From Cyanobacterium sp. HL-69 (GTDB lineage Bacteria > Cyanobacteriota > Cyanobacteriia > Cyanobacteriales > Cyanobacteriaceae): a stretch of 64,000 nucleotides of DNA. Shown piece by piece: positions 1 through 64,000 of this stretch (the stretch's first letter is position 1; each line of letters begins with the position of its first letter). The translations under genes and the position numbers were made by a program. Below the pieces are notes generated by a model. It was not told the DNA's origin, made no database searches, and saw only the letters and a list, made by a program, of their open reading frames with translations. The stretch is from contig CP024912.1 of assembly GCA_002813895.1 (NCBI GenBank), positions 1,550,001 to 1,614,000 on the forward strand, in the 5' to 3' direction.

Positions 1-1851
1 GGTGAACCAGGGGTAGGTAAAACTGCGATCGCCGAGGGACTTGCCCAAAGAATTGGTAACAAAGACATCCCAGATTTATTAGAAGATAAAAGAGTTGTCA
101 CCCTCGATGTAGGTTTATTGGTAGCTGGTACCAAATATCGTGGGGAATTTGAAGAACGACTCAAAAAAATTATGGAAGAAATTCGTCAGGCGGGGAATGT
201 CATCCTTGTGATTGATGAAGTTCATACCCTCATTGGTGCTGGGGCGGCCGAAGGGGCGATCGATGCGGCTAATATTTTAAAACCAGCCCTCGCCCGTGGT
301 GAACTACAGTGTATCGGTGCTACCACCCTCGATGAATATCGTAAACACATCGAAAGAGATGCAGCCCTTGCCCGTCGTTTCCAGCCCGTCATGGTGGGTG
401 AACCTACCGTAGATGAAACCATCGAAATTCTCTTTGGACTACGGGAGCGTTATGAACAACACCACAAACTAAAGATTAGTGATGAGGCCCTCGAAGCTGC
501 CGCTCAATTATCGGATCGTTATATTAGCGATCGCTACTTACCCGATAAAGCCATTGACCTCGTTGACGAAGCAGGATCAAGAGTTCGTTTACTCAACTCT
601 CAACTCCCCGCCGAAGCCAAGGAATTAGATCAAGAATTACGGGAAGTCCTCAAAGAAAAAGACGAAGCGGTAAGATCCCAAGACTTTGATAAAGCAGGGG
701 AACTGCGCGATCGGGAAATGGAAATCAAAACCGAAATCCGTGGTTTAGCAGACCAGAAAAAGAAAAATCCCGATGTTAGTGATAGCCCCGTTGTCGGCGA
801 AGAAGAAATCGCTCAAATCGTCGCCTCTTGGACTGGTGTACCCGTACAAAAACTCACCGAATCCGAGTCGGAAAAACTACTCCACATGGAAGATACTCTC
901 CACCAGAGAATTATCGGTCAAGAAGACGCAGTAAAAGCGATCTCCCGCGCCATCCGTCGTGCCAGAGTAGGTTTGAAAAATCCTAACCGTCCCATCGCAT
1001 CCTTTATTTTCTCTGGACCGACAGGGGTAGGAAAAACCGAACTTACCAAAGCCTTAGCAACCTATTTCTTCGGCTCAGAAGATTCCATGATTCGCCTAGA
1101 TATGTCCGAGTATATGGAGCGTCACACCGTATCTAAATTAATCGGTTCACCTCCAGGTTATGTCGGTTATAGCGAAGGTGGACAACTCACCGAAGCCGTA
1201 CGTCGTCGTCCCTACACCGTAGTATTATTTGACGAAATCGAAAAAGCACACCCCGATGTATTTAACCTCCTCTTACAAATATTAGAAGATGGACGTTTAA
1301 CTGATGCTAAAGGGCGCACCGTTGACTTCAAAAATACCCTCTTGATCATGACTTCCAACATTGGTTCTAAAGTCATAGAAAAAGGTGGCGGTGGATTAGG
1401 GTTTGAACTCGAAGACGATCAAACTGAGTCTCAGTACAACCGTATTCGCTCCCTTGTTAACGAGGAGTTGAAAAACTACTTCCGTCCCGAATTCCTCAAC
1501 CGTCTTGATGAAATCATCGTATTCCGTCAACTCAACAAAGAGGAAGTCAAAGAAATCTCCGAACTCTTACTCAAAGAAGTATTTGCTCGTCTTACCGAAA
1601 AAGAAATTACTTTAAACGTAACCGACAAATTTAAAGAGCGTTTAGTAGAAGAAGGATATAATCCCGCCTATGGTGCTCGTCCATTACGTCGTGCCATCAT
1701 GCGTCTGTTAGAGGATGTATTGGCAGAAGAAATCCTCTCTAAACGTCTCAAGGAAGGAGATGCCGCCCTTGTGGATGTAAACGAAGAAGGTAAAGTTATT
1801 ATTAAAGCTGAAGAAAATACAACTCCATTACTTGCCAAAGCCGGTAGTTAG
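1..1851 (+). CDS. clpC: ATP-dependent Clp protease ATP-binding subunit ClpC (5' part missing)
   Basis: This is the Hsp100 unfoldase that feeds proteins to ClpP and helps protein import and quality control in cyanobacteria. The reading frame is open from base 1, so the gene begins outside the window. About 616 residues are visible, and the N-terminal Clp repeat domain (roughly 200 residues) is lost. The visible part opens at the first Walker A (GEPGVGKT), followed by Walker B ([11 protein letters not shown]), a UVR-type middle segment ([17 protein letters not shown]) that separates ClpC from ClpB, a second Walker A (GPTGVGKTE), a second Walker B ([10 protein letters not shown]) and the C-terminal D2-small domain. 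A strong terminator follows the stop. Identity is secure. Confidence 0.97.
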
Positions 1852-1898
1852 GTTGAATCGTTTTTTCATCTTGTGTCGAAAAGTTTAATTTGTTTTTG

Positions 1899-1928
1899 GG
1901 TGAGTTTTTTAACTCACCTCTTTTTTTG
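1899..1928 (+). terminator. Rho-independent terminator of clpC
   Basis: A perfect 8-bp stem (GGTGAGTT/AACTCACC) with a four-T loop is followed by TCTTTTTTT. It lies 47 bp after the clpC stop and in its direction. Confidence 0.9.
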
Positions 1929-2050
1929 GAAATTATTAATGTGGTGTAAATAAACTCTTTAACCATCCAAGAAATTTAATTCACAATGTCCACGAGTATG
2001 TATGGTTTTGTTGTTTTTTCACAGCCCGACTAGTACCCCCGTCGTAAAGA

Positions 2051-3232
2051 TTAGAATCTGATACCTGCGTTTTCCCATCGTTGTAAGGCTTCCCCGAGGC
2101 GATCGCACTCAGCAATTAAACTCACCCTCACATAACCTTCACCCCCTTCCCCGAAGGCATTACCTGGAGTTACTACCACCCCAGTTTTTTGTAGTAAATC
2201 AAGAGCAAAATCAGTGGAATTGGAATTGCGAGGGGTAGGAATCCAGAGATACATGGTTGCCTGAGAGGGTTTTACATCCCAGCCCATTTTTTTTATACCT
2301 TCGAGGAAAAAATCACGGCGTTTTTGATACCTTTTTTGTACTTCATGGATATAGCTATCAGGTAATTCGAGGGCGGTTTGGGCGGCGGCTTGGATAACGC
2401 TAAAAATACCGTAATCGAGGTTAGTTTTCAGGGTGCGCAATCCTTGGATAATGTCACTATTACCGACCACAAATCCCACTCGCCAACCTGCCATATTATA
2501 GGTTTTGGAAAGGGTATGAAATTCTACTCCGATTTCTTTTGCCCCTTTAATTTCGAGTAAGCTGGTGGGCTCGTATCCTTCAAAAGCGAGTTCTGCATAG
2601 GCTAAGTCATGGACGAGCATCACTTGATAGTGTCTTGCCCATTCCACCGCTTGTTCATAAAATTCTCGGGGGGCTGTGGCTGTGGTGGGATTATTAGGAT
2701 AGTTGAAGTAAATGATTTTTGTTTTTTGAGCTACTTCTTCAGGGATGCTATCAAAGTCGATTAACCAGTTATTTTCGGCACTGAGACGGGGTGCGTAAAT
2801 GTTTGCCCCTGCGATCGCCGGGCCTCGATAATGGGCAGGGTAAGAGGGACTAGGAACGATGACAGTGTCCCCTGGGTTGACGTAGGCAAGGGCTAAATGG
2901 GATAAACCTTCTTTTGATCCCAAAAGGGGTAAGGCTTCGTTATCAGGGCTTAATTCTACGTCATAGCGTCTTTGATACCACTGGGCGATCGCATTTCTAA
3001 AGTTGGCAGTACCTTCAAAGGGAGGATAGCCATGGTATTGGGCAACGGAAAGGGCTTCTTTAGCGGCTTCGATAATTGGTTCGGGTGCAAAACCATCAGG
3101 ATTACCCATCCCTAAGTCTATCAAGTCCAATCCTTGCTCTCTGGCCTTGGCTTTTAGTTCATCTAAACGGGCGAAAACATAGGGAGGTAAAGCACTTAAA
3201 CGATCTGCACGGTGAAGCCAATTATTTTCCAT
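2051..3232 (-). CDS. Class I/II PLP aminotransferase, AlaC/LL-diaminopimelate aminotransferase-like
   Basis: A 393-residue fold-type I aminotransferase. The PLP lysine lies in the motif HTLSKTYNMAGWRVGF, and the substrate/PLP asparagine region reads YFNYPNNPTTA. The N-terminal pattern (DLIDLGMGNPDG) and the whole length resemble the E. coli AlaC (YfdZ) group, which makes alanine from pyruvate and glutamate. Automatic pipelines often call this group LL-diaminopimelate or aspartate aminotransferase, so the substrate is not settled by sequence alone. The ATG at 3232 is preceded within about 12 bp by a run of seven-base tandem repeats, which leaves no clear Shine-Dalgarno sequence. The gene is alone on its strand between clpC and metG. 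Confidence 0.88.
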   Translation of the reverse strand: MENNWLHRADRLSALPPYVFARLDELKAKAREQGLDLIDLGMGNPDGFAPEPIIEAAKEALSVAQYHGYPPFEGTANFRNAIAQWYQRRYDVELSPDNEALPLLGSKEGLSHLALAYVNPGDTVIVPSPSYPAHYRGPAIAGANIYAPRLSAENNWLIDFDSIPEEVAQKTKIIYFNYPNNPTTATAPREFYEQAVEWARHYQVMLVHDLAYAELAFEGYEPTSLLEIKGAKEIGVEFHTLSKTYNMAGWRVGFVVGNSDIIQGLRTLKTNLDYGIFSVIQAAAQTALELPDSYIHEVQKRYQKRRDFFLEGIKKMGWDVKPSQATMYLWIPTPRNSNSTDFALDLLQKTGVVVTPGNAFGEGGEGYVRVSLIAECDRLGEALQRWENAGIRF

Positions 3233-3243
3233 AGGTGTTGGGC

Positions 3244-3285
3244 AATTGATAATTGATAATTGATAATTGATAATTGATAATTAAT
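3244..3285. repeat. Heptamer tandem repeat, unit AATTGAT
   Basis: Five perfect head-to-tail copies of AATTGAT (3244-3278) are followed by one imperfect copy (AATTAAT). The run lies directly upstream of the aminotransferase start at 3232, so it occupies its leader. Similar short tandemly repeated heptamers occur elsewhere in this window. Confidence 0.9.
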
Positions 3286-3444
3286 TCTTGTAGGTGGTTT
3301 TTTACAACACTTAATTTTAACGAAGCTCAGATTTTACAGTCTGGCACAGTAATATTGTGATAGCTTTTTTAGCTATGAAAGATTATATGATATGAAATAT
3401 ATACAGCACATCTACTATTTAAACCAACAATAATTAACTTTTCA

Positions 3445-5046
3445 ATGAATAGTGTTAATAATTCTATTACAAAAGATACCTTTGCATTAACTACTCCCTT
3501 ATATTATGTTAATGGTCTTCCCCATGTTGGTAGTGCCTATACTACCATGGCCGCCGATGCGATCGCCCGTTGGCAACGGTTATCAGGTCGTGAAGTGCTA
3601 CTATTAACGGGTACAGACGAACATGGTCAAAAAATTCAGCGCACCGCCGAAGAAAATGGTGTCGAACCTCAAGCCCATTGCGATCGCATTTCAGCCACAT
3701 TTAAAGAGCTATGGGAAAAATTAAACATTCAATATGACCATTTCAGCCGTACCACTGCCCTCAATCATGAGAAAATTGTACAGGAGTTTTTAGGGCGGGT
3801 ATGGGAAAAAGGAGATATATATTTAGATCAACAACAAGGCTGGTATTGTGTCGCCTGTGAAGAATTCAAAGAAGAAAGGGAGTTATTAGAGGACGGTTTT
3901 TGCCCTATCCATACCAACCGCAAAGCCGAATGGCGTGATGAGCAAAATTATTTTTTCCGTCTGTCTGCCTACCAAGAAAAGTTAGAAAAGTTTTACCAAG
4001 ATAACCCCGATTTTATTCAGCCCGAAAGCCGTCGCAATGAGGTTTTAAATTTTGTCAAAGGAGGGTTACAAGATTTTTCCATCTCACGGGTAAATCTTGA
4101 TTGGGGTATTCCCATCCCCGAAAACCCTAAACATACCATCTATGTCTGGTTTGATGCCCTTTTAGGTTACATTACGCCCCTCGTGGAAGCAGGGGAAGAA
4201 GTCACCCTCGCCAATGCCCTCAAAAAATGGTATCCCTACAATTTGCACCTTATCGGCAAAGATATATTACGTTTCCATGCCATCTACTGGGTAGCCATGT
4301 TGATGTCAGCGGATTTACCTTTACCAAAACAGGTATTTGGGCATGGTTTTTTAACTAAAGATGGTCAAAAAATGGGTAAAAGTTTGGGTAATACATTAGA
4401 TCCTCTGGAACTTTTGGATAAGTATGATTCCGATGCCGTGCGTTATTATTTCCTCCGTGCCATCGAGTTTGGTAAGGATGGAGATTTTAATGAAACCCGT
4501 TTTGTCAATACCCTTAATGCTGATTTGGCTAACGATTTGGGTAATTTGCTTAACCGCAGTTTGGGAATGTTGAAAAAATACTGTAAGGGTAGTTTAGATG
4601 ATGGTTTGACTGTCTCTTATGACAACCCCATCAAAAAAATTGGCGAAACCCTGTGCGATCGCACTTCCACCGCTTATAATAAATATCAGTTTCATCAAGC
4701 CTGTGAAGAAATAATGGAATTAGTAAGGGCTTGTAATAAATATATTGACGAAAGCGCCCCTTGGACATTATACAAGCAAGGAGAAAGCCAAAAAGTCCAA
4801 GAAATCCTATACTCTGTCCTCGAATCTGTCAGACTATCAGGATTACTTCTCTCTCCCATTATCCCTAATATCAGTAGTAAAATATATCAACAATTAGGTT
4901 TTAATTATGACTTTAATAACAAAAACTTAAGTATAAATACAGAAGCCTTGACAGATCATTTTGCATGGGGAATATTAAGTTTAAATAAAGATTTAAACAG
5001 AGCCGTTCCCATTTTTGCTAAACTCGAATTAGGAGAGGGCAACTGA
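3445..5046 (+). CDS. metG: Methionyl-tRNA synthetase
   Basis: Class I aminoacyl-tRNA synthetase that charges tRNA-Met in the cytosol, 533 residues. The HIGH signature appears as HVGS at residues 27-30, and the KMSKS loop as KMGKS near residue 310 (KDGQKMGKSLGNTLDP), a variant seen in many MetRS. The connective-peptide metal site is visible around CVACEEFKEERELLEDGFC. The anticodon-binding helical domain fills the last 170 residues, and no C-terminal tRNA-binding (EMAP/Trbp111-like) extension is present, so this is the short form. The ATG at 3445 is the first in frame after an AT-rich 212-bp intergenic region. The gene appears monocistronic. Confidence 0.96.
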   Translation: MNSVNNSITKDTFALTTPLYYVNGLPHVGSAYTTMAADAIARWQRLSGREVLLLTGTDEHGQKIQRTAEENGVEPQAHCDRISATFKELWEKLNIQYDHFSRTTALNHEKIVQEFLGRVWEKGDIYLDQQQGWYCVACEEFKEERELLEDGFCPIHTNRKAEWRDEQNYFFRLSAYQEKLEKFYQDNPDFIQPESRRNEVLNFVKGGLQDFSISRVNLDWGIPIPENPKHTIYVWFDALLGYITPLVEAGEEVTLANALKKWYPYNLHLIGKDILRFHAIYWVAMLMSADLPLPKQVFGHGFLTKDGQKMGKSLGNTLDPLELLDKYDSDAVRYYFLRAIEFGKDGDFNETRFVNTLNADLANDLGNLLNRSLGMLKKYCKGSLDDGLTVSYDNPIKKIGETLCDRTSTAYNKYQFHQACEEIMELVRACNKYIDESAPWTLYKQGESQKVQEILYSVLESVRLSGLLLSPIIPNISSKIYQQLGFNYDFNNKNLSINTEALTDHFAWGILSLNKDLNRAVPIFAKLELGEGN

Positions 5047-5477
5047 TTCTCAAGATAAATGCTATTCTCTGATTTTGGAGAATAGATATACACTTTAATA
5101 ATCAGGTTAAAGTATTGATAATAATTGTGAAAATATAATATAATACAAAGCCATAAAATCTTTTATATAAAAAAACTTTAACATTCACAAATCAATAGTA
5201 AAAAACCACATATAGACTATATTTAAATATCTTTTTTATCGTCTTATCTTGAGAACATACAAGCACTTTTCTATTTTATAAAAATAAAACTTTTTTATAT
5301 ATCAATCATCTTAAATTTTATTTAATAAGTGGGTTAGCGAAATTAATTATAGCTCTTATTTTATTAAGACTCTTATGAACAAGGGGTTTAAACCCCTTGC
5401 CTAAATCGATTTAATTATGCCTACTTACTTAAACTTTCTTTAAAAAACTTTTAATATAACAAAAAAAGGATACACAA
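5047..5477. other. AT-rich intergenic region with one palindromic repeat
   Basis: This 431-bp stretch has no credible reading frame. It is very AT-rich and holds one recognisable element, the palindromic repeat at 5380-5432. The A-rich run ending in AAAAAAGGA just before 5478 contains the ribosome-binding site of the next gene. Confidence 0.6.
5380..5432. repeat. Dispersed palindromic repeat, copy 1
   Basis: The first 20 bases are a perfect palindrome (CAAGGGGTTT plus its complement), followed by a conserved tail containing ATCGATTTAATTA and CCTACTTACTTA. A second copy with changed stem bases but the same tail lies at 36933-36993. Confidence 0.75.
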
Positions 5478-6083
5478 ATGTGGGATAACTTTGATAGCGA
5501 TCCCGTTTTTCCACCCGAACAGGTATTGGAAAATCGGGGGCGTGTAGCCATTTTTATAGATGGCTCAAACCTCTTTTATGCTGCCTTACAGCTAGGAGTT
5601 GAAATTGATTACACTAAACTTTTATATCGTCTCACCGCTGGGGCAAAACTGCTCAGAGCCTTTTTTTATACAGGAGTAGATCGTACCAACGAAAAGCAAC
5701 AGGGCTTTTTGTTGTGGATGAGGCGCAATGGCTATCGAGTCATTGCCAAGGATTTGATACAGTTACCTGACGGCTCAAAAAAGGCTAACTTAGATGTGGA
5801 AATTGCCGTGGATTTAATGGCTTTAGTGGGTTCTTATGATACAGCTGTACTGGTTAGTGGTGATGGTGATTTAGCCTATGCTGTGGATGCTGTTAGTTAT
5901 AGAGGCGCTCGGATTGAAGTGGTTAGTTTACGTTCTATGACGAGCGATAGTCTTATTAATGTAGCAGATCGCTACATCGATTTGGAACAAATTAGGGAAG
6001 ACATCCAAAAGCATCGCAAATCAAATTTAACCTACGACAGTTTTTCTCCCTATCATTTGACGGAAAATAGAGACGAAGATTAA
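5478..6083 (+). CDS. LabA/DUF88-like NYN domain protein
   Basis: A 201-residue protein of the NYN (PIN-like) nuclease fold. The acidic active-site pattern is visible: IFIDGSNLF near residue 26, the DVEIAVDLM helix, VSGDGDLAYAVD and the end of the fold at RIEVVSLRSM. Cyanobacterial relatives include LabA, which feeds back on circadian gene expression, but many paralogues exist and this one cannot be assigned to the clock from sequence. RNase activity is likely from the family and was not shown here. The ATG follows AAGGA by eight bases. The C-terminal 30 residues are polar and probably disordered. Confidence 0.85.
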   Translation: MWDNFDSDPVFPPEQVLENRGRVAIFIDGSNLFYAALQLGVEIDYTKLLYRLTAGAKLLRAFFYTGVDRTNEKQQGFLLWMRRNGYRVIAKDLIQLPDGSKKANLDVEIAVDLMALVGSYDTAVLVSGDGDLAYAVDAVSYRGARIEVVSLRSMTSDSLINVADRYIDLEQIREDIQKHRKSNLTYDSFSPYHLTENRDED

Positions 6084-6231
6084 TGGATAATTGAGAATGG
6101 ATAATTAAATTGATTTTTCATTTATTAATTAATCCAACATAACTAACTGTGTCGTTAATTATATGGTTACTAGGTAATGTTCAGTAAATGGAATTTAAAT
6201 TCATAATTAGATAAACTTTAATAGCTTAATC

Positions 6232-7026
6232 ATGAAAATTGCAACGTGGAATGTTAACTCAATTCGTACCCGTGAAGACCATGTAAAAAAATGGTTAGTA
6301 GATCAAGATATTGATATTTTATGTTTACAAGAAACTAAAGTAATTGATCAAGATTTTCCCCGTCAAGGGTTTATGGACTTAGGTTATCATGTTTATGTTT
6401 ATGGGCAAAAAGCTTATAATGGTGTGGCTATTTTTAGTAAAAAGCCTTTAGAATCTATTGATTATGGATTTAATGATATATTAAATAATCAAGAAAAAGT
6501 AGGCATATTAGATGAACAAAAAAGGGTAATTAGTGGAGTTATAGATAATATTAGAATAGTTAATCTTTATGTGCCTAATGGCAATTCTCTAAGTTCAGAA
6601 AAGTATGAGTATAAATTACAATGGTTAGAGCTTTTACAAGAATATTTAACTACTATTAACCCTGAAAAAACTGATTTATTGGTGTGTGGAGATTTTAATA
6701 TTGCCCTAGAAGATAAGGATATATATAAACCAGAGAGTCGAGAAAAACACGTTATGGCAACTCCCATAGAAAGGGAAGCTCTAAAAAGTGTTTTACGTTT
6801 GGGTTTAACTGATGTTTTTCGTCAATTTCACCCAGAGGAAGGGCATTTTAGTTGGTGGGATTATCGTCAGGGGGGATTTGCTAAAAATCGAGGTTGGAGA
6901 ATTGATCATATTTATCTTAGTCCGTCTCTTTTACCTCGGGCAATGGTTTGTCACATAGACGTTGAACCAAGAAAGTTAGTTAAACCTAGTGATCATGCTC
7001 CTGTGGTAGTAGAAATATCTCTTTAA
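6232..7026 (+). CDS. xthA: Exodeoxyribonuclease III / AP endonuclease
   Basis: A 264-residue endonuclease/exonuclease/phosphatase-family enzyme that cuts DNA 5' to abasic sites in base-excision repair. Family motifs are all present: ATWNVNSIR at the start, LCLQETKV with the metal-binding glutamate, YVPNGNSL, CGDFNIAL, the WWDYRQGG segment, and the terminal WRIDHIYLS and KPSDHAPVVV with the catalytic Asp-His pair. Length is normal for the family. It stands alone between two AT-rich gaps, with no partner gene that would refine the role. Confidence 0.95.
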   Translation: MKIATWNVNSIRTREDHVKKWLVDQDIDILCLQETKVIDQDFPRQGFMDLGYHVYVYGQKAYNGVAIFSKKPLESIDYGFNDILNNQEKVGILDEQKRVISGVIDNIRIVNLYVPNGNSLSSEKYEYKLQWLELLQEYLTTINPEKTDLLVCGDFNIALEDKDIYKPESREKHVMATPIEREALKSVLRLGLTDVFRQFHPEEGHFSWWDYRQGGFAKNRGWRIDHIYLSPSLLPRAMVCHIDVEPRKLVKPSDHAPVVVEISL

Positions 7027-7232
7027 TGGGGTTGCCTTGCAAAAGTACCTTAGGGAAAGAGGTTCTCAGTTGAAGTGCTTATAATTTTGAGATGGTTGAT
7101 TTGGTTGACAAACATGAATGGGGAGTTTCTGATAAGTTGCTATGGAAAGGAGAATTAATTATGGACTCTTTTACTATCTATCCTTAATTCATTTTATAGC
7201 TTCTAGTTTATTCAGAAAACTCCAATTTGCGT

Positions 7233-8483
7233 TTATTTGTGCTTACGAAAGGCGAGGGTGACGTTATGACCACCAAAGCCAAAAGAGTTGGATAAAGCTA
7301 CTTCTACGGGCATTTTACGGCTGGTGTGAGGGGTATAATCTAGGTCACACTCAGGATCTGGGTTGGTAAGGTTGATGGTGGGGGGTACTTGGTTATGGGC
7401 GATCGCCATTACTGTTGCCACAGCCTCGATACCACCAGAGCCACCCAAAAGATGCCCTGTCATGGACTTAGTAGAACTAATTACCACGTTACGGGCATTA
7501 TCTCCAAGGGCATTTTTAATGGCCTTAGTTTCCGTCACATCATTGGCGGGGGTACTGGTACCATGGGCATTAATATAACTAATTTCATCGGGAGAAATTC
7601 CGCCATCTTTGAGAGCCAATTCAATAGCTCTTGTGGCTCCTAACCCTTCAGGAACAGGGGCCGTCATGTGGTAAGCATCACAGGTCATGCCATAACCCAC
7701 TATTTCAGCGTAGATGTTGGCTCCCCTTGCCAGGGCGTGTTCCCGTTCTTCAAGAATCAAAATACCGCAACCTTCCCCCATGACAAAACCACTCCTATCT
7801 TTGTCAAAAGGACGACTGGCAGTTTGTGGATCATCATTGCGGGTGGACATAGCTTTTGCCGAGGCAAAACCAGCCATGGCCAAAGGAGTTACGGCTGCTT
7901 CTGTGCCGCCACAAATCATTGCCTTGGCATAACCACCACGGACGAGACGAAAAGCATCACCGATGGCATTAGAACCAGCAGCACAGGCCGTTACAGGGCA
8001 AGAATTCGGCCCTTTGGCTCCCACTTGGATAGCGGTTAAACCTGCGGCCATATTGGCAATCATGGTGGGAACTAGGAAGGGGGAAACTCGGCCAGGTCCT
8101 TTGCTGAGTAGTATTTCCTGTTGATCTTCCATTACCTTTAAACCCCCTACCCCAGTGCCGATGACAATACCTATATCATGGGCATTACTATCGTCAATTA
8201 CTAATCCAGCATTTTCGAGGGCCATTTTACTGGTAGCTACGGCAAACTGAGAAAATCTTGCCATGCGTTTAGCTTCTTTTTTATCCATGAAACTGAGGGG
8301 ATCAAATTCTTTCACTTCCCCCGCAATTTTACAGGCATGATCCGTGGTATCAAAGAGGGTAACTAAACCGATACCGTTTCGTGCTTGAATTAACCCCTGC
8401 CAATATTCTTCTAGGTTATTGCCAATGGGAGTAATAGCCCCTAATCCGGTGACGACAACTCTTTTTAGTTGTTGATTACTCAT
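7233..8483 (-). CDS. fabF: Beta-ketoacyl-ACP synthase II
   Basis: Condensing enzyme of type II fatty-acid synthesis: it joins malonyl-ACP to acyl-ACP and adjusts the elongation of unsaturated chains. At 416 residues it has the normal length. The Cys-His-His triad is visible in TACAAGSNAIGD, HGTSTPANDVTE and KSMTGHLLGGSGG. The ATG at 8483 begins MSNQQLKRVVVTGLGAITP, the standard opening. It lies 162 bp downstream of acpP on the same strand, the usual acpP-fabF pairing, so the two probably share a transcript. Confidence 0.97.
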   Translation of the reverse strand: MSNQQLKRVVVTGLGAITPIGNNLEEYWQGLIQARNGIGLVTLFDTTDHACKIAGEVKEFDPLSFMDKKEAKRMARFSQFAVATSKMALENAGLVIDDSNAHDIGIVIGTGVGGLKVMEDQQEILLSKGPGRVSPFLVPTMIANMAAGLTAIQVGAKGPNSCPVTACAAGSNAIGDAFRLVRGGYAKAMICGGTEAAVTPLAMAGFASAKAMSTRNDDPQTASRPFDKDRSGFVMGEGCGILILEEREHALARGANIYAEIVGYGMTCDAYHMTAPVPEGLGATRAIELALKDGGISPDEISYINAHGTSTPANDVTETKAIKNALGDNARNVVISSTKSMTGHLLGGSGGIEAVATVMAIAHNQVPPTINLTNPDPECDLDYTPHTSRKMPVEVALSNSFGFGGHNVTLAFRKHK

Positions 8484-8645
8484 AATTTTTTACATATAAA
8501 ACAAAATTATCCGCTGAGGTGAGCAGAGCTAAAAAAAATAAAATTTTCTTTACAAAGCGCGGAAGTTAAGCTCACAGAAAAAATGTTGTAATTCTGCAAC
8601 TTAACCTTAACGCTCCTATCTATGGTCGTTGATGGCTAAATGCGA

Positions 8646-8894
8646 TTAAGCAGTTGCTTTGGTTTTGGCTTGGATATGCTCTACGGCAGCACCAACGGTT
8701 AAGATTTTCTCGGCTTCTTCGTCGGAAATTTCGATTTCGAATGCTTCTTCTAGGGCCATGACTAATTCTACTACGTCTAAGGAGTCAGCATCTAAGTCGT
8801 TGGCGAAGTTGGCTTCGGCGGTTACATCAACAGCATCTACATCTAATTGTTCTACTACGATTTCTTTTACTTTTTCAAATATTTCTGAGTTCAT
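8646..8894 (-). CDS. acpP: Acyl carrier protein
   Basis: An 82-residue acidic four-helix carrier protein for fatty-acid synthesis. The serine that receives 4'-phosphopantetheine is in [19 protein letters not shown]. The helix III region ([16 protein letters not shown]) is also typical. It is the first gene of an acpP-fabF unit. The region upstream of 8894 is AT-rich and is shared, back to back, with no other gene, so the promoter for both genes should lie there. Confidence 0.97.
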
Positions 8895-9069
8895 ATTTAA
8901 TATCTATTTTATTATTTTAGTCCGTCTGTTATTTTTTCTTGATAATTTCAAGGTAAAATACAACTGTGACGGGTTAACCGTTTTTTAGTTTACAATTTTT
9001 TGGTCAGCAATTCATCATTATCCCTAAAATAAATGATTTATTTTGCTATTTTGTGATTAAAAACATGAT

Positions 9070-9091
9070 GGGGCTTGAAGACTCAAGCCCC
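9070..9091 (-). terminator. Probable terminator of psbK
   Basis: A perfect 9-bp GC-rich stem (GGGGCTTGA/TCAAGCCCC) with a 4-base loop lies 18 bp past the psbK stop. On the minus strand it is followed by ATCATGTTTTT, a weak T-tract a few bases late. On the plus strand it is followed by TTGTTTTGTT, so it could work in both directions. Confidence 0.7.
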
Positions 9092-9109
9092 TTGTTTTGT
9101 TCACGAATT

Positions 9110-9247
9110 TTATCTGAAACCTACTGCTGCTTGCCATACGAAGGCTAACAATAGAAAGAATAAAGGAATTACAGGTAAAACATCTACTAAGGGCTTAAAC
9201 ATGGCGTAAGCCTCTGGTAGTTGAGCTATTAACATAGTTGCTTCCAT
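9110..9247 (-). CDS. psbK: Photosystem II reaction centre protein K
   Basis: A 45-codon gene that is easy to miss. It encodes a single-span thylakoid subunit of photosystem II, associated with CP43 and PsbZ and needed for core stability. The translation begins [20 protein letters not shown] and ends in [15 protein letters not shown], which matches the PsbK family almost end to end, including the LPEAY start of the mature protein and the [10 protein letters not shown] turn before the membrane helix. The usual eight-residue leader is present. In many relatives the first mature residue is Lys, whereas here it is Gln at position 9. A GC-rich hairpin follows the stop. Confidence 0.95.
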
Positions 9248-9329
9248 TTATAAATTTTCCTTACTAAACAGATTTTTGTATTTAATATTTTATATTATCA
9301 TCAACGGTAATTTTATCAATGACCTAAAC

Positions 9330-9851
9330 TTAAAAGAACTTAATGGGATTGATTATTTTTGCCATGGTTTGATAGGTTTCTAGGATGCGATCGCCATGAA
9401 CGTGTACTTCTTCGGTGGGGTAGTTTTCGATTACTTCTATTAAGCTAATGCGATTATCGTTGAGGGCGGAGGTAACAAGGGCCCCTCGCAAAGATTCTCT
9501 GTTGGCTCGATTGGATGGGGTGGTTATCACTTCGCCAAGGGGGTTTAAAAGCACTAATCCGATGGGGTTGTTTAGGGTACGAGAGAGGGTGACTGGGTTG
9601 ACAGGCACTTCTCTACTCAATGCCGAGCGCATTTTTTGGGAGTCTTGCCCTGTAATTCTAAAATAGGCTTGGAGAGATAAAGACTTTTGCCCTGTGCGAC
9701 TAAATTCTGATAATTCACTCACACGGATGGGCATTCTATAGTTATGATAACGAATTACCACTCGCTCTGCGGCGATCACCCTTGGGATGGGAATAAAGAA
9801 GAAGAAGAAGATAAACCCCATGAGCAATGGTCTAAATTTACTAGAAAACAT
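9330..9851 (-). CDS. Exported DUF1400-domain protein
   Basis: A 173-residue protein with a signal peptide (hydrophobic residues 9-24, then a cleavage-like AAERVV). The rest is a DUF1400 module: AERVVIRYHNYRMPIRVSEL, a helix-rich centre with RSALSREVPVNPVTLSRTLN, and the closing NDNRISLIEVIENYPTEEVH. In cyanobacteria this domain is usually the N-terminal part of a larger exported alpha/beta hydrolase. Here the protein ends just after it, so no hydrolase catalytic domain is present. The function of DUF1400 alone is unknown. The gene is preceded by a 341-bp gap. Confidence 0.75.
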   Translation of the reverse strand: MFSSKFRPLLMGFIFFFFFIPIPRVIAAERVVIRYHNYRMPIRVSELSEFSRTGQKSLSLQAYFRITGQDSQKMRSALSREVPVNPVTLSRTLNNPIGLVLLNPLGEVITTPSNRANRESLRGALVTSALNDNRISLIEVIENYPTEEVHVHGDRILETYQTMAKIINPIKFF

Positions 9852-10192
9852 ATTTTTTTATCCCTCTGACTAAATTGTTGTTATTAAGACTACAAACCAT
9901 CTAAAACTTAGACGAAAAATAGCCCCAAAAAGATGCCCCATGAATTACCTAGTAATTTGTGATAAAATCTTAGGAGCTATGACACTGTCCAATAATGGTT
10001 ATATAAATTAAAACTCAGAGCTTAATTGTTAGCATAGCTTGTCTTTAATACCCCAAAATAAGGATAAAGCCCATGGTCTGATAGTTTAAAGACAGGTTGC
10101 CTTGGGAGGTTAAGGGGACTTGTTACCCTAGGAATTTTCAGCAAAAATACAACAGGACTCCATTGCTCACACTTCAAGATAATTTATCCATA
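9852..10192. other. Intergenic region, possible structured leader of the protease gene
   Basis: No coding sequence is visible. Near 10070-10106 a stem can be drawn (CCCATGG with CCTTGGG, one mismatch, enclosing a short TCT/AGA stem), followed by a purine-rich run. This could be part of a 5' leader or of a small RNA of unknown type. I could not match it to any known cyanobacterial RNA. A TTG-started extension of the downstream protein into this region (10097) is possible but less likely. Confidence 0.3.
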
Positions 10193-11737
10193 ATGTTAGA
10201 TTTACCGGAAAACTTTACTATTTTAGCTATAGGTGCAATCGCCCTTGTTATCCTAATATGGGGGTACAATAGAGGCAAACAATTTGGAGAAATAGGCATC
10301 CTCGCCTGGTTACAATCCGTGTCTTTGATGACTCCTTGGCTACTATTTTTTGCTTTCCTCGCCACAGGTATATACATCAACTTTATCGGTATTACATTCC
10401 TCCTCGTACTATCCACAGGCCTTTATATCTATCTTGGCAGACAAATCAGAAAAAAAGCCCTAGAGCAAAATATTACCTCCTTTAACTTAAACAAAATCAG
10501 TAATACCGTCTTAAAAGCAGAACAAGAAAACTCCGAAAAATCTAACGACGAAAACAAACCCCTAATACCCAAGACAGACTCATCCTTCAGAAATCAAGTT
10601 CCAGAGCCGAATTTTACCCCCATCGATGAAGAAGACATAAAAATAATCAAAGGAATATTTAGTATTGAAACCTTTTTTAGCACCGAAACTATTCCCTACC
10701 AAGAAGGAGCTATTTTTAAAGGAAATTTACGAACTGAACCCGACATCGCCCACCAAAAACTGAGCGAAAAACTAAAAGAAAAACTAGGGGAAAAGTATCG
10801 TTTATTCTTGGTAGAAACCCCAGAAGGTAAACCAGTGGTAATTATTTTACCCAGCACAAATGATCCTAAACCCCTCACCCTAGTACAAAAAAATCTAGCA
10901 TTGGTGTTACTGGTAGCCACCGCCTTCACCTCCATCGAAGCCATAAGTGTTTTACTAGGTTTTGACTTAATCAATGATTGGAGTCGTTATCCCGAATCCT
11001 TACCCCTTACCCTTGGATTGTGGTTAATTATTTTTGTCCATGAAATGGGACATCGGATTATGGCAGAGAAACATGATGTAAAAGTGAGTTTGCCTTTTCT
11101 CTTGCCTAATATTCAGATAGGAACTTTTGGGGCAATTACTCGCTTTGAGAGCCTAATTCCCAATCGTACTGTCCTATTTGATGTTGCCTTTGCCGGCCCT
11201 GCTTTGGGAGGTACTTTATCCCTTGTGATGATCTTTTTTGGCTTGATCATGTCTGGGGCTAATAATACCCTTGAAATTCCTACCCTCTTTTTTCAGGGTT
11301 CAATTTTAGTGGGTGGTTTAGCCAAACTGATTCTTGGCTCTAGTCTTTCTAATTCAACCATTGGTATTCATCCTTTGATGATTTTGGGTTGGTTGGGCTT
11401 AGTGATTACTGCCCTCAATTGTTTACCTGCTGGACAATTAGATGGCGGTAGAATTATTCAAGCTATCTATGGTCGCAAAATTGCTAGACGAGCGACTATT
11501 TTAACCCTTATTGTTTTAGGTATTGTGAGTTTATTTAACACTGTCAACTCCTTACCTTTTTATTGGGCGCTCGTTATTTTGTTCTTACAAAGAGATTTAG
11601 AACGCCCAAACTTGAACGAATTAACTGAACCTGATGACAGTCGGGCTGGTTGGGGTTTGTTGCTCATTTTTATGGCTTTAATTACCCTTATCCCCATTAC
11701 TCCTAGTTTAGCCATTCGTTTTGGTATTGGTATTTAA
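10193..11737 (+). CDS. Site-2 protease family (M50) membrane metalloprotease
   Basis: A 514-residue polytopic membrane protein. The zinc site is FVHEMGHRIMAEKH, and the third ligand lies in the distal motif LPAGQLDGGRIIQ, so both halves of the M50 active site are intact. Two N-terminal membrane spans come first, then a soluble segment of about 150 residues (charged, ending PKPLTLVQKN), then the catalytic membrane core. This layout is the cyanobacterial/plastid EGY-like group rather than the PDZ-containing RseP type. The ATG at 10193 is chosen over an upstream TTG because MLDLPENFTILAIGAIALV begins the first membrane span directly. Substrate unknown. The stop codon coincides with the end of a MITE-like repeat. 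Confidence 0.88.
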   Translation: MLDLPENFTILAIGAIALVILIWGYNRGKQFGEIGILAWLQSVSLMTPWLLFFAFLATGIYINFIGITFLLVLSTGLYIYLGRQIRKKALEQNITSFNLNKISNTVLKAEQENSEKSNDENKPLIPKTDSSFRNQVPEPNFTPIDEEDIKIIKGIFSIETFFSTETIPYQEGAIFKGNLRTEPDIAHQKLSEKLKEKLGEKYRLFLVETPEGKPVVIILPSTNDPKPLTLVQKNLALVLLVATAFTSIEAISVLLGFDLINDWSRYPESLPLTLGLWLIIFVHEMGHRIMAEKHDVKVSLPFLLPNIQIGTFGAITRFESLIPNRTVLFDVAFAGPALGGTLSLVMIFFGLIMSGANNTLEIPTLFFQGSILVGGLAKLILGSSLSNSTIGIHPLMILGWLGLVITALNCLPAGQLDGGRIIQAIYGRKIARRATILTLIVLGIVSLFNTVNSLPFYWALVILFLQRDLERPNLNELTEPDDSRAGWGLLLIFMALITLIPITPSLAIRFGIGI

Positions 11738-11850
11738 TACTAAATCCCGTTTCAATAATATACTAATTAGGGCGGGGAACAGATAGTAATTGTTTATTGT
11801 CAATTGTTACACGGTGAATAATAGTAAACTCTACTAATCGGATTTGGTAT
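11737..11850 (+). repeat. MITE-like element, copy 1
   Basis: A 114-bp element with imperfect terminal inverted repeats: it opens ATACTAAATCC and closes GGATTTGGTAT. The interior has TTTCAATAATATACTAATTAGGG, a GGGGAACAG segment, and CAATTGTTACACGGTG. An inverted second copy is at 56523-56657. No coding capacity, so it would have to be moved by a transposase elsewhere. Its first base is the last base of the protease stop codon. Confidence 0.8.
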
Positions 11851-11942
11851 AATTTAAGAGGTGACAAAAAATGGACAAAGAGCATAAAACCCATTGTCCA
11901 TAGTTTCCTTATTTATGATTTAAAGCCTAATACTTCCCGCAC

Positions 11943-13214
11943 TTAGTTCATGACAAAGTCACTGTTAAAGGTGATATTGAGGTTAGTTTCAGGGCGGATT
12001 ACTAATAAATCAACTCGGTTTCTGCCCAAAAATTGGGGAATAAGAGTCGCTAAAACCCCCGCTCCTGTGCCGATTAATAGTTCTCCAGTGGTTATGGTGC
12101 GATCGCCCGTCACCCCAGAAATAGCCGCAGCCGCAGCAGTACCAAGGGCTGCATTTTTCACCAAATTACCCACATCAGTACCACGAGAAACACTTTCAGT
12201 TTCAGTAATGATCTGAGAAGAAGCATCAATATTATATGTAACCGCATTACCATCAAACATTCTGCCATTAGCTAACTGTAAAGTTTGGGCAAAAAATTGA
12301 GTACCATTACCGCTAGGACGCAATTCCCCCGTAACCACACTATTACGAGGAATAATCACCTGACCACCACTATTAACAATATCTTCTCGGACAGCTAAAG
12401 TAAGAGGTACAGTTTCATTTTGAGTCAAGAGAATTTTTTCTGCTTCATAGGTGACGGGAATTTGGGTACCTGCCGTAATGCGGTTAGTCATGGCCGCAGG
12501 TAACTGATTGACAATGTAAGGAGAGCTTAAATTGGCTACTTGCCCTTGGGATGATAAGGCTTGATAAATAAAAGCGGCTACCTCTGCTCGGGTAGCATTG
12601 CGGGTAGGGTTCAGTTGTCTGGTATTAGGATAATTTACCACGATGCGATTTTCTGTGGCGGCGGCAATGGGCGATTGGGCAAAGCCAGAAATGGCATTAG
12701 AATCATTGAAAAAACTAACTACAGTGGCAGCACTATTCCGTGGAGTATAGTTTAAACCATTGGCCAAAGATACTAATACTTGCTCACGGGGGATATTTTG
12801 TTCAGGACGAAACACATTACTAGGATAACCCGATAAAAAGCCCATTTGATAGGCATTATTAATGGCTCCCGTAGCCCAATAGTTACTTGGCACATCACTA
12901 AAATTAATACCTCCACGAATGGTATCCTTTGGCAAAGCACTTTGTACCATCGCCGCAAATTGAGCCCTAGTTACAGGAGCTTCGGGGCGAAAAGTTCCAT
13001 CAGGAAATCCCGCAATGACTCCTCTTTGTACCAATGCACCGATAAACTCAGAAGCCCAATGATTAGGGGATAAATCATTAAACTGAGTCGTGGTTTGGGC
13101 CATCACAGGGGCTGGACTTACCAAAGCCGTGGTAACGGGTAATAAAGAAGCGGAACCAAGGGTAAGGCTTAAAAATAAAGCCGTAGTGGTTTTATAAGAA
13201 TTTAACTTAGACAT
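11943..13214 (-). CDS. SLH-domain exported protein
   Basis: A 423-residue protein with a signal peptide (hydrophobic stretch about residues 10-38, cleavage near APVMAQTTT). Three S-layer homology repeats follow: FNDLSPNHWASEFIGALVQR, then FSDVPSNYWATGAINNAYQM, and a more divergent third ending in NATRAEVAAFIYQAL. SLH repeats usually bind secondary cell-wall polymer or peptidoglycan. The C-terminal half is different: beta-rich, with RNSVVTGELRPSGNGTQ, an alanine/glycine-rich possibly membrane-spanning stretch and a final strand region LVIRPETNLNITF. This resembles a secreted scaffold, and I assign no enzyme activity. Confidence 0.82.
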   Translation of the reverse strand: MSKLNSYKTTTALFLSLTLGSASLLPVTTALVSPAPVMAQTTTQFNDLSPNHWASEFIGALVQRGVIAGFPDGTFRPEAPVTRAQFAAMVQSALPKDTIRGGINFSDVPSNYWATGAINNAYQMGFLSGYPSNVFRPEQNIPREQVLVSLANGLNYTPRNSAATVVSFFNDSNAISGFAQSPIAAATENRIVVNYPNTRQLNPTRNATRAEVAAFIYQALSSQGQVANLSSPYIVNQLPAAMTNRITAGTQIPVTYEAEKILLTQNETVPLTLAVREDIVNSGGQVIIPRNSVVTGELRPSGNGTQFFAQTLQLANGRMFDGNAVTYNIDASSQIITETESVSRGTDVGNLVKNAALGTAAAAAISGVTGDRTITTGELLIGTGAGVLATLIPQFLGRNRVDLLVIRPETNLNITFNSDFVMN

Positions 13215-13360
13215 AATATAAAAAACAGATATTAAAGATTGCTTATCTATTTATTATGGACTAAATTATTAGGGATGAGTTCCCGTAGTTGTTCTGTAAT
13301 TATTTATAATCACATCCTAGGCACTCTAGGAATAAGACTTACACCCTGATTCCGATTTCT

Positions 13361-15220
13361 CTAATTAGTTTCATTAGCAAAATAAGCAGATAAAACCCTT
13401 TGTACAATGGGGGCCGCCACGGCACCACCACCACCCCCAGAATGTTCCACAAAAGCCACCACCACAATAGAAGGGTTGTCGTCATAGGGAGCATAAGCCC
13501 CAAACCACGCATGGGATTTTCCAGGAGGGGCTTCGGCGGTACCGCTTTTTCCCGCCACTGCAATGCCAGGAACAGCAGAACCTCCCCCAGTACCACTGGT
13601 AACTACTGCTCGAAGTCCTTGTTTGATGGTACTGATGGTTTCAGGTTTCATTCCTAAAGATTCTCTTTTGGCAAGGTAGGTTTCTGAGTCATTTTCTAAA
13701 TGGGGGACAATGCGATAACCACCATTAGCTGGTATGGCAAACATCCCCGCCACTTGTAATGGGGTAGCGAGGGTAAAACCTTGCCCAATGGACATATTAA
13801 GGGTATCTCCTGCTGTCCAGTCCATGTTAAAGCGACTTTGTTTCCATTCATTATCAGCGATTAAACCAGGGGTTTCTTCTACTAATTCAATACCTGTTTT
13901 ACTGCCAAAACCAAATTTTCTTGACCACTCGATCAAATTCTCTCCTCCTACCCCATAGCCGATTTGCCCGTAGAAAGTATTACTACTCCAAGCCATGGAA
14001 CGAATGTAGTTCATGGGGCCAAAACCAGCCCGATTCCATTCCCCTAGGGCCATTCCTGCTCTGCGCAAAAAGGCATAGGTAGGTAATACGGTATTAGGGG
14101 GATATTTTCCTGTTTCCATACCCGCGGCCGCGGTAACTACTTTGAAGGTGGAGGCGGGGGGAAAACCGACTATGGAGCGGTTAATGAAAGGGTTTCCTTG
14201 TCCTTGTACTTCTTGCCAAATTTCGGGGGTGATGTTATCAGAAAAGATATTGGGATCAAACCCTGGATAACTTACCATGGCTAAAACGCCACCATCACGG
14301 GGATCTAGGGCTACTACGGCACCTTTGCGATCGCCAAGGGCTTCCTCTGCAACTTTTTGTAATTCTAAATCGAGGGTGAGTTGTATATCTTGCCCGGCAA
14401 CGGCTTCTTGTACCCCCACTCGGCGCACAATTTTTCCAGCGCCATCGGTTTCAAGGACAATTCCCCCCCATTGCCCTCTCAATTTGGATTCCAAACCCCT
14501 CTCAATACCCATTTTGCCGATGACATCCCCAAGGCGATAACCTTCGTTGCGTCGTTGTTCTAATTCTTCGGCGTTAATTTCTCTGGTATAACCCAAGACG
14601 TGGGAAGCAACTCTATTGTTAGGATAATTACGAATTGTCTCGATGCTTAATTCTACTTCCCCCAATATCTCTCTATTTTCTTCGATGGCGGTTATTTGTT
14701 GGGGGGTGAGATTACTACCGACTTTTACGAGGGTAGGACTATCGAGGTTTTCTCCTTTTAATTTTTCTTGTAATTCTTCGGGGTTGGTATTTAAAATTTT
14801 TGCCAGTTCAATTTTTACTTCTTCCCAGTTGGGTTGTATTTGTATTCTGGGTAATAAATAGGCAGAGTGGGATAAACGAGTGGATGCTAATACCCTCCCT
14901 TTGCGATCGAATAAATTACCCCTAACGGGGGCTTGAGGGATAATTCTGGTACGATTAGAGGCAGCTTTTTCCGCAAACTCCTGTCCTTTGATAATCTGAA
15001 AATAAGTTAATCGAGATGCAATACCGCCAAAGAGGAACAAAGTAATCAAAATCATGATCATGATGGGTTGATCTTTTTGTCCTACGGTTAGCCACTTTTT
15101 CTTTTTCTGTTGAGAAATATTGGAAAGGGTGGTGTAGGGAGTGGTACTAGGGGAATTTTTCTTCCTTTTAGGAATGGGAGGTACTATTTGCATTTTAGGC
15201 GGAGCAGTAATTTTTTTCAA
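13361..15220 (-). CDS. mrdA: Penicillin-binding protein 2 (elongation transpeptidase)
   Basis: A 619-residue class B penicillin-binding protein that cross-links peptidoglycan during lateral growth with RodA and MreB. One N-terminal membrane span (IMIMILITLFLFGGIASR) follows a basic cytosolic tail. The dimerisation domain comes next, then the transpeptidase with its three boxes: STFK in PPASTFKVVTAA, SSN in MAWSSNTFYG, and KSGT in VAGKSGTAEAPPG. The GFG.KTGIELVEETPG segment is typical of PBP2 rather than FtsI. It lies between the SLH gene and folC, all on the minus strand, but with gaps of 146 and 254 bp, so co-transcription is uncertain. Confidence 0.93.
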   Translation of the reverse strand: MKKITAPPKMQIVPPIPKRKKNSPSTTPYTTLSNISQQKKKKWLTVGQKDQPIMIMILITLFLFGGIASRLTYFQIIKGQEFAEKAASNRTRIIPQAPVRGNLFDRKGRVLASTRLSHSAYLLPRIQIQPNWEEVKIELAKILNTNPEELQEKLKGENLDSPTLVKVGSNLTPQQITAIEENREILGEVELSIETIRNYPNNRVASHVLGYTREINAEELEQRRNEGYRLGDVIGKMGIERGLESKLRGQWGGIVLETDGAGKIVRRVGVQEAVAGQDIQLTLDLELQKVAEEALGDRKGAVVALDPRDGGVLAMVSYPGFDPNIFSDNITPEIWQEVQGQGNPFINRSIVGFPPASTFKVVTAAAGMETGKYPPNTVLPTYAFLRRAGMALGEWNRAGFGPMNYIRSMAWSSNTFYGQIGYGVGGENLIEWSRKFGFGSKTGIELVEETPGLIADNEWKQSRFNMDWTAGDTLNMSIGQGFTLATPLQVAGMFAIPANGGYRIVPHLENDSETYLAKRESLGMKPETISTIKQGLRAVVTSGTGGGSAVPGIAVAGKSGTAEAPPGKSHAWFGAYAPYDDNPSIVVVAFVEHSGGGGGAVAAPIVQRVLSAYFANETN

Positions 15221-15474
15221 TGGAAAAAGGGGTTAATGAAGAATTTATTATAGGGTAATAAACTTTTCATTTCTACTAAAGTTTTCGAGGGCAGAAGGTG
15301 AATTATTTTTTTGCACGACAATCTTTTTTGCAAGTTTTTTTGAATAATACATTAGAGTTACAAAAATGTGTCCCCATTTCTTGGGCAGGATTATATCTTT
15401 GTTTTTAATCTAATTTTCCATTACAAATCGAGGTTAACATATTTTATATTTTCTGGTTTTTGACATTGAAGGTA

Positions 15475-16764
15475 TTATTTCTCTTGGGTTTTACCCAAAA
15501 AGTGACCAAGTAAATACAGTGAGCCACAAAGGACGATGGTATTTTCTTCAGGATTAGCCACGATAAGGGCTTGGTCTAGTCCTTTAAATAAGTCTGATTC
15601 TATTTTGATTTTATCTAAGTCAGGACAGGTTTGTTGGGCTATATGGGCTAATTCTGTGGGTTCTGCACTACTATGATCGGGTACCGGTACTATGATCAGT
15701 TGATCCCCTGATTTTAATAATGTTTTTAGGATTCCTTGATGATCTTTTGTGGATAACATTCCCATTACCCAAGTGGTTTTTTTGTGGAGGGTATCAATAT
15801 ATTTTCTAAGAATTTTGGCTGAGTCAACGTTGTGAGCGCCATCGATGAGCATAGGCTGATTTTGCCATGTAGTCCATTCTAGTCTGCCTTGCCAACGGGT
15901 TTTTTTCATCCCTTGGATAATAACTTGGGGATCAATATGCCATCCTTGTTTGATAAGGGTTTGGATCGTGGCGATCGCAATGGCGGAGTTATGAAGTTGT
16001 ATGTCTCCGTTTAAACTCAAGGGATATTCTATGCCCTGATAGGTAGCCCATGATTCTTGATTTTTGGTTATTCTTTGGGCTGGTTCGATTGATGTGTGGG
16101 GGCATTGGAGAGTTTCAATTTTTTCCATCACCACTTCATGGGCTTCGGGGGGAAGTTTACCCACAATGACGGGGCATCCCTGTTTTATTACCCCTGCTTT
16201 TTCTGTGGCGATTTTACCGAGGGTATCTCCTAATCTTTGCCAATGTTCCCTACTAATAGATGTAATTATACTGGCTAAGGGGCGATCGCCCACATTAGTA
16301 GCATCTAATCTACCACCCAAACCCACCTCCATCACGGCCACATCTACCTGACATTGGGCAAAATAAAGCCAAGCCGCAGCAGTAATCACCTCAAATTGGG
16401 TGGGGTATTCCTCGGAGGGAGTATCGGCAGGGCGAAGGGCGATCGTTTTTTTGATATGAGATAGAATTTCAATCAAACTATCATCGGTAATATGTTGATT
16501 ATTAATACAAATTCGTTCATTCCAACAGATGAGGTGAGGAGAAATGAAACGACCAGTTTTGTAACCAGCTTCCGTCAAAATAGACGATAAATAAGCACAT
16601 ACCGAACCCTTACCGTTCGTACCCGCCACATGGATGAAAGGTACTCTTTCATGGGGATTGCCCAACTCAGCCAAAAGTTTCCTAATTCTCACTAAGCCCA
16701 AATTAATGCCAAACCGTTGGAAAGGCTCTAGTAAACCATTAATTTCCCCCTGTCTGTTAGTCAT
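15475..16764 (-). CDS. folC: Bifunctional folylpolyglutamate/dihydrofolate synthase
   Basis: A 429-residue Mur-ligase-like enzyme that adds glutamate to dihydropteroate and to folates. The ATP loop is HVAGTNGKGSVCAYL, the ligase signature ATEKAGVIKQGCPVIVG follows, and DGAHNVDSAK marks the C-terminal domain. The ATG at 16764 is used; a TTG codon lies directly before it and would add one residue. tRNA-Pro lies 80 bp upstream on the same strand. Confidence 0.94.
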   Translation of the reverse strand: MTNRQGEINGLLEPFQRFGINLGLVRIRKLLAELGNPHERVPFIHVAGTNGKGSVCAYLSSILTEAGYKTGRFISPHLICWNERICINNQHITDDSLIEILSHIKKTIALRPADTPSEEYPTQFEVITAAAWLYFAQCQVDVAVMEVGLGGRLDATNVGDRPLASIITSISREHWQRLGDTLGKIATEKAGVIKQGCPVIVGKLPPEAHEVVMEKIETLQCPHTSIEPAQRITKNQESWATYQGIEYPLSLNGDIQLHNSAIAIATIQTLIKQGWHIDPQVIIQGMKKTRWQGRLEWTTWQNQPMLIDGAHNVDSAKILRKYIDTLHKKTTWVMGMLSTKDHQGILKTLLKSGDQLIIVPVPDHSSAEPTELAHIAQQTCPDLDKIKIESDLFKGLDQALIVANPEENTIVLCGSLYLLGHFLGKTQEK

Positions 16765-16844
16765 CAATGATATACCCCCATAAAAAAAGAGAGTCCAAAA
16801 ACTTCCCTAGAAGAATCTGAACTATTTTAGTTTGTTTTTGACTA

Positions 16845-16918
16845 TCGGAGCGGCGGGATTTGAACCCACGACCCCCACTACCCCAAAGTGGTGCGCTACC
16901 AAGCTGCGCTACGCCCCG
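16845..16918 (-). tRNA. tRNA-Pro (anticodon GGG)
   Basis: A 74-nt cloverleaf is visible on the minus strand. The acceptor stem is CGGGGCG with CGCTCCG (one G-T pair) and discriminator A. The anticodon stem CCACT/AGTGG encloses the loop TTGGGGT, giving anticodon GGG. The T arm contains GGTTCAAATCC. CCA is not encoded at the 3' end. Confidence 0.96.
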
Positions 16919-16966
16919 TTTCTCAACAGTATATGATTATAGCGAATAAAACTTATGGTTGTCAAG

Positions 16967-17323
16967 TCAAAATGATTTCAAAGATTGAGCCGCCTTGATT
17001 AACTCTGGAATCGCATGGCTTTGCCAACTACCCTCCGCCCCACGATGTTGATGGAGAATAATTCGTAAACGATAATTATTCACATAACCGTCCGCCCCTA
17101 GCCATAACAAAGGGCTTTCCACCTCACAAGAAATAGTTTCCTCCTCCATCAGATGTTCTGCCATACTGTCCATGGTGTCCCTGATTTGGGCAAGAAGACG
17201 ACAAAAATCTTCCATTTCAGGGGCTGATAATTCCAATGCCCAGTCATCAGCACCAATTAAACCTTTATATATGTCAGGTTTTTCTTGCCAACCGATACGC
17301 CAACCTTTTCCTTTTTTTAACAC
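16967..17323 (-). CDS. DUF1818 family protein
   Basis: An acidic cytosolic protein of about 118 residues found in cyanobacteria and plastid-bearing relatives; its role is not known. Conserved features seen here are KGWRIGW near the start, YKGLIGADDWALELSAPE, a helical DFCRLLAQIRDTM region, LLWLGADGY and the closing RGAEGSW...IPELIKAAQ. I place the start at the GTG at 17323 (MLKKGKGWRIGW). A longer GTG start at 17371 would lie inside the terminator hairpin of rpsF, so it is unlikely. Confidence 0.8.
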   Translation of the reverse strand: MLKKGKGWRIGWQEKPDIYKGLIGADDWALELSAPEMEDFCRLLAQIRDTMDSMAEHLMEEETISCEVESPLLWLGADGYVNNYRLRIILHQHRGAEGSWQSHAIPELIKAAQSLKSF

Positions 17324-17343
17324 AACTATTATTAATGTTAATT

Positions 17344-17372
17344 TGAAAAAAACAAGGTGGGCATTGCCCACC
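17344..17372 (-). terminator. Rho-independent terminator of rpsF
   Basis: On the minus strand a perfect 7-bp stem (GGTGGGC/GCCCACC, 3-base loop) lies 10 bp past the rpsF stop and is followed by TTGTTTTTTTC. It falls between rpsF and the DUF1818 gene. Confidence 0.88.
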
Positions 17373-17382
17373 CTACGGTTAA

Positions 17383-17847
17383 TTAGGCCTCCACGGGAGT
17401 GGCTTCTTCTGGCTCTTCGGTGGTGGTGTTTTCTTCTTTTTCTTCTTCGGTAGCGACTACTTCTTCCGAAGATTCTTCGGTAGCAACTACGGGAGCAGGA
17501 GTTTCAACGGTTTCTTCTACTTCAGGAAGTTCGTTTTCCTCAAATTCAATTTCTTTGTCTAGTTTCATGGTTAAGTAACGAATTACTTCTTCACTTAGAC
17601 GCATATTTCTTTCGAGGGGGGCTACTTGAGATCCATCCCCGGTGAAGTAACTTAAGATATAAAATCCTTCTTGAAATCTTTGAACTTCGTAAGCGAGACG
17701 ACGTTTGCCCCATACTTCCATGGACACTTTTTGTGCACCTAAGTCTTTGAGAAGATCACGATATTTGTGCATCTGCTGGTTTACTTGCTGTTGGGTTAAG
17801 TCAGGACGCAAGATAAACATTAATTCATAGGTGTTGGGTGTAGTCAT
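17383..17847 (-). CDS. rpsF: 30S ribosomal protein S6
   Basis: S6 binds S18 and the central domain of 16S rRNA. The ATG at 17847 (MTTPNTYELMFILRPDL) is chosen because AAGGAG stands about 14 bases before it and the family begins here; the frame is open 27 codons further upstream but that part has no S6 similarity. The fold covers about residues 1-105 (QAKVSMEVWGKRRLAYE-type strand, GFYILSYFTGDG, RNMRLSEEVIRYLTMKL). About 45 further residues form a highly acidic Glu/Val/Thr tail not needed for the fold, which makes the protein 154 residues against roughly 110 in many relatives. Confidence 0.94.
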   Translation of the reverse strand: MTTPNTYELMFILRPDLTQQQVNQQMHKYRDLLKDLGAQKVSMEVWGKRRLAYEVQRFQEGFYILSYFTGDGSQVAPLERNMRLSEEVIRYLTMKLDKEIEFEENELPEVEETVETPAPVVATEESSEEVVATEEEKEENTTTEEPEEATPVEA

Positions 17848-17978
17848 TTTAAAATTTTTCTCCTTATGGACTATAGTGGCTTCCTTCTTGAGTTTAAGAA
17901 GCAAGGTTGTTTTTTTGTTGCCAAACATTTAATTATAACAGTTTTGGAATTAAACCGAAATAAATAATAACTAGATAT

Positions 17979-18870
17979 CAGGGCAAACGCATACTAAAAA
18001 TTTATGAGAAAGTGATATGGTAAACATCATAGAGGAAATTAATAGCCGTGATTTCTGAGAAATCATACTTGTGGAAACATTTTGAAAATATTGAAGACCC
18101 ACGAACCAGTTACTTAATTGAACATAAATTAGTTGATATCATAGCATTAACAATTTTAGCCGTTATTTGTGGTGCCGACTCTTGGGTGGAAATTGAAGAA
18201 TATGGTAAAAGTAAAGTATCTTGGCTAGAAACATTTCTCGAACTGCCCAATGGTATTCCTTCTCATGATACTATTGATCGTTTATTTGCTCGTCTATGTC
18301 CAAAGCAATTACAATCAGCTTTCCTAGATTGGATTAATCATATTGCTCAGATAACACAAGGAGAAATAATAGCTATTGATGGTAAAACATTACGGCACTC
18401 TTATGATTCAAGTCAAAATAAAAGTGCCATTCATATGGTAAGTGCGTGGGCTAGTAATAATAACTTGGTTTTGGGACAGTTAAAAGTAGAAGATAAATCC
18501 AATGAAATTACAGCAATTCCGAAATTATTGGCAGTTTTAGAACTTAATGGTTGTATTGTGACCATTGATGCAATGGGGTGTCAAAAGGACATAGCTAAAA
18601 GGATTATCGAGAAAGGGGGAGAGTATATTCTTAGCCTCAAAGGTAATCAAGGTAATTTATTTGAGGATGTAAAACAATTATCTGATTGGGCATGGAAAAA
18701 TAATTATCAAGAAATCATTGGCGGAAAAATATGAAACCATAGAAAAGAATCATGGTCGAATTGAAAAACGTCGTTACTGGTTGATGAATTCGGTGGCAGA
18801 TTTCATCGATAGTGAAAAATGGGTGGGGTTAAAAACTATCGGAATAGTGGAATCAGAAAGAAAAATTTTA
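17979..18870 (+). mobile_element. ISAs1-family insertion sequence, left part only
   Basis: The left end begins CAGGGCAAACG at 17979, preceded by CTAGATAT. The element contains the first three quarters of an ISAs1-type transposase and stops at 18870, where an IS5/IS427-type element is inserted. Its right end is absent: beyond the inserted element a second ISAs1 left end appears instead. The element is therefore dead. Confidence 0.85.
18048..18870 (+). pseudogene. ISAs1-family DDE transposase, frameshifted and truncated
   Basis: The first 228 codons read as an ISAs1 transposase: HFENIEDPRTSYLIEHKLVD, then LTILAVICGADSWVEIEEYG, the first catalytic Asp in IIAIDGKTLRHS, and the second in CIVTIDAMGCQKDIAKRI followed by YILSLKGNQGNL. 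One extra base near 18719-18721 (ATTGGCGG) throws the frame, and the true sequence resumes as AEKYETIEKNHGRIEKRRYW and runs to VESERKIL. The last part, with the final catalytic Glu region, is lost at the junction with the inserted element. The start is probably the ATG-like region at 18048 (TG-type codon, MISEKSYLWKHF). Confidence 0.88.
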
Positions 18871-19718
18871 GGGCGTGTCATCAAATAAAAGAGAATAACA
18901 GATAAAATAAGGATGATAGTAATTGTGACAAAAGTGAGGATATGGTAGAGATGCGCAGGTATGGTTTGAGAGACGATCAATGGGAAAAAATTAAAGATTT
19001 ATTACCGGGTCGATTTGGTACAGTGGGAGTCACCGCCAAAGATAATCGACTTTTTGTCAAAGCGGTATTGTACAGGTATCAAGCTGGTATTCCTTGGCGA
19101 GATTTACCTAGTCGATTTGGTGATTTTAGAGTGGTTCATACTCGTTTTAGTCGTTGGAATAAAAAAGGTGTCTGGGAAAAAGTTTTTCAAATTTTGGCAG
19201 GAGATAGTGACGATGAATATGCCATGATTGATTCAACCATAGTAAGAGCACACCAGCATAGTGCTGGTGCAAAAGGGGGGATAAAAACGAGGAAGCAATA
19301 GGTCGAAGTAAAGGAGGTTTAAGTACAAAAATTCATACTACGGTTGACGCATTAGGTAATCCTACAGGTTTTTTCCTCACCGGAGGACAAAAATGTGATT
19401 TGGACGGTGCAGATGTTTTACTAAAAGAAATAAAGGCAGATATTTTGTTAGGGGACAAAGGTTATGATGCGGATGAAAGAGTTCTGGAAAAGCTAAAGAA
19501 GCAGGATAAAATAGCGGTTATTACACCAAAAAGAAATAGAAAAGAACAACGAGAATATGATAAGTATTTATATCAAGCAAGACATTTGATTGAGAACTTT
19601 TTTGCCCGATTAAAACAATATAGAGCCATAGCCACTAGGTATGATAAACGAAAAATAAATTTTCTTGGTGCTATTTATCTAGCCGCAGTCGTTATATGGC
19701 TTAATTGATGACACGCCC
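18871..19718 (+). mobile_element. IS5-family (IS427 group) insertion sequence, apparently intact
   Basis: An 848-bp element with terminal inverted repeats GGGCGTGTCATCAA at the left and its complement at the right end (TTGATGACACGCCC). It is flanked on both sides by TA, consistent with a 2-bp target duplication. It carries a complete two-frame transposase. It sits inside the remains of an ISAs1 element. Confidence 0.93.
18942..19708 (+). CDS. IS5/IS427-type transposase, two frames joined by -1 frameshift
   Basis: The first frame (18942-19301) encodes the helix-turn-helix-like part RRYGLRDDQWEKIKDLLPGR and the first catalytic Asp in YAMIDSTIVRAHQHS. The second frame, entered by a -1 shift at a run AAAAGGGGGG (19275-19284), continues DKNEEAIGRSKGGLSTKIH, with the second Asp in LGDKGYDADERV and Glu in RHLIENFFARLKQYRAIATR. 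The pattern is the usual programmed frameshift of this group, so the gene should be functional. The stop TGA lies inside the right inverted repeat. A second possible start is ATG at 18951. Confidence 0.9.
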
Positions 19719-19720
19719 TA

Positions 19721-19885
19721 GATATTTTTAGGGCAAACGTATACTAAAAATTTATGAGAAAGTGATGTGGTAAATATCATTGAGGTAATTAATTGCCCTG
19801 AGTTATCAGAAATCATACTTGTAAAATATTTTGAAAATATTGAAGATTTCTGAATCAGCTACTTAATTGAAAATAAATTCTTTGA
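19721..19885 (+). mobile_element. Second ISAs1 left-end remnant
   Basis: This stretch repeats the first part of the element at 17979 in the same direction, starting TAGGGCAAACG and including the shared TACTAAAAATTTATGAGAAAGTGAT, and continues to TACTTAATTGAA. It carries many substitutions and a stop codon where copy 1 has the start of the transposase (GATTTCTGAATC against GACCCACGAACC). Similarity fades at about 19875-19885, where a decayed gene on the other strand begins. TAGATAT precedes both copies. Confidence 0.82.
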
Positions 19886-20229
19886 CATCTTCTACACTTA
19901 AACTGCTCTTAATTTTCACTGCCAGAACATAATTTTCATTGGTCACTAAAGCATTAATTTCTAAAGTTTTATAATCTAACTTTTTCTTGACTCTTTTGAA
20001 TAGTTGGTGAATAGGAATACCACGACTAGCAAGGATAGTTTCACAAGTAGGGGCAATCTACCCACAAAACGACCATACTCTTCCCCTAAACCTCATATTT
20101 CTTGACTTAATAGTTTAAGTTGTTTATCGGTTTTTTGTGATTATTTTTTTAATAGTTGTTCAGTTTATTTTGAGCTTCTACCAATTTCCCTCACAAGTTC
20201 TAAACATCATCAGCACTGGTTGCAGTCAT
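19876..20229 (-). pseudogene. Decayed DUF3782-like (PD-(D/E)XK-type) gene
   Basis: Read on the minus strand from an ATG at 20229, the sequence gives MTATSADDV, a stop, then a coiled-coil-like segment (LLKK, KTDKQLKLLSQEI) with further stops, EEYGRFVG, and after a frame change ETILASRGIPIHQLFKRVKK and LEINALVTNENYVLAVKIKS. The last part resembles the nuclease-like end (EIDxLxxN...xVxVKxxL) of DUF3782-type proteins common in cyanobacteria. At least three stops and one frameshift make it a pseudogene. Its 3' end is cut by the ISAs1 remnant. Confidence 0.6.
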
Positions 20230-20375
20230 GATTTTATTTTTGACTTAATGATTACTCTTTCTATTTCAATCAATGTTTAAGAGCAATCAAGTAAAACCGA
20301 CTAATTGCGATCGCCCATAATTCTTCCATGGAGCGCAATGCTATGATAACGAGCGCCCCTGAAGATAATAAAAAA

Positions 20376-21524
20376 TTAACTAGGAATCATTTGATTTTCC
20401 AAATCTGAAGAAGAATCAAAATTATTCAACAAAAGTTTGCCAGAATCAGACTGCTCAATTTGATTAATCATAAATTGAATCATCGGTTTAGCAATAGTAC
20501 ATTCTAACTTGCCATTTTCATCATAAACTCGCTCACTAGAAATGGCCTCTGCAATGGGTAACTGATTACAATAACCATAAAAAGAACAACTATGACAGTT
20601 TTCCGAACGACTTTGACGAACAGAAATCGTATGCTCATATTCAGCACTTTGTCTAATTTCGGTCAATGATTGACGAAAAATGTTGCCCATCAAACCATCA
20701 GCAGAATAGGCATCCCCATGGCTATAGACATCCCCATTGGTATTAACGATATATGCCCATTCTTCCGTTTGAGGATTATAAATAGTTTTTTGCCCCCCCG
20801 CTAAATAACGAACTGCTGCTTTAAAATAGTCCCATATAGGTAAAACTTTAATATTAGTAGGTTGAGCAAATTGAGCCTTTGCCACCTCTTGAAGCGCCTT
20901 TAAAGTTTGTTCATGACTCACCAAAATGGGTTCAACCCGTGGAGGAGGATTGGTGTGACTAAAAATGGGCAACATTCTATAGCTTATGTGCAAATCATTA
21001 TAAAACTCATAGGTGGGTAACACATGATTGATATTAGCTCCATGAAGTACCATAATTGCTGCAAAAGGAATATTTCTGTCTATCAGTCTTTGCATATTAT
21101 CCAAGACTCGATCTTGAGAATCTTTTCCCTTAATATCTATTCTTTGATTGCCAAATACATCAAAGGACATACCCAAACTAATTTCCAACTCCTCTAGTAA
21201 ATCTAAAGTTGCATCGGAAATCTGTACCAAATTACTTTGCACTCCATTGGTATATTCCAAACCTGCTGAGTCTAAATATTTTTTTTGTATTTCCCGAAAA
21301 GCTCGTAAATAACTATGGGGTAACAATAACGCCTCTCCTCCATGTAAAATAAAATTAACTACTCTATTTTCCACAGGTTGTGATTTTAAATAAATTGCTA
21401 AATTACGGAAGAAAAAATCTAGTCCCTCTAAAGGCATTCTTTCTTTATTGTCTAATTCTTCGTATTCATAGCAATAATTACAGCGTAAATTGCAAAGTTT
21501 ACTTAACTTCATTACAAAGTGCAT
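20376..21524 (-). CDS. Radical SAM/SPASM enzyme, putative peptide maturase
   Basis: A 382-residue cytosolic radical SAM enzyme. The [4Fe-4S] cluster motif is C11-NLR-C15-NY-C18. The SAM-contact glycine region reads FILHGGEALLLP. The C-terminal SPASM-type cysteines are C310, C313, C319 and C342 (CHSCSFYGYC, then LECTIAKP), enough for an auxiliary cluster. This design is typical of enzymes that modify ribosomal peptides. The gene begins at ATG 21524 after AGGAG, 84 bp below the stop of the tryptophan-repeat protein on the same strand, so the two form a likely operon. It does not look like the GrrM/OscB family start, so I give no symbol. The reaction is inferred from context. Confidence 0.85.
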   Translation of the reverse strand: MHFVMKLSKLCNLRCNYCYEYEELDNKERMPLEGLDFFFRNLAIYLKSQPVENRVVNFILHGGEALLLPHSYLRAFREIQKKYLDSAGLEYTNGVQSNLVQISDATLDLLEELEISLGMSFDVFGNQRIDIKGKDSQDRVLDNMQRLIDRNIPFAAIMVLHGANINHVLPTYEFYNDLHISYRMLPIFSHTNPPPRVEPILVSHEQTLKALQEVAKAQFAQPTNIKVLPIWDYFKAAVRYLAGGQKTIYNPQTEEWAYIVNTNGDVYSHGDAYSADGLMGNIFRQSLTEIRQSAEYEHTISVRQSRSENCHSCSFYGYCNQLPIAEAISSERVYDENGKLECTIAKPMIQFMINQIEQSDSGKLLLNNFDSSSDLENQMIPS

Positions 21525-21608
21525 TTTTATTCTCCTAATTCATAAAATGTATTGGAAATAGGAGAAACTCTGATGTTTTCTCCTACTATTTTGTCTTTGC
21601 TCTGTTAA

Positions 21609-22313
21609 TTATCTTCCGAAATTATTAGGAGTAGTGGTATTACGAGGCATGGTATTGATTCTTCCAGGTCGAACGGGCGGTTCTACGGGGGTACTAGGAT
21701 CTACGGGGGTTATAATGCGAGGAGATACTCGATTATTATCAAGTTGAATTCGGTCAAAGCTATCTCTTACTCTGGGGATGCTGGTACCATTTTCAAGACG
21801 ACGCATTTGATCATCTCCACTGGCATCTCTTTCCCAATTTCCTCCTTCTCTCCAACCAGATTCAGACCAAGGGCCAGCATCAGGGCCTTGCGTCCAAGTA
21901 CCTCCCTCTGTCCAACTCTGACTAACAAGATCGCAGTTACCAATACATTCTTTGGCTACCTGTCCATTTGTGATAAGTCCTTCTTGAACTGTTAAAATTT
22001 CTCCGCTAACAAATCGGTAAAATCCATCTTGTAAGGGTTTACGAATTCCACCATTTTCGATTTGATAGGCTCGGTTTCCTTCTAGTTGGATTAGATTTTC
22101 TTTGATTTCTTTGATTTGTAAACTACTAGGGGCGATCGCACCGTTTCTCTCAATCAATTGGCCATTTTGTGCCGATGCTGATTTAACTAAATTTTGGTCT
22201 AGTACCTGAAATAGTTGACCAGCCAAGCCACTTTGATGGGCAACGGATAAACCGGCTACAGCCACCAAGGCAAGAACTATATTTTGAGAATTGTTATTTG
22301 GGATTTTATCCAT
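21609..22313 (-). CDS. Putative RiPP precursor with W-x-(E/Q/R) repeats
   Basis: A 234-residue protein of unknown family. Residues 11-25 are hydrophobic (NIVLALVAVAGLSVAHQ), so it is probably exported or anchored; ASAQ near residue 48 could be a cleavage site. A central region (about 53-118) contains AYQIENGGIRKPLQDGFYRF and is of beta character. Then come C123 and C127, and a 29-residue cluster with tryptophans at 134, 140, 149, 154 and 160, each followed at +2 by E, Q, E, E and R (WTE, WTQ, WSE, WRE, WER), spaced by Gly/Pro. The tail is Pro/Arg/Asn-rich. The radical SAM gene follows in the same direction. A modified-peptide precursor is the best reading; the modification is inferred. Confidence 0.6.
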   Translation of the reverse strand: MDKIPNNNSQNIVLALVAVAGLSVAHQSGLAGQLFQVLDQNLVKSASAQNGQLIERNGAIAPSSLQIKEIKENLIQLEGNRAYQIENGGIRKPLQDGFYRFVSGEILTVQEGLITNGQVAKECIGNCDLVSQSWTEGGTWTQGPDAGPWSESGWREGGNWERDASGDDQMRRLENGTSIPRVRDSFDRIQLDNNRVSPRIITPVDPSTPVEPPVRPGRINTMPRNTTTPNNFGR

Positions 22314-22475
22314 AATATATAAAATTTATAAAAAACTGGAAATATCATAACATAAATTAAAATTCTGTTTTTTAAGATAGTTAGTTTATTGTATTATGTA
22401 ATACTCATTCCGTTAAGTTAAGTTACGATGCAGAATATAATATAAATTATTATATATTTAGTATATTCAAAATAA

Positions 22476-23462
22476 TTAACTATTTGATCTTACTTGTTCA
22501 GCATAATCTTTTGGCTTAAGTCTTCTAATCAACTTAAAAAGATCTTGTCTAATAACCAGAGGAAAATATGATAAGACTAACCCTAAATAAACTCTAAGTG
22601 AATTATTTTTTTTCGAGATTAACTCTTTAATATATTTTCTTCCTTTGGTAGTTTGTCCTTGTTCAATTAATCTTAAAGCTAAAAATATTGTGGTAGTATT
22701 AATTCTGGTTTTACGATAATCTTCTACTATCTTATCATTAAAATTAAATCTGTTTAAATAGTTTAAATAATCTTCTAAATAAACTATAGAACGATCCAAG
22801 GTATTTTGTTCCTCATGGAATCTATACTCCATTAGTATTAATGGTAAATAATAACCATTTTTATTATTTAGAGCTAGTCTTACAAAAAGATCATTGTCTT
22901 CACAATTTTGAATATTTGGTAATAAAAAATCAACTTCATCTAATATTTTTTTACGAAATAACGTTGCTCCAATTTGAAAAACTTGTTTAATAAACACTTT
23001 TTCTAGTAAATCTTTAACTATCCCTTCTTCTAAGTTATTTCGTCCCCATTTTTCAGAGTTTATTTTAGTGATGCTTTCATTTCTTATACTCTTACTATCT
23101 ATAATCCAATGATCTGTACCTACAAAATCTATTTGATGATTTGTATTTAAAATATTTACTGTTTTTTCTAAAAATTCTGGAGTTAAACCATCATCGTCAT
23201 CAAGTTTTAAAAAGTATTCTCCCGTAGCTTTTTCAAATCCGGATCTCATATTGTTACTTTTACCTATATTTTTTTTATGTTGAATATAGATAATGCGATT
23301 ATCCTTAAAATTATCAACTATTTCTGCTGTATTATCTGTTGAGCCATCATCACATATAATTAGTTCAAAATCTGAGTAAGTTTGATTTAAAACACTGTTA
23401 ACAGAATATTGTAAATAGTCAGATCTATTATAGGTTGGGATACAAACACTAACTCTGGGCAT
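22476..23462 (-). CDS. Glycosyltransferase family 2 protein
   Basis: A 328-residue GT-A-fold transferase with no membrane span in the catalytic part. It opens PRVSVCIPTYNRSDYLQYSV, has the nucleotide-binding LIICDDGSTDNT, and the metal-binding triad in FLKLDDDDGLTPEFL. The acceptor region includes IGATLFRKKILDEVDF. Base composition is very AT-rich, more than the housekeeping genes around it, which fits horizontal acquisition. It lies 162 bp upstream of the W-repeat precursor on the same strand. The sugar and acceptor are not predictable. Confidence 0.9.
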   Translation of the reverse strand: MPRVSVCIPTYNRSDYLQYSVNSVLNQTYSDFELIICDDGSTDNTAEIVDNFKDNRIIYIQHKKNIGKSNNMRSGFEKATGEYFLKLDDDDGLTPEFLEKTVNILNTNHQIDFVGTDHWIIDSKSIRNESITKINSEKWGRNNLEEGIVKDLLEKVFIKQVFQIGATLFRKKILDEVDFLLPNIQNCEDNDLFVRLALNNKNGYYLPLILMEYRFHEEQNTLDRSIVYLEDYLNYLNRFNFNDKIVEDYRKTRINTTTIFLALRLIEQGQTTKGRKYIKELISKKNNSLRVYLGLVLSYFPLVIRQDLFKLIRRLKPKDYAEQVRSNS

Positions 23463-23556
23463 AATTACATTAGGATGATGATTTTATGACTATAATAACC
23501 AAAATCTTTTTTTTATTCTTAATTATTAATATAAGGGCGATCGCCCTTAACTTTAC

Positions 23557-24753
23557 ATGAAAATTTTAATAATTTCCAACACCTTTCCCTATCCGCCCAG
23601 TCGGGGGGGAACCCAAGTCAGAACATTTAATCTAATTAAATATCTTAAGGCAAATCATCGCCTAACCATGGTTACTCAAATCGATGAAGAAGTACAACCA
23701 TCAGAAATCGAAGCATTAAAAACCTATGTAGATAACCTAATAACCTTTCCTCGCCAACAAAATAACCATCAAGGGGGATTTATCCAACGTTTTGCCAACT
23801 TCCTCATCACAGGCACTCCCCCCAGCGTAGTAGCTAATTATAACCACTCGATGCAAGAATGGATTAATAAAGCGGTTGAAAATAAAGAATTTGATGCCAT
23901 TACCTGCGAACATAGTGTCAATGAAATCTACGTCAACCCCCAATGGCAACAACAACTTAAAACCGTAGTAAATATCCATAGTTCAGTATATCGCACCTGT
24001 AAAAATCAACTGGAAACAGGTACCGCAGAAAAACCTAAGCGCGATCGCATTTATCTCCCCTTACTATACCGTTACGAAAAAAAATATTGCCAAAAATTTA
24101 CCAATCTAGTCGTTACCACCGCCGAAGATGCCCAATCCATCAAGGAAATATCGGGAAAATCAGCCATTACCGTCATTCCCAATGGTGTTGACTTAGATAT
24201 ATTCCCCTTTCGCCCCCAGCCCGTAAATAACCACACGTTAATTATCACAGGGGGAATGGATTACTTTGTTAATATTGATGCTACTTGTTTTTTTACCCGC
24301 CAAGTTTTTCCCCTAATTCAAAACCAATATCCAGACGCAACCTTGATGATAGTAGGCTCAAAACCCTCCTTAGAAGTCCAAAGCCTAGCCAAAAAGAAAG
24401 GAGTAATCGTAACTGGTAGAGTACCATCCATGGCAGAATATTTACACAAAGCCTCAGTATGTGTTATTCCCATGCGTACAGGATTTGGCATCAAAAATAA
24501 AACCCTTGAAGCCATGGCAACAGGTATTCCCATCGTCGCCAGTGATAGGGGATTAGAAGGCTTAACCGTAGATAACCCCCTTTGTGCCTTACGGGCAAAT
24601 AAAATAGAAGACTATGTAAAACAAATCTGTAAATTGTTCGATAATCGTGATTTAGGTCAAGAAATAGCTTATAATGCTCATAAAATGATTGAAAATGATT
24701 ATAGTTGGGAAAAATTCGCTATGGATTATGAAAAAATCATTACCAGCCAATAA
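23557..24753 (+). CDS. Glycosyltransferase family 4 protein
   Basis: A 398-residue GT-B-fold transferase. The N-terminal domain begins MKILIISNTFPYPPSRGGTQ with the glycine-rich donor loop. The C-terminal domain contains AITVIPNGVDLDIFPF, LMIVGSKPS and the retaining-enzyme motif GFGIKNKTLEAMATGIPIVAS, which includes the catalytic E-x7-E region (here K-LEAMATGIPIV). It is transcribed away from the GT2 gene, with only 94 bp between their starts. Polysaccharide or glycolipid assembly is likely, but the product is unknown. Confidence 0.9.
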   Translation: MKILIISNTFPYPPSRGGTQVRTFNLIKYLKANHRLTMVTQIDEEVQPSEIEALKTYVDNLITFPRQQNNHQGGFIQRFANFLITGTPPSVVANYNHSMQEWINKAVENKEFDAITCEHSVNEIYVNPQWQQQLKTVVNIHSSVYRTCKNQLETGTAEKPKRDRIYLPLLYRYEKKYCQKFTNLVVTTAEDAQSIKEISGKSAITVIPNGVDLDIFPFRPQPVNNHTLIITGGMDYFVNIDATCFFTRQVFPLIQNQYPDATLMIVGSKPSLEVQSLAKKKGVIVTGRVPSMAEYLHKASVCVIPMRTGFGIKNKTLEAMATGIPIVASDRGLEGLTVDNPLCALRANKIEDYVKQICKLFDNRDLGQEIAYNAHKMIENDYSWEKFAMDYEKIITSQ

Positions 24754-24918
24754 TATTCATCTCAAAGCTCATCAAATCAATTCTACACCCCACCCCAAAA
24801 AATCGTTTACAACCCCTTTTAAATCTTGATAGACTATTATGTGTTATAATTTTGGATAAAAATATCATTTAATAAAAAACAAGGCAATCTATAGCCTTAA
24901 TAAGGGGAACATAATAAT

Positions 24919-27900
24919 ATGGCTATCGAAAAACAAACCTCCAACTATGGAGCAGAGCAAATCCAAGTACTGGAGGGGTTAGAACCTGTTAGAAAGCGGC
25001 CGGGGATGTATATCGGTACAACAGGGCCAAGGGGTTTGCATCACTTGGTATATGAAGTTGTAGATAACTCCATTGATGAAGCCTTAGCAGGACATTGTAG
25101 CCATATTGAAGTAGATATTAATGAAGATGGCTCAGTCAGCGTTATTGATGATGGGCGGGGTATTCCCACCGATGTCCACCCTAGCACCAATCGATCTGCC
25201 CTCGAAACCGTAATGACGGTGCTTCACGCAGGGGGAAAATTTGGCGGCGGTGGTTATAAAGTCTCTGGGGGTTTGCACGGGGTAGGTATTTCCGTGGTAA
25301 ATGCCCTTTCTGAATGGGTAGAGGTGAAGGTATGGCGTAATGGTAGTCTCCACCAACAACGTTATGAAAGAGGGATTCCCATTACCGAATTAGTTGCCCA
25401 ACCTGATGCGGAGCATTCTACTGGTACATCCATCAGTTTTATGCCCGATGCTCTCATTTTTAGCGAAACCACAGAGTTTAATTACGCCATCCTTTCCAAT
25501 CGTTTAAGGGAATTGGCTTACCTCAATGCGGGAGTTAAAATTACCTTTGGCGATCGCCGTTTAGAATCTTTAAAAGAAGAAACCTACTGTTATGAAGGGG
25601 GTATCAAAGAATACGTCACCTACATGACAAGGGAAAAAGATGTTCTCCATCAAGACATTATCTATGTAGAAGGAGAAAAAAATGGCGTACAAGTAGAAGT
25701 AGCCTTCCAGTGGTGTATAGATGCCTATAGCGATACAATCTTAGGCTTTGCCAACAACATCCGCACCGTGGATGGTGGTACTCACCTAGAAGGACTAAAA
25801 ACCGTACTAACTAGAACTTTAAACAACGTTGCCCGTAAACGTAATAAAATTAAAGAGAATGAACCCAACCTTGCAGGGGAGAACGTCCGAGAAGGTTTAA
25901 CCGCAGTAATTTCCGTAAAAGTACCCGATCCCGAATTTGAAGGACAAACGAAAACGAAACTCGGTAACTCCGAAGTGCGCGGTATCGTTGATTCCCTCGT
26001 AGGGGAAGTATTAAACGAATACTTAGAATTTAATCCCCATGTAGCCGACAGCATCATTGAAAAAGCAGTTCAAGCCTTTAAAGCTGCCGAAGCGGCCCGT
26101 CGTGCCAGAGAATTAGTACGCCGTAAATCCGTTTTAGAATCTTCCCCCTTACCCGGAAAACTCGCCGATTGTAGTACAAGAGATCCCTCTGAATCTGAAA
26201 TTTTCCTCGTGGAAGGCGACAGTGCGGGTGGATGTTTTTCAGGAGATACAGAAATAGCCCTTGTTGATGGTCGAAATATTAGCTTTAAACAATTAGTACA
26301 AGAGCAGAAAGAGGGTAAAAAACATTTTTGCTATACCATTCGTAAGGATGGAACCATCGGCGTTGAGAGCATTATCCACCCTCGCATCACAAAAAGAAAT
26401 ACCCAAGTTATCAAAGTAACCCTAGATAATGGTGAGCAGATCGTTTGTACTCCAGATCATCGCTTTATGTTGCGTGATGGTAGCTACAAACAAGCTCAAA
26501 ATTTAACTCCAGAAGATTCTTTAATGCCTTTGTACCGCAAAATATCTTCAACTCAAGATAAAGCCATCACCATAGATGGTTATGAAATGGTGTGGAATCC
26601 TCGTTCTGATTCTTGGTTATTTACCCATTTAGTAGCTGATTGGCATAACCGTTGGCAGGGTGTTTACAAAAAAGAAGATGGGCAACATTGTCATCACATA
26701 GATTTCAATAAAAGAAACAATAATCCTACTAACTTAGTTCGTTTAAGTGCTGATGAACATTTAGCGTTACATCGATCGCACTTAGAATATACCTTACACC
26801 GTTCCGATGTAAAAGAAAAATGTCGTCAACTCAGACAAAAAGACGAATTCCGTCAGATGATGAGTGCAAGGATGAAACAGGAGGATACTCGTGAAATATT
26901 ATCCACTAACGCTAAAGCCCTGTGGGAAGATACCGAGTATAAAATTTACATGGCGGAAAAATGGTTAGATTTTTATAACAGTAACCCTGAATACCGTCAG
27001 CAAAACGCTCAACAATTATACGAAGCCCAACAAAAATATTGGAGCGACGAAAATAATCGTCAAATTCAAAGTGAGAAAGTAAAAGACTTTTTCAAAAATA
27101 ATCCTTCTGCCCGTCAAGAATTGTCTGATTTGGCAAAAAAACAGTGGGAAGATCAGGATTTATTAGATTGGAGAAGAGAAGAGACTAAAAAACAGTGGAC
27201 TCCTGAGTTTAGAGAAAAGCGTCGTCAAGCCTTAGCAAAAACTTACTATAACAAAACCATCTGTGCCCTCAAGCAAATTGAAATAGATTGCGGTTATGTG
27301 GATATTGAAGCCTACAATCAATATCGTTTACAAACAAAGGATAAAACCTTATTAAAGTTAGAAACCTTTGGAGAACGTTATTTTCACGGCAATCAAGAGC
27401 AAGTTTTGGAAGCCGTTGCTAATTATAATCATCGAGTAGTAAAAATTGAGCCTCTCACAGAATTAATTGATGTTTATGACATAGAAGTACCCCATACTCA
27501 TAACTTTGCTTTGGCTAGTGGTGTCTTTGTTCATAATAGTGCAAAGCAAGGGCGCGATCGCCGTTTCCAAGCCATCCTACCTCTAAAAGGTAAAATCTTA
27601 AACATCGAAAAAACCGATGATGCTAAGATTTACAAAAATAATGAAATTCAATCCCTAATTACTGCATTGGGTTTAGGTATCAAAGGGGATGAATTTGATC
27701 CAAGTCAACTCAGGTACCATCATATCGTGATTATGACTGATGCTGACGTAGATGGCGCGCACATCAGAACCCTTTTACTGACTTTCCTTTACCGTTATCA
27801 AAGAGAATTGGTAGAGCAGGGATATATCTATATTGCTTGTCCTCCCCTTTATAAACTAGAAAGAGGAAAAAATCATTATTACTGCTATAGCGAAAGGGAA

Positions 27901-28161
27901 TTGCAGGAAAAAATAGCTGAGTTTCCTAGCAATGCTAACTATAGTATCCAAAGATTTAAAGGTTTAGGGGAAATGATGCCCCAACAGTTGTGGGATACCA
28001 CCATGAATCCTGAAACCCGCATGATGAAAAGGGTTGAAATTGAAGATGCCGCAGAAGCCGATCGCATCTTTACCGTGTTAATGGGTGATAGAGTAGCCCC
28101 CCGACGGGAATTTATTGAAACCCACGGGCCACGACTAAATCTAACAGAACTAGACGTATAA
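24919..28161 (+). CDS. gyrB: DNA gyrase subunit B containing an intein
   Basis: The ATPase subunit of gyrase, which negatively supercoils DNA. The host part is 645 residues: ATPase motifs VRKRPGMYIGTTG, EVVDNSIDEALAG, DGRGIPTDVH, then GGLHGVGISVVNALSEW; the TOPRIM motif FLVEGDSAGG is interrupted by an intein at residue 439, and the rest continues SAKQGRDRRFQAILPLKGKI and IVIMTDADVDGAHIRTLLL. After removal of residues 439-873 the sequence is a normal GyrB. The ATG at 24919 is preceded by AAGGGGA. A 20-base palindromic hairpin follows the stop. Confidence 0.97.
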   Translation: MAIEKQTSNYGAEQIQVLEGLEPVRKRPGMYIGTTGPRGLHHLVYEVVDNSIDEALAGHCSHIEVDINEDGSVSVIDDGRGIPTDVHPSTNRSALETVMTVLHAGGKFGGGGYKVSGGLHGVGISVVNALSEWVEVKVWRNGSLHQQRYERGIPITELVAQPDAEHSTGTSISFMPDALIFSETTEFNYAILSNRLRELAYLNAGVKITFGDRRLESLKEETYCYEGGIKEYVTYMTREKDVLHQDIIYVEGEKNGVQVEVAFQWCIDAYSDTILGFANNIRTVDGGTHLEGLKTVLTRTLNNVARKRNKIKENEPNLAGENVREGLTAVISVKVPDPEFEGQTKTKLGNSEVRGIVDSLVGEVLNEYLEFNPHVADSIIEKAVQAFKAAEAARRARELVRRKSVLESSPLPGKLADCSTRDPSESEIFLVEGDSAGGCFSGDTEIALVDGRNISFKQLVQEQKEGKKHFCYTIRKDGTIGVESIIHPRITKRNTQVIKVTLDNGEQIVCTPDHRFMLRDGSYKQAQNLTPEDSLMPLYRKISSTQDKAITIDGYEMVWNPRSDSWLFTHLVADWHNRWQGVYKKEDGQHCHHIDFNKRNNNPTNLVRLSADEHLALHRSHLEYTLHRSDVKEKCRQLRQKDEFRQMMSARMKQEDTREILSTNAKALWEDTEYKIYMAEKWLDFYNSNPEYRQQNAQQLYEAQQKYWSDENNRQIQSEKVKDFFKNNPSARQELSDLAKKQWEDQDLLDWRREETKKQWTPEFREKRRQALAKTYYNKTICALKQIEIDCGYVDIEAYNQYRLQTKDKTLLKLETFGERYFHGNQEQVLEAVANYNHRVVKIEPLTELIDVYDIEVPHTHNFALASGVFVHNSAKQGRDRRFQAILPLKGKILNIEKTDDAKIYKNNEIQSLITALGLGIKGDEFDPSQLRYHHIVIMTDADVDGAHIRTLLLTFLYRYQRELVEQGYIYIACPPLYKLERGKNHYYCYSERELQEKIAEFPSNANYSIQRFKGLGEMMPQQLWDTTMNPETRMMKRVEIEDAAEADRIFTVLMGDRVAPRREFIETHGPRLNLTELDV
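26233..27537 (+). other. Intein in GyrB, HNH-endonuclease type
   Basis: A 435-residue in-frame insertion at the classic GyrB site between GDSAGG and SAKQG. It starts with Cys (CFSGDTEIALVDG, block A), has the block B motif CTPDHRFMLRDG, and ends in block F/G VYDIEVPHTHNFALASG and FVHN, followed by Ser, so all splicing residues (Cys1, block B His, terminal His-Asn, Ser+1) are present. In the middle is an HNH nuclease motif (HCHHIDFNKRNNNPTNLVRL) and a helix-rich repeated region (KALWEDTEYKIY, KKQWEDQDLL), not a LAGLIDADG domain. The element should both splice and home. Confidence 0.96.
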
Positions 28162-28169
28162 TCAGATGG

Positions 28170-28189
28170 TGGGGTTATTCGTAACCCCA
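28170..28189 (+). terminator. Hairpin after gyrB (TTCG loop)
   Basis: A perfect 8-bp stem (TGGGGTTA/TAACCCCA) closed by a TTCG tetraloop lies 8 bp after the gyrB stop. It is followed by TAAAAAAAG, with no T-tract on the gene strand, so it may stabilise the 3' end rather than terminate in the usual way. Confidence 0.5.
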
Positions 28190-28299
28190 TAAAAAAAGTG
28201 AATATTGACACTGACTATAATTTGTAAGAGATAAAGACTTAAATATTATTTATATAGTTATTTAAGTGAGTTTTGAGACAGTTTCACCAGCTAAAATCC

Positions 28300-28482
28300 C
28301 TATTCTATAAATCTTTTATAATCTGGTAGTGTTTCATCTTCATAAGGAATATCAAAATATTCAGCCATTTCCTTGGGGAAAATTATATTCACTTCGACCG
28401 GTTCATCACCAGGAAAATATGATTTTTCGTGCAGAGTTTTATTACGTTTTTTAATGTATATATTTGATATATTAAAAGCCAT
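28300..28482 (-). CDS. Small hypothetical protein (60 aa)
   Basis: A 60-residue acidic/basic mixed protein, MAFNISNIYIKKRNKTL at the start, then FPGDEPVEVNIIFPKEMAEYF and ending LPDYKRFIE. No family is recognised and no membrane span or signal is present. The ATG at 28482 lies 30 bp from an inverted repeat (AGGTGA with TCACCT, 28515-28533) that could be regulatory. It sits alone between gyrB and moeB, reading against gyrB. The coding pattern is plausible but the protein is unproven. No partner gene is visible that would make it half of a toxin-antitoxin pair. Confidence 0.5.
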   Translation of the reverse strand: MAFNISNIYIKKRNKTLHEKSYFPGDEPVEVNIIFPKEMAEYFDIPYEDETLPDYKRFIE

Positions 28483-28604
28483 TTTTGCTTTGAGTGATAC
28501 AATTCCACTTGAGGTGATTGATATTCACCTTATTTTATTTTTATACCTTTAGCCTACAAATATTTTTATCTAACAGCTTAATTATCGATGGCTTACCGAT
28601 AAAA

Positions 28605-28628
28605 CCTAACACCTAGAACCTAACACCT
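28605..28628. repeat. Short heptamer tandem repeat, unit CCTAACA/CCTAGAA
   Basis: Three consecutive seven-base units (CCTAACA, CCTAGAA, CCTAACA) followed by a partial fourth lie just after the moeB stop. It belongs to the same class of short tandem heptamers as the runs at 3244, 47018 and 60331. Confidence 0.65.
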
Positions 28629-28630
28629 AA

Positions 28631-29809
28631 TTAATATTGAGGTACAGAAGAATCAACTTCTTCACTCCAAGCGGCAATACCGCCTTTCACATTAATTCCC
28701 TCAATTCCTGCTTCTTTAAGGATATTAAGAGCTTTGGCAGAGCGTCCACCCAATTTACAATGGGCAATCAGGCGTTTATCTCCTACCAACTCCTTAACTT
28801 TTGCTACTCCATCACCATCTTCAATATCAGGTAAAGGAATCAAAGTAGCATTAGGAATTTTAGCGATTTGATACTCGTTAGGATTACGCACATCAATTAA
28901 TACATAATCGTCGGCATCACTATCCAATAACTCTTTTAACTGGGTTACGGTCATCTCCTCCAATGCCCCCTCGCTTTCACTGGCTTGGGCTGCTGCTTGG
29001 GGAATACCGCAAAATTGTTCATAGTCAATGAGTTTTTCAATGACGGGGCGCACAGGATTAGGACGTAGTTTCAATTCCCTAAACTTCATGCCCATGGCAT
29101 CATAGAGTAATAATCTACCGCTGAGGGTTTTGGCAGGATCAACCCTTAAAATAATTTTAATGGCTTCAGTGGCTTGGATTGTACCGATAATACCACATAA
29201 AACCCCTAAAACTCCTCCTTCGGCGCAGGAAGGAACCATGCCTGGTGGTGGTGGCTCAGGATATAAGTCACGGTAGTTGGGGCCGCCCTCATAGTTAAAT
29301 ACGGTGGCTTGTCCTTCAAAGCGGAAAATAGAGCCGTAAACGTTGGGTTTATTTAACAATACACAGGCATCGTTAGTGAGGTAACGGGTGGGAAAATTAT
29401 CTGTACCGTCAATGATTACGTCGTAGGGTTCAAGAATTTTAAGGGCATTTTCTGAGCTAAGGCGGGTTTCATATAAGTCAACCTGACAGGTGGGGTTAAT
29501 TTCTAAAATACGATTTTTTGCGGATTCAATTTTAGGTTTACCTACCCATGAAGTACCGTGAATTACTTGTCTTTGCAGGTTGGAATGATCGACTACGTCA
29601 AAATCTACTATACCAATCCGCCCAATACCAGAAGCGGCTAAATATAATAAAAGAGGTGAACCTAATCCCCCCGTGCCTATACAGAGTACACTCGCTGCTT
29701 TGAGACGTTTTTGCCCTTCCAATCCGACTTCGGGCAAAATGATGTGTCGTGCGTAGCGTTCGTACTCATCTTTATTCAGTTCTATAGAGTCTAAATTAGG
29801 ATTGAGCAT
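28631..29809 (-). CDS. moeB: Molybdopterin-synthase adenylyltransferase-like protein with rhodanese domain
   Basis: A 392-residue fusion of a ThiF/MoeB-type adenylyltransferase and a C-terminal rhodanese domain (MoeZ/MOCS3 layout). It activates the C-terminus of a MoaD- or ThiS-like sulfur carrier. The ATP loop is CIGTGGLGSPLLLYLAASG, with the IVDFDVVDHSNLQRQ helix. The rhodanese active-site loop is AHCKLGGRSAKAL with an intact Cys. The usual zinc-binding CxxC before DYEQFCG is replaced: it reads RPNPVRPVIEKLIDYEQFCG, so the tetra-Cys zinc site is incomplete. It may serve molybdopterin, thiamine or tRNA thiolation. Confidence 0.88.
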   Translation of the reverse strand: MLNPNLDSIELNKDEYERYARHIILPEVGLEGQKRLKAASVLCIGTGGLGSPLLLYLAASGIGRIGIVDFDVVDHSNLQRQVIHGTSWVGKPKIESAKNRILEINPTCQVDLYETRLSSENALKILEPYDVIIDGTDNFPTRYLTNDACVLLNKPNVYGSIFRFEGQATVFNYEGGPNYRDLYPEPPPPGMVPSCAEGGVLGVLCGIIGTIQATEAIKIILRVDPAKTLSGRLLLYDAMGMKFRELKLRPNPVRPVIEKLIDYEQFCGIPQAAAQASESEGALEEMTVTQLKELLDSDADDYVLIDVRNPNEYQIAKIPNATLIPLPDIEDGDGVAKVKELVGDKRLIAHCKLGGRSAKALNILKEAGIEGINVKGGIAAWSEEVDSSVPQY

Positions 29810-29975
29810 TTTTAAATTTAATGTTAGCAGAAATTTTTTCTGTAAGTGATTATTTTAACAAATTTCCAGCTAGGGGGGTGATTGATAATGGACAATGAAC
29901 AATGAACAATTAATTTAAACTTTAGATAATCTTTGTTGATTAGAATCAGGTTAATGACACAATTACTTTTAGTTG

Positions 29976-31133
29976 ATGAGTTCTACATCTAAGAAGAAAA
30001 GCACAGATTTGAAGGAGTTGGCAATAGTTTTTTTTCGTTTAGGGGCGATCGCCTTCGGGGGCCCTGCGGCACATATTGCCATGATGGATGAGGAAATTGT
30101 TCAGAAAAGAAAATGGATTACTAGGGAAAGATTATTAGATTTATTAGGGGTTACTAATTTAATCCCCGGCCCTAATTCCACGGAGTTGGCCATTAATATT
30201 GGTTTTGATAGGGGCGGTTGGAAAGGTTTGATTGTGGCGGGCTCGGCTTTTATTTTACCTGCCATGGTCATTGTCTGGATTTTGGCTTATATTTATGTGC
30301 AGTATCAAGCCCTTCCCCAAGCTCAATGGTTGTTGTATGGTATCAAACCCGTAATTGTGGCGATTATTCTTCAGGCACTCTGGAAGTTAGGCAAGAAAGC
30401 CGTTAAAGATAATGTGACTAAGGTGGCGGGAATTTTGGCGGTGGTTGCCTTTTTTTTTAATATCAACGAAATTCTGATTTTATTAATTGTGGGCTTGGGG
30501 GTAATGGTTTATAAGGAAAGACATCGTTTTAATGTTCGTAATGCTTGGGTAGCACCAATGACGGTTTCCCCTTTCCTCGCCCAAACCAATGTTAGTGAAA
30601 GTGTTACTTCTCCTTCTGGATGGGGGGTGTTTTTATTTTTCCTCAAGGTAGGTTTTTTTTTATATGGTAGTGGTTATGTGTTATTGGCTTTTTTACAAAA
30701 TCAATTGGTAGAACAAAATCAGTGGCTTACCTCTGAGCAGTTGATAGATGCCATCGCCATTGGGCAATTTACCCCAGGCCCTATTTTAACTACAGCAACT
30801 TTTATCGGTTATCTTTTGGCAGGGAATATGGGCGCTGTAGCCGCCACTGTGGGCATTTTCTTACCTAGTTTTCTGGTTGTTTTAATTATTAATCCTTGGG
30901 TTGAAAAGTTGAGAAATTCGCCCCTCACTGCTTCTCTCCTTGATGGGGTAAATGTGGCTTCTTTGGGATTGATGGCAGGGGTAACTTATATTTTGGGTAC
31001 AGAGGCGATCGTTGACTGGATTACTGTTACCATGGCAATAACTGCGACTTTCTTAGTGTTTCGCTATAAATTGAATTCCCTGTGGTTAATTTTGGCAGGG
31101 GCGTTAATAGGATTAGTGGTTAATTTACTCTGA
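29976..31133 (+). CDS. chrA: Chromate transporter family protein
   Basis: A 385-residue polytopic membrane protein made of two similar halves, the full-length CHR family type. Family signatures are FFRLGAIAFGGPAAHIAMM near the start, LGVTNLIPGPNSTELAI in the first half and the corresponding AIGQFTPGPILTTATFIGY in the second. Chromate or sulfate/chromate antiport is the family role; it could equally serve another oxyanion. The ATG at 29976 is used; a TTG codon precedes it directly. No regulator or partner is next to it; the ABC-2 permease follows 59 bp later on the same strand. Confidence 0.88.
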   Translation: MSSTSKKKSTDLKELAIVFFRLGAIAFGGPAAHIAMMDEEIVQKRKWITRERLLDLLGVTNLIPGPNSTELAINIGFDRGGWKGLIVAGSAFILPAMVIVWILAYIYVQYQALPQAQWLLYGIKPVIVAIILQALWKLGKKAVKDNVTKVAGILAVVAFFFNINEILILLIVGLGVMVYKERHRFNVRNAWVAPMTVSPFLAQTNVSESVTSPSGWGVFLFFLKVGFFLYGSGYVLLAFLQNQLVEQNQWLTSEQLIDAIAIGQFTPGPILTTATFIGYLLAGNMGAVAATVGIFLPSFLVVLIINPWVEKLRNSPLTASLLDGVNVASLGLMAGVTYILGTEAIVDWITVTMAITATFLVFRYKLNSLWLILAGALIGLVVNLL

Positions 31134-31192
31134 GGGTTGGTTGGGCGAGGTAAAATGAGGTTAGAGAAATTATAGTAATTGTTAACAATAAA

Positions 31193-32080
31193 ATGACTCA
31201 GACTATAGATAATCAAAAATATCGGGCAATTTTAGCTCCTAATGCCGAAAATATCACTTTTGAGAGTAATGGCTTAAATGATTTTTTGCAGGAAACTTTT
31301 GCCCTGACTAAGCGTCTTTTCATTCAGTTACAACGCCGCCCTTCTACCCTCGTGGCGGGGGTTATTCAACCTTTTATGTGGTTAATTTTATTTGGTGCTT
31401 TGTTTTATAATGCCCCCCAAAGTTTATTTGGTGATGATTTTAGTTATGGGCAGTTTTTAGCTCCCGGAATTATTGTTTTTACGGCTTTTTCTGGGGCTTT
31501 GAATGCTGGTTTGCCTATTATGTTTGATCGAGAATTTGGCTTTTTAAATCGACTATTAGTCGCCCCCCTAGCCTCTCGATTTTCCATTGTGGCTGCTTCG
31601 ACTATCTATATTATTAGTCTTAGTTTGATTCAGACTGCTGTAATTATTACCGCCAGTGCTTTTATTGGGGCTGGTTTACCTAGCGCTACGGGTTTAAGTG
31701 CGATCGCCCTTATCACCTTTTTGATTGTCCTAGGAGTGACAGGATTAAGTCTAGGACTAGCTTTCGCCCTACCCGGACACATCGAACTACTCGCCGTAAT
31801 ATTTGTAATTAATTTACCCCTATTATTTGCAAGTACAGCCCTCGCCCCCATGGCATTCATGGCAAACTGGTTACAAATCATCGCCAGTCTCAACCCCCTA
31901 ACCTATGCTATCGAACCCATCCGCTATATTTATCAACATGGTGATTGGAATTTGGCTAGTATCGTAATCAGCACCCCTTGGACAGAAATTAACTTCGGCG
32001 TTGTACTACTTCTACTATGTGGCTTTGATGCGCTTATTCTTTTGGCAATCAAACCTCTTTTAAGTCGTCGTTTCGCTTAA
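31193..32080 (+). CDS. ABC-2 type transporter permease
   Basis: A 295-residue membrane protein with six likely spans and the ABC-2 signature region (GFLNRLLVAPLASRFSIVAAS, then the glycine/proline-rich LGVTGLSLGLAFALPGHIE and ASLNPLTYAIEPIRYIY). Such permeases export lipids, polysaccharides or drugs with a separate ATPase. No ATPase gene is adjacent, so its partner must be elsewhere. It follows chrA by 59 bp in the same direction and may be co-transcribed. Confidence 0.85.
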   Translation: MTQTIDNQKYRAILAPNAENITFESNGLNDFLQETFALTKRLFIQLQRRPSTLVAGVIQPFMWLILFGALFYNAPQSLFGDDFSYGQFLAPGIIVFTAFSGALNAGLPIMFDREFGFLNRLLVAPLASRFSIVAASTIYIISLSLIQTAVIITASAFIGAGLPSATGLSAIALITFLIVLGVTGLSLGLAFALPGHIELLAVIFVINLPLLFASTALAPMAFMANWLQIIASLNPLTYAIEPIRYIYQHGDWNLASIVISTPWTEINFGVVLLLLCGFDALILLAIKPLLSRRFA

Positions 32081-32114
32081 CTTTAAACCTAAATAAAATC
32101 AGGAATAATTAATC

Positions 32115-32450
32115 ATGAAAAACAAACTTGTATATACATCCCTTCTCAGTGCTGCTTTAGTAATGGGTTACGGCAATCTAGCCTCCGCCCAAAATGCTAA
32201 CTCCAATCAAAATGACATCTTCCAATCCAACGAACAAAACTCTCTTTATGGCGACAGCATCAACCCCATGCAGTTGATACACAATGCTAACATGATGAAT
32301 CGCATGAATGGAGCCGCTTCCCCTGAAGCCACCAATCGAAACATTCAAAATGCGGCTCAAAGTTTTAGGGAAAGACAACTACAAAGAATGAGAGAAATGG
32401 AATTACAGAATAATAACTCAGAAGAAATAGAACTAGAAAACGAACTTTAA
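32115..32450 (+). CDS. Small exported protein of unknown function
   Basis: A 111-residue protein with a clear signal peptide: basic start, hydrophobic SLLSAALVMGYGNLASA and a cleavage-like SAQ. The mature part is rich in Asn, Gln and Met (NANSNQNDIFQSNEQNS, NANMMNRMNG), then a charged helix (FRERQLQRMREMELQ) and an acidic end. No family is recognised. It begins 34 bp after the ABC-2 permease stop on the same strand, and a strong terminator follows, so it is probably the last gene of that unit. Confidence 0.7.
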   Translation: MKNKLVYTSLLSAALVMGYGNLASAQNANSNQNDIFQSNEQNSLYGDSINPMQLIHNANMMNRMNGAASPEATNRNIQNAAQSFRERQLQRMREMELQNNNSEEIELENEL

Positions 32451-32482
32451 AAAAATACCCCTCTTTATAGGAGGGGTTTAAA
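32451..32482 (+). terminator. Rho-independent terminator
   Basis: A 6-bp GC stem CCCCTC/GAGGGG with a 7-base loop follows the exported-protein gene directly (A-run before, TTTAAAAA after). The T-run is short, so it may act in both directions. Confidence 0.75.
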
Positions 32483-32576
32483 AATAATATTATTGAAACA
32501 ATTAACAGGTGCTGGAAAAGGCAATTAAATAATCTGGTTTTGGATTTCGATTATTTCAACCCAACACCCTAAAATT

Positions 32577-33662
32577 TTAATAATGATTAACCGTTGAATT
32601 GTTAGTTTTCGCAAAAATCATTCTTCCTGCAGAAGTTTGAAGGGCAGAGGTAACAGTAACCCTTAACTCTTCCCCGACATGATTATTAGCATCCTCCACC
32701 ACTACCATGGTACCATCATCCAAGTAACCAATTCCCTGACTAGGTTCTTTACCATTTTTCAAGATTTTCAAATCGATGTAATCTCCAGGGAGATAAATGG
32801 GGCGAATAGCTTGGGCTAAATCATTAATATTGAGGATGAGAATTTTTTGTAAACTAGCCACCTTACTCAAGTTAAAATCATTGGTGATGAGGGTAGCATT
32901 AATATCATGGGCAAGGTGCAATAATTTGGCATCCACTGTGGCTACATCTTCGTACTCTTCGGGATGAATAACGATAATATCGGGGTATCTTTCCTGCATT
33001 TGATTAAGAATATCTAAACCCCTGCGCCCCCTAACCCTTTTTTGGTCATTGGTAGCATCAGCTAATTGTTGCAATTCTTGTAAGATAAACTGGGGTACTA
33101 AAATTTGTCCTTCAATAAATCCTGTATCCAATAATTGTTGAATACGTCCATCAATAATACAGCTAGTGTCAAGAATTTTGGTAGCAACGGGTTTTAGGGT
33201 ACCTTCCGCCACTAACATTGATTCAATACTATTGGGGTTAATTAACCTTAAAAAAGTTCTTCCGTGGGTATCAGCGAGGGATACTCCTAATACAGCAAAA
33301 GTAACACTACCCAAAATTGCCAACATGGGTTTAAGGAAACTAAACTCGCTAGGAATTGGCAGGAGGAATATGGGGGCTAACATTAAGTTTGCCAACAATA
33401 AACCTAGTACCAAACCGATCGCCCTTGTTATAATAACTTCAATAGGGGTTTTCCTGATTCTTTGTTCTAAACGGCGATAAGTAGTTTGAGCAACTAAACC
33501 CATAGCCAAGCCAATAATAGAAGAAAAACCAGCGGCTAACCATCGCAGGGCTTGAATATTGGAGACTTGCCCTTGAATGTCACCGGGTAAAACTTGGACT
33601 ATATCAAAGCCTACTCCCGCAAATGCAAGAACGAATATAGAAATAATAATAGCGTCAATCAT
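32577..33662 (-). CDS. PIN/TRAM domain membrane protein
   Basis: A 361-residue protein. The first about 130 residues contain four membrane spans (AIIISIFVLAFAGVGFDIV, SSIIGLAMGLVAQ, IGLVLGLLLANLMLAPIF, LAILGSVTFAVLGVSL). A PIN nuclease domain follows (ILDTSCIIDGRIQQLLDTG, LQQLADATNDQKRVRGRRGL, LITNDFNLSKVASL) with its acidic residues intact, then a TRAM RNA-binding domain (LPGDYIDLKILKNGKEPSQG). The same layout is seen in Bacillus YacL. RNA cleavage at the membrane is a likely but untested function. It is alone on its strand. Confidence 0.9.
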   Translation of the reverse strand: MIDAIIISIFVLAFAGVGFDIVQVLPGDIQGQVSNIQALRWLAAGFSSIIGLAMGLVAQTTYRRLEQRIRKTPIEVIITRAIGLVLGLLLANLMLAPIFLLPIPSEFSFLKPMLAILGSVTFAVLGVSLADTHGRTFLRLINPNSIESMLVAEGTLKPVATKILDTSCIIDGRIQQLLDTGFIEGQILVPQFILQELQQLADATNDQKRVRGRRGLDILNQMQERYPDIIVIHPEEYEDVATVDAKLLHLAHDINATLITNDFNLSKVASLQKILILNINDLAQAIRPIYLPGDYIDLKILKNGKEPSQGIGYLDDGTMVVVEDANNHVGEELRVTVTSALQTSAGRMIFAKTNNSTVNHY

Positions 33663-33834
33663 AATAAATAAGTTGATCCTTGTTTGGATGCAGATAGTTA
33701 ATTATATCTTTCAATAACGAGTGCAATTAATAATCATGCTAACTCTTAATCTATTTTAACTTTTCAGAGCGGTTTCCGAAGTTCGGTTATCTTTGGGTAT
33801 TTGTAATAATGTAGAAAAACAGTAATGCTAATTT

Positions 33835-34572
33835 ATGAATAAATTAGATAAATATTATCAAATACTTAATATACAATCAGGGGCAAGTGTAGAGGAAGTC
33901 AAGAAGGCATACCGACAACTGGCGAAAAAATGGCATCCTGACAATTTTAATGATAGTCCTGAAAAAGCAGAATTAGCTGAAAAAAAATTTTTAGAAATTC
34001 ACGAGGCTTACGAAGTTTTAAAAAAATCAGGTAATTCTCCTAATTTTGACCAACAAAAAACAAAAAATCATGACAATAATTATGTTTTTGTCAGAAGGAA
34101 TTTGGATACGAAAGAGAAAAAAGCAGAGTTTTATTACGACTTGGGAGTAGAGGAAGCGAAAAATGAGCAATGGGAGGAAGCTATAAGATATTTTACCCAT
34201 GCTATTAAATTAAATGATAGGTTTGCTAATGCTTATTATTATCGAGGTGCTGTTTTGGATAAATTGGGTTTTGGGTTGAGGGCGCAGTCAGATTGGAATC
34301 AAGCTGAATTTTTTAAAAGTTCGCAAAATAACAAAGTTGAATTTAATAACTATAGCGATAATAAAAGAAAAAAAAGTAAGCAAAATATCGGAGTTAATAA
34401 ATCTTTTCAAAAAAAGGAAGATAATTTTATTAAATGGTTAGGAGTTATTTTTGGGCTTGTTTTGGTCGCTTTTGGACTTGCTATGATTAGGGATACTAGA
34501 AATACGGAAAATAATAACCAAAGTTTTTATTACTTTTTGAATGATTATAATATTTCTTTGCTATTTAAATAG
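33835..34572 (+). CDS. J-domain protein with TPR and C-terminal membrane span
   Basis: A 245-residue co-chaperone. Residues 1-65 form the J domain with the HPD motif in [12 protein letters not shown] linker leads to about one and a half tetratricopeptide repeats ([40 protein letters not shown]). A basic Lys/Asn-rich part precedes a membrane span ([18 protein letters not shown]) and a short tail. It should recruit DnaK to a membrane-linked client. Clients are unknown. Confidence 0.88.
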
Positions 34573-34677
34573 TTAAGGTGCGCTGAATAAATCACAAGTT
34601 GAGAATGTGAAATTGAAGGTGTAAACTTTAAGGATAGTTGGATTGTACTAAAAAAAGTTTTGATTGGGGATATTTAG

Positions 34678-35439
34678 ATGATGAAGGTTATTTTTCAGAA
34701 GTTGGTATTATTTACTTTCTTAATTGTATGTTTGACGGGTTGTGTTCGTTATGATGTGGGGGTTAATTTTTCTCAGGCAAATAGCGGCACTATAATTCAA
34801 CATATCAAATTAGGCGAACAATTAACCAGTTTTAGTGAATCGGAAGGTAATGCTTGGTTGAATGGTATTCAAAAACAGGCATTAAAGTTACATGGAAAGG
34901 TGAAAAGATTATCTCCAGAGGAGTTGGTGGTGACGATTCCTTTTGATAATGGGCAGGATTTAGTAAATAAATTTAATCAGTTTTTTATTTCTGAGGTTGA
35001 TTCAAAGGTTAATCGCAATTTGACGGAAAAACGGGAAGATAGTCTCTTGGATTTGGAGGCAAATATGGCTATTAAGCAAAGTAATTTAATTTTTGTTGAA
35101 AGAAATATTTTAAATTTTTCCGCAAATTTGACTCCTTTGGGAGTGGTTTCTAATCAGGGCCATATTATTATTTCTTCGGGGGATTTGATTAATTTACAGT
35201 TGAGTTTTAATTTTCCTTGGGGGGCAAAGTTGATTACTAATGATTTTCCTACTTGGGAAAGGGAAGAAAATAATCAATATAATATTAGTCTCAAGGCGGG
35301 GCAAGTTAATGATGTGACGGCTATTTTCTGGGTACCTAATTATATCGGTTTGGGGGCAGGGGCGATCGCCCTTTTCATTTTATTAGGGTTTATTCTCAAA
35401 TATCCTCAATCTCTCAAAACTATGAAAAAGGTTAGTTAG
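34678..35439 (+). CDS. DUF3153 lipoprotein
   Basis: A 253-residue protein with a lipoprotein signal (LFTFLIVCLTGC, lipobox LTGC near residue 22) and a C-terminal membrane span (GLGAGAIALFILLGFILKY), so both ends may be membrane-bound. The interior fits the cyanobacterial/plastid DUF3153 family (RYDVGVNFSQANSGTIIQHI, LSPEELVVTIPFDNG, LSFNFPWGAKL). The function is unknown. Its 3' end overlaps the convergent menE by 8 bases. Confidence 0.82.
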   Translation: MMKVIFQKLVLFTFLIVCLTGCVRYDVGVNFSQANSGTIIQHIKLGEQLTSFSESEGNAWLNGIQKQALKLHGKVKRLSPEELVVTIPFDNGQDLVNKFNQFFISEVDSKVNRNLTEKREDSLLDLEANMAIKQSNLIFVERNILNFSANLTPLGVVSNQGHIIISSGDLINLQLSFNFPWGAKLITNDFPTWEREENNQYNISLKAGQVNDVTAIFWVPNYIGLGAGAIALFILLGFILKYPQSLKTMKKVS

Positions 35440-36841
35440 ATTTTTCGCTGATGATTGTGGTGAGGTAACAATAATCGATTTTTCCTTGGGCATTACGGGG
35501 AATAGAGTCCATTTCATACCATACTTTCGGTATTTTATAATGGCTAATGTGCGATCGTAATTTATTTTTTATACTATCAATTATATTTTCAGACATAGGA
35601 ACATATAAAGCACAAATAACTTGTCCCCAATAACTATCTTTTTTACCCAAAATAACTATATCTTTTACTAAACCTGTTTCCCTAATTAATTCCTCTATTT
35701 CTGATGGATAAATATTCTCACCGCCCGAAATAATTTTACGGCTATTTCTACCCACAATATGTAAATAATTTTCTTGATCTAAATAACCTAAATCATCGGT
35801 TTCAAAGTAACTATAATCTTGAGAATGAGGATAATATCCTTTAAATAAAGATGTACTTTTTATGGTAATTTTACCAGTTTGTTCTTCTTTCTTTTCTATA
35901 TTAATTTCAGCGTGGGGCAAAACTTTTCCACTACTTTTTTTACCATTTAAAAAATTATCTGGAGACAAAATTGTCACCCCAGAAGCTGTTTCAGTCATAC
36001 CATAGGTTAAAGCTAGATTGATTTGATAATTGTGGCAAAGATTTTGTAAATCTTGAGGAGTACTATTTCCGCCTACTAAAACTGTTTTAAATGGTATCAA
36101 CCAATTAGGATTATTTTCTAAAAAAAACTTTAATTGAGTGGGTACAAGGGAAATAAAAAAATCTTGATAATTATTTAATGGAACTTCTTTTTTGAGTAAT
36201 GAATAATCATAAATTTCTAATGTTCCTTTTGTCATAAAAGTTCTAATAATTTGCATTAAACCACTAACATGATAGAGAGGAAGACAACAAAAAGAATTAA
36301 TTTTTTCCTCTTGCCAAAATTCATAAAATCCCATGGCAGAATTAGTTAACGTTAACCATGTATGAATTGCAAATTTAACTTTGCCAGATGTTCCCCCTGT
36401 GGGAATCATAATTCTTTCTGAAGGGTAGCAATGATTTTCTATATCTTCATTAGTGGTCAAAATATTTCCGTCTTTAACTCTTTTTAATAAAAGTAAAAAT
36501 TGTTTATGATTATTATGATTATCTGAGTCTGTAAAAACCAAATTAGGTTTTACTATTTGATATACTTGCTCTAGTTCTCTTTTTTGCCAGTGAGGATTTA
36601 GCAAAAAAATAGATGATTTAGTTAAAATTGAAGCGAAAAAGACACTAATAAATTTGTTAGGATTATTAGTTGATAAAAATATTACATTATTTGTAGTTTG
36701 ATTAATCTGTTTAATATAATAGTTTATATCATTTATAACAGAAATATTATTATTGTTATGGTAGCAGTTATTATTAAAATATTTAAGTAGTATTAAAAAG
36801 TTTTTTTTATCCACAAAAAAGTACCAAATTAAAGATAACAA
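35432..36841 (-). CDS. menE: 2-succinylbenzoate-CoA ligase
   Basis: A 469-residue AMP-binding enzyme of the phylloquinone/menaquinone pathway, which makes vitamin K for photosystem I in cyanobacteria. The ATP motif is MIPTGGTSGKVKFAIHTW, then TYGMTETASGVTIL, the hinge FETDDLGYLDQENYLHIVGR and the terminal lysine region IPRNAQGKIDYCYL. Length fits MenE. The start is uncertain: no ATG is nearby, so TTG at 36841 or GTG at 36814 is used. The sequence is strongly AT-rich. A DHNA-CoA-type thioesterase of the same pathway lies at 60376. Confidence 0.88.
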   Translation of the reverse strand: MLSLIWYFFVDKKNFLILLKYFNNNCYHNNNNISVINDINYYIKQINQTTNNVIFLSTNNPNKFISVFFASILTKSSIFLLNPHWQKRELEQVYQIVKPNLVFTDSDNHNNHKQFLLLLKRVKDGNILTTNEDIENHCYPSERIMIPTGGTSGKVKFAIHTWLTLTNSAMGFYEFWQEEKINSFCCLPLYHVSGLMQIIRTFMTKGTLEIYDYSLLKKEVPLNNYQDFFISLVPTQLKFFLENNPNWLIPFKTVLVGGNSTPQDLQNLCHNYQINLALTYGMTETASGVTILSPDNFLNGKKSSGKVLPHAEINIEKKEEQTGKITIKSTSLFKGYYPHSQDYSYFETDDLGYLDQENYLHIVGRNSRKIISGGENIYPSEIEELIRETGLVKDIVILGKKDSYWGQVICALYVPMSENIIDSIKNKLRSHISHYKIPKVWYEMDSIPRNAQGKIDYCYLTTIISEKSN

Positions 36842-37179
36842 ATGAAGTTATCAAGTCAATATATAGCCCCCATTTTGCAGGGGTGATTCAAAGTAGGGGT
36901 AAGATTTATTTAATCTAAAATACTCACTGTAGAAAAGGCTTAAACCTTTTGGCTAGATCGATTTAATTACACCTACCTACTTAGGTAAATTCTGTAAATT
37001 AATTTACCTCTATTTTTACAAAAACATCACAGTCATTAAGTATAATTAGTTGGCTGATGAATAATAAAATGGCTCAATAACTCGTTATTTATGCCTTTGA
37101 GTTAAATTAAATTTTAAGTAAGAATGAATCACTCCTGCTATAAAAAAGGGGGATATTTGAGGATTAAAACTCAGACTAT
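36842..37179. other. AT-rich intergenic region
   Basis: The 338 bp between menE and def hold no coding sequence. The only recognisable element is the second palindromic repeat (36933-36993). No promoter can be fixed with confidence. Confidence 0.6.
36933..36993. repeat. Dispersed palindromic repeat, copy 2
   Basis: Stem AAAAGG with CCTTTT around CTTAAA, then GATCGATTTAATTA and CCTACCTACTTAGG. Against copy 1 at 5380 the stem bases have changed on both sides so that pairing is kept, and the tail is nearly the same. Confidence 0.72.
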
Positions 37180-37746
37180 TTAGGAAATAGCAATGGATTG
37201 CACAGCGTTTATATCTAAACCCTGTTTAGTTAATTCTTGGGTAAGAATAAGGCTATTTTTAATCCTATCAACAAACAAAACTCCTGTAAGATGATCCATT
37301 TCATGTTGTATTACTCTTGCCATCCATCCTGAAGCCTTAATTCTCTGTTTTTTCCCGCTCAAATTTTTAAATTCTACTTCGATTTTTGAGGGGCGAGTAA
37401 CATCGAGGAAGACGTTAGGGATACTTAAACAACCTTCTTCCAAAATACATACATCTTTGCTATATTTTCTGATAACAGGATTAATCATCACTAAAGGAGG
37501 ATTGTTTTCGTTATCAGGTTGAAGATCAACTACAATCATTTGTTTATTGACTCCCACTTGGGGGGCTGCTAAACCGATACCATTTTCGGCATACATGGTT
37601 TGAAGCATTTTTGTCGCCAACTCTTTAACGGATTCGTCAATTTTGGCAATGCGTTTGGCATTTTGTCTGAGGACTTTATCTCCTAGTATATGTAACTTTA
37701 ACGGTGCATTTACCTTTTCTTTTTCAACAATTAATGTATTGGTCAT
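37180..37746 (-). CDS. def: Peptide deformylase
   Basis: A 188-residue iron/zinc hydrolase that removes the N-formyl group from new proteins. All three motifs are intact: GIGLAAPQVG, EEGCLSIP with the metal Cys, and IQHEMDHLTG with the two metal His and catalytic Glu. Length is typical. It stands alone between two AT-rich gaps. Confidence 0.96.
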   Translation of the reverse strand: MTNTLIVEKEKVNAPLKLHILGDKVLRQNAKRIAKIDESVKELATKMLQTMYAENGIGLAAPQVGVNKQMIVVDLQPDNENNPPLVMINPVIRKYSKDVCILEEGCLSIPNVFLDVTRPSKIEVEFKNLSGKKQRIKASGWMARVIQHEMDHLTGVLFVDRIKNSLILTQELTKQGLDINAVQSIAIS

Positions 37747-37803
37747 ATTTTACTCTTTAGTAAGTTAACAAATCTCTTTTCTTTGATCATAAAACATTGT
37801 TGT

Positions 37804-37929
37804 ATGTCTATTGGGGCGATAGTAGAAATTAGTTACTATATTGGTTTAACCATAATTTTAGTTAATTTTGTCAAGGCGATCGCCCTTAGTCATCAACAAA
37901 AAGAGTTGCTTTCGAGATATTATGCTTGA
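37804..37929 (+). CDS. Possible small membrane protein (41 aa)
   Basis: A 41-codon frame, MSIGAIVEISYYIGLTIILV at the start, then NFVKAIALSHQQKELLSRYYA. The first 25 residues could form one membrane span, and the rest is a charged tail. It lies in the 196-bp gap between def and tab2 and carries a HIP1 octamer. No Shine-Dalgarno sequence and no recognised family support it, so it may be accidental. Confidence 0.35.
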   Translation: MSIGAIVEISYYIGLTIILVNFVKAIALSHQQKELLSRYYA

Positions 37930-37942
37930 TCATTAACCGCTA

Positions 37943-38809
37943 CTATTCTTCCTTTAATAACCAAAAACCTTCAAAAGACTCGGACTCAGGGGAAGATTGG
38001 ATGGCGAGAAAATGTACACCGTTGGCTTGTTGTTTGGCACTTTCAAATCCTTCCCCTTCAGCAAGGGTTTTTTCGTCGGTAAGATTGGCTAGAATCCAAC
38101 TATCGCTTACTCCTGTTTCTAGGCAAATACGGGGAAATTGACCTGTTTCTAATCTCAGATAGCCTAATTCTAATCCAGACATCCACGCACCGAGGGGTAA
38201 GGCTCTTTTTGAAAAAATTATGAGTCCAGGGATTTTAGTATTTTTCTTGATGTTGGCAAGGGAGAGGGGAAATGCTTCCCCAAATGCGATCGCCCATTCC
38301 CTCATATCCTGAAAATCATCACTATTGAGGGAGACTAAAGCCCATTTATCATTGCGATCGCCCTTAACCGCATCAGGTAAACTAATGGCATTACCTTGGG
38401 GATATTGTACCGAAGCGGAAACTTTAGGGGCTTGATAACCGTCTTGATAAGGGTAAAAATCAACATCTCTTTCTGCTAACCAACGATTGAGGGCATAGGT
38501 ATGGCGGGAAGCAAATACAGAAATATTAGCATCATCACAGGCTTTGATGATCATATTATTCATCTGACGGCGGAAAAATCTAATTTTACTGGGAGTTTCC
38601 CCCGCTTTTTCGATGGCAGAGGCGATCGCACTTCCCAAAGTGATAGAATTAACCTCACTATTCGAACAAAACTGGGAATAACGAAATATCGAATTATAAT
38701 CACTATCAATGTCCGTTGGACTTTCGCAAATCAAAATTTCCCAAAGTTTTTTATTATTCTCATCAAAAATTGGACGTGAATAGAAATCTAACTCCCAAAT
38801 TTTTCCCAT
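37943..38809 (-). CDS. Tab2/Atab2 family RNA-binding protein (DUF1092)
   Basis: A 288-residue protein of the Tab2 family; in algae and plants it is needed for translation of photosystem I or II mRNAs. Signatures are GKIWELDFYSRPIFDENNKK at the start, the FFRRQMNNMIIKACDDANI helix, RHTYALNRWLAERD, and the C-terminal WLLKE. In cyanobacteria the family is widespread and probably supports photosystem synthesis, which is an inference here. It reads convergent with the small open frame at 37804. Confidence 0.88.
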   Translation of the reverse strand: MGKIWELDFYSRPIFDENNKKLWEILICESPTDIDSDYNSIFRYSQFCSNSEVNSITLGSAIASAIEKAGETPSKIRFFRRQMNNMIIKACDDANISVFASRHTYALNRWLAERDVDFYPYQDGYQAPKVSASVQYPQGNAISLPDAVKGDRNDKWALVSLNSDDFQDMREWAIAFGEAFPLSLANIKKNTKIPGLIIFSKRALPLGAWMSGLELGYLRLETGQFPRICLETGVSDSWILANLTDEKTLAEGEGFESAKQQANGVHFLAIQSSPESESFEGFWLLKEE

Positions 38810-39208
38810 GTTAAAGAATGTTGAATCTTAATATAAAATGAACAATATTATCAACCTTGTATCATATCATCCCCACTCCATCGCCATTATTTAACTCTCT
38901 AACTTTTTATCAACTGGTAAAACAAGCATTGCTCACCATCTTCGGTTAAAAAGTTAAAAATTGTTGAGAAATACGGCAGTCTATGGAAGTCACCATGGAC
39001 AATGAGAAGAACTCATATTAAGATACATTACCCGAAAAACTAATGACACATTTCTGAGGAAGAGGTGCTATTTATAATGATCTAACTTATAATTACCCCT
39101 AGAAAACTCCAAACTGTCATAGATTGTATATTTATTCAACAAATTAATTTAATCTCGACAATATAACTGGAATATATAAAATTAATTGCTCACAACTATC
39201 AGTAAATC
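38810..39208. other. Upstream region of the type I secretion genes
   Basis: These 399 bp lie between the divergent tab2 and the exporter gene. No reading frame of more than a few codons is present. A TATAAT-like hexamer occurs at 39073-39078 within ATTTATAATGATC, but no convincing -35 box is seen, so the promoter is not assigned. Confidence 0.4.
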
Positions 39209-42200
39209 ATGGTATATACTCTAGGTTCAGTAGAAGAATTTATCGCTACTGTGGCACCCTTTGATCGCCTATCCACCACCGAGATAAAACAACTAGCCCA
39301 AGAATTTAATCCCCTCAAATATGAAATGGGGCAAATCATGCTAGTCAAAGACAAGATTCCCCCCTACATTTCTATCATATATGAAGGACAAGCTCGTTAC
39401 ATTGGTTATGATCCTCGTACCAGTTTACCCCTGAGTTTAAAACTCGTTAGTCATGGTAATGTCATCGGTTGGCAAAGTTTACTAAGGGGATTTGCCTGTG
39501 AAACGGCGATCGCCTCTACCCCCGTAGTAGCCCTTACCCTATCTCGGGAAAAATTTTTAAATCTCCTTGAGCAAAAACAAAATATCAAGGAATACTACCA
39601 AAATACCCCTGGATTAATAGAAATTTTTGACAGCCTCGGCTACCAACTAAGCCACCGTGCCACAGGGGAAGGAAACCTCAAAATGTTGAGCCAAGAGGCC
39701 CTCAAAACATCCCAAGTAACCCATCTAAACAAAGGGAAAATTACCAAAATTCCCCCCGCACCCCAAGGACATATTTGGTGCTTTAGTGGCGGTAAAATCA
39801 AAGATTTGACCATTGGGGCAAATATCAATCAACAGGAAACCATCGAAGCAGAGACAGAAATTCGCCTTTTATCCCTCGATTTGATGCTAATTGAATCAGC
39901 CCATAGTAACAGCACTCCCACTCCCCCTCCTGTTGACAAAAAAGATGATCCTTGGCAGGAACATCAACAACCTCCATCCCCAGAAGAAATCCCCACTGTT
40001 ACGCCCAAAGTTTTGATGGATGGAGACGGAATACCCCAAGCCGACAATAGCGTTTTACAAGAACAACCCCAAAACCTTTTCCAAGAGCCAAAACAATCCC
40101 TAAAAAGTTATCCATACTTTTCCGGCAGAAGTGAAACTGACATTGGCATTGCTTGTTTTAGGATGCTGTGTAAACACTTCAATATTCCCTATAAAGGAGA
40201 TATTCTCACTCGAGTTATCAAACAACAAGTTGAAAATAGTGGACGGTTATCCCTCGAAGTTTGCGGGGCGATCGGAGAACTTTTAGGGTTAAATAGTCAA
40301 TTAGTAGAAGTACCAGCAGGAGCATTTGCAAGACTAGAAGCCCCCATCGTTGTCAAACTAGAAGATTCCCTCGTGGTGATTTACTCCACCAGTGATAAAA
40401 CTATCATCGTGGCAGATCCTACCCTCGGTAGAATCAAGGAAATGAAAACCATCAATTTCTTAGAAAGATGGGGACAAAAAGGCAAAGCTCTACTACTGAA
40501 GAAAAATAAAGAAACTGCCCAACAAAAATTTGGCTTAAGTTGGTTTGTACCATCTCTGATTAAATTTAAGTGGATGTTGGTAGAAGTATTTGTCGCCTCC
40601 TTCTTCGTCCAACTTTTCGCCCTAGCCAATCCCTTGATGATTCAAGTAATCATCGATAAAGTAATCGTGCAAAATAGCCCCGATACCCTGCAAGTATTGG
40701 GTATTTTCCTCGTTGTCTTAGCTGTTTTTGAAGCCATCCTCAGCACCCTGCGGACTTATTCCTTTGTGGACACCACCAACCGCATTGACATGGCACTAGG
40801 TTCGGAAATCATTGACCACCTATTAAGGTTACCTCTGAGGTACTTTGAAAAGCGTCCTGTGGGCGAAATTTCCACCCGTATTAACGAGTTAGAGAATATT
40901 AGGTCATTTTTAACGGGAACTGCCCTAACAGTGGTACTAGATGCGATTTTCTCCGTTATTTACATTGTGGTGATGCTGATTTATAGTCCCATGCTCACCC
41001 TTGTATCCATGGCGATTATCCCTATATTTATCGTTCTTACCATTGTCTTTTCTCCTCTCATTCGTCGTCAGCTGAGAGAAAAAGCTGAGCGTAACGCTGA
41101 AACTCAATCTCACCTTGTGGAAGTCATGTCAGGTATTCAAACCGTCAAGGCTCAAAACATCGAGTTGAGATCCCGTTGGGAATGGCAAGAACGTTACGCC
41201 AGTTATGTAGGCACAGGGTTTAGGACGGTAATTACTCAAACCCTCGCAGGTTCTGCCAGTAATTTTCTTAATCAACTCTCTCAGTTATTAGTGTTGTGGG
41301 TGGGGGCTTATTTAGTATTACAAGGGGAGTTAACCCTAGGACAACTAATTGCTTTCCGTATTATCGCGGGTTATGTAACTTCTCCTATTCTTAGACTGGC
41401 TCAGTTATGGCAAAACTTCCAGCAAACTGCTCTATCCTTGGAGCGTTTGGCGGATATTGTGGATCATCCCCAAGAAGGTGAAGAAGATCGGGATAACATT
41501 CCCATGCCTGGCATTGAGGGTAATTTGAAATATGAAAATGTATGTTTTCGCTTCAAGCCTAATACTCCTTTACAGCTTAATAATGTCAGTATTGAAATTC
41601 CTGCGGGTACTTTTGTTGGTATTGTCGGGGAAAGTGGTGCGGGTAAGAGTACCCTAACTAAGTTGGTGGCAAGGCTTTATGAGCCTGAATCTGGACGAAT
41701 TATGATCGATGGTTATGATGTTAACCGAGTGGAGTTGTATTCCCTACGGCGTCAAATTGGGGTTGTTCCTCAAGAGAGTCTCTTATTTGAAGGAACAGTT
41801 ATGGATAATATTGCCCTCACTAATCCTGATGCTACTACCGAGGAAATCATTGAGGCGGCTAAGGTCGCCGTAGCCCATGAGTTCATCATGAATCTTCCTA
41901 ACGGTTATAATACAAAGGTTGGGGAAAGAGGTGCTTCTTTGTCTGGGGGTCAAAGGCAGAGAATTGCGATCGCCCGTTCTGTCCTCCAAAATCCTCGGAT
42001 GTTAATATTAGACGAAGCCACCAGCGCCCTTGACTACAATACAGAAGCTCAAGTCTGTCAAAATTTAATTACCGCTTTTGGCGATCGCACCGTTTTATTT
42101 ATTACCCACCGCTTAGGAACCATTAAAGGTGCTGATACCATCGTAGTAATGGACAAAGGAACCATCGTAGAAGTAGGTACCCACGCAGAATTGATGGAAC

Positions 42201-42253
42201 TACACGCCCGTTACTACTACCTCTATCAACAACAACTTAAAACCGAAGTATAA
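39209..42253 (+). CDS. Type I secretion ABC exporter with cNMP-binding-like and C39-like domains
   Basis: A 1014-residue HlyB-type exporter. Residues 1-150 resemble a cyclic-nucleotide-binding domain (STTEIKQLAQEFNPLKYEMG, then SLKLVSHGNVIGWQSLLRG). A proline-rich linker follows (about 230-300), then a C39-like peptidase fold (about 310-435) in which the expected catalytic Cys site reads TDIGIACFRML, with Ile where Cys is normal, so it should bind rather than cut substrate. The membrane core spans about 450-740. The ATPase has GESGAGKST, LSGGQRQRIAIARS and MLILDEATSALD. It forms an operon with the broken hlyD. Likely cargo is an RTX-type or large protein. Confidence 0.9.
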   Translation: MVYTLGSVEEFIATVAPFDRLSTTEIKQLAQEFNPLKYEMGQIMLVKDKIPPYISIIYEGQARYIGYDPRTSLPLSLKLVSHGNVIGWQSLLRGFACETAIASTPVVALTLSREKFLNLLEQKQNIKEYYQNTPGLIEIFDSLGYQLSHRATGEGNLKMLSQEALKTSQVTHLNKGKITKIPPAPQGHIWCFSGGKIKDLTIGANINQQETIEAETEIRLLSLDLMLIESAHSNSTPTPPPVDKKDDPWQEHQQPPSPEEIPTVTPKVLMDGDGIPQADNSVLQEQPQNLFQEPKQSLKSYPYFSGRSETDIGIACFRMLCKHFNIPYKGDILTRVIKQQVENSGRLSLEVCGAIGELLGLNSQLVEVPAGAFARLEAPIVVKLEDSLVVIYSTSDKTIIVADPTLGRIKEMKTINFLERWGQKGKALLLKKNKETAQQKFGLSWFVPSLIKFKWMLVEVFVASFFVQLFALANPLMIQVIIDKVIVQNSPDTLQVLGIFLVVLAVFEAILSTLRTYSFVDTTNRIDMALGSEIIDHLLRLPLRYFEKRPVGEISTRINELENIRSFLTGTALTVVLDAIFSVIYIVVMLIYSPMLTLVSMAIIPIFIVLTIVFSPLIRRQLREKAERNAETQSHLVEVMSGIQTVKAQNIELRSRWEWQERYASYVGTGFRTVITQTLAGSASNFLNQLSQLLVLWVGAYLVLQGELTLGQLIAFRIIAGYVTSPILRLAQLWQNFQQTALSLERLADIVDHPQEGEEDRDNIPMPGIEGNLKYENVCFRFKPNTPLQLNNVSIEIPAGTFVGIVGESGAGKSTLTKLVARLYEPESGRIMIDGYDVNRVELYSLRRQIGVVPQESLLFEGTVMDNIALTNPDATTEEIIEAAKVAVAHEFIMNLPNGYNTKVGERGASLSGGQRQRIAIARSVLQNPRMLILDEATSALDYNTEAQVCQNLITAFGDRTVLFITHRLGTIKGADTIVVMDKGTIVEVGTHAELMELHARYYYLYQQQLKTEV

Positions 42254-42323
42254 CCAATTCAATTATCAGCCCGACTTTTTCCCCAAAGGCTGATTTACCA
42301 ATCCACCTTACCTAAAAACAACC

Positions 42324-44043
42324 ATGCAATCCACAGATAATAGAAATTCTGGTCAAGAAAATCTCCTCAAACGAGATGGACAACCTGAAACCCCTCAAAC
42401 TCAAAAAGACAAAGTAAACCTAGACGCTTCTGGGTTTGAAAAAGGAGTCATCCTAAAACAATCCCCCGTCTGGTCTAGGGCTATGACTTGGACTATAATG
42501 GGTGTTACTGTATTTGCAGTATCATGGGCATATTTTGCCAGAATTGAGCAGGTAGTAGCCGCCAGAGGACAACTCAGACCAACCAATGCAGTACAAGAAA
42601 TTCAAGCCCCCATCAACGGGGTGGTTAGTACCGTCAATGTAGAAGATGGTCAAAGAATCGCCGCAGGGGATGCTCTCCTGATATTTGACTCAGAAGCATC
42701 AGAAGCCCAACTCGCATCTCTCTTAACTATCCGAGAATCCCTAGTCAAAGAAAACCGCTTTTATAGAGGCCTCACCAACTCCCGTTTTAGTACCGCCCTC
42801 GTGGAAAAAATATGTCATTGATTTGGAATTATCTCCCGAAATTCAGGCCCTCGCCCTTAACCGTGCTTCCATTGTGGAAGAAATACAGTTTTATGAATCC
42901 CAAATTGGCACCAGAAACGGTAATAACCTCAGCCCAGATCAAGCCTCCCGTCTGAGTGCCGCCAACAATGAACTGGATTCTCGCTCTCAGGTAGCACAAT
43001 TGAAAATTAGTCAACTAGAAAGACAAAGAAGTCAAAATAGTAGTCAACTATCCGATGCCCAAAGACAACTAATTAACGATCGCACCGTACTAGAACAAAT
43101 CAGGAATAGAAATAGAGATGCCATCGCCCGGGCCGAAGAAAGTCTCAAAATTGACGAAGATATTTTGGCTAACTTTGCCCCTCTATCAGAAGAAGGTGCC
43201 GTATCTAGGGTACAAACGGATCTACAAAGGCAAAAAGTTCAAGATCGCCAAGCTAGTATCATTCAACAAAGAAGTAACGGCAGAATAGAAGAAGAAAGAC
43301 AACAACAGCAAGTTCAATCGCGTCTAGCTCAAATTGAACAACTTCAAGAAGAGCAAACAAGGATTAATTTGGAAATTACCCAAGCCCAACAAGAATTGCG
43401 TAATACCATGGCGGTTAGTGAAAAAGATGTGCGCGATCGCATGGCAGGAAATAACCAAAGACTATCAGAAATTGATAGCCAACTCAACCGCATCATTATT
43501 GATAACGAAAAAAGAATCGCTGAATTAGACAGTCAAATTAGCTCAGCCCAACAAACTATCCGTTACCAAGAACTAAAAGCTCCCGTATCAGGAACGGTAT
43601 TTGACCTCCAAGCTAGTCCTGGGTTTGTTCCCCGTAGTGGTATCTCGGAACCTTTGTTAAAAATAGTACCCGATCCAGGTCCTGATAATCCCCTCATTGC
43701 CGAAGGATACATCACCAACGAAGACATCGGTTTTGTGCAAATCGGACAAGAAGTAGATGTGAGGATTGACACTTTTTCCTACAGTGAATTTGGGGATATA
43801 AAAGGTACCGTGGAATTTATCGGCTCTGATGCCCTTCCCCCCGATCAAATTTATAACTTTTATCGTTTCCCCGTCAAAGTAGAATTGGAGGCCCAAGATT
43901 TAGTAGTTCGTGGTAATCCTGTGGATTTACAACCAGGAATGTCTGTGAGCTTAAATATTAAAGTTAGAGAAAATAGAAGTGTTCTTAGCTTATTTACTGA
44001 ATTATTTACCAAAAAAGTCGATAGTCTCAGAGAAGTACGTTAA
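42324..44043 (+). pseudogene. HlyD-family membrane fusion protein, frameshifted
   Basis: The periplasmic adaptor for the exporter just upstream. The first frame (42324-42821) gives the N-terminal membrane span (SRAMTWTIMGVTVFAVSWAYF), the biotinyl-lipoyl half-motif (EIQAPINGVVSTVNVEDGQRI) and ends ALVEKICH and stop. The second frame continues KYVIDLELSPEIQALALNRA, the long coiled coil, the second lipoyl half (LKAPVSGTVFDLQ) and the beta barrel to 44043. Removing one A from the A6 run at 42805-42810 joins the two as ALVEKYVIDLELSPE, giving about 572 residues. So the gene is complete apart from one extra base: a recent mutation, a phase-variable tract or a sequencing error. Confidence 0.88.
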
Positions 44044-44077
44044 CATTTGCGAGGAGTTAGGTTCAAATAGTTGAAAT

Positions 44078-47002
44078 TTACTCAATGCCCAGCTCCTGAA
44101 GAGGTCTGATAATGGTGGACTCGGGGGCTTTCTCTGGGTCAAAAACCCCGTCAATGGCTTCTTGAAGACTGTTAGCCATGACAATCCTGTTATCATAAAC
44201 CACAATCACCCTAGTAAGGGCTGGAATACTATTTTGATCCGCTTCTAGGTAAACAGGCTCAACATATAACAAAGACTGTTCGATGGGAATTACTAATAAG
44301 TTTCCTTGGATAGCTTTCGAGCCTTGGCGATTCCAAAGGGAAATTTGCCCCGAAATTAGAGGATCTTGGTTAATTAAAGCCTCAATTTGATCTGGTCCAA
44401 ATACTAATTCTTGTTTAGGAAATTGGTATAGTAACAGTTTGCCATAGTTTTTCCCGTCACTACGAGCCGCTAACCAAGCGATGAGGTTAGGACGAGAGAC
44501 AGGGGTATAGGGATGTAAGAGGATAAACTCTTCTTCATCGGCGATGGGCAACTTCATAATGAGATAATAGGGATTAATGGATAAAGGCTCATCTCCATAA
44601 ATTTCTTGGGGTACTTGCCATTGATCTTCCCTGTTATAAAATACTTGGGTGTTTTCTACATGATAGGTGAGTAGTCTTTCTGATTGGGTTTTAAATAAAT
44701 CAATGGGGTAACGAATATGTCTCAAAATATCTGGAGGCATACTGCTCAAAGGTTTAAAAAGTTCGGGAAATACTTTTTTCCAAGAACGAATTAGGGGATC
44801 ATTTTCTTCGCTGATATAAAAAGTTGTTTTACCATCATAAGCATTGACTAAAACTTTTACTGAATTACGAATGTAGTTAAATTGATTCTCCCCTGGATCT
44901 GAGTAGGGATAATAATTAGAAATGGTATAGGCATCCACTAACCAATAGAGATGATTTAAGTCATTGGGTTCTCCATCTGCCACTACAAGATAAGGATCTT
45001 GATCGTAATAAAGGAAAGGGGCGATCGCCTTTATCCGTTCATTAATGTTACGACGAAATATAATACGAGTATCAGGGGTAAAATTATCCGTCAACAACAT
45101 TCGCCAATCCCGCAGATGAACAGCAAAGACCAATTTGCGCCAAACATCAGCAATATTAATTCCCCCCGAACCATCATAGCTAGTATTAAAATTCTCCTCT
45201 CCACTGGGAAAATCAAACTCAGGAAACCTTGTATTAGTCATCACATAAGTATTTGCCAACTCCCCAAAATAAATACGAGGGCGCACAATGGGAATACTAT
45301 CCCGAATAGCAGGAGAAGAAACACTCAACCCCCCCGGATCTAAATCTGAGCCAATATCACTGATAAAATAAAAAGGTAATCCTCCCTGCTGTACCCGATT
45401 CACTGGAGACATGGTAAAACCATACCCATGGGTATAAATGAGATGTTTATTAACCCAAGTTTTTGCCTGTTCAGGTACCAATTCATAATCTAACTCTCGG
45501 GGAGCCACAATTACCTGAGTATAATTACTATCACCCTCATCATTTTTAATGTTATAACGATCAATATCTGCATCAGGAAAAACATAGTAAGGTCTGATTT
45601 GTTGCAATTGACGATTTGCCTGAAGGATGGGGCGAGTATCCCAAAGACGAATATTATCAATGGTTAAGTTATTTTTTTTAATATCTTCTAGGGTAAGAGA
45701 GCCTTCGGGATTAAAGGTTTGCACTTCAATTTGATCTAAGTTAAAAGCGGATCTAGTTTGTTTAATGTTACGTTCGATGTAGGGTTCTTCTAGGCTTAAT
45801 TCATTGGGCTGTACGATGGTATTTTGGAAAACTTCTATAACTCCCAAACCACCACCGTAAAAAACAATATAAAAAATAAAGGGCAAAAGAGAAAAGGATA
45901 AACCCTTTTTACGTTGATTCTCTCTTCCATACCCCGTGATGGATTTGATCAATAACCAAATACCAATGGCAGATGCGATCAATCCCGCAATGGTTTCTAG
46001 GGGCAAATTAATGATAATGTCGGTATAACCAGCACCATAAACTACTCCTCTGGTAGAGAAAACTAAACCATAGCGGTTTAACCAGTGAATAATGGCAATG
46101 GTAAACATTAAACCACTTAAAAGTCCGTATATATGTCGTAATTGTTGACGGGATAAACCCTTAAATCCCCCCTCGCTAAGGCTATTATTACTTATTAAAT
46201 AAATAATTAAACTAGCACTAATACCATATAAAAACAGTCCTTGTACCCAAATATCTAATATTTGTAAAAAAGGTATTTTAAAAATATAAAAACTAATTTC
46301 ATGATTAAATAAAGGTTCAGTTTTATCAAAATCAACACTATTAAAAAACCATAAAAATCTAATCCAATAACCAGAAATTATTAAAGCAAAAACTGCACTA
46401 ATATAAATACCAATAAAATTCAACCAAAATCTTGGTTTAAATAATACTAAAATAGTAGCAGTAAAAACTATTAAAATTTCCCAAATATTTGCTGATATGC
46501 CAAGAACTAGGTCAGCTATTCCCCTAAGATGAAAGGGTGATTCTACCCTAGGAGTTACGTTGGGTAAATTAATATTTAGTTGCCAAGCCTCATGGGCTGT
46601 TTGAGTATAAAAAATGAGGGCTAGTCCAATACTGACACTGAAAAAAAATAGAAGAAGTAACAGTGATTTTAACTTTAAAGGAGATGACTGAGGCGCAAAT
46701 TCTTCTAATTTCTTTTTATAATATAGGTGCTGATGATTACTCTGTTTGTAAGCAATAAAGATGTTACTAAAAATAAAAAGTGATGAGATAAAAAAAGTAA
46801 CTAATCCTAATAATAATTTAGTTTTAAATTGAGTTAAAAAAGTTTGTAAATAACCTAATTCCTCAAACCAAAGAATTTCTACCCCTAAACGACTTAAACC
46901 TATGGCCGATAGCCAACCTAACATTATTAAAGATAAAAAGGCAATAATAATTTTATGGTTAAAAACAATTAATTTGACGGGATTTTTATAAACCTGTGTC
47001 AT
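44078..47002 (-). CDS. UPF0182 family membrane protein
   Basis: A 974-residue protein with about seven membrane spans in the first 370 residues (FNHKIIIAFLSLIMLGWLSAI, LLLLLFFFSVSIGLALIF and others), then a large outside domain containing DIDRYNIKNDEGDSNYTQV, GYGFTMSPVNRVQQGGLPFY and EFILLHPYTPVSRPNLIAW. This is the UPF0182 family, widely conserved in cyanobacteria and actinobacteria, of unknown function. I start at ATG 47002 (MTQVYKNPVKLIVFNHK); an upstream start at 47041 would translate a heptamer-repeat run and looks false. Its end is 34 bp from the end of the convergent hlyD gene. Confidence 0.9.
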   Translation of the reverse strand: MTQVYKNPVKLIVFNHKIIIAFLSLIMLGWLSAIGLSRLGVEILWFEELGYLQTFLTQFKTKLLLGLVTFFISSLFIFSNIFIAYKQSNHQHLYYKKKLEEFAPQSSPLKLKSLLLLLFFFSVSIGLALIFYTQTAHEAWQLNINLPNVTPRVESPFHLRGIADLVLGISANIWEILIVFTATILVLFKPRFWLNFIGIYISAVFALIISGYWIRFLWFFNSVDFDKTEPLFNHEISFYIFKIPFLQILDIWVQGLFLYGISASLIIYLISNNSLSEGGFKGLSRQQLRHIYGLLSGLMFTIAIIHWLNRYGLVFSTRGVVYGAGYTDIIINLPLETIAGLIASAIGIWLLIKSITGYGRENQRKKGLSFSLLPFIFYIVFYGGGLGVIEVFQNTIVQPNELSLEEPYIERNIKQTRSAFNLDQIEVQTFNPEGSLTLEDIKKNNLTIDNIRLWDTRPILQANRQLQQIRPYYVFPDADIDRYNIKNDEGDSNYTQVIVAPRELDYELVPEQAKTWVNKHLIYTHGYGFTMSPVNRVQQGGLPFYFISDIGSDLDPGGLSVSSPAIRDSIPIVRPRIYFGELANTYVMTNTRFPEFDFPSGEENFNTSYDGSGGINIADVWRKLVFAVHLRDWRMLLTDNFTPDTRIIFRRNINERIKAIAPFLYYDQDPYLVVADGEPNDLNHLYWLVDAYTISNYYPYSDPGENQFNYIRNSVKVLVNAYDGKTTFYISEENDPLIRSWKKVFPELFKPLSSMPPDILRHIRYPIDLFKTQSERLLTYHVENTQVFYNREDQWQVPQEIYGDEPLSINPYYLIMKLPIADEEEFILLHPYTPVSRPNLIAWLAARSDGKNYGKLLLYQFPKQELVFGPDQIEALINQDPLISGQISLWNRQGSKAIQGNLLVIPIEQSLLYVEPVYLEADQNSIPALTRVIVVYDNRIVMANSLQEAIDGVFDPEKAPESTIIRPLQELGIE

Positions 47003-47017
47003 AGGGAAAACAATTGA

Positions 47018-47043
47018 CAATGAGCAATGGACAATGGACAATT
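47018..47043. repeat. Heptamer tandem repeat, unit AATGGAC-like
   Basis: Units AATGAGC, AATGGAC and AATGGAC in a row, closed by AATT, lie about 16 bp upstream of the UPF0182 start. Same class as the runs at 3244 and 29887 (AATGGAC, AATGAAC, AATGAAC). Confidence 0.7.
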
Positions 47044-47218
47044 AATTTATTGATTATCAATTATTTTAAAGACAAAATACAGAATCCCCCCTAAGCTTAT
47101 TAGCAAAGAGGGAAATTAATCATTGAGAGGGTCAGAAATTACAAATGATTAACTCTGAGTTGTATGGTACAAACCAGAAAACATTAATTTATCATAATTA
47201 TCCATTTTCAATTCTCAA

Positions 47219-49717
47219 TTATCCTATTTCTATATTAACAGCATCAACATCCCAGATTTCTTTGCAATACTCTCTGATGGTGCGATCGCTAGAAAACTTA
47301 GCCATACGGGCGCTATTGAGGATAGACATTTTCGTCCATTTGTCCTGATCTTTATAAGCCTGAGCTACCTTGTCTTGACAATCAGCATAGGCGGCAAAAT
47401 CAGCCATGAGCATATATTGGTCGTTGTAAAGTAAATAATCAACGATGGGCTTAAATAAATCCTTATTACCATGACTAAAATACCCATCTCGAATACGATT
47501 AACCACTTGGGCTAGTTCAGAATTTTCTTCATAATAGTCCATGGGATTATAACCATTTGCCCTATACTCAGATACCTCCTCAGCGGTTAAACCAAACAAG
47601 AAGAAATTTTCTGCCCCTGCTTCTTGGCGAATTTCGATGTTTGCCCCGTCCAAAGTACCAATGGTTAAAGAGCCATTCATGGCAAACTTCATATTACCAG
47701 TACCAGAGGCTTCTTTTCCTGCGGTGGAAATTTGTTCGGATAAATCAGCGGCAGGATAAATCTTTTGTCCGAGGGATACATTAAAGTTGGCTAAGAATAC
47801 CACCTTAATTCTGCCCCGTACATCAGGATCTTTATTTACCACATCTGCCACACTGTTAATTAATTTGATGACTAATTTTGCCATAAAGTAACCGGGAGCC
47901 GCTTTACCACCAAAGATGAAGGTGCGGGGTACTACTTCTACATCAGGATTTTCTTTGATTTTGTTGTACAGAGCGATGATATTTAGTACCGCTAAATGCT
48001 GACGTTTATATTCATGAATACGTTTAACTTGTACGTCAAAGATAGAGTCAACGTTAACTTCGATGCCTTGTTTTTTGAAGATATACTCAGCTAATCTTTG
48101 CTTATTAGCTTTTTTGATGGCCTGCCAGCGATCGCAAAATTTCTGATCATCAACATATTTTTCTAACCCTTTCATAATGGTTAAATCTTTTAACCAACCA
48201 TCACCCACTTTTTCTGTAATTAATTTAGAAAGTTCGGGGTTACTGAGCAAAATCCAACGACGGGGAGTTACACCATTGGTTTTGTTGTAGAATTTTTCGG
48301 GCCAGAGGAAAGCAAAGGCACGGAGGGTTTCTTTTTGTAATAACTCGGTATGAAGTGCCGCTACACCATTGATGGCGTGGCTACCCACACAGGCTAGATG
48401 TGCCATGCGTACTTTTTGTTCTGAGCCTTCTTCGATGAGGGATACTTGCTCTAATAATTCCTCATTGTCGGGGTACCATGTGCGCACATCTTCGAGGAAA
48501 CGATGGTTAATTTCAAAGATAATTTCGAGGTGACGGGGTAGAAGTTTTTTGAATAGGCTTACTGACCATTTTTCCAAAGCCTCGGGTAAGAGGGTATGGT
48601 TAGTATAGGCGAGGGTTTTTTGGGTGATATACCAAGATTTATCCCAATCCATGGCGTGTTCATCTACCAATAGACGCATTAATTCGGCAACGGCAACGGC
48701 GGGGTGAGTGTCGTTGAGTTGGATGGCGACTTTGTCATGGAAATTGTCTAGGCTAGGGTTACGGCTTAGGTGTTGTTTGACCAAGTCTTGGAGGGATGCG
48801 GCCACAAAGAAGTATTGTTGAGCTAGTCTCAGTTCTCTTCCTGCGGGGGTGTTATCATTAGGATATAAAACTTTGGAAATGGTTTCGGAGTTAATTTTCT
48901 CCTCCACGGCACGGTCATAATTTCCAGCGTTGAAAGCCTCAAAGTTAAACTCTTCACTAGCTTCTGCTTTCCATAGGCGTAGAGGGTTTACGGTATTGGT
49001 TTTAAAACCAGGTACGGGGGTATCATGGGGAATTGCCAATACGGTGCGATCGGGTATCCAAGATACTCTACAATTACCTTTAGAGTCGCAGTAGGGCTGG
49101 GTATAGCCCCCTAGTTTAACTTCGATGGTTTCGTTGGGTCGAGGAATTTCCCAGGGGTTGCCAAATCTAAGCCAGTTGTCAGGTACTTCTGCTTGCCAAC
49201 CGTCTCTAATGAGTTGGTGGAAAATACCGAATTCATAGCGAATACCGTAGCCAATGGCGGGTATTTCTAAACTAGCGAGGGAGTCGAGGAAACAAGCGGC
49301 TAGTCTGCCTAAGCCACCGTTACCCAAACCTGGATCTGGTTCTTCTTCTAGTAATTCTTCTAAATCTAGGTCTAATTCTTTAACTACTTGCTCTACTTCG
49401 TGGTAGATGTCTAGGTTGACGAGATTGTTGCCTAGATGTCTGCCCATGAGAAATTCGGCGGACAGGTAACATACTCTTTTGGTGTTGCTTTCTCTGTAGG
49501 TTTCGATGGTTTTGAGAAAACGATGAAGAATTCTATCTCGGATGGTGTAGGCGAGGGCTACGTAATAATCTTGTTTAGATGCTTTATTTTGGTTTACCCC
49601 TTGAATATAGAAGAGGTTATCTAAAAACGCCTGTTTGAGCGTTTGTGGACTCATACCAGTGCGATCGTCTTCTACTGTAATATTATTATTGTGTTTAGGG
49701 ATTGTTGTCTCTACCAT
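47219..49717 (-). CDS. glgP: Glycogen phosphorylase
   Basis: An 832-residue GT35 enzyme that releases glucose 1-phosphate from glycogen, used by cyanobacteria in the dark. Visible features are LSAEFLMGRHLGNNLVNL, the glycine loop GNGGLGRLAACFLDSLAS, the acceptor/glycogen region NDTHPAVAVAELMRLLVDEH, and the PLP-lysine region EASGTGNMKFAMNGSLTIGT. Length and order are normal. The promoter should lie in the 155 bp between this gene and the divergent membrane protein. Confidence 0.96.
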   Translation of the reverse strand: MVETTIPKHNNNITVEDDRTGMSPQTLKQAFLDNLFYIQGVNQNKASKQDYYVALAYTIRDRILHRFLKTIETYRESNTKRVCYLSAEFLMGRHLGNNLVNLDIYHEVEQVVKELDLDLEELLEEEPDPGLGNGGLGRLAACFLDSLASLEIPAIGYGIRYEFGIFHQLIRDGWQAEVPDNWLRFGNPWEIPRPNETIEVKLGGYTQPYCDSKGNCRVSWIPDRTVLAIPHDTPVPGFKTNTVNPLRLWKAEASEEFNFEAFNAGNYDRAVEEKINSETISKVLYPNDNTPAGRELRLAQQYFFVAASLQDLVKQHLSRNPSLDNFHDKVAIQLNDTHPAVAVAELMRLLVDEHAMDWDKSWYITQKTLAYTNHTLLPEALEKWSVSLFKKLLPRHLEIIFEINHRFLEDVRTWYPDNEELLEQVSLIEEGSEQKVRMAHLACVGSHAINGVAALHTELLQKETLRAFAFLWPEKFYNKTNGVTPRRWILLSNPELSKLITEKVGDGWLKDLTIMKGLEKYVDDQKFCDRWQAIKKANKQRLAEYIFKKQGIEVNVDSIFDVQVKRIHEYKRQHLAVLNIIALYNKIKENPDVEVVPRTFIFGGKAAPGYFMAKLVIKLINSVADVVNKDPDVRGRIKVVFLANFNVSLGQKIYPAADLSEQISTAGKEASGTGNMKFAMNGSLTIGTLDGANIEIRQEAGAENFFLFGLTAEEVSEYRANGYNPMDYYEENSELAQVVNRIRDGYFSHGNKDLFKPIVDYLLYNDQYMLMADFAAYADCQDKVAQAYKDQDKWTKMSILNSARMAKFSSDRTIREYCKEIWDVDAVNIEIG

Positions 49718-49872
49718 AGTATTTTTCTATACTTCTATATTGTTAAGGTTATACGATCTTTTAAGAATATTGCTATTTTTCTGGAAAACCCTGCAATGGT
49801 TTCTACTCAAAGGGTTAAAATAGTATTAACTTTTATGAAGTTTATTAATAAAACTGTTTATTTTTGTCGGTG

Positions 49873-50562
49873 ATGCCTTTTTTTAAACCCAAACAACCTA
49901 TTCTGCAAAGAAAGCCGTTATCTGTGGAGGATGATTATTTTAATGCCATGCGCCCTTGGCGGTTTAATCCTCATCCTTGGCTTCCTCTTTGTGGTGTCTA
50001 TACTTGCATTGATCAAAGTATGGTGTTGTGGGGGTTGATTTCTGGGTTTATTTTTCTGGTGGCTCAGTTTTGTCCTTTTAGTTGGGTTAATCAGGCGATC
50101 GCATGGTCAATTTTAACCATCATGGGTACTGGAATTATGATAGCTCTAACCTATGGTTGGACGGTAGTTGAGCGATTATCATGGCTGTTATATACCTGGG
50201 TGGGACTAATGGTTTTTGGTATGGTCATGACGGACTGTGCGATCGCCCTTGGTTGGGGTTGGCTACTCATCCACCTATGCAGTTTATGGTTATTAATAAG
50301 CGCCATGGGCTATCTCGTCACAGGCTTTGCCATGCGCTCACGGGCTTTTTTCCTCGCCACAGCTATCCATGGAGTAGCCATATTCTTTTTACCTTACGTT
50401 ATTGGTTGGCAATTTCTTTTCACTGGTCTAGTGATGATGAGTAACTTATTAATTTTTGCCGAGGGACACTGGGATATGATTTTACCCAATGAAAAGGTTA
50501 CTTTACTTAAAGAAAAAACTAAAAACCTTAAAATTATTTCTAATTTTATTCTCGATAATTAA
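49873..50562 (+). CDS. Conserved membrane protein of unknown function
   Basis: About 229 residues with five to six membrane spans (QSMVLWGLISGFIFLVAQF, AIAWSILTIMGTGIMIALTY, WLLYTWVGLMVFGMVMTDCA, LLIHLCSLWLLISAMGYLV, ATAIHGVAIFFLPYVIGW). The cytosolic start is basic and proline-rich (FFKPKQPILQRKPLSVEDDY). No enzyme motif is seen. I begin at ATG 49873; upstream TTG 49864 and GTG 49870 are possible. Many cyanobacteria carry this kind of polytopic protein; the function is unknown. Confidence 0.7.
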   Translation: MPFFKPKQPILQRKPLSVEDDYFNAMRPWRFNPHPWLPLCGVYTCIDQSMVLWGLISGFIFLVAQFCPFSWVNQAIAWSILTIMGTGIMIALTYGWTVVERLSWLLYTWVGLMVFGMVMTDCAIALGWGWLLIHLCSLWLLISAMGYLVTGFAMRSRAFFLATAIHGVAIFFLPYVIGWQFLFTGLVMMSNLLIFAEGHWDMILPNEKVTLLKEKTKNLKIISNFILDN

Positions 50563-50596
50563 TTAATTTTTGAATTTTTCCCACCATAAAATTTAG

Positions 50597-51958
50597 TTAT
50601 TTTTGCCAAACGGTTTTGATATTGACAAATTCTCGGATGCCTTCAATGCTTAATTCTCTGCCATAACCAGAACGTTTTATACCCCCAAAAGGTAAATGAA
50701 CATCGGATTTTACTAAGCCATTGATAAATACGCTTCCTGCTTCGATGTCTCTGATGCAACGCTCTATATTTTTCTCATCTTTTGTCCACACACAAGCCCC
50801 TAAACCCAAGGAGGTATTGTTGGCAAGAGCGATCGCACTTTGGACATCTTTTACTGTAAAAAGTAAAGCCACAGGACCAAAAAATTCTTCTGTCATGGCG
50901 GGGGAATTCTCAGGAATATTCGTCAAAAGGGTGGGAGGGTAAAAATTTCCTTTCCCCTGTAAAGGCTTTCCACCAATCAAGGCTTTTGCCCCCATGGATA
51001 GGGTTTTTTGTACTTGATTATTTATTTCCTCTAAAATTGCGGGGGTGGCAAGGGGGCCGATGTCTGTATCCTCCTCCATGGGATCACCTATTTTCAAGGC
51101 TTGGAACTTGTCTAACAATAGTTTCTCAAACCTAGGGGCGATCGCCTCTACCACAATAAACCTTTTAGAAGCAATGCAGGATTGACCATTGTTGCGCATT
51201 CTCGCATTCACCGCCACCGTGGCAGCTTCCTCTAAATCAGCATCTTCCAGGACGATAAAAGGATCACTTCCCCCTAACTCCAACACGGTTTTTTTCAGCT
51301 CTTCCCCCGCCACCGAAGCCACTTTCTGCCCTGCCAACTCACTTCCTGTAAGCGTGACAGCTTTTACCCTAGAATCCCTGATGACCTGCTCTACCTGCCC
51401 TGATTCAATTAACAGAGATTGAAATGCCCCCTTGGGAAACCCTGCCCCTTTAAAAATAGTGGCGATCGCTAAGGAACATTGAGGCACATTAGAAGCGTGT
51501 TTTAACATGGCTACATTCCCCGTCATTAAGGTAGGAGCAGCAAACCGAAAAACTTGCCAAAAGGGAAAATTCCAAGGCATTACCGCTAAGATAGCCCCCA
51601 ATGGTTGATAAGTTACATAGCTATGGGAGGCATCGGTTTCTACCATTCTATTTTGTAAAAAATCTGCTCCATGCTCTGCATAATATCGGCATACCAGCGC
51701 ACACTTGTTCACCTCTGCGATCGCACTTTGAAAAGGTTTTCCCATCTCCAAAGTCATTAACTTTGCCCATTCCGAAGCATCATCTTCGAGGATAGTCGCC
51801 GCCTTTAACAATTTATCAGCCCTAGACTCAAAAGAACTTTTGCGATAATTTTCAAAAGTAGAATCCGCTAACTGTAACTTAGTTTCAATTTCCGCCGTAG
51901 TCAGGGGAGTAAAAGTTTGGATGATTTCTTCCGTCGTGGGGTTAATGGTAGCGATCAT
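50597..51958 (-). CDS. gabD: NAD(P)-dependent succinate-semialdehyde dehydrogenase
   Basis: A 453-residue aldehyde dehydrogenase. The catalytic glutamate is in VLELGGSDPFIVLEDADLEE and the catalytic cysteine in NNGQSCIASKRFIV; the cofactor region TLTGSELAGQKVAS is present. The length and the GSDPFIVL pattern place it with the cyanobacterial succinate-semialdehyde dehydrogenases that close the TCA cycle with 2-oxoglutarate decarboxylase, as in Synechococcus and Synechocystis. No decarboxylase gene is adjacent, so the exact substrate is inferred from family. Confidence 0.88.
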   Translation of the reverse strand: MIATINPTTEEIIQTFTPLTTAEIETKLQLADSTFENYRKSSFESRADKLLKAATILEDDASEWAKLMTLEMGKPFQSAIAEVNKCALVCRYYAEHGADFLQNRMVETDASHSYVTYQPLGAILAVMPWNFPFWQVFRFAAPTLMTGNVAMLKHASNVPQCSLAIATIFKGAGFPKGAFQSLLIESGQVEQVIRDSRVKAVTLTGSELAGQKVASVAGEELKKTVLELGGSDPFIVLEDADLEEAATVAVNARMRNNGQSCIASKRFIVVEAIAPRFEKLLLDKFQALKIGDPMEEDTDIGPLATPAILEEINNQVQKTLSMGAKALIGGKPLQGKGNFYPPTLLTNIPENSPAMTEEFFGPVALLFTVKDVQSAIALANNTSLGLGACVWTKDEKNIERCIRDIEAGSVFINGLVKSDVHLPFGGIKRSGYGRELSIEGIREFVNIKTVWQK

Positions 51959-52021
51959 GATACTATACAGTCCTCAAAACTGGTTGGTAGTCCTAATGAA
52001 ATCTTAGCAAGAAAGCCCCCG

Positions 52022-52270
52022 TTATTCCCACTTCAGCACAGCTTTTTCTATTCCTTCCTCTCGTCTGACTTTGCTATCTTTTTCCATCCAAGCAATAATT
52101 TGTTGTGGGGTTAAATCATTTATCTCTATGTGCAAATCATCGGCAATTACCTTTAATAACCGTAACGAAGAAACAGTTAAACGGGTCAAAAATTTTTCCT
52201 GAGAAGTTAGCAAAGCCATTTCCACCGCCATAGATTCTTCTTGGCTTAAATACTGTTGATTGTTAATCAT
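52022..52270 (-). CDS. Small conserved hypothetical protein
   Basis: An 82-residue helical protein: LSQEESMAVEMALLTSQEKF, then LTVSSLRLLKVIADDLHIEI and ending GIEKAVLKWE. No membrane span. It lies 58 bp after sufR on the same strand and 63 bp before the dehydrogenase, so all three could be one transcript. Similar small proteins occur in cyanobacteria; the function is not known. Confidence 0.65.
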   Translation of the reverse strand: MINNQQYLSQEESMAVEMALLTSQEKFLTRLTVSSLRLLKVIADDLHIEINDLTPQQIIAWMEKDSKVRREEGIEKAVLKWE

Positions 52271-52328
52271 TTAAAACACCTGAATTTATTCCTTTCCCTT
52301 CATCTTAAAAGAATCAGGAAACAAATCA

Positions 52329-52970
52329 CTATCCATTCGTTATTAAATAACCACAACGATGTTCCCCATCATAAATCCAGTTAGTCCTTTCTACTTTACA
52401 ATCAGGAAAAAGAGAAGCGAACATTTCCAACTCATGACCACAAACTTGAGGATAAGATTGAGCAACATCAGAAATCGCACAATTATGCTCACTAAAAAAA
52501 AACTTTTCAGACTCAGTATCACTCAAAGAATATAATTCCGCCATATATCCTTCTCGACGACGAATTTCCGCTAATTGTTGAACTCTCTGTTCTATATTTT
52601 TACCCTTCATATATTGACGGTACATAGAGGCTTTTTTTTGCCATTGTTTTGCCAAAATTTCGGTAACTTTTTTTTCCCCCACGGTTTCTGCCATGGTATC
52701 TAAGAAAGAAACGGCAAAATCACCGTAATTTTGTGGAAAAAGATCTCGCCCTTGCTGACTGAGATAATATGAATGTTGGGGCCGCCCTGATTTGAGGGGC
52801 ATTATTTCGTAGTCAATCAAGTTTTGACTTTCTAAGTCTTTGAGATGGCGCCGAATGGCTTGGGGGCTGATATCTATGGCTTTGGCTATTTCTTGAGCCG
52901 TGGCTTTATTATTTTTTAAGAGATATTGCAAAATACTCTCTTTGCTGGATTGATGCAGGGAAATGTTCAT
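52329..52970 (-). CDS. sufR: Iron-sulfur cluster biosynthesis regulator SufR
   Basis: A 213-residue repressor of the DeoR/ArsR-like type that binds a [4Fe-4S] cluster and turns off suf genes when clusters are plentiful. The N-terminal winged helix-turn-helix is TAQEIAKAIDISPQAIRRHL. The C-terminal cluster set is exact: Cys-x12-Cys-x13-Cys-x14-Cys within HNCAISDVAQSYP...QVCGHELEMF...PDCKVERTN...HRCGYL. A perfect operator is seen 58 bp upstream of its start. In most cyanobacteria sufBCDS is divergent from sufR; here the divergent gene is a glycosyltransferase. Confidence 0.95.
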   Translation of the reverse strand: MNISLHQSSKESILQYLLKNNKATAQEIAKAIDISPQAIRRHLKDLESQNLIDYEIMPLKSGRPQHSYYLSQQGRDLFPQNYGDFAVSFLDTMAETVGEKKVTEILAKQWQKKASMYRQYMKGKNIEQRVQQLAEIRRREGYMAELYSLSDTESEKFFFSEHNCAISDVAQSYPQVCGHELEMFASLFPDCKVERTNWIYDGEHRCGYLITNG

Positions 52971-53028
52971 TGTCTCCCTCTGTATTAATTATTTATTTTA
53001 TTATTACTTGTATAACTTATCATTTATT

Positions 53029-53050
53029 AAAACAACTCTATTGTTGTTTT
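53029..53050. promoter_or_regulatory. SufR operator
   Basis: The inverted repeat AAAACAAC-TCTATT-GTTGTTTT contains CAAC-N6-GTTG, the SufR operator core described in Synechocystis. It lies between sufR and the divergent glycosyltransferase (58 bp and 36 bp from their starts), so it should control sufR itself and possibly the other gene. Confidence 0.88.
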
Positions 53051-53086
53051 ATTTTTAGTGTAACAAATTTTTGAGGGTTGATAGCT

Positions 53087-53998
53087 ATGAGTTCTCTTTC
53101 TATTAGCGTGGTTATTTGTACTTATAATCGAGAAGCATATTTAAAACTTGCATTGGATAGCCTCTTAAAACAAGATATAAAAGACTATCAAATAGTAGTG
53201 GTTGATAATGCTTCCACTGATGGTACAGCCACAATAGTTCAAGAATTATTACAAGATAATCCCCAGTTATCATATGTATATGAGCCACAATTAGGATTAT
53301 CCGTGGCGAGAAACACTGGTGTAAAATCAACCAATGGCGACATTGTTGCATATTTGGATGATGACGCGATTGCACCTCCCCATTGGCTTAGAACTCTTTT
53401 AGAAGTGTATGAAAATGATTCTCAAGTGGTGATCGCCGGGGGTAAAGTCAATCTCATCTTGCCCGAAGGGGTATCACACTTGCCTTCATGGTTATCAGAT
53501 GACATGGCTATCGCTTTGGGATTTTATGACTTAGGCAATGAAGTTAAGCAAATCAATGATGCTGGTTTAACTCCAAGAGGATTAAACTATTCTTTCCGTA
53601 GAAGTTTTTGGGAAGAAGTGGGGGGATTTGATGTAAAGTTTGATCGAGTCGGAAATAATTTATTATCTAACGGTGATCTTGTATTTACAGAAATAGCCAT
53701 TAAAAATGGTAAAAAAGTGCTCTACATACCCATGGCAGAAGTTGGACATAATGTACAACCAGAAAGGTTAACCAAGAATTGGTTTTTACGTCGTAGCTGG
53801 TGGCAGGGAGTGAGCGAATACTATCGAGCGAAGGATAAGAATACTAAAAAATCCAAGCAGTTTTTCAAGGCATCTGAGAGGATTGCTCGAGGGGTTTATA
53901 AGAGTATAAAATATTATCAAAATCCTGCCGTACGTTTTGAAAATGTACTTTATGCCTATGGACAATTTGGTTATTTAAAACATTTAATAACTAAGTGA
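53087..53998 (+). CDS. HpsE-like glycosyltransferase family 2 protein
   Basis: A 303-residue GT2 enzyme: SISVVICTYNREAYLKLALD, VVDNASTDGTATIVQEL, GLSVARNTGVKSTNGD, and the metal site VAYLDDDAIAPPHWLR. The second half has the GGFDVKFDRVGNNLLSNGD region with the base-type Asp, then a basic, aromatic tail. This resembles HpsE of filamentous cyanobacteria, which helps make hormogonium polysaccharide, but a close function in a unicellular strain is an inference. I begin at ATG 53087 (MSSLSISVV); a TTG at 53078 would add three residues. The SufR operator lies 36 bp upstream. Confidence 0.85.
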   Translation: MSSLSISVVICTYNREAYLKLALDSLLKQDIKDYQIVVVDNASTDGTATIVQELLQDNPQLSYVYEPQLGLSVARNTGVKSTNGDIVAYLDDDAIAPPHWLRTLLEVYENDSQVVIAGGKVNLILPEGVSHLPSWLSDDMAIALGFYDLGNEVKQINDAGLTPRGLNYSFRRSFWEEVGGFDVKFDRVGNNLLSNGDLVFTEIAIKNGKKVLYIPMAEVGHNVQPERLTKNWFLRRSWWQGVSEYYRAKDKNTKKSKQFFKASERIARGVYKSIKYYQNPAVRFENVLYAYGQFGYLKHLITK

Positions 53999-54158
53999 AA
54001 TTGAATAATATTTGGTTGATTGCATATGGAATGATTAAAAAATAGAAGGATGAAAGACATAGAGTAAGTAATATAAAATCAGTGAAGGATTAATTGCTAA
54101 TTATTAATTGCTATGATGGTGAAAGTTTTTATTTTCTTTTGGTCATGAACTTTCAAGT

Positions 54159-55619
54159 ATGAAGAAATACCGTTGGTTAGTTGTCGCTATTGCTTTAATT
54201 TCGATCTTCTCTCAAATGATTTTTTCTACTCCTGCACTAGGGGCTAATGATGCTTATTGTAGATTTAATCAAAGTGAGGTAAACCTCAAAGCTGAGTTGA
54301 GAAATCAGGCTTTTGGCAGCAATAATACTCAGGCCCAAAGAGAATATCAACAGGTTATTCAACGACACTCTCAAATGTTGCGGGATTGTCGTAATAGAAA
54401 TTGGTTGAAGGAGCAGGGGATTTGGTTGCGGATTTACCCCTGTGATGTGTTGGATGGTTCGGTGGAGAAAGTTTTGGATCAAATTATCAATTTGGGTTAC
54501 AACACCGTATATTTAGAAGTTTTTTTTGATGGTCGGGTACTATTACCTAAAAATGGTAATAACACTGTTTGGAGAAGTGTCATTGAGCAACCAGGTTATG
54601 AAAATAGGGATTTATATGCGGAAACTTTGGGAAAAGGGCGATCGCGCGGGTTAAAGATGTATGCCTGGTTATTTTCTCTCAATTATGGTTATTCTTATAG
54701 TATTAGGAGCGATCGCCAAAATGTTTTAGCATTGAATGGTAAGGGAGAAAATAGTATCGGTTATGTAGATGATCTTTCTCAAACCTTTGTAGACCCCTAT
54801 AATCCAGTGGCTAGGCAAGATTATCAACGTTTGCTTCAAGCCGTATTACAAAGGCGCCCTGATGGAGTTTTATTTGATTATATCCGTTATCCTAGGGGCA
54901 GTGGTACTTATTCGGTAGCCTCCAAAGTCAAAGATTTATGGATTTATGGCAATGCTTCCCGTCAAGCACTCTTGGCAAGGGCTGTAAACAATCAGGGTAG
55001 GTGGATTTTACAAAAATACATCGATCAGGGTTTTATTAATGGCAATGACATAGAACAAATGCGGCAACTTTTCCCCAATGAAATCATGCCCCTCTGGCAG
55101 GGAAGAAATCCAAATTCAGCCAATAATAATAGTTTATCAGCCTTACAGCTTGATTTATGGTATTTTACCGTTGCCCACGCAGCCCAAGGGGTAATCGACT
55201 TCCTCAACTTTGCAGTGAATCAGGTACAACAAATGGGTATTCCTTCTGGGGCTGTGTTTTTCCCCGAAGGTAATCAACCCGTAGGAGAAATCGGTTTTGA
55301 TTCTCGGGTACAACCTTGGGATAATTTTTCTCATCGTTTACCAGAGTTTCATCCCATGTCCTATGCTCTTTGTGGTAATGCCAGTTGTATTACTCAACAG
55401 ATACAAAGGGTAGTGGATGAGATACCTAATGTCAATAATGTCAAGCCAGTCTTGGCAGGTTTTTGGGGCAGAAGTGAGGGGCAACGTCCTTCCTTGGAAA
55501 TACAAATGGAAGGCATTAGACGGGCAAATAGAGGTATTACTTCTATTAGTCACTTTGCCTATTCTTGGCTTGAACCTGAGCATACCAGAGAGCGCCGCCG
55601 TAGTTGTAATTTCAATTAA
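54159..55619 (+). CDS. Exported family 10-like glycoside hydrolase
   Basis: A 486-residue protein with a signal peptide (WLVVAIALISIFSQMIFST, then PALGA). The middle is a GHL10/DUF187-type TIM barrel: LDQIINLGYNTVYLEVFFDG, RGLKMYAWLFSLNYGYS, DPYNPVARQDYQRLLQAVLQ and DGVLFDYIRYPRG, the expected acid-bearing strand end. A C-terminal region (HPMSYALCGNASCITQQI, then VLAGFWGR) completes the barrel. It should act on a polysaccharide outside the cytosol; the substrate is unknown. Cysteines in CGNASC could form a disulfide. Confidence 0.85.
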   Translation: MKKYRWLVVAIALISIFSQMIFSTPALGANDAYCRFNQSEVNLKAELRNQAFGSNNTQAQREYQQVIQRHSQMLRDCRNRNWLKEQGIWLRIYPCDVLDGSVEKVLDQIINLGYNTVYLEVFFDGRVLLPKNGNNTVWRSVIEQPGYENRDLYAETLGKGRSRGLKMYAWLFSLNYGYSYSIRSDRQNVLALNGKGENSIGYVDDLSQTFVDPYNPVARQDYQRLLQAVLQRRPDGVLFDYIRYPRGSGTYSVASKVKDLWIYGNASRQALLARAVNNQGRWILQKYIDQGFINGNDIEQMRQLFPNEIMPLWQGRNPNSANNNSLSALQLDLWYFTVAHAAQGVIDFLNFAVNQVQQMGIPSGAVFFPEGNQPVGEIGFDSRVQPWDNFSHRLPEFHPMSYALCGNASCITQQIQRVVDEIPNVNNVKPVLAGFWGRSEGQRPSLEIQMEGIRRANRGITSISHFAYSWLEPEHTRERRRSCNFN

Positions 55620-55821
55620 TTAAAGTCCGCTGAAAAAGTCTTCTACTTAATAAATTTATTGCAAAATACAAAGTATAGATGAGTAGTTTGCTGATAACCT
55701 TGGCTTAGTATCATTGACTTTCACTTTTCTAACTACCCATAAAGCATTAATAGATTTTCCCCAAACAAAAAAACTGTAAGTTAAACTAAAAGATGCAATA
55801 TATTTTCCGTTAATTTTAAAT

Positions 55822-56433
55822 ATGAGTGCTCCATCGCCAAAACCAGAAACCAATAAAGCTGTTAAAAAAGAAGAAAATCCTATCATAGAAATAGTCAAGA
55901 CAGTTGTAATGGCTGGTATTCTATCTTTTGGCATTCGTACTTTTGTCGCAGAAGCTAGATACATTCCCTCTTCTTCTATGGAACCGACTCTACAAATTAA
56001 TGATAGATTAATTATCGAAAAAATGACCTATCGTTTTCGGCAGCCAGAGAGAGGAGAAATAATTGTTTTTGATGCCACCGAAGCTATTCAGCAGTTGGGT
56101 TGGAATGGAGCTTTTATTAAGAGGGTAATTGGCTTACCAGGGGATGAGGTTATGGTGAGAAATGGCGATGTACAAGTTAATGGTCAAATTTTAAAAGAGC
56201 CTTATATCAAGAATGCCCCTAAATATGATTTTGGGCCTGTGGTAGTACCTAAAAATAGCTATTTGGTATTGGGAGATAACCGTAATAATAGCTCTGATTC
56301 CCATGTTTGGGGCTATGTACCAGATGAAAATATTATTGGGAGAGCTACAGTACGTTTTTGGCCTTTTAATCGTCTGGGGGGTATCGATGAAAATTCTGCC
56401 CTTGCGGATACTTTAATCGAATCTCCTCAATAA
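55822..56433 (+). CDS. lepB: Signal peptidase I
   Basis: A 203-residue membrane protease that removes Sec signal peptides. One N-terminal span (EIVKTVVMAGILSFGIRTF) is followed by the catalytic serine in IPSSSMEPTLQ, the lysine region FIKRVIGLPGDEV and GDNRNNSSDSHVWG. Length and motifs are normal. It is the only signal peptidase gene visible here; cyanobacteria often have two. Confidence 0.96.
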   Translation: MSAPSPKPETNKAVKKEENPIIEIVKTVVMAGILSFGIRTFVAEARYIPSSSMEPTLQINDRLIIEKMTYRFRQPERGEIIVFDATEAIQQLGWNGAFIKRVIGLPGDEVMVRNGDVQVNGQILKEPYIKNAPKYDFGPVVVPKNSYLVLGDNRNNSSDSHVWGYVPDENIIGRATVRFWPFNRLGGIDENSALADTLIESPQ

Positions 56434-56522
56434 TATTTAGGGTGCGCTGAAAAAGCAAAGTGCGGAGGATGGGTTAGATAGAGGCTATGTTTAAATGTCG
56501 ATTGATTGTTGTCCTATCTGTA

Positions 56523-56657
56523 ATACCAAATCCGATTTGTAAGGTTTACTATTATCCACCGTGTAACAATTGATAATAAACAATTATTATCTTTTGTCTG
56601 TTCCCCGTTCCCTGTTCTCCACCCTAATTAGTATATTATTGAAACAAGATTTAGTAT
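56523..56657 (-). repeat. MITE-like element, copy 2
   Basis: The reverse complement of the 11737-11850 element, with the same ends (ATACCAAATCC at its left in the window, ending in GATTTAGTAT at its right), and 21 bases longer because of an insert of GTTCCC/GTTCTC-type heptamers in the middle. It lies between lepB and the zinc-ribbon gene. Confidence 0.82.
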
Positions 56658-56697
56658 GATTTTGTACTTTTGACTGAATTTTTGGCAATTAATGATT

Positions 56698-57942
56698 TTA
56701 ATGGTCATTATTTTCTTGTGATGCACCACAATTGATGCAGTAGGACAGGTGTTTATAGGTTAAATTGCCGCAGTTATGACATTCTTGGTATTGATAATAT
56801 CCACAATGGGGACAATAAAGACTGTCGGGGGGCAACTTTCTGGCACATCGCAGACATTTTGAGTTTTGAATTCTTTTACTCGCTTGATTTTTGGTGTTGA
56901 AGATTAATTTTTGACTTAATTTAATCAGAGCAAAGGTTATTAAGGGAATTATAAAGATGTAAAGGTAGGCTAAAACAAATAGTAGTCCAGTAAACAGTAC
57001 GGCGACTATATCCGCAAAAACCGATAGTAGGGCGCCAACTTGTAAAAATTGGAATATCTTGACGATTAAAGGGATGGAAAAAATAACTAATAAATGCCAT
57101 GTGATTAGGGCTAGTTGTCCATTTCCGTCTTTGTCTGCTTTGATATGTAACCAAGTGGCGATCGCAATTAGAGGAGCTAAAAATAAAACCTGGAAGATAA
57201 TTTGAATACTAGGATACCAAAAGGAAGCTCTCTCAAAACTGTTTTCTACATTAGTAAACTCGTCATCAGAATTAAGTAAATTTAAGAATTGCTCAACGGG
57301 AGTTAAAACCAAAATTTCTTCCTTAAGGGTGTTTATCTCCCCATTAAGAGTTTGTATTCTGGCATTATTTTCGTCTAAGGTTTCTTTGGCTTCCCTTGCC
57401 CGTAACTCATTGATAGATAACTCCCCTGGTTGCCCTGCAATTTCTTCTAATAAACTAGAATCATATTGTTCTCTGATTCTTACATTTTCCGCTTGAATGG
57501 TAGAGATAGTATTTTCTTTGTTATTAATGGTTTCTACTCTAGTTTTAAATTCGGGTATTTGTAACTCATCAAAAGATGAAGCATAACCATAGCACATCGG
57601 TGAAACACTTCCCAAATGTCCATCTTCTAAGTTTTGATAATTTTCTCGCAGAGTCCAATCCGCATTGTATAGGTAACTATGGACAGTCCCCGTAAAAAAA
57701 GCATAATCTTTATTTTCACTGGTATCATTGCGATAATCTCGCCACGGAGAATAACAAGGATGGCTGTTAGAAGGGCTAATATACCAGTTACCAATATCGT
57801 CTAAACCGATAAAAACATTACTAAGGATAAATAAATCCATAATAATAATCAGAATTAAACTTACTTTATTGATCGGCTCATCATCAATTTTTCTGGATTT
57901 TCTAAAAAAAAATCTAACAAATCTTTTTAACTTTTGCCACAT
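56698..57942 (-). CDS. Membrane protein with coiled coil and double zinc ribbon
   Basis: A 414-residue protein of unknown family. A basic start precedes a first span (KVSLILIIIMDLFILSNVFI), then an outside domain with several Cys, a coiled coil about residues 135-215 (ENVRIREQYDSSLLEEIAG, ENNARIQTLNGEINTLKEEI), three to four more spans (ALITWHLLVIFSIPLIVKIF, VLFTGLLFVLAYLYIFIIPL) and a C-terminal pair of zinc ribbons with four CxxC-type knuckles (CLRC, CPHC, CHNC, CINC). The ribbons should face the cytosol. No partner gene is visible. Confidence 0.7.
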   Translation of the reverse strand: MWQKLKRFVRFFFRKSRKIDDEPINKVSLILIIIMDLFILSNVFIGLDDIGNWYISPSNSHPCYSPWRDYRNDTSENKDYAFFTGTVHSYLYNADWTLRENYQNLEDGHLGSVSPMCYGYASSFDELQIPEFKTRVETINNKENTISTIQAENVRIREQYDSSLLEEIAGQPGELSINELRAREAKETLDENNARIQTLNGEINTLKEEILVLTPVEQFLNLLNSDDEFTNVENSFERASFWYPSIQIIFQVLFLAPLIAIATWLHIKADKDGNGQLALITWHLLVIFSIPLIVKIFQFLQVGALLSVFADIVAVLFTGLLFVLAYLYIFIIPLITFALIKLSQKLIFNTKNQASKRIQNSKCLRCARKLPPDSLYCPHCGYYQYQECHNCGNLTYKHLSYCINCGASQENNDH

Positions 57943-58138
57943 ATATTTATACTTTATTAGTTATTTTTGTTGTTTTTTATTATTGGTATATATTTTGTTT
58001 CATTAGACTGAATTAAGTTTGATTTAAGGAATCTGTCCATATTTATGTTGTGATATATGTCAAGAATATATCTATTATCATTATTTGCTTGTTACAATTG
58101 AGGCGATATATTATTTTAGTTCGCAAAATTTAACAATA

Positions 58139-59005
58139 GTGTTATATCGTAATTGGTTATTGTCTGTTTTAGTGCTTTTAGGAGTAACTTTTAACCCTGG
58201 GAGGGTAAAGGCTCAAGCTGTGATTCCCTATAGTCCAGATGTAGATTCTGAGGTCCTTGCCCCCTATGGCTCTCAGTTGTTACAGGATGCGGTGCAATTG
58301 ATTCGTTTTCAGGAGTATGATTTGGCTTTGTCGAGGGCAAAGTTAGCGGCTCGTTTAGTACCTAATCAGTATGAAACTTGGTTTATTTTGGGTACTTTAC
58401 ACCTTCAACAAGGACATTCTCAGGCTGGAGTTGATGCTTTTGTGAAAGCGAGGGAGTTGGCACCTGATGAGGCAGAGGTTTTGTTTGCTTTGGGTAATTC
58501 TTATTTTCAGCTAGGTGATTATGAATCCGCTGTTACTACCCTTCAGGATGGTTTAGCCCTTGACAGTGGTAATACTCAAGTATTTTTTGATCTTGGTAAT
58601 TCCTATTTACAGTTACAACAATTTCCTGATGCGATCGCATCTTATCAAAAATCTTTCGAGCTTGATGAAGAATTTTGGCCAGCGAAGAATAATATTGGCT
58701 TAGCAGAATATGAAACAGGAAATAAGGACAGGGCGATCGCCCTTTGGCGTGATACCCTTGCCATAGATGAATCTCAGGCCGAGCCTACCCTTGCCATTGC
58801 CGTGGCTTTGTATAATCAAGGACAACAAGGGGAAGCCATTCGTATGGTCACTCAAGCCTTAAGATTAGATGGAAAATACGGTAATCTTGACTATTTAATT
58901 ATGAATTTATGGGGTGAAAATCTCATGGCTGATACTAAAGTGTTTTTTGCAAATCCCACGGTGAAAAGGATAGTAGAAAACAATTTAGTACCTTTAGAAG
59001 AATAA
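58139..59005 (+). CDS. Exported tetratricopeptide-repeat protein
   Basis: About 288 residues. A signal peptide (LYRNWLLSVLVLLGVTFNPG, then VKAQA) is followed by about six TPR units from residue 60 (YDLALSRAKLAARLVPNQYE, LFALGNSYFQLGDYESAVTT, VFFDLGNSYLQLQQFPDAIA and so on). It should be a scaffold in the periplasm or thylakoid lumen. The start is uncertain: I use GTG 58139, at the beginning of the signal sequence; the frame is open to TTG 58085. Confidence 0.78.
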   Translation: MLYRNWLLSVLVLLGVTFNPGRVKAQAVIPYSPDVDSEVLAPYGSQLLQDAVQLIRFQEYDLALSRAKLAARLVPNQYETWFILGTLHLQQGHSQAGVDAFVKARELAPDEAEVLFALGNSYFQLGDYESAVTTLQDGLALDSGNTQVFFDLGNSYLQLQQFPDAIASYQKSFELDEEFWPAKNNIGLAEYETGNKDRAIALWRDTLAIDESQAEPTLAIAVALYNQGQQGEAIRMVTQALRLDGKYGNLDYLIMNLWGENLMADTKVFFANPTVKRIVENNLVPLEE

Positions 59006-59066
59006 GCTAAAAAATTATTTTCCTAAAGCTTTAAATCTTAAACGACTATCTGTTATAAATTAATGC

Positions 59067-59348
59067 TTAGCGATTAATGGTTAACTCCTCAACATGAGAG
59101 ACAATTTCTTTCTCTGACTTATTGTTTTTAGCTACAGACCATTGACCATGGATACTAACAAAATAAGGAACAGAGTAACTTAAAATTCCGCTCAACCACC
59201 GTTGGGGGGTCATTTTTCTTTGGGTTAAGGCCGTACCGTGATTAATTAGAAAAATAATAGTACCAACAAATAGAGCCACTTTAAAACCCTTTTTCGCATA
59301 TTTGGGGGTAACTAAATATTGCCCATAACTGGTTAAACTATTATTCAT
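59067..59348 (-). CDS. nrtS: Nitrate/nitrite transporter NrtS-like protein
   Basis: A 93-residue protein with two likely membrane spans. The pattern KKGFKVALFVGTIIFLINHG, then MTPQRWLSGILSYSVPYFVS, matches the small NrtS family, in which two such proteins form a nitrate/nitrite transporter in Synechococcus. Here one gene is seen, so it may work as a homomer or with a distant partner. It starts only 29 bp from the divergent thrB start, so its control elements must overlap the beginning of thrB. I rate the assignment as likely, not certain. Confidence 0.72.
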   Translation of the reverse strand: MNNSLTSYGQYLVTPKYAKKGFKVALFVGTIIFLINHGTALTQRKMTPQRWLSGILSYSVPYFVSIHGQWSVAKNNKSEKEIVSHVEELTINR

Positions 59349-59377
59349 CGTTAAAGAAAAAAATTATATTTTTATAG

Positions 59378-60295
59378 ATGGCTAAAAGTAATTCTATGGT
59401 AATTAGAGTCCCTGCAACCACTGCAAATATTGGTCCGGGGTTTGATTGTTTGGGGGCGGCCTTAAGTCTTTATAACGAATTTGAATTTACCCGAAGCTCT
59501 AACGGTACTTCCTTCAGGGTTTCTGGCATGGAAGGAGAAAAAATTAGTCTTGGGGAAGATAATTTGTTATACCAATCTTTTGTCAAGGTTTACGAACATA
59601 TTGGGGAAGAAATTCCCCCTGTAAATATCAATATAAAAGTGGGTGTGCCCCTAGCCAGAGGTTTGGGTAGTTCTGCCACTGCCATTGTGGGGGGATTATT
59701 AGGGGCTAATTATTTTGCTCAAAAGCCTTTATCTTCTTCGGAGTTAATGAACTTGGCGATCGCCATTGAAGGTCATCCTGATAATGTAATTCCAGCATTT
59801 ATGGGAAACTGTATCCTTTCGGTGGGTAATGGAGATAGTTGGCATTTTGTACCTATCCCAGTTAATAATGACATTGTCTTTGTGTTGGGCATTCCCGATT
59901 TTGAGTTATCTACGGAAGAAGCGAGGGGGGTTTTACCCAAAAGTTTAAGTTATGGGGATGCGGTATTTAATATTGGTCATTTAGGTTTACTTTTGAGGGG
60001 TTTGGAAACGGGTAATGGTGCATGGTTATCTGAAGCCCTACAGGATAAATTACACCAGCCCTATCGCCGTAGTTTGATAAAGGGTTATGGTGAAGTAGAA
60101 CAGGCGGTATTAAGCCATGGTGGTTATGGTATGGTGATTAGTGGGGCAGGACCTACATTATTGGCTTTGTGTCCCCAGAATGAAGATCAGGGGGTGGCTG
60201 AAGCCATGGAAAAGGCTTGGTTACAAGTTGGGATAACAGCTAAAGTGCGATCGCTCTTAATTGACACAAAAGGAGCGGAAGTAATTGACAATTGA
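59378..60295 (+). CDS. thrB: Homoserine kinase
   Basis: A 305-residue GHMP kinase that phosphorylates homoserine on the way to threonine. The start RVPATTANIGPGFDCLGAAL and the ATP loop PLARGLGSSATAIVGGLLGA are diagnostic, and GYGMVISGAGPTLLALCP closes the fold. The neighbouring genes are unrelated to threonine synthesis, as usual in cyanobacteria. Heptamer-type repeats follow its stop. Confidence 0.95.
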   Translation: MAKSNSMVIRVPATTANIGPGFDCLGAALSLYNEFEFTRSSNGTSFRVSGMEGEKISLGEDNLLYQSFVKVYEHIGEEIPPVNINIKVGVPLARGLGSSATAIVGGLLGANYFAQKPLSSSELMNLAIAIEGHPDNVIPAFMGNCILSVGNGDSWHFVPIPVNNDIVFVLGIPDFELSTEEARGVLPKSLSYGDAVFNIGHLGLLLRGLETGNGAWLSEALQDKLHQPYRRSLIKGYGEVEQAVLSHGGYGMVISGAGPTLLALCPQNEDQGVAEAMEKAWLQVGITAKVRSLLIDTKGAEVIDN

Positions 60296-60330
60296 TAATG
60301 AATAATTAAGAATTGTTCATAGTTAATACT

Positions 60331-60358
60331 ATTGCCCATTGCCTGTTGCCTATTCCCC
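60331..60358. repeat. Heptamer tandem repeat, unit ATTGCCC/ATTGCCT
   Basis: Four seven-base units in a row (ATTGCCC, ATTGCCT, GTTGCCT, ATTCCCC) lie in the gap between thrB and the thioesterase gene, ending 17 bp before the chosen ATG. Confidence 0.72.
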
Positions 60359-60375
60359 ATCAAAACCAAATCGAT

Positions 60376-60861
60376 ATGACACAAGAAAATAATCCCCAAT
60401 TACCACCTACCACAGATATTGAGGTTGATCACAGTTTGAGGGCGACCATCGAAAAATGGTTTCAATATCCCATCACCGTCCATCCTCACCACACCGACTA
60501 TGCAGGAATAGTATGGCACGGCAACTACATCCCCTGGCTAGAAGAAGCCAGAATTGAATATTTGCGTAGCATTGGCATCGAATACGCCGATTTAGTCAGT
60601 GCTGGTTGTGAATTACCCGTGGTGGAAATTAATCTTCGCTATCATCAACCCCTAAAAATGGGAGAAAGTGCGATCGTCAAAACCCGTGTCAACGAAATCC
60701 AAAAAGTGAGAATGCACTGGGATTATGAAATAGTTTCCTTCTCCTCTCAGAATCTTTACCTTTCAGGTAGAGTGACCCTCGTGGGCATAGATACCCAAAA
60801 AGGCAAGGTTTTGAGGCAACTCCCCCCCATATTACAACAAGCCTTAGTCAAGATGTCATGA
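60376..60861 (+). CDS. Hot-dog thioesterase, likely 1,4-dihydroxy-2-naphthoyl-CoA hydrolase
   Basis: A 161-residue hot-dog fold thioesterase. The catalytic-loop pattern HHTDYAGIVWHGNYIPWLEE has the Asp and His-containing HGNYIPWLEEAR of the 4-hydroxybenzoyl-CoA thioesterase family, and the continuation IEYLRSIGIEYADL fits the cyanobacterial DHNA-CoA thioesterase (Slr0204 group), a step of phylloquinone synthesis after menE and menB. The ATG at 60376 is used; the frame is open to a start at 60313, but that part is a low-complexity repeat. Confidence 0.82.
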   Translation: MTQENNPQLPPTTDIEVDHSLRATIEKWFQYPITVHPHHTDYAGIVWHGNYIPWLEEARIEYLRSIGIEYADLVSAGCELPVVEINLRYHQPLKMGESAIVKTRVNEIQKVRMHWDYEIVSFSSQNLYLSGRVTLVGIDTQKGKVLRQLPPILQQALVKMS

Positions 60862-60983
60862 CCATTTTTCTGGGATTGAGTGTAACAATTCTTTACGTTT
60901 ATTCAGTTCCGTAGCCCTTGTCGATTATGCTATTGATTGAAGAAAAAATATTTTAAAATACAAAAAATACGGAGGTAAAATCC

Positions 60984-61736
60984 TTGACTCTTCCTCTTCT
61001 TAATTACACTCCCAGCTCTCAGAATTCTCGTGTAGAAGGATTCGAGGTTGGCGGAGATGAGCAACCAAAAATCTATAATGCGGAAAACTTACTTTTCGCA
61101 TCCGACATGGACAACCTCATTGAGGCTGCCTATCGTCAAATTTTCTTTCATGCGTTCAAATCTGACCGTGAAGTCGCCCTAGAATCTCAACTACGTAATC
61201 GCCAAATCACCGTTCGTGATTTCATTCGTGGCTTATTATTATCAGAAACTTTTAGAAACAGTTTTTACGAAAAAAATAGTAACTATCGCTTTGTAGAGCA
61301 TTGCGTACAAAAGGTTTTAGGTCGTGATGTCTTTAACGAAAGAGAAAAAATTGCTTGGTCTATCGTCATTGCCACAAAAGGTTACAAAGGATTCATCGAT
61401 GAGTTATTAAACTCCGATGAATATCTTGAAAGTTTTGGTTATGACATCGTACCTTATCAACGTCGTCGTAACTTACCTTCCCGTGAACTAGGCGAAAGAC
61501 CTTTCAACATCAAATCTCCTCGTTACAACGAGTATCACCGCAATCAGCTTGGTTTCCCTCAAGTTATTTGGCAAAATCAAGTTCGTCGTTTTACTCCCCA
61601 AGAAAAACAAGTCAAAGCAGGAGATCCCTCTGGTTATCTCAATCTAGCTCGTAGCATCGGTAGTAAGCCTACTCCTGCTCCCCGTGTATCGGCTATGAAT
61701 ATCAGCTTAGACAGAGTTCCTTATCGTAAATCATAA
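60984..61736 (+). CDS. cpcG: Phycobilisome rod-core linker CpcG
   Basis: A 250-residue linker that joins a phycocyanin rod to the allophycocyanin core. It opens [20 protein letters not shown] and has the linker core [37 protein letters not shown], then [20 protein letters not shown] and [19 protein letters not shown]. No C-terminal hydrophobic helix is present, so it is the CpcG1 rod-core type and not CpcL/CpcG2. The start is TTG at 60984, fixed by GGAGG eight bases before and by the family N-terminus (M-L/T-LPLLNY). A strong terminator follows. Confidence 0.95.
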
Positions 61737-61764
61737 GGTGATCTGCCCTCGATTAAAATGACAA

Positions 61765-61798
61765 GCAATGGGGTTTTTGCCCCGTTGCCTTTTTTTTT
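61765..61798 (+). terminator. Rho-independent terminator of cpcG
   Basis: A 9-bp stem (GCAATGGGG with CCCCGTTGC, one T-G pair) and a 6-base loop are followed by C and nine to ten T. It lies 28 bp after the cpcG stop. The T-run ends on the stop codon of the convergent methyltransferase gene. Confidence 0.93.
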
Positions 61799-62921
61799 AA
61801 TAAAGCTCGTACTTTAACAGAGTACAAGGAATTCCCCCGTTATCCACAGGAATCCGTTGAGAAGTCCTTAGACCAATTTTCTTAGTTAGTTCTTTATTAC
61901 CACTGAGAATGTAACCAGTCCATCCCTTAAATCTTTGCTTGAGAACATCCCCCAACAATTTATAAAGGGGAAATAACTGCTCTGTTTCTGACAGTCTTTT
62001 ACCATAGGGAGGATTACAAATGAGGACACCATGATCCGCAGGGGCTTCCACATCAATCAACCTTTGATGATAAAACTTCACCTTATCGGCAAATCCACAG
62101 GCACGAGCATTACTTCTGGCTTGGATAATCACATCTTCCTCTGCATCACTGCCCGTGATTATGGGCATAGTATCTTTTTCACTAGCCTCTGCCTCCGCAA
62201 ACACTTTCTCCCATAAATCAGGGTCAAAACCTGCCCATTTTTGGAAAGCAAAATCCTTTCGATATAATCCTGGAGCAATGTTCAGAGCCATTAAAGTAGC
62301 CTCGATAGGTAAAGTACCAGAGCCACAAAGAGGATCTACTAAAGGTAAATCAGGAGTCCAATCGGTCATATATAACAAAGCCGCTGCCAAGGTTTCCTTA
62401 AGGGGCGCTCGTCCCATGGCGGGGCGATAACCTCGACGATGGAGGCTTTCTCCAGAACTATCCAAGCTCAGGGTACATTTATTATGACGGATATGGGCAT
62501 TGATAATCACGTCTGGATTTTCTGTATCCACATCAGATCTTATGCCGTACTTTTCTTGTTGTTGATCAACGATCGCACTTTTAACCTGTAAAGCGGTAAA
62601 ATGACTATGATTAAGACGAGGAGTTTTTCCCGTACAATGAACCGCCAAGGTTTGAGAAGGATTAAGATAAGGTGACCAATCAAAACTGTTTACACTCTCA
62701 TAAAGTTCGTCCGAGTCATAACTAGGAACAGTTTCCAAAGTTAATAAAACCCTAAATATGGTCCTACTCCATAAATTTACCCGATAAAGTAATTCTGTAT
62801 CTCCCTTAAAATGAACCCCCGTAAAATCTGTTTCAACATTTGTCCCCCCCAAATTAATAATCTCTTGGGAAGCAATATCTTCTAAACCTCTGCCTACAGT
62901 GGCAAAATATTGATAGGTCAT
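61797..62921 (-). CDS. rlmL: THUMP-domain class I rRNA methyltransferase (RlmL-like)
   Basis: A 374-residue enzyme similar to the N-terminal half of E. coli RlmKL: a THUMP RNA-binding region (YFATVGRGLEDIASQEIINL, then NLWSRTIFRVLLTLE) and a SAM-binding domain with LVDPLCGSGTLPIEATLMAL and the N6/N2-amine-type catalytic motif ICNPPYGKRL. It should methylate a guanine of 23S rRNA. The RlmK part is absent, as in many bacteria. The stop codon overlaps the cpcG terminator. Confidence 0.9.
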   Translation of the reverse strand: MTYQYFATVGRGLEDIASQEIINLGGTNVETDFTGVHFKGDTELLYRVNLWSRTIFRVLLTLETVPSYDSDELYESVNSFDWSPYLNPSQTLAVHCTGKTPRLNHSHFTALQVKSAIVDQQQEKYGIRSDVDTENPDVIINAHIRHNKCTLSLDSSGESLHRRGYRPAMGRAPLKETLAAALLYMTDWTPDLPLVDPLCGSGTLPIEATLMALNIAPGLYRKDFAFQKWAGFDPDLWEKVFAEAEASEKDTMPIITGSDAEEDVIIQARSNARACGFADKVKFYHQRLIDVEAPADHGVLICNPPYGKRLSETEQLFPLYKLLGDVLKQRFKGWTGYILSGNKELTKKIGLRTSQRIPVDNGGIPCTLLKYELY

Positions 62922-63015
62922 TAATAATTATTTTTTTTTACTCTGTCTGCTAATTATCTTAATCTGCAAACAACACCTCTTCACAAATCAACCTGATAAC
63001 CTCAAATTTTAGCCA

Positions 63016-63043
63016 TAAAAAAAGGATGCTCCGAAAAGCACCC
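63016..63043 (-). terminator. Rho-independent terminator of ndhH
   Basis: On the minus strand a 7-bp stem (GGGTGCT with AGCATCC, one G-T pair) and a 6-base loop are followed by TTTTTTT. It lies 26 bp after the ndhH stop. Confidence 0.85.
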
Positions 63044-63068
63044 TTCCATATAGATTCCAAAAATCAGA

Positions 63069-64000
63069 TTAACGATCCACAGATCCCATAATTACATCAA
63101 TACTACCGAGAATTGCCATAACATCAGCAACCTTAACCCCCTTTAGTAAATGAGGAAGAATCTGTAAATTATTAAAATCAGGAGCTCTAATTTTCCAACG
63201 CCAAGGGAACACATCATTATTACCCACAATAAAAATGCCCAACTCACCCTTGCCACTTTCCATGCGAACATAATGCTCACCTTCAGGAATTTTGAACGTC
63301 GGGGCTACCTTTTTCGCAATATACTGATACTCAAAATCATTCCACTCAGATTTTTTGCCCTCAGCCATTCTTTTAGCTTCCAAATTTTCGTAAGGACCAC
63401 CGGGTAAACCTTCGAGGGCTTGACGAATAATCTTAATAGACTCACGCATTTCCCGAATGCGAATCAAATATCGAGAAAAACAATCCCCAGCAGTTTCCCA
63501 CTGAACATCCCAATCAAAATCATCATAACATTCGTAGTGGTCAACCTTTCTAAGATCCCACTTTACCCCAGAACCACGCAACATAGGGCCAGATAAACCC
63601 CAGTTAATAGCCTGTTCACGGGTAATAGTACCAATACCCTCAACCCTTTTACGGAAAATAGGATTATTAGTAATTAACTTTTCGTACTCATCAACCTTGG
63701 GTAAGAAATAGTCACAAAAATCTTCACACTTATCTACCCAACCATAGGGTAAATCAACTGCTACCCCACCAATGCGGAAATAGTTATTGTTAATTAAGCG
63801 CATTCCTGAAGCCGACTCCCATAAATCATAGATCATTTCCCGTTCACGGAAAATATAGAAAAAAGGAGTTTGGGCGCCCACATCTGCCAAGAAAGGGCCA
63901 AGCCAGAGAAGATGATTAGCGATGCGATTAAGCTCAAGCATAATTACCCTAATATATTGAGCCCTTTTCGGAACATCAATATCTGCCAACTTTTCAGGAG
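63069..64000 (-). CDS. ndhH: NAD(P)H-quinone oxidoreductase subunit H (N-terminus missing)
   Basis: The 49-kDa-like subunit of the cyanobacterial NDH-1 complex, which serves respiration and cyclic electron flow around photosystem I. About 310 C-terminal residues are seen out of roughly 394; the gene continues past the window. Visible features are [40 protein letters not shown], the [13 protein letters not shown] region and the end [24 protein letters not shown] at 63989 inside the frame is not a start, because conserved sequence ([14 protein letters not shown]) continues upstream of it. Confidence 0.96.

Follow-up and report, generated by a model that had tools for sequence, protein, structure and literature searches.

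A pair of adjacent genes in the window (the whole 64,000-nucleotide stretch of Cyanobacterium sp. HL-69 DNA analyzed here) is best explained as a three-residue cyclophane (triceptide) system of a new branch. The gene of a 234-residue precursor is followed on the same, minus strand, after an 84-bp gap, by that of a 382-residue radical SAM/SPASM enzyme. Judging from sequence, structural models, and analogy with known enzymes, the two probably form a RiPP-type system in which the Trp ring is joined to the β-carbon of the residue at position +2, and it is very likely that the W-x-X3 motifs of the precursor are modified by the enzyme. Our computations establish that the pairing is conserved, that the i/i+2 rule holds and is under constraint, and that the enzyme shares its fold with a known cyclophane synthase.

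Organization of the locus

The features of the pair are listed in Table 1. Both reading frames, their strand, and their spacing coincide to the base with the first-pass annotation, as do the enzyme cysteines (C11-x3-C15-x2-C18 and C310-x2-C313-x5-C319-x22-C342) and the Trp residues at 134, 140, 149, 154, and 160, which yield five W-x-(E/Q/R) units within 29 residues (134–162). The description of each unit as set off by Gly or Pro holds in part, as these residues are not on both sides everywhere: Ser precedes W134 and Ser follows the W149 unit.

Table 1. Coordinates of the precursor–enzyme pair and its predicted elements within the window.
Feature	Position	Strand	Basis
Precursor gene, 234 aa	21609..22313	-	ORF; homologues beside the same enzyme family in relatives; dN/dS 0.15 vs. 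G004 orthologue
Precursor residues 1–48: hydrophobic helix, second conserved helix, invariant A-x-A (46–48); probable export or membrane-anchor region	22170..22313	-	Alignments; model helices 10–21 and 28–42
Precursor residues 74–117: small six-strand β-domain	21963..22094	-	AlphaFold model; duplicated along with core in G026
Precursor core, residues 134–162: WTE, WTQ, WSE, WRE, WER	21828..21914	-	Sequence
Precursor residues 181–190: conserved motif RVRDSFDRIQ	21744..21773	-	About 20 residues past the last core Trp
AGGAGA, ribosome-binding site for enzyme gene	21531..21536	-	Sequence
Radical SAM/SPASM peptide-modifying enzyme, 382 aa	20376..21524	-	PF04055 and PF13186 above cut-off; model vs. 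anSME Z 29, ChlB Z 27
CxxxCxxC (C11, C15, C18), radical SAM 4Fe-4S cluster	21471..21494	-	Invariant in alignments
SPASM cysteines C310, C313, C319, C342	20499..20597	-	Invariant in alignments

The pair is flanked by two glycosyltransferase genes and that of GyrB on one side and by IS remnants on the other. No transporter or protease gene was found among its neighbors in the window, nor does any immunity, transporter, or protease gene co-travel with the pair. The GyrB gene (24919-28161, plus strand) contains an intein, with splicing-region models matching residues 439–517 and 851–874. An IS5-type transposase split in two pieces (18942-19708, plus strand) has a near-identical copy in the same genome (L030:11115-11881, plus strand), near a precursor paralogue that lacks an enzyme.

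Conservation of the pair

Separate searches for the precursor and the enzyme in 100 relatives placed both at the same loci in G000 (the genome of the window), G003, G004, G026, and G070; G000 and G003 each have a second locus, and G026 has two enzymes. Among 390 genomes of the class, both proteins occur in the same four (G000, G026, G070, and G259), of which only G259 is an independent case, since the other three were already in the profiles.

The least biased test of pairing used only the enzyme as query, against 84,980 genomes. It matched Nodularia, Calothrix rhizosoleniae, Richelia, Rivularia, Nostoc CMAA1605, Plectonema (two loci), Bradyrhizobium uaiense, and Nannocystis bainbridge, as well as N. 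pusilla, where the reading frames are frameshifted, so that it falls outside the nine readable loci. A candidate precursor lies directly upstream at all nine, and at eight it carries W-x-(E/Q/D/R); the ninth, in Nostoc, has a short candidate with WKL. The Bradyrhizobium candidate contains WTQ, WGQ, WAQ, and WNR and lacks both the hydrophobic N-terminus and the β-domain, hence these putative recognition elements are not universal. Within the Bradyrhizobium family, no members were found beyond the source genome itself (1 of 150 genomes). A Clostridium match (L053) was dropped, as it covered 28 residues only. Neither protein matched when plasmid carriage was considered, and a link to defense systems was rejected, the similarity being just a weak one to viperin-type radical SAM proteins.

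Conservation of the pair thus extends over scattered cyanobacteria and one myxobacterium, and a rhizobium has a variant of it. Loss of adjacency in relatives had been set beforehand as grounds for abandoning the proposed link; instead, the two genes were found at the same loci across genomes.

In G026, the whole locus is duplicated in tandem together with pieces of neighboring housekeeping genes (L035:6031-13243, plus strand). It holds two nearly identical enzymes, a truncated precursor, and at least four complete ones; tandem modules are present in two of the precursors. A small protein starting with YHGS adjoins the pair in Calothrix, Plectonema, and Bradyrhizobium (L043:6191-6652, L048:6185-6616, and L049:3656-4600); it retains about 40% identity across phyla and weakly resembles ADP-ribosyltransferases (ART-PolyVal) or DUF6886.

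The W-x-acceptor rule

In 15 non-redundant precursors containing 44 Trp residues, 39 Trp (89%) are followed at +2 by Q (13), E (12), D (8), or R (6). Shuffled cores give a mean of 14.2, and none out of 20,000 was as high as 39; offsets other than +2 give 16–45%. For the window precursor alone, E/Q/R at +2 of all five Trp arose in 15 of 100,000 core shuffles. Five of the 44 Trp break the rule, one of them being Nodularia W157, which belongs to the downstream motif and not to the core. Trp-x-Trp occurs once, in G003a.

The acceptor position is not only preferred but preserved. In six related pairs of precursors or modules, whose motifs were matched up by eye, the middle residue (X2) differs in 10 of 16 motifs and the acceptor (X3) in 2 of 16 (p 0.009), both changes being Glu/Gln swaps. 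Within the precursor, constraint is strongest in the core: relative to the G004 orthologue, its dN/dS is 0.064, close to that of the enzyme (0.060), while the β-domain, the tail, and the whole precursor have 0.164, 0.178, and 0.15, respectively. The number of units varies from 1 to 5 among relatives. Hence, the check named in the first-pass annotation turned out in its favor, as Trp and the +2 residue are conserved in homologues and the number of units is not.

As a positive control, we considered two GrrA/OscA-type precursors encoded beside GrrM genes in relatives, which have N/D at +2 in 16 of 16 cases. OscB is reported to link Trp to the β-carbon of Asn or Asp at i+2 (PMC11002830). Taken together, these two facts suggest that our motifs are most simply read as keeping the spacing and changing the acceptor, and the spacing is indeed that of known triceptides, as had been proposed. 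Both features expected of triceptides, an aromatic-x-acceptor motif with the acceptor at i+2 and an enzyme encoded beside its precursor, are found here. At the same time, a review (PMC11002830) lists neither Glu nor Gln as a triceptide acceptor, which counts against a three-residue C–C ring.

Paralogues lacking the enzyme provide a natural comparison. G000 and G003 each have one extra precursor paralogue (L030 6426-7025 and L034 6005-6628), and no enzyme of this family was found within the approximately 6 kb inspected on each side. Both are devoid of Trp: MWLQYCPGGKC of the paired paralogue aligns opposite SLSAEYCVGGSC, so that Trp is lost and Cys is kept (YCVGGSC). The downstream motif VRDTF is absent from its usual place in both.

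Precursor architecture

The predicted layout of the precursor comprises a hydrophobic helix, a second helix, A-x-A, the β-domain (74–117), a disordered core, RVRDSFDRIQ, and a Pro-rich tail. The precursor had no match at all in NCBIfam and Pfam. In its AlphaFold model, the β-domain is the sole confident part (pLDDT about 70–87); since the model is of low confidence elsewhere, the PDB fold search (best E-value 0.66) is uninformative. We propose the β-domain as the leader, or recognition, domain. Two G026 precursors contain the β-domain and core twice in tandem, suggesting that each β-domain serves the adjoining core.

The hydrophobic N-terminus noted at the outset is real (about residues 12–25), but it departs from a classical signal peptide, because a second conserved helix intervenes before the invariant A-x-A (46–48). 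About 20 residues separate the latter from the hydrophobic stretch, and there is little charge in the n-region. Export of the precursor appears likely.

The motif RVRDSFDRIQ has leave-one-out p-values of 0.001–0.016 in 10 of 11 window-clade precursors, including G026a, where the best site is elsewhere. As a rule for every precursor type it was rejected, as it did not reach significance in the sister clade, Bradyrhizobium, and Nannocystis; therefore, it is claimed solely for the cyanobacterial window clade, where its conservation makes it a possible follower recognition site.

Enzyme family

The enzyme scores above the Pfam cut-offs for Radical_SAM (PF04055) and SPASM (PF13186) but below every maturase cut-off in NCBIfam. 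The best profile is the anaerobic sulfatase maturase TIGR03942 (115 bits; cut-off 349), whereas FxsB, XyeB, YhhB, AmcB, DynA, DarE, PapB, and WgkB give 30–112 bits against cut-offs of 340–650. The DynA and DarE models outscore that of GrrM (TIGR04261), which assigns 77.5 bits to the enzyme with a cut-off of 310 and about 540–630 to true GrrM genes in relatives. The enzyme model has a mean pLDDT of 84, and its best fold matches are anSME (Z 29) and ChlB (Z 27).

In a tree of 39 rows, 18 window-clade enzymes form one group (support 100/98) and are sister to a clade of six enzymes, both being separated with full support from 12 GrrM enzymes, although long branches between groups make the deep order unsure. 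The placements of FxsB and YhhB are weak, as their references are sub-threshold relatives only. The earlier suggestion of a branch distinct from GrrM is thus borne out by both profile score (77 vs. 310 bits) and tree. The branch was found under no named family in NCBIfam 20.0 or in the open-access literature searched.

Enzymes of the sister clade are about 35% identical, and their candidate precursors have unrelated leaders, either Nif11 or ordinary signal peptides. Their cores (e.g., KFIDFSDEPLFIE, QFVEFTNPDFIQ, and WTDSWSDSWGE) follow the pattern F/W-x-(D/E/Q/N), with D/E/Q/N at +2. A domain of about 300 residues without a Pfam match adjoins sister-clade enzymes (L037:5634-6545, minus strand; L039:5368-6279, minus strand; L050:2740-7112, plus strand); in a Thermosynechococcaceae genome, two such enzymes carry it as a fusion. 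Its GMHLDS...LIHD-type motifs, identified by eye only, suggest a metal-dependent oxygenase, possibly performing a further tailoring step.

Possible mechanism and alternative explanations

We infer the bond, the recognition elements, export, and the role of the product along the following lines. In the cytosol, the enzyme would recognize the precursor, most likely via the β-domain and the downstream VRDSF motif, and then, motif by motif, link each core Trp through its indole ring to the β-carbon of the residue at +2 (Glu, Gln, or Arg; Asp in relatives). Up to five three-residue cyclophanes would result, with 2 Da lost for each. Thereafter, the hydrophobic N-terminus would probably serve to export or anchor the precursor. 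Modification during export, which the first-pass annotation had allowed for, seems unlikely, as a cytosolic 4Fe-4S enzyme without a signal sequence should act before export. The long N-terminal domain would favor an envelope-bound or secreted protein over a small antibiotic.

A trivial explanation, that a Trp-rich exported protein happens to neighbor an unrelated radical SAM gene, can in effect be dismissed, since the pair is conserved: the genes adjoin across cyanobacteria and in a myxobacterium, an analogous pair exists in Bradyrhizobium, of 390 genomes sampled from the class the same 4 contain both proteins, and several types of candidate precursors obey the same +2 rule. It is also very improbable that the enzyme matures other residues in the manner of a sulfatase maturase or an epimerase, the Trp repeats being an unmodified structural or binding feature. 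Sulfatase maturases, and no triceptide enzyme, do provide the best profile and fold, which counts against cyclophane formation, and many precursors have Cys near the core. However, only W and the +2 positions track the enzyme, the paralogues without it lose Trp and keep Cys, and the window precursor has just two Cys, both outside the repeats.

The nature of the change is a closer question. Action on the W-x-(E/Q) motifs with another outcome (an ether, a C–N link, a link to another residue, β-hydroxylation, or dehydrogenation) is unlikely, though it deserves more weight than the preceding alternatives. The related SPASM enzyme DarE makes a Trp–Trp ether besides a C–C link (PMC9055067), the DynA and DarE models score above that of GrrM, and Glu/Gln acceptors differ from those of known triceptides. 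On the other hand, Trp-x-Trp is limited to the case in G003a, while the fixed i/i+2 spacing, the CH2 β-carbon of the acceptor, the variable middle residue, and the independent repeated units together match the pattern seen in three-residue cyclophanes. The fold match to ChlB, the F/W-x-(D/E/Q/N) cores of the sister clade, and the Trp-less paralogues likewise count for cyclophane formation.

A bolder version of the cyclophane reading, to which we give somewhat less than an even chance, is that of a distinct class, in which a folded β-domain and a downstream motif, not a short leader, deliver the substrate and Trp is joined to Glu/Gln. If so, the product would be a protein-sized, membrane-targeted chain with a run of rigid rings, sometimes built of tandem domain-plus-core modules, and not a small released peptide.

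Peptide-stapling radical enzymes are wanted in chemistry and drug design. The proposed branch would extend the acceptors to Glu and Gln, whose side chains are usable, and would allow as many as five rings to be installed in a single chain; it also offers a possible natural domain for substrate recognition, one found as a module together with its core. Because the branch is spread patchily over three phyla and Trp-less paralogues exist with no enzyme nearby, both specificity and recognition can be tested directly.

Comparison with known systems

Among solved structures, the closest fold is that of anSME, also the best profile; in contrast to anSME, the enzyme has four C-terminal Cys only, its partner is no sulfatase, and its score is below the cut-off. 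The darobactin and dynobactin maturases DarE, DarW, and DynA, which perform Trp-directed cross-linking, are among the best NCBIfam profiles (90–112 bits), but these scores are far below the cut-offs of 450–650; unlike in those systems, the window precursor lacks a W-x-W core, and no transporter genes adjoin the pair. ChlB (PDB 9gm3, 9gmc), a radical SAM multiple cyclophane synthase according to the title of a reference in PMC12636437, is similar in fold (Z 27 over 328–331 residues) and distantly in sequence. It differs in that identity in the structural alignment is 18% and that the hydroxylase domain fused to ChlB (PMC12636437) is absent here.

A similar arrangement is that of GrrM/OscB with GrrA/OscA: there too, a cyanobacterial radical SAM/SPASM enzyme adjoins a precursor, which has a hydrophobic region at the N-terminus and repeats an aromatic-x-acceptor unit with i/i+2 spacing. 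As the first-pass annotation had held, the repeat is not of the Gly/Asn-rich GrrA/OscA type: the precursor does not have Gly-rich repeats with W/F-x-N/D, and no N occurs at +2 of the 44 Trp in the family. The acceptors here are E/Q/D/R, mostly Glu and Gln, compared to N/D in GrrA/OscA, and the core, which has no long Gly/Asn repeat, is accompanied by a β-domain and a downstream motif.
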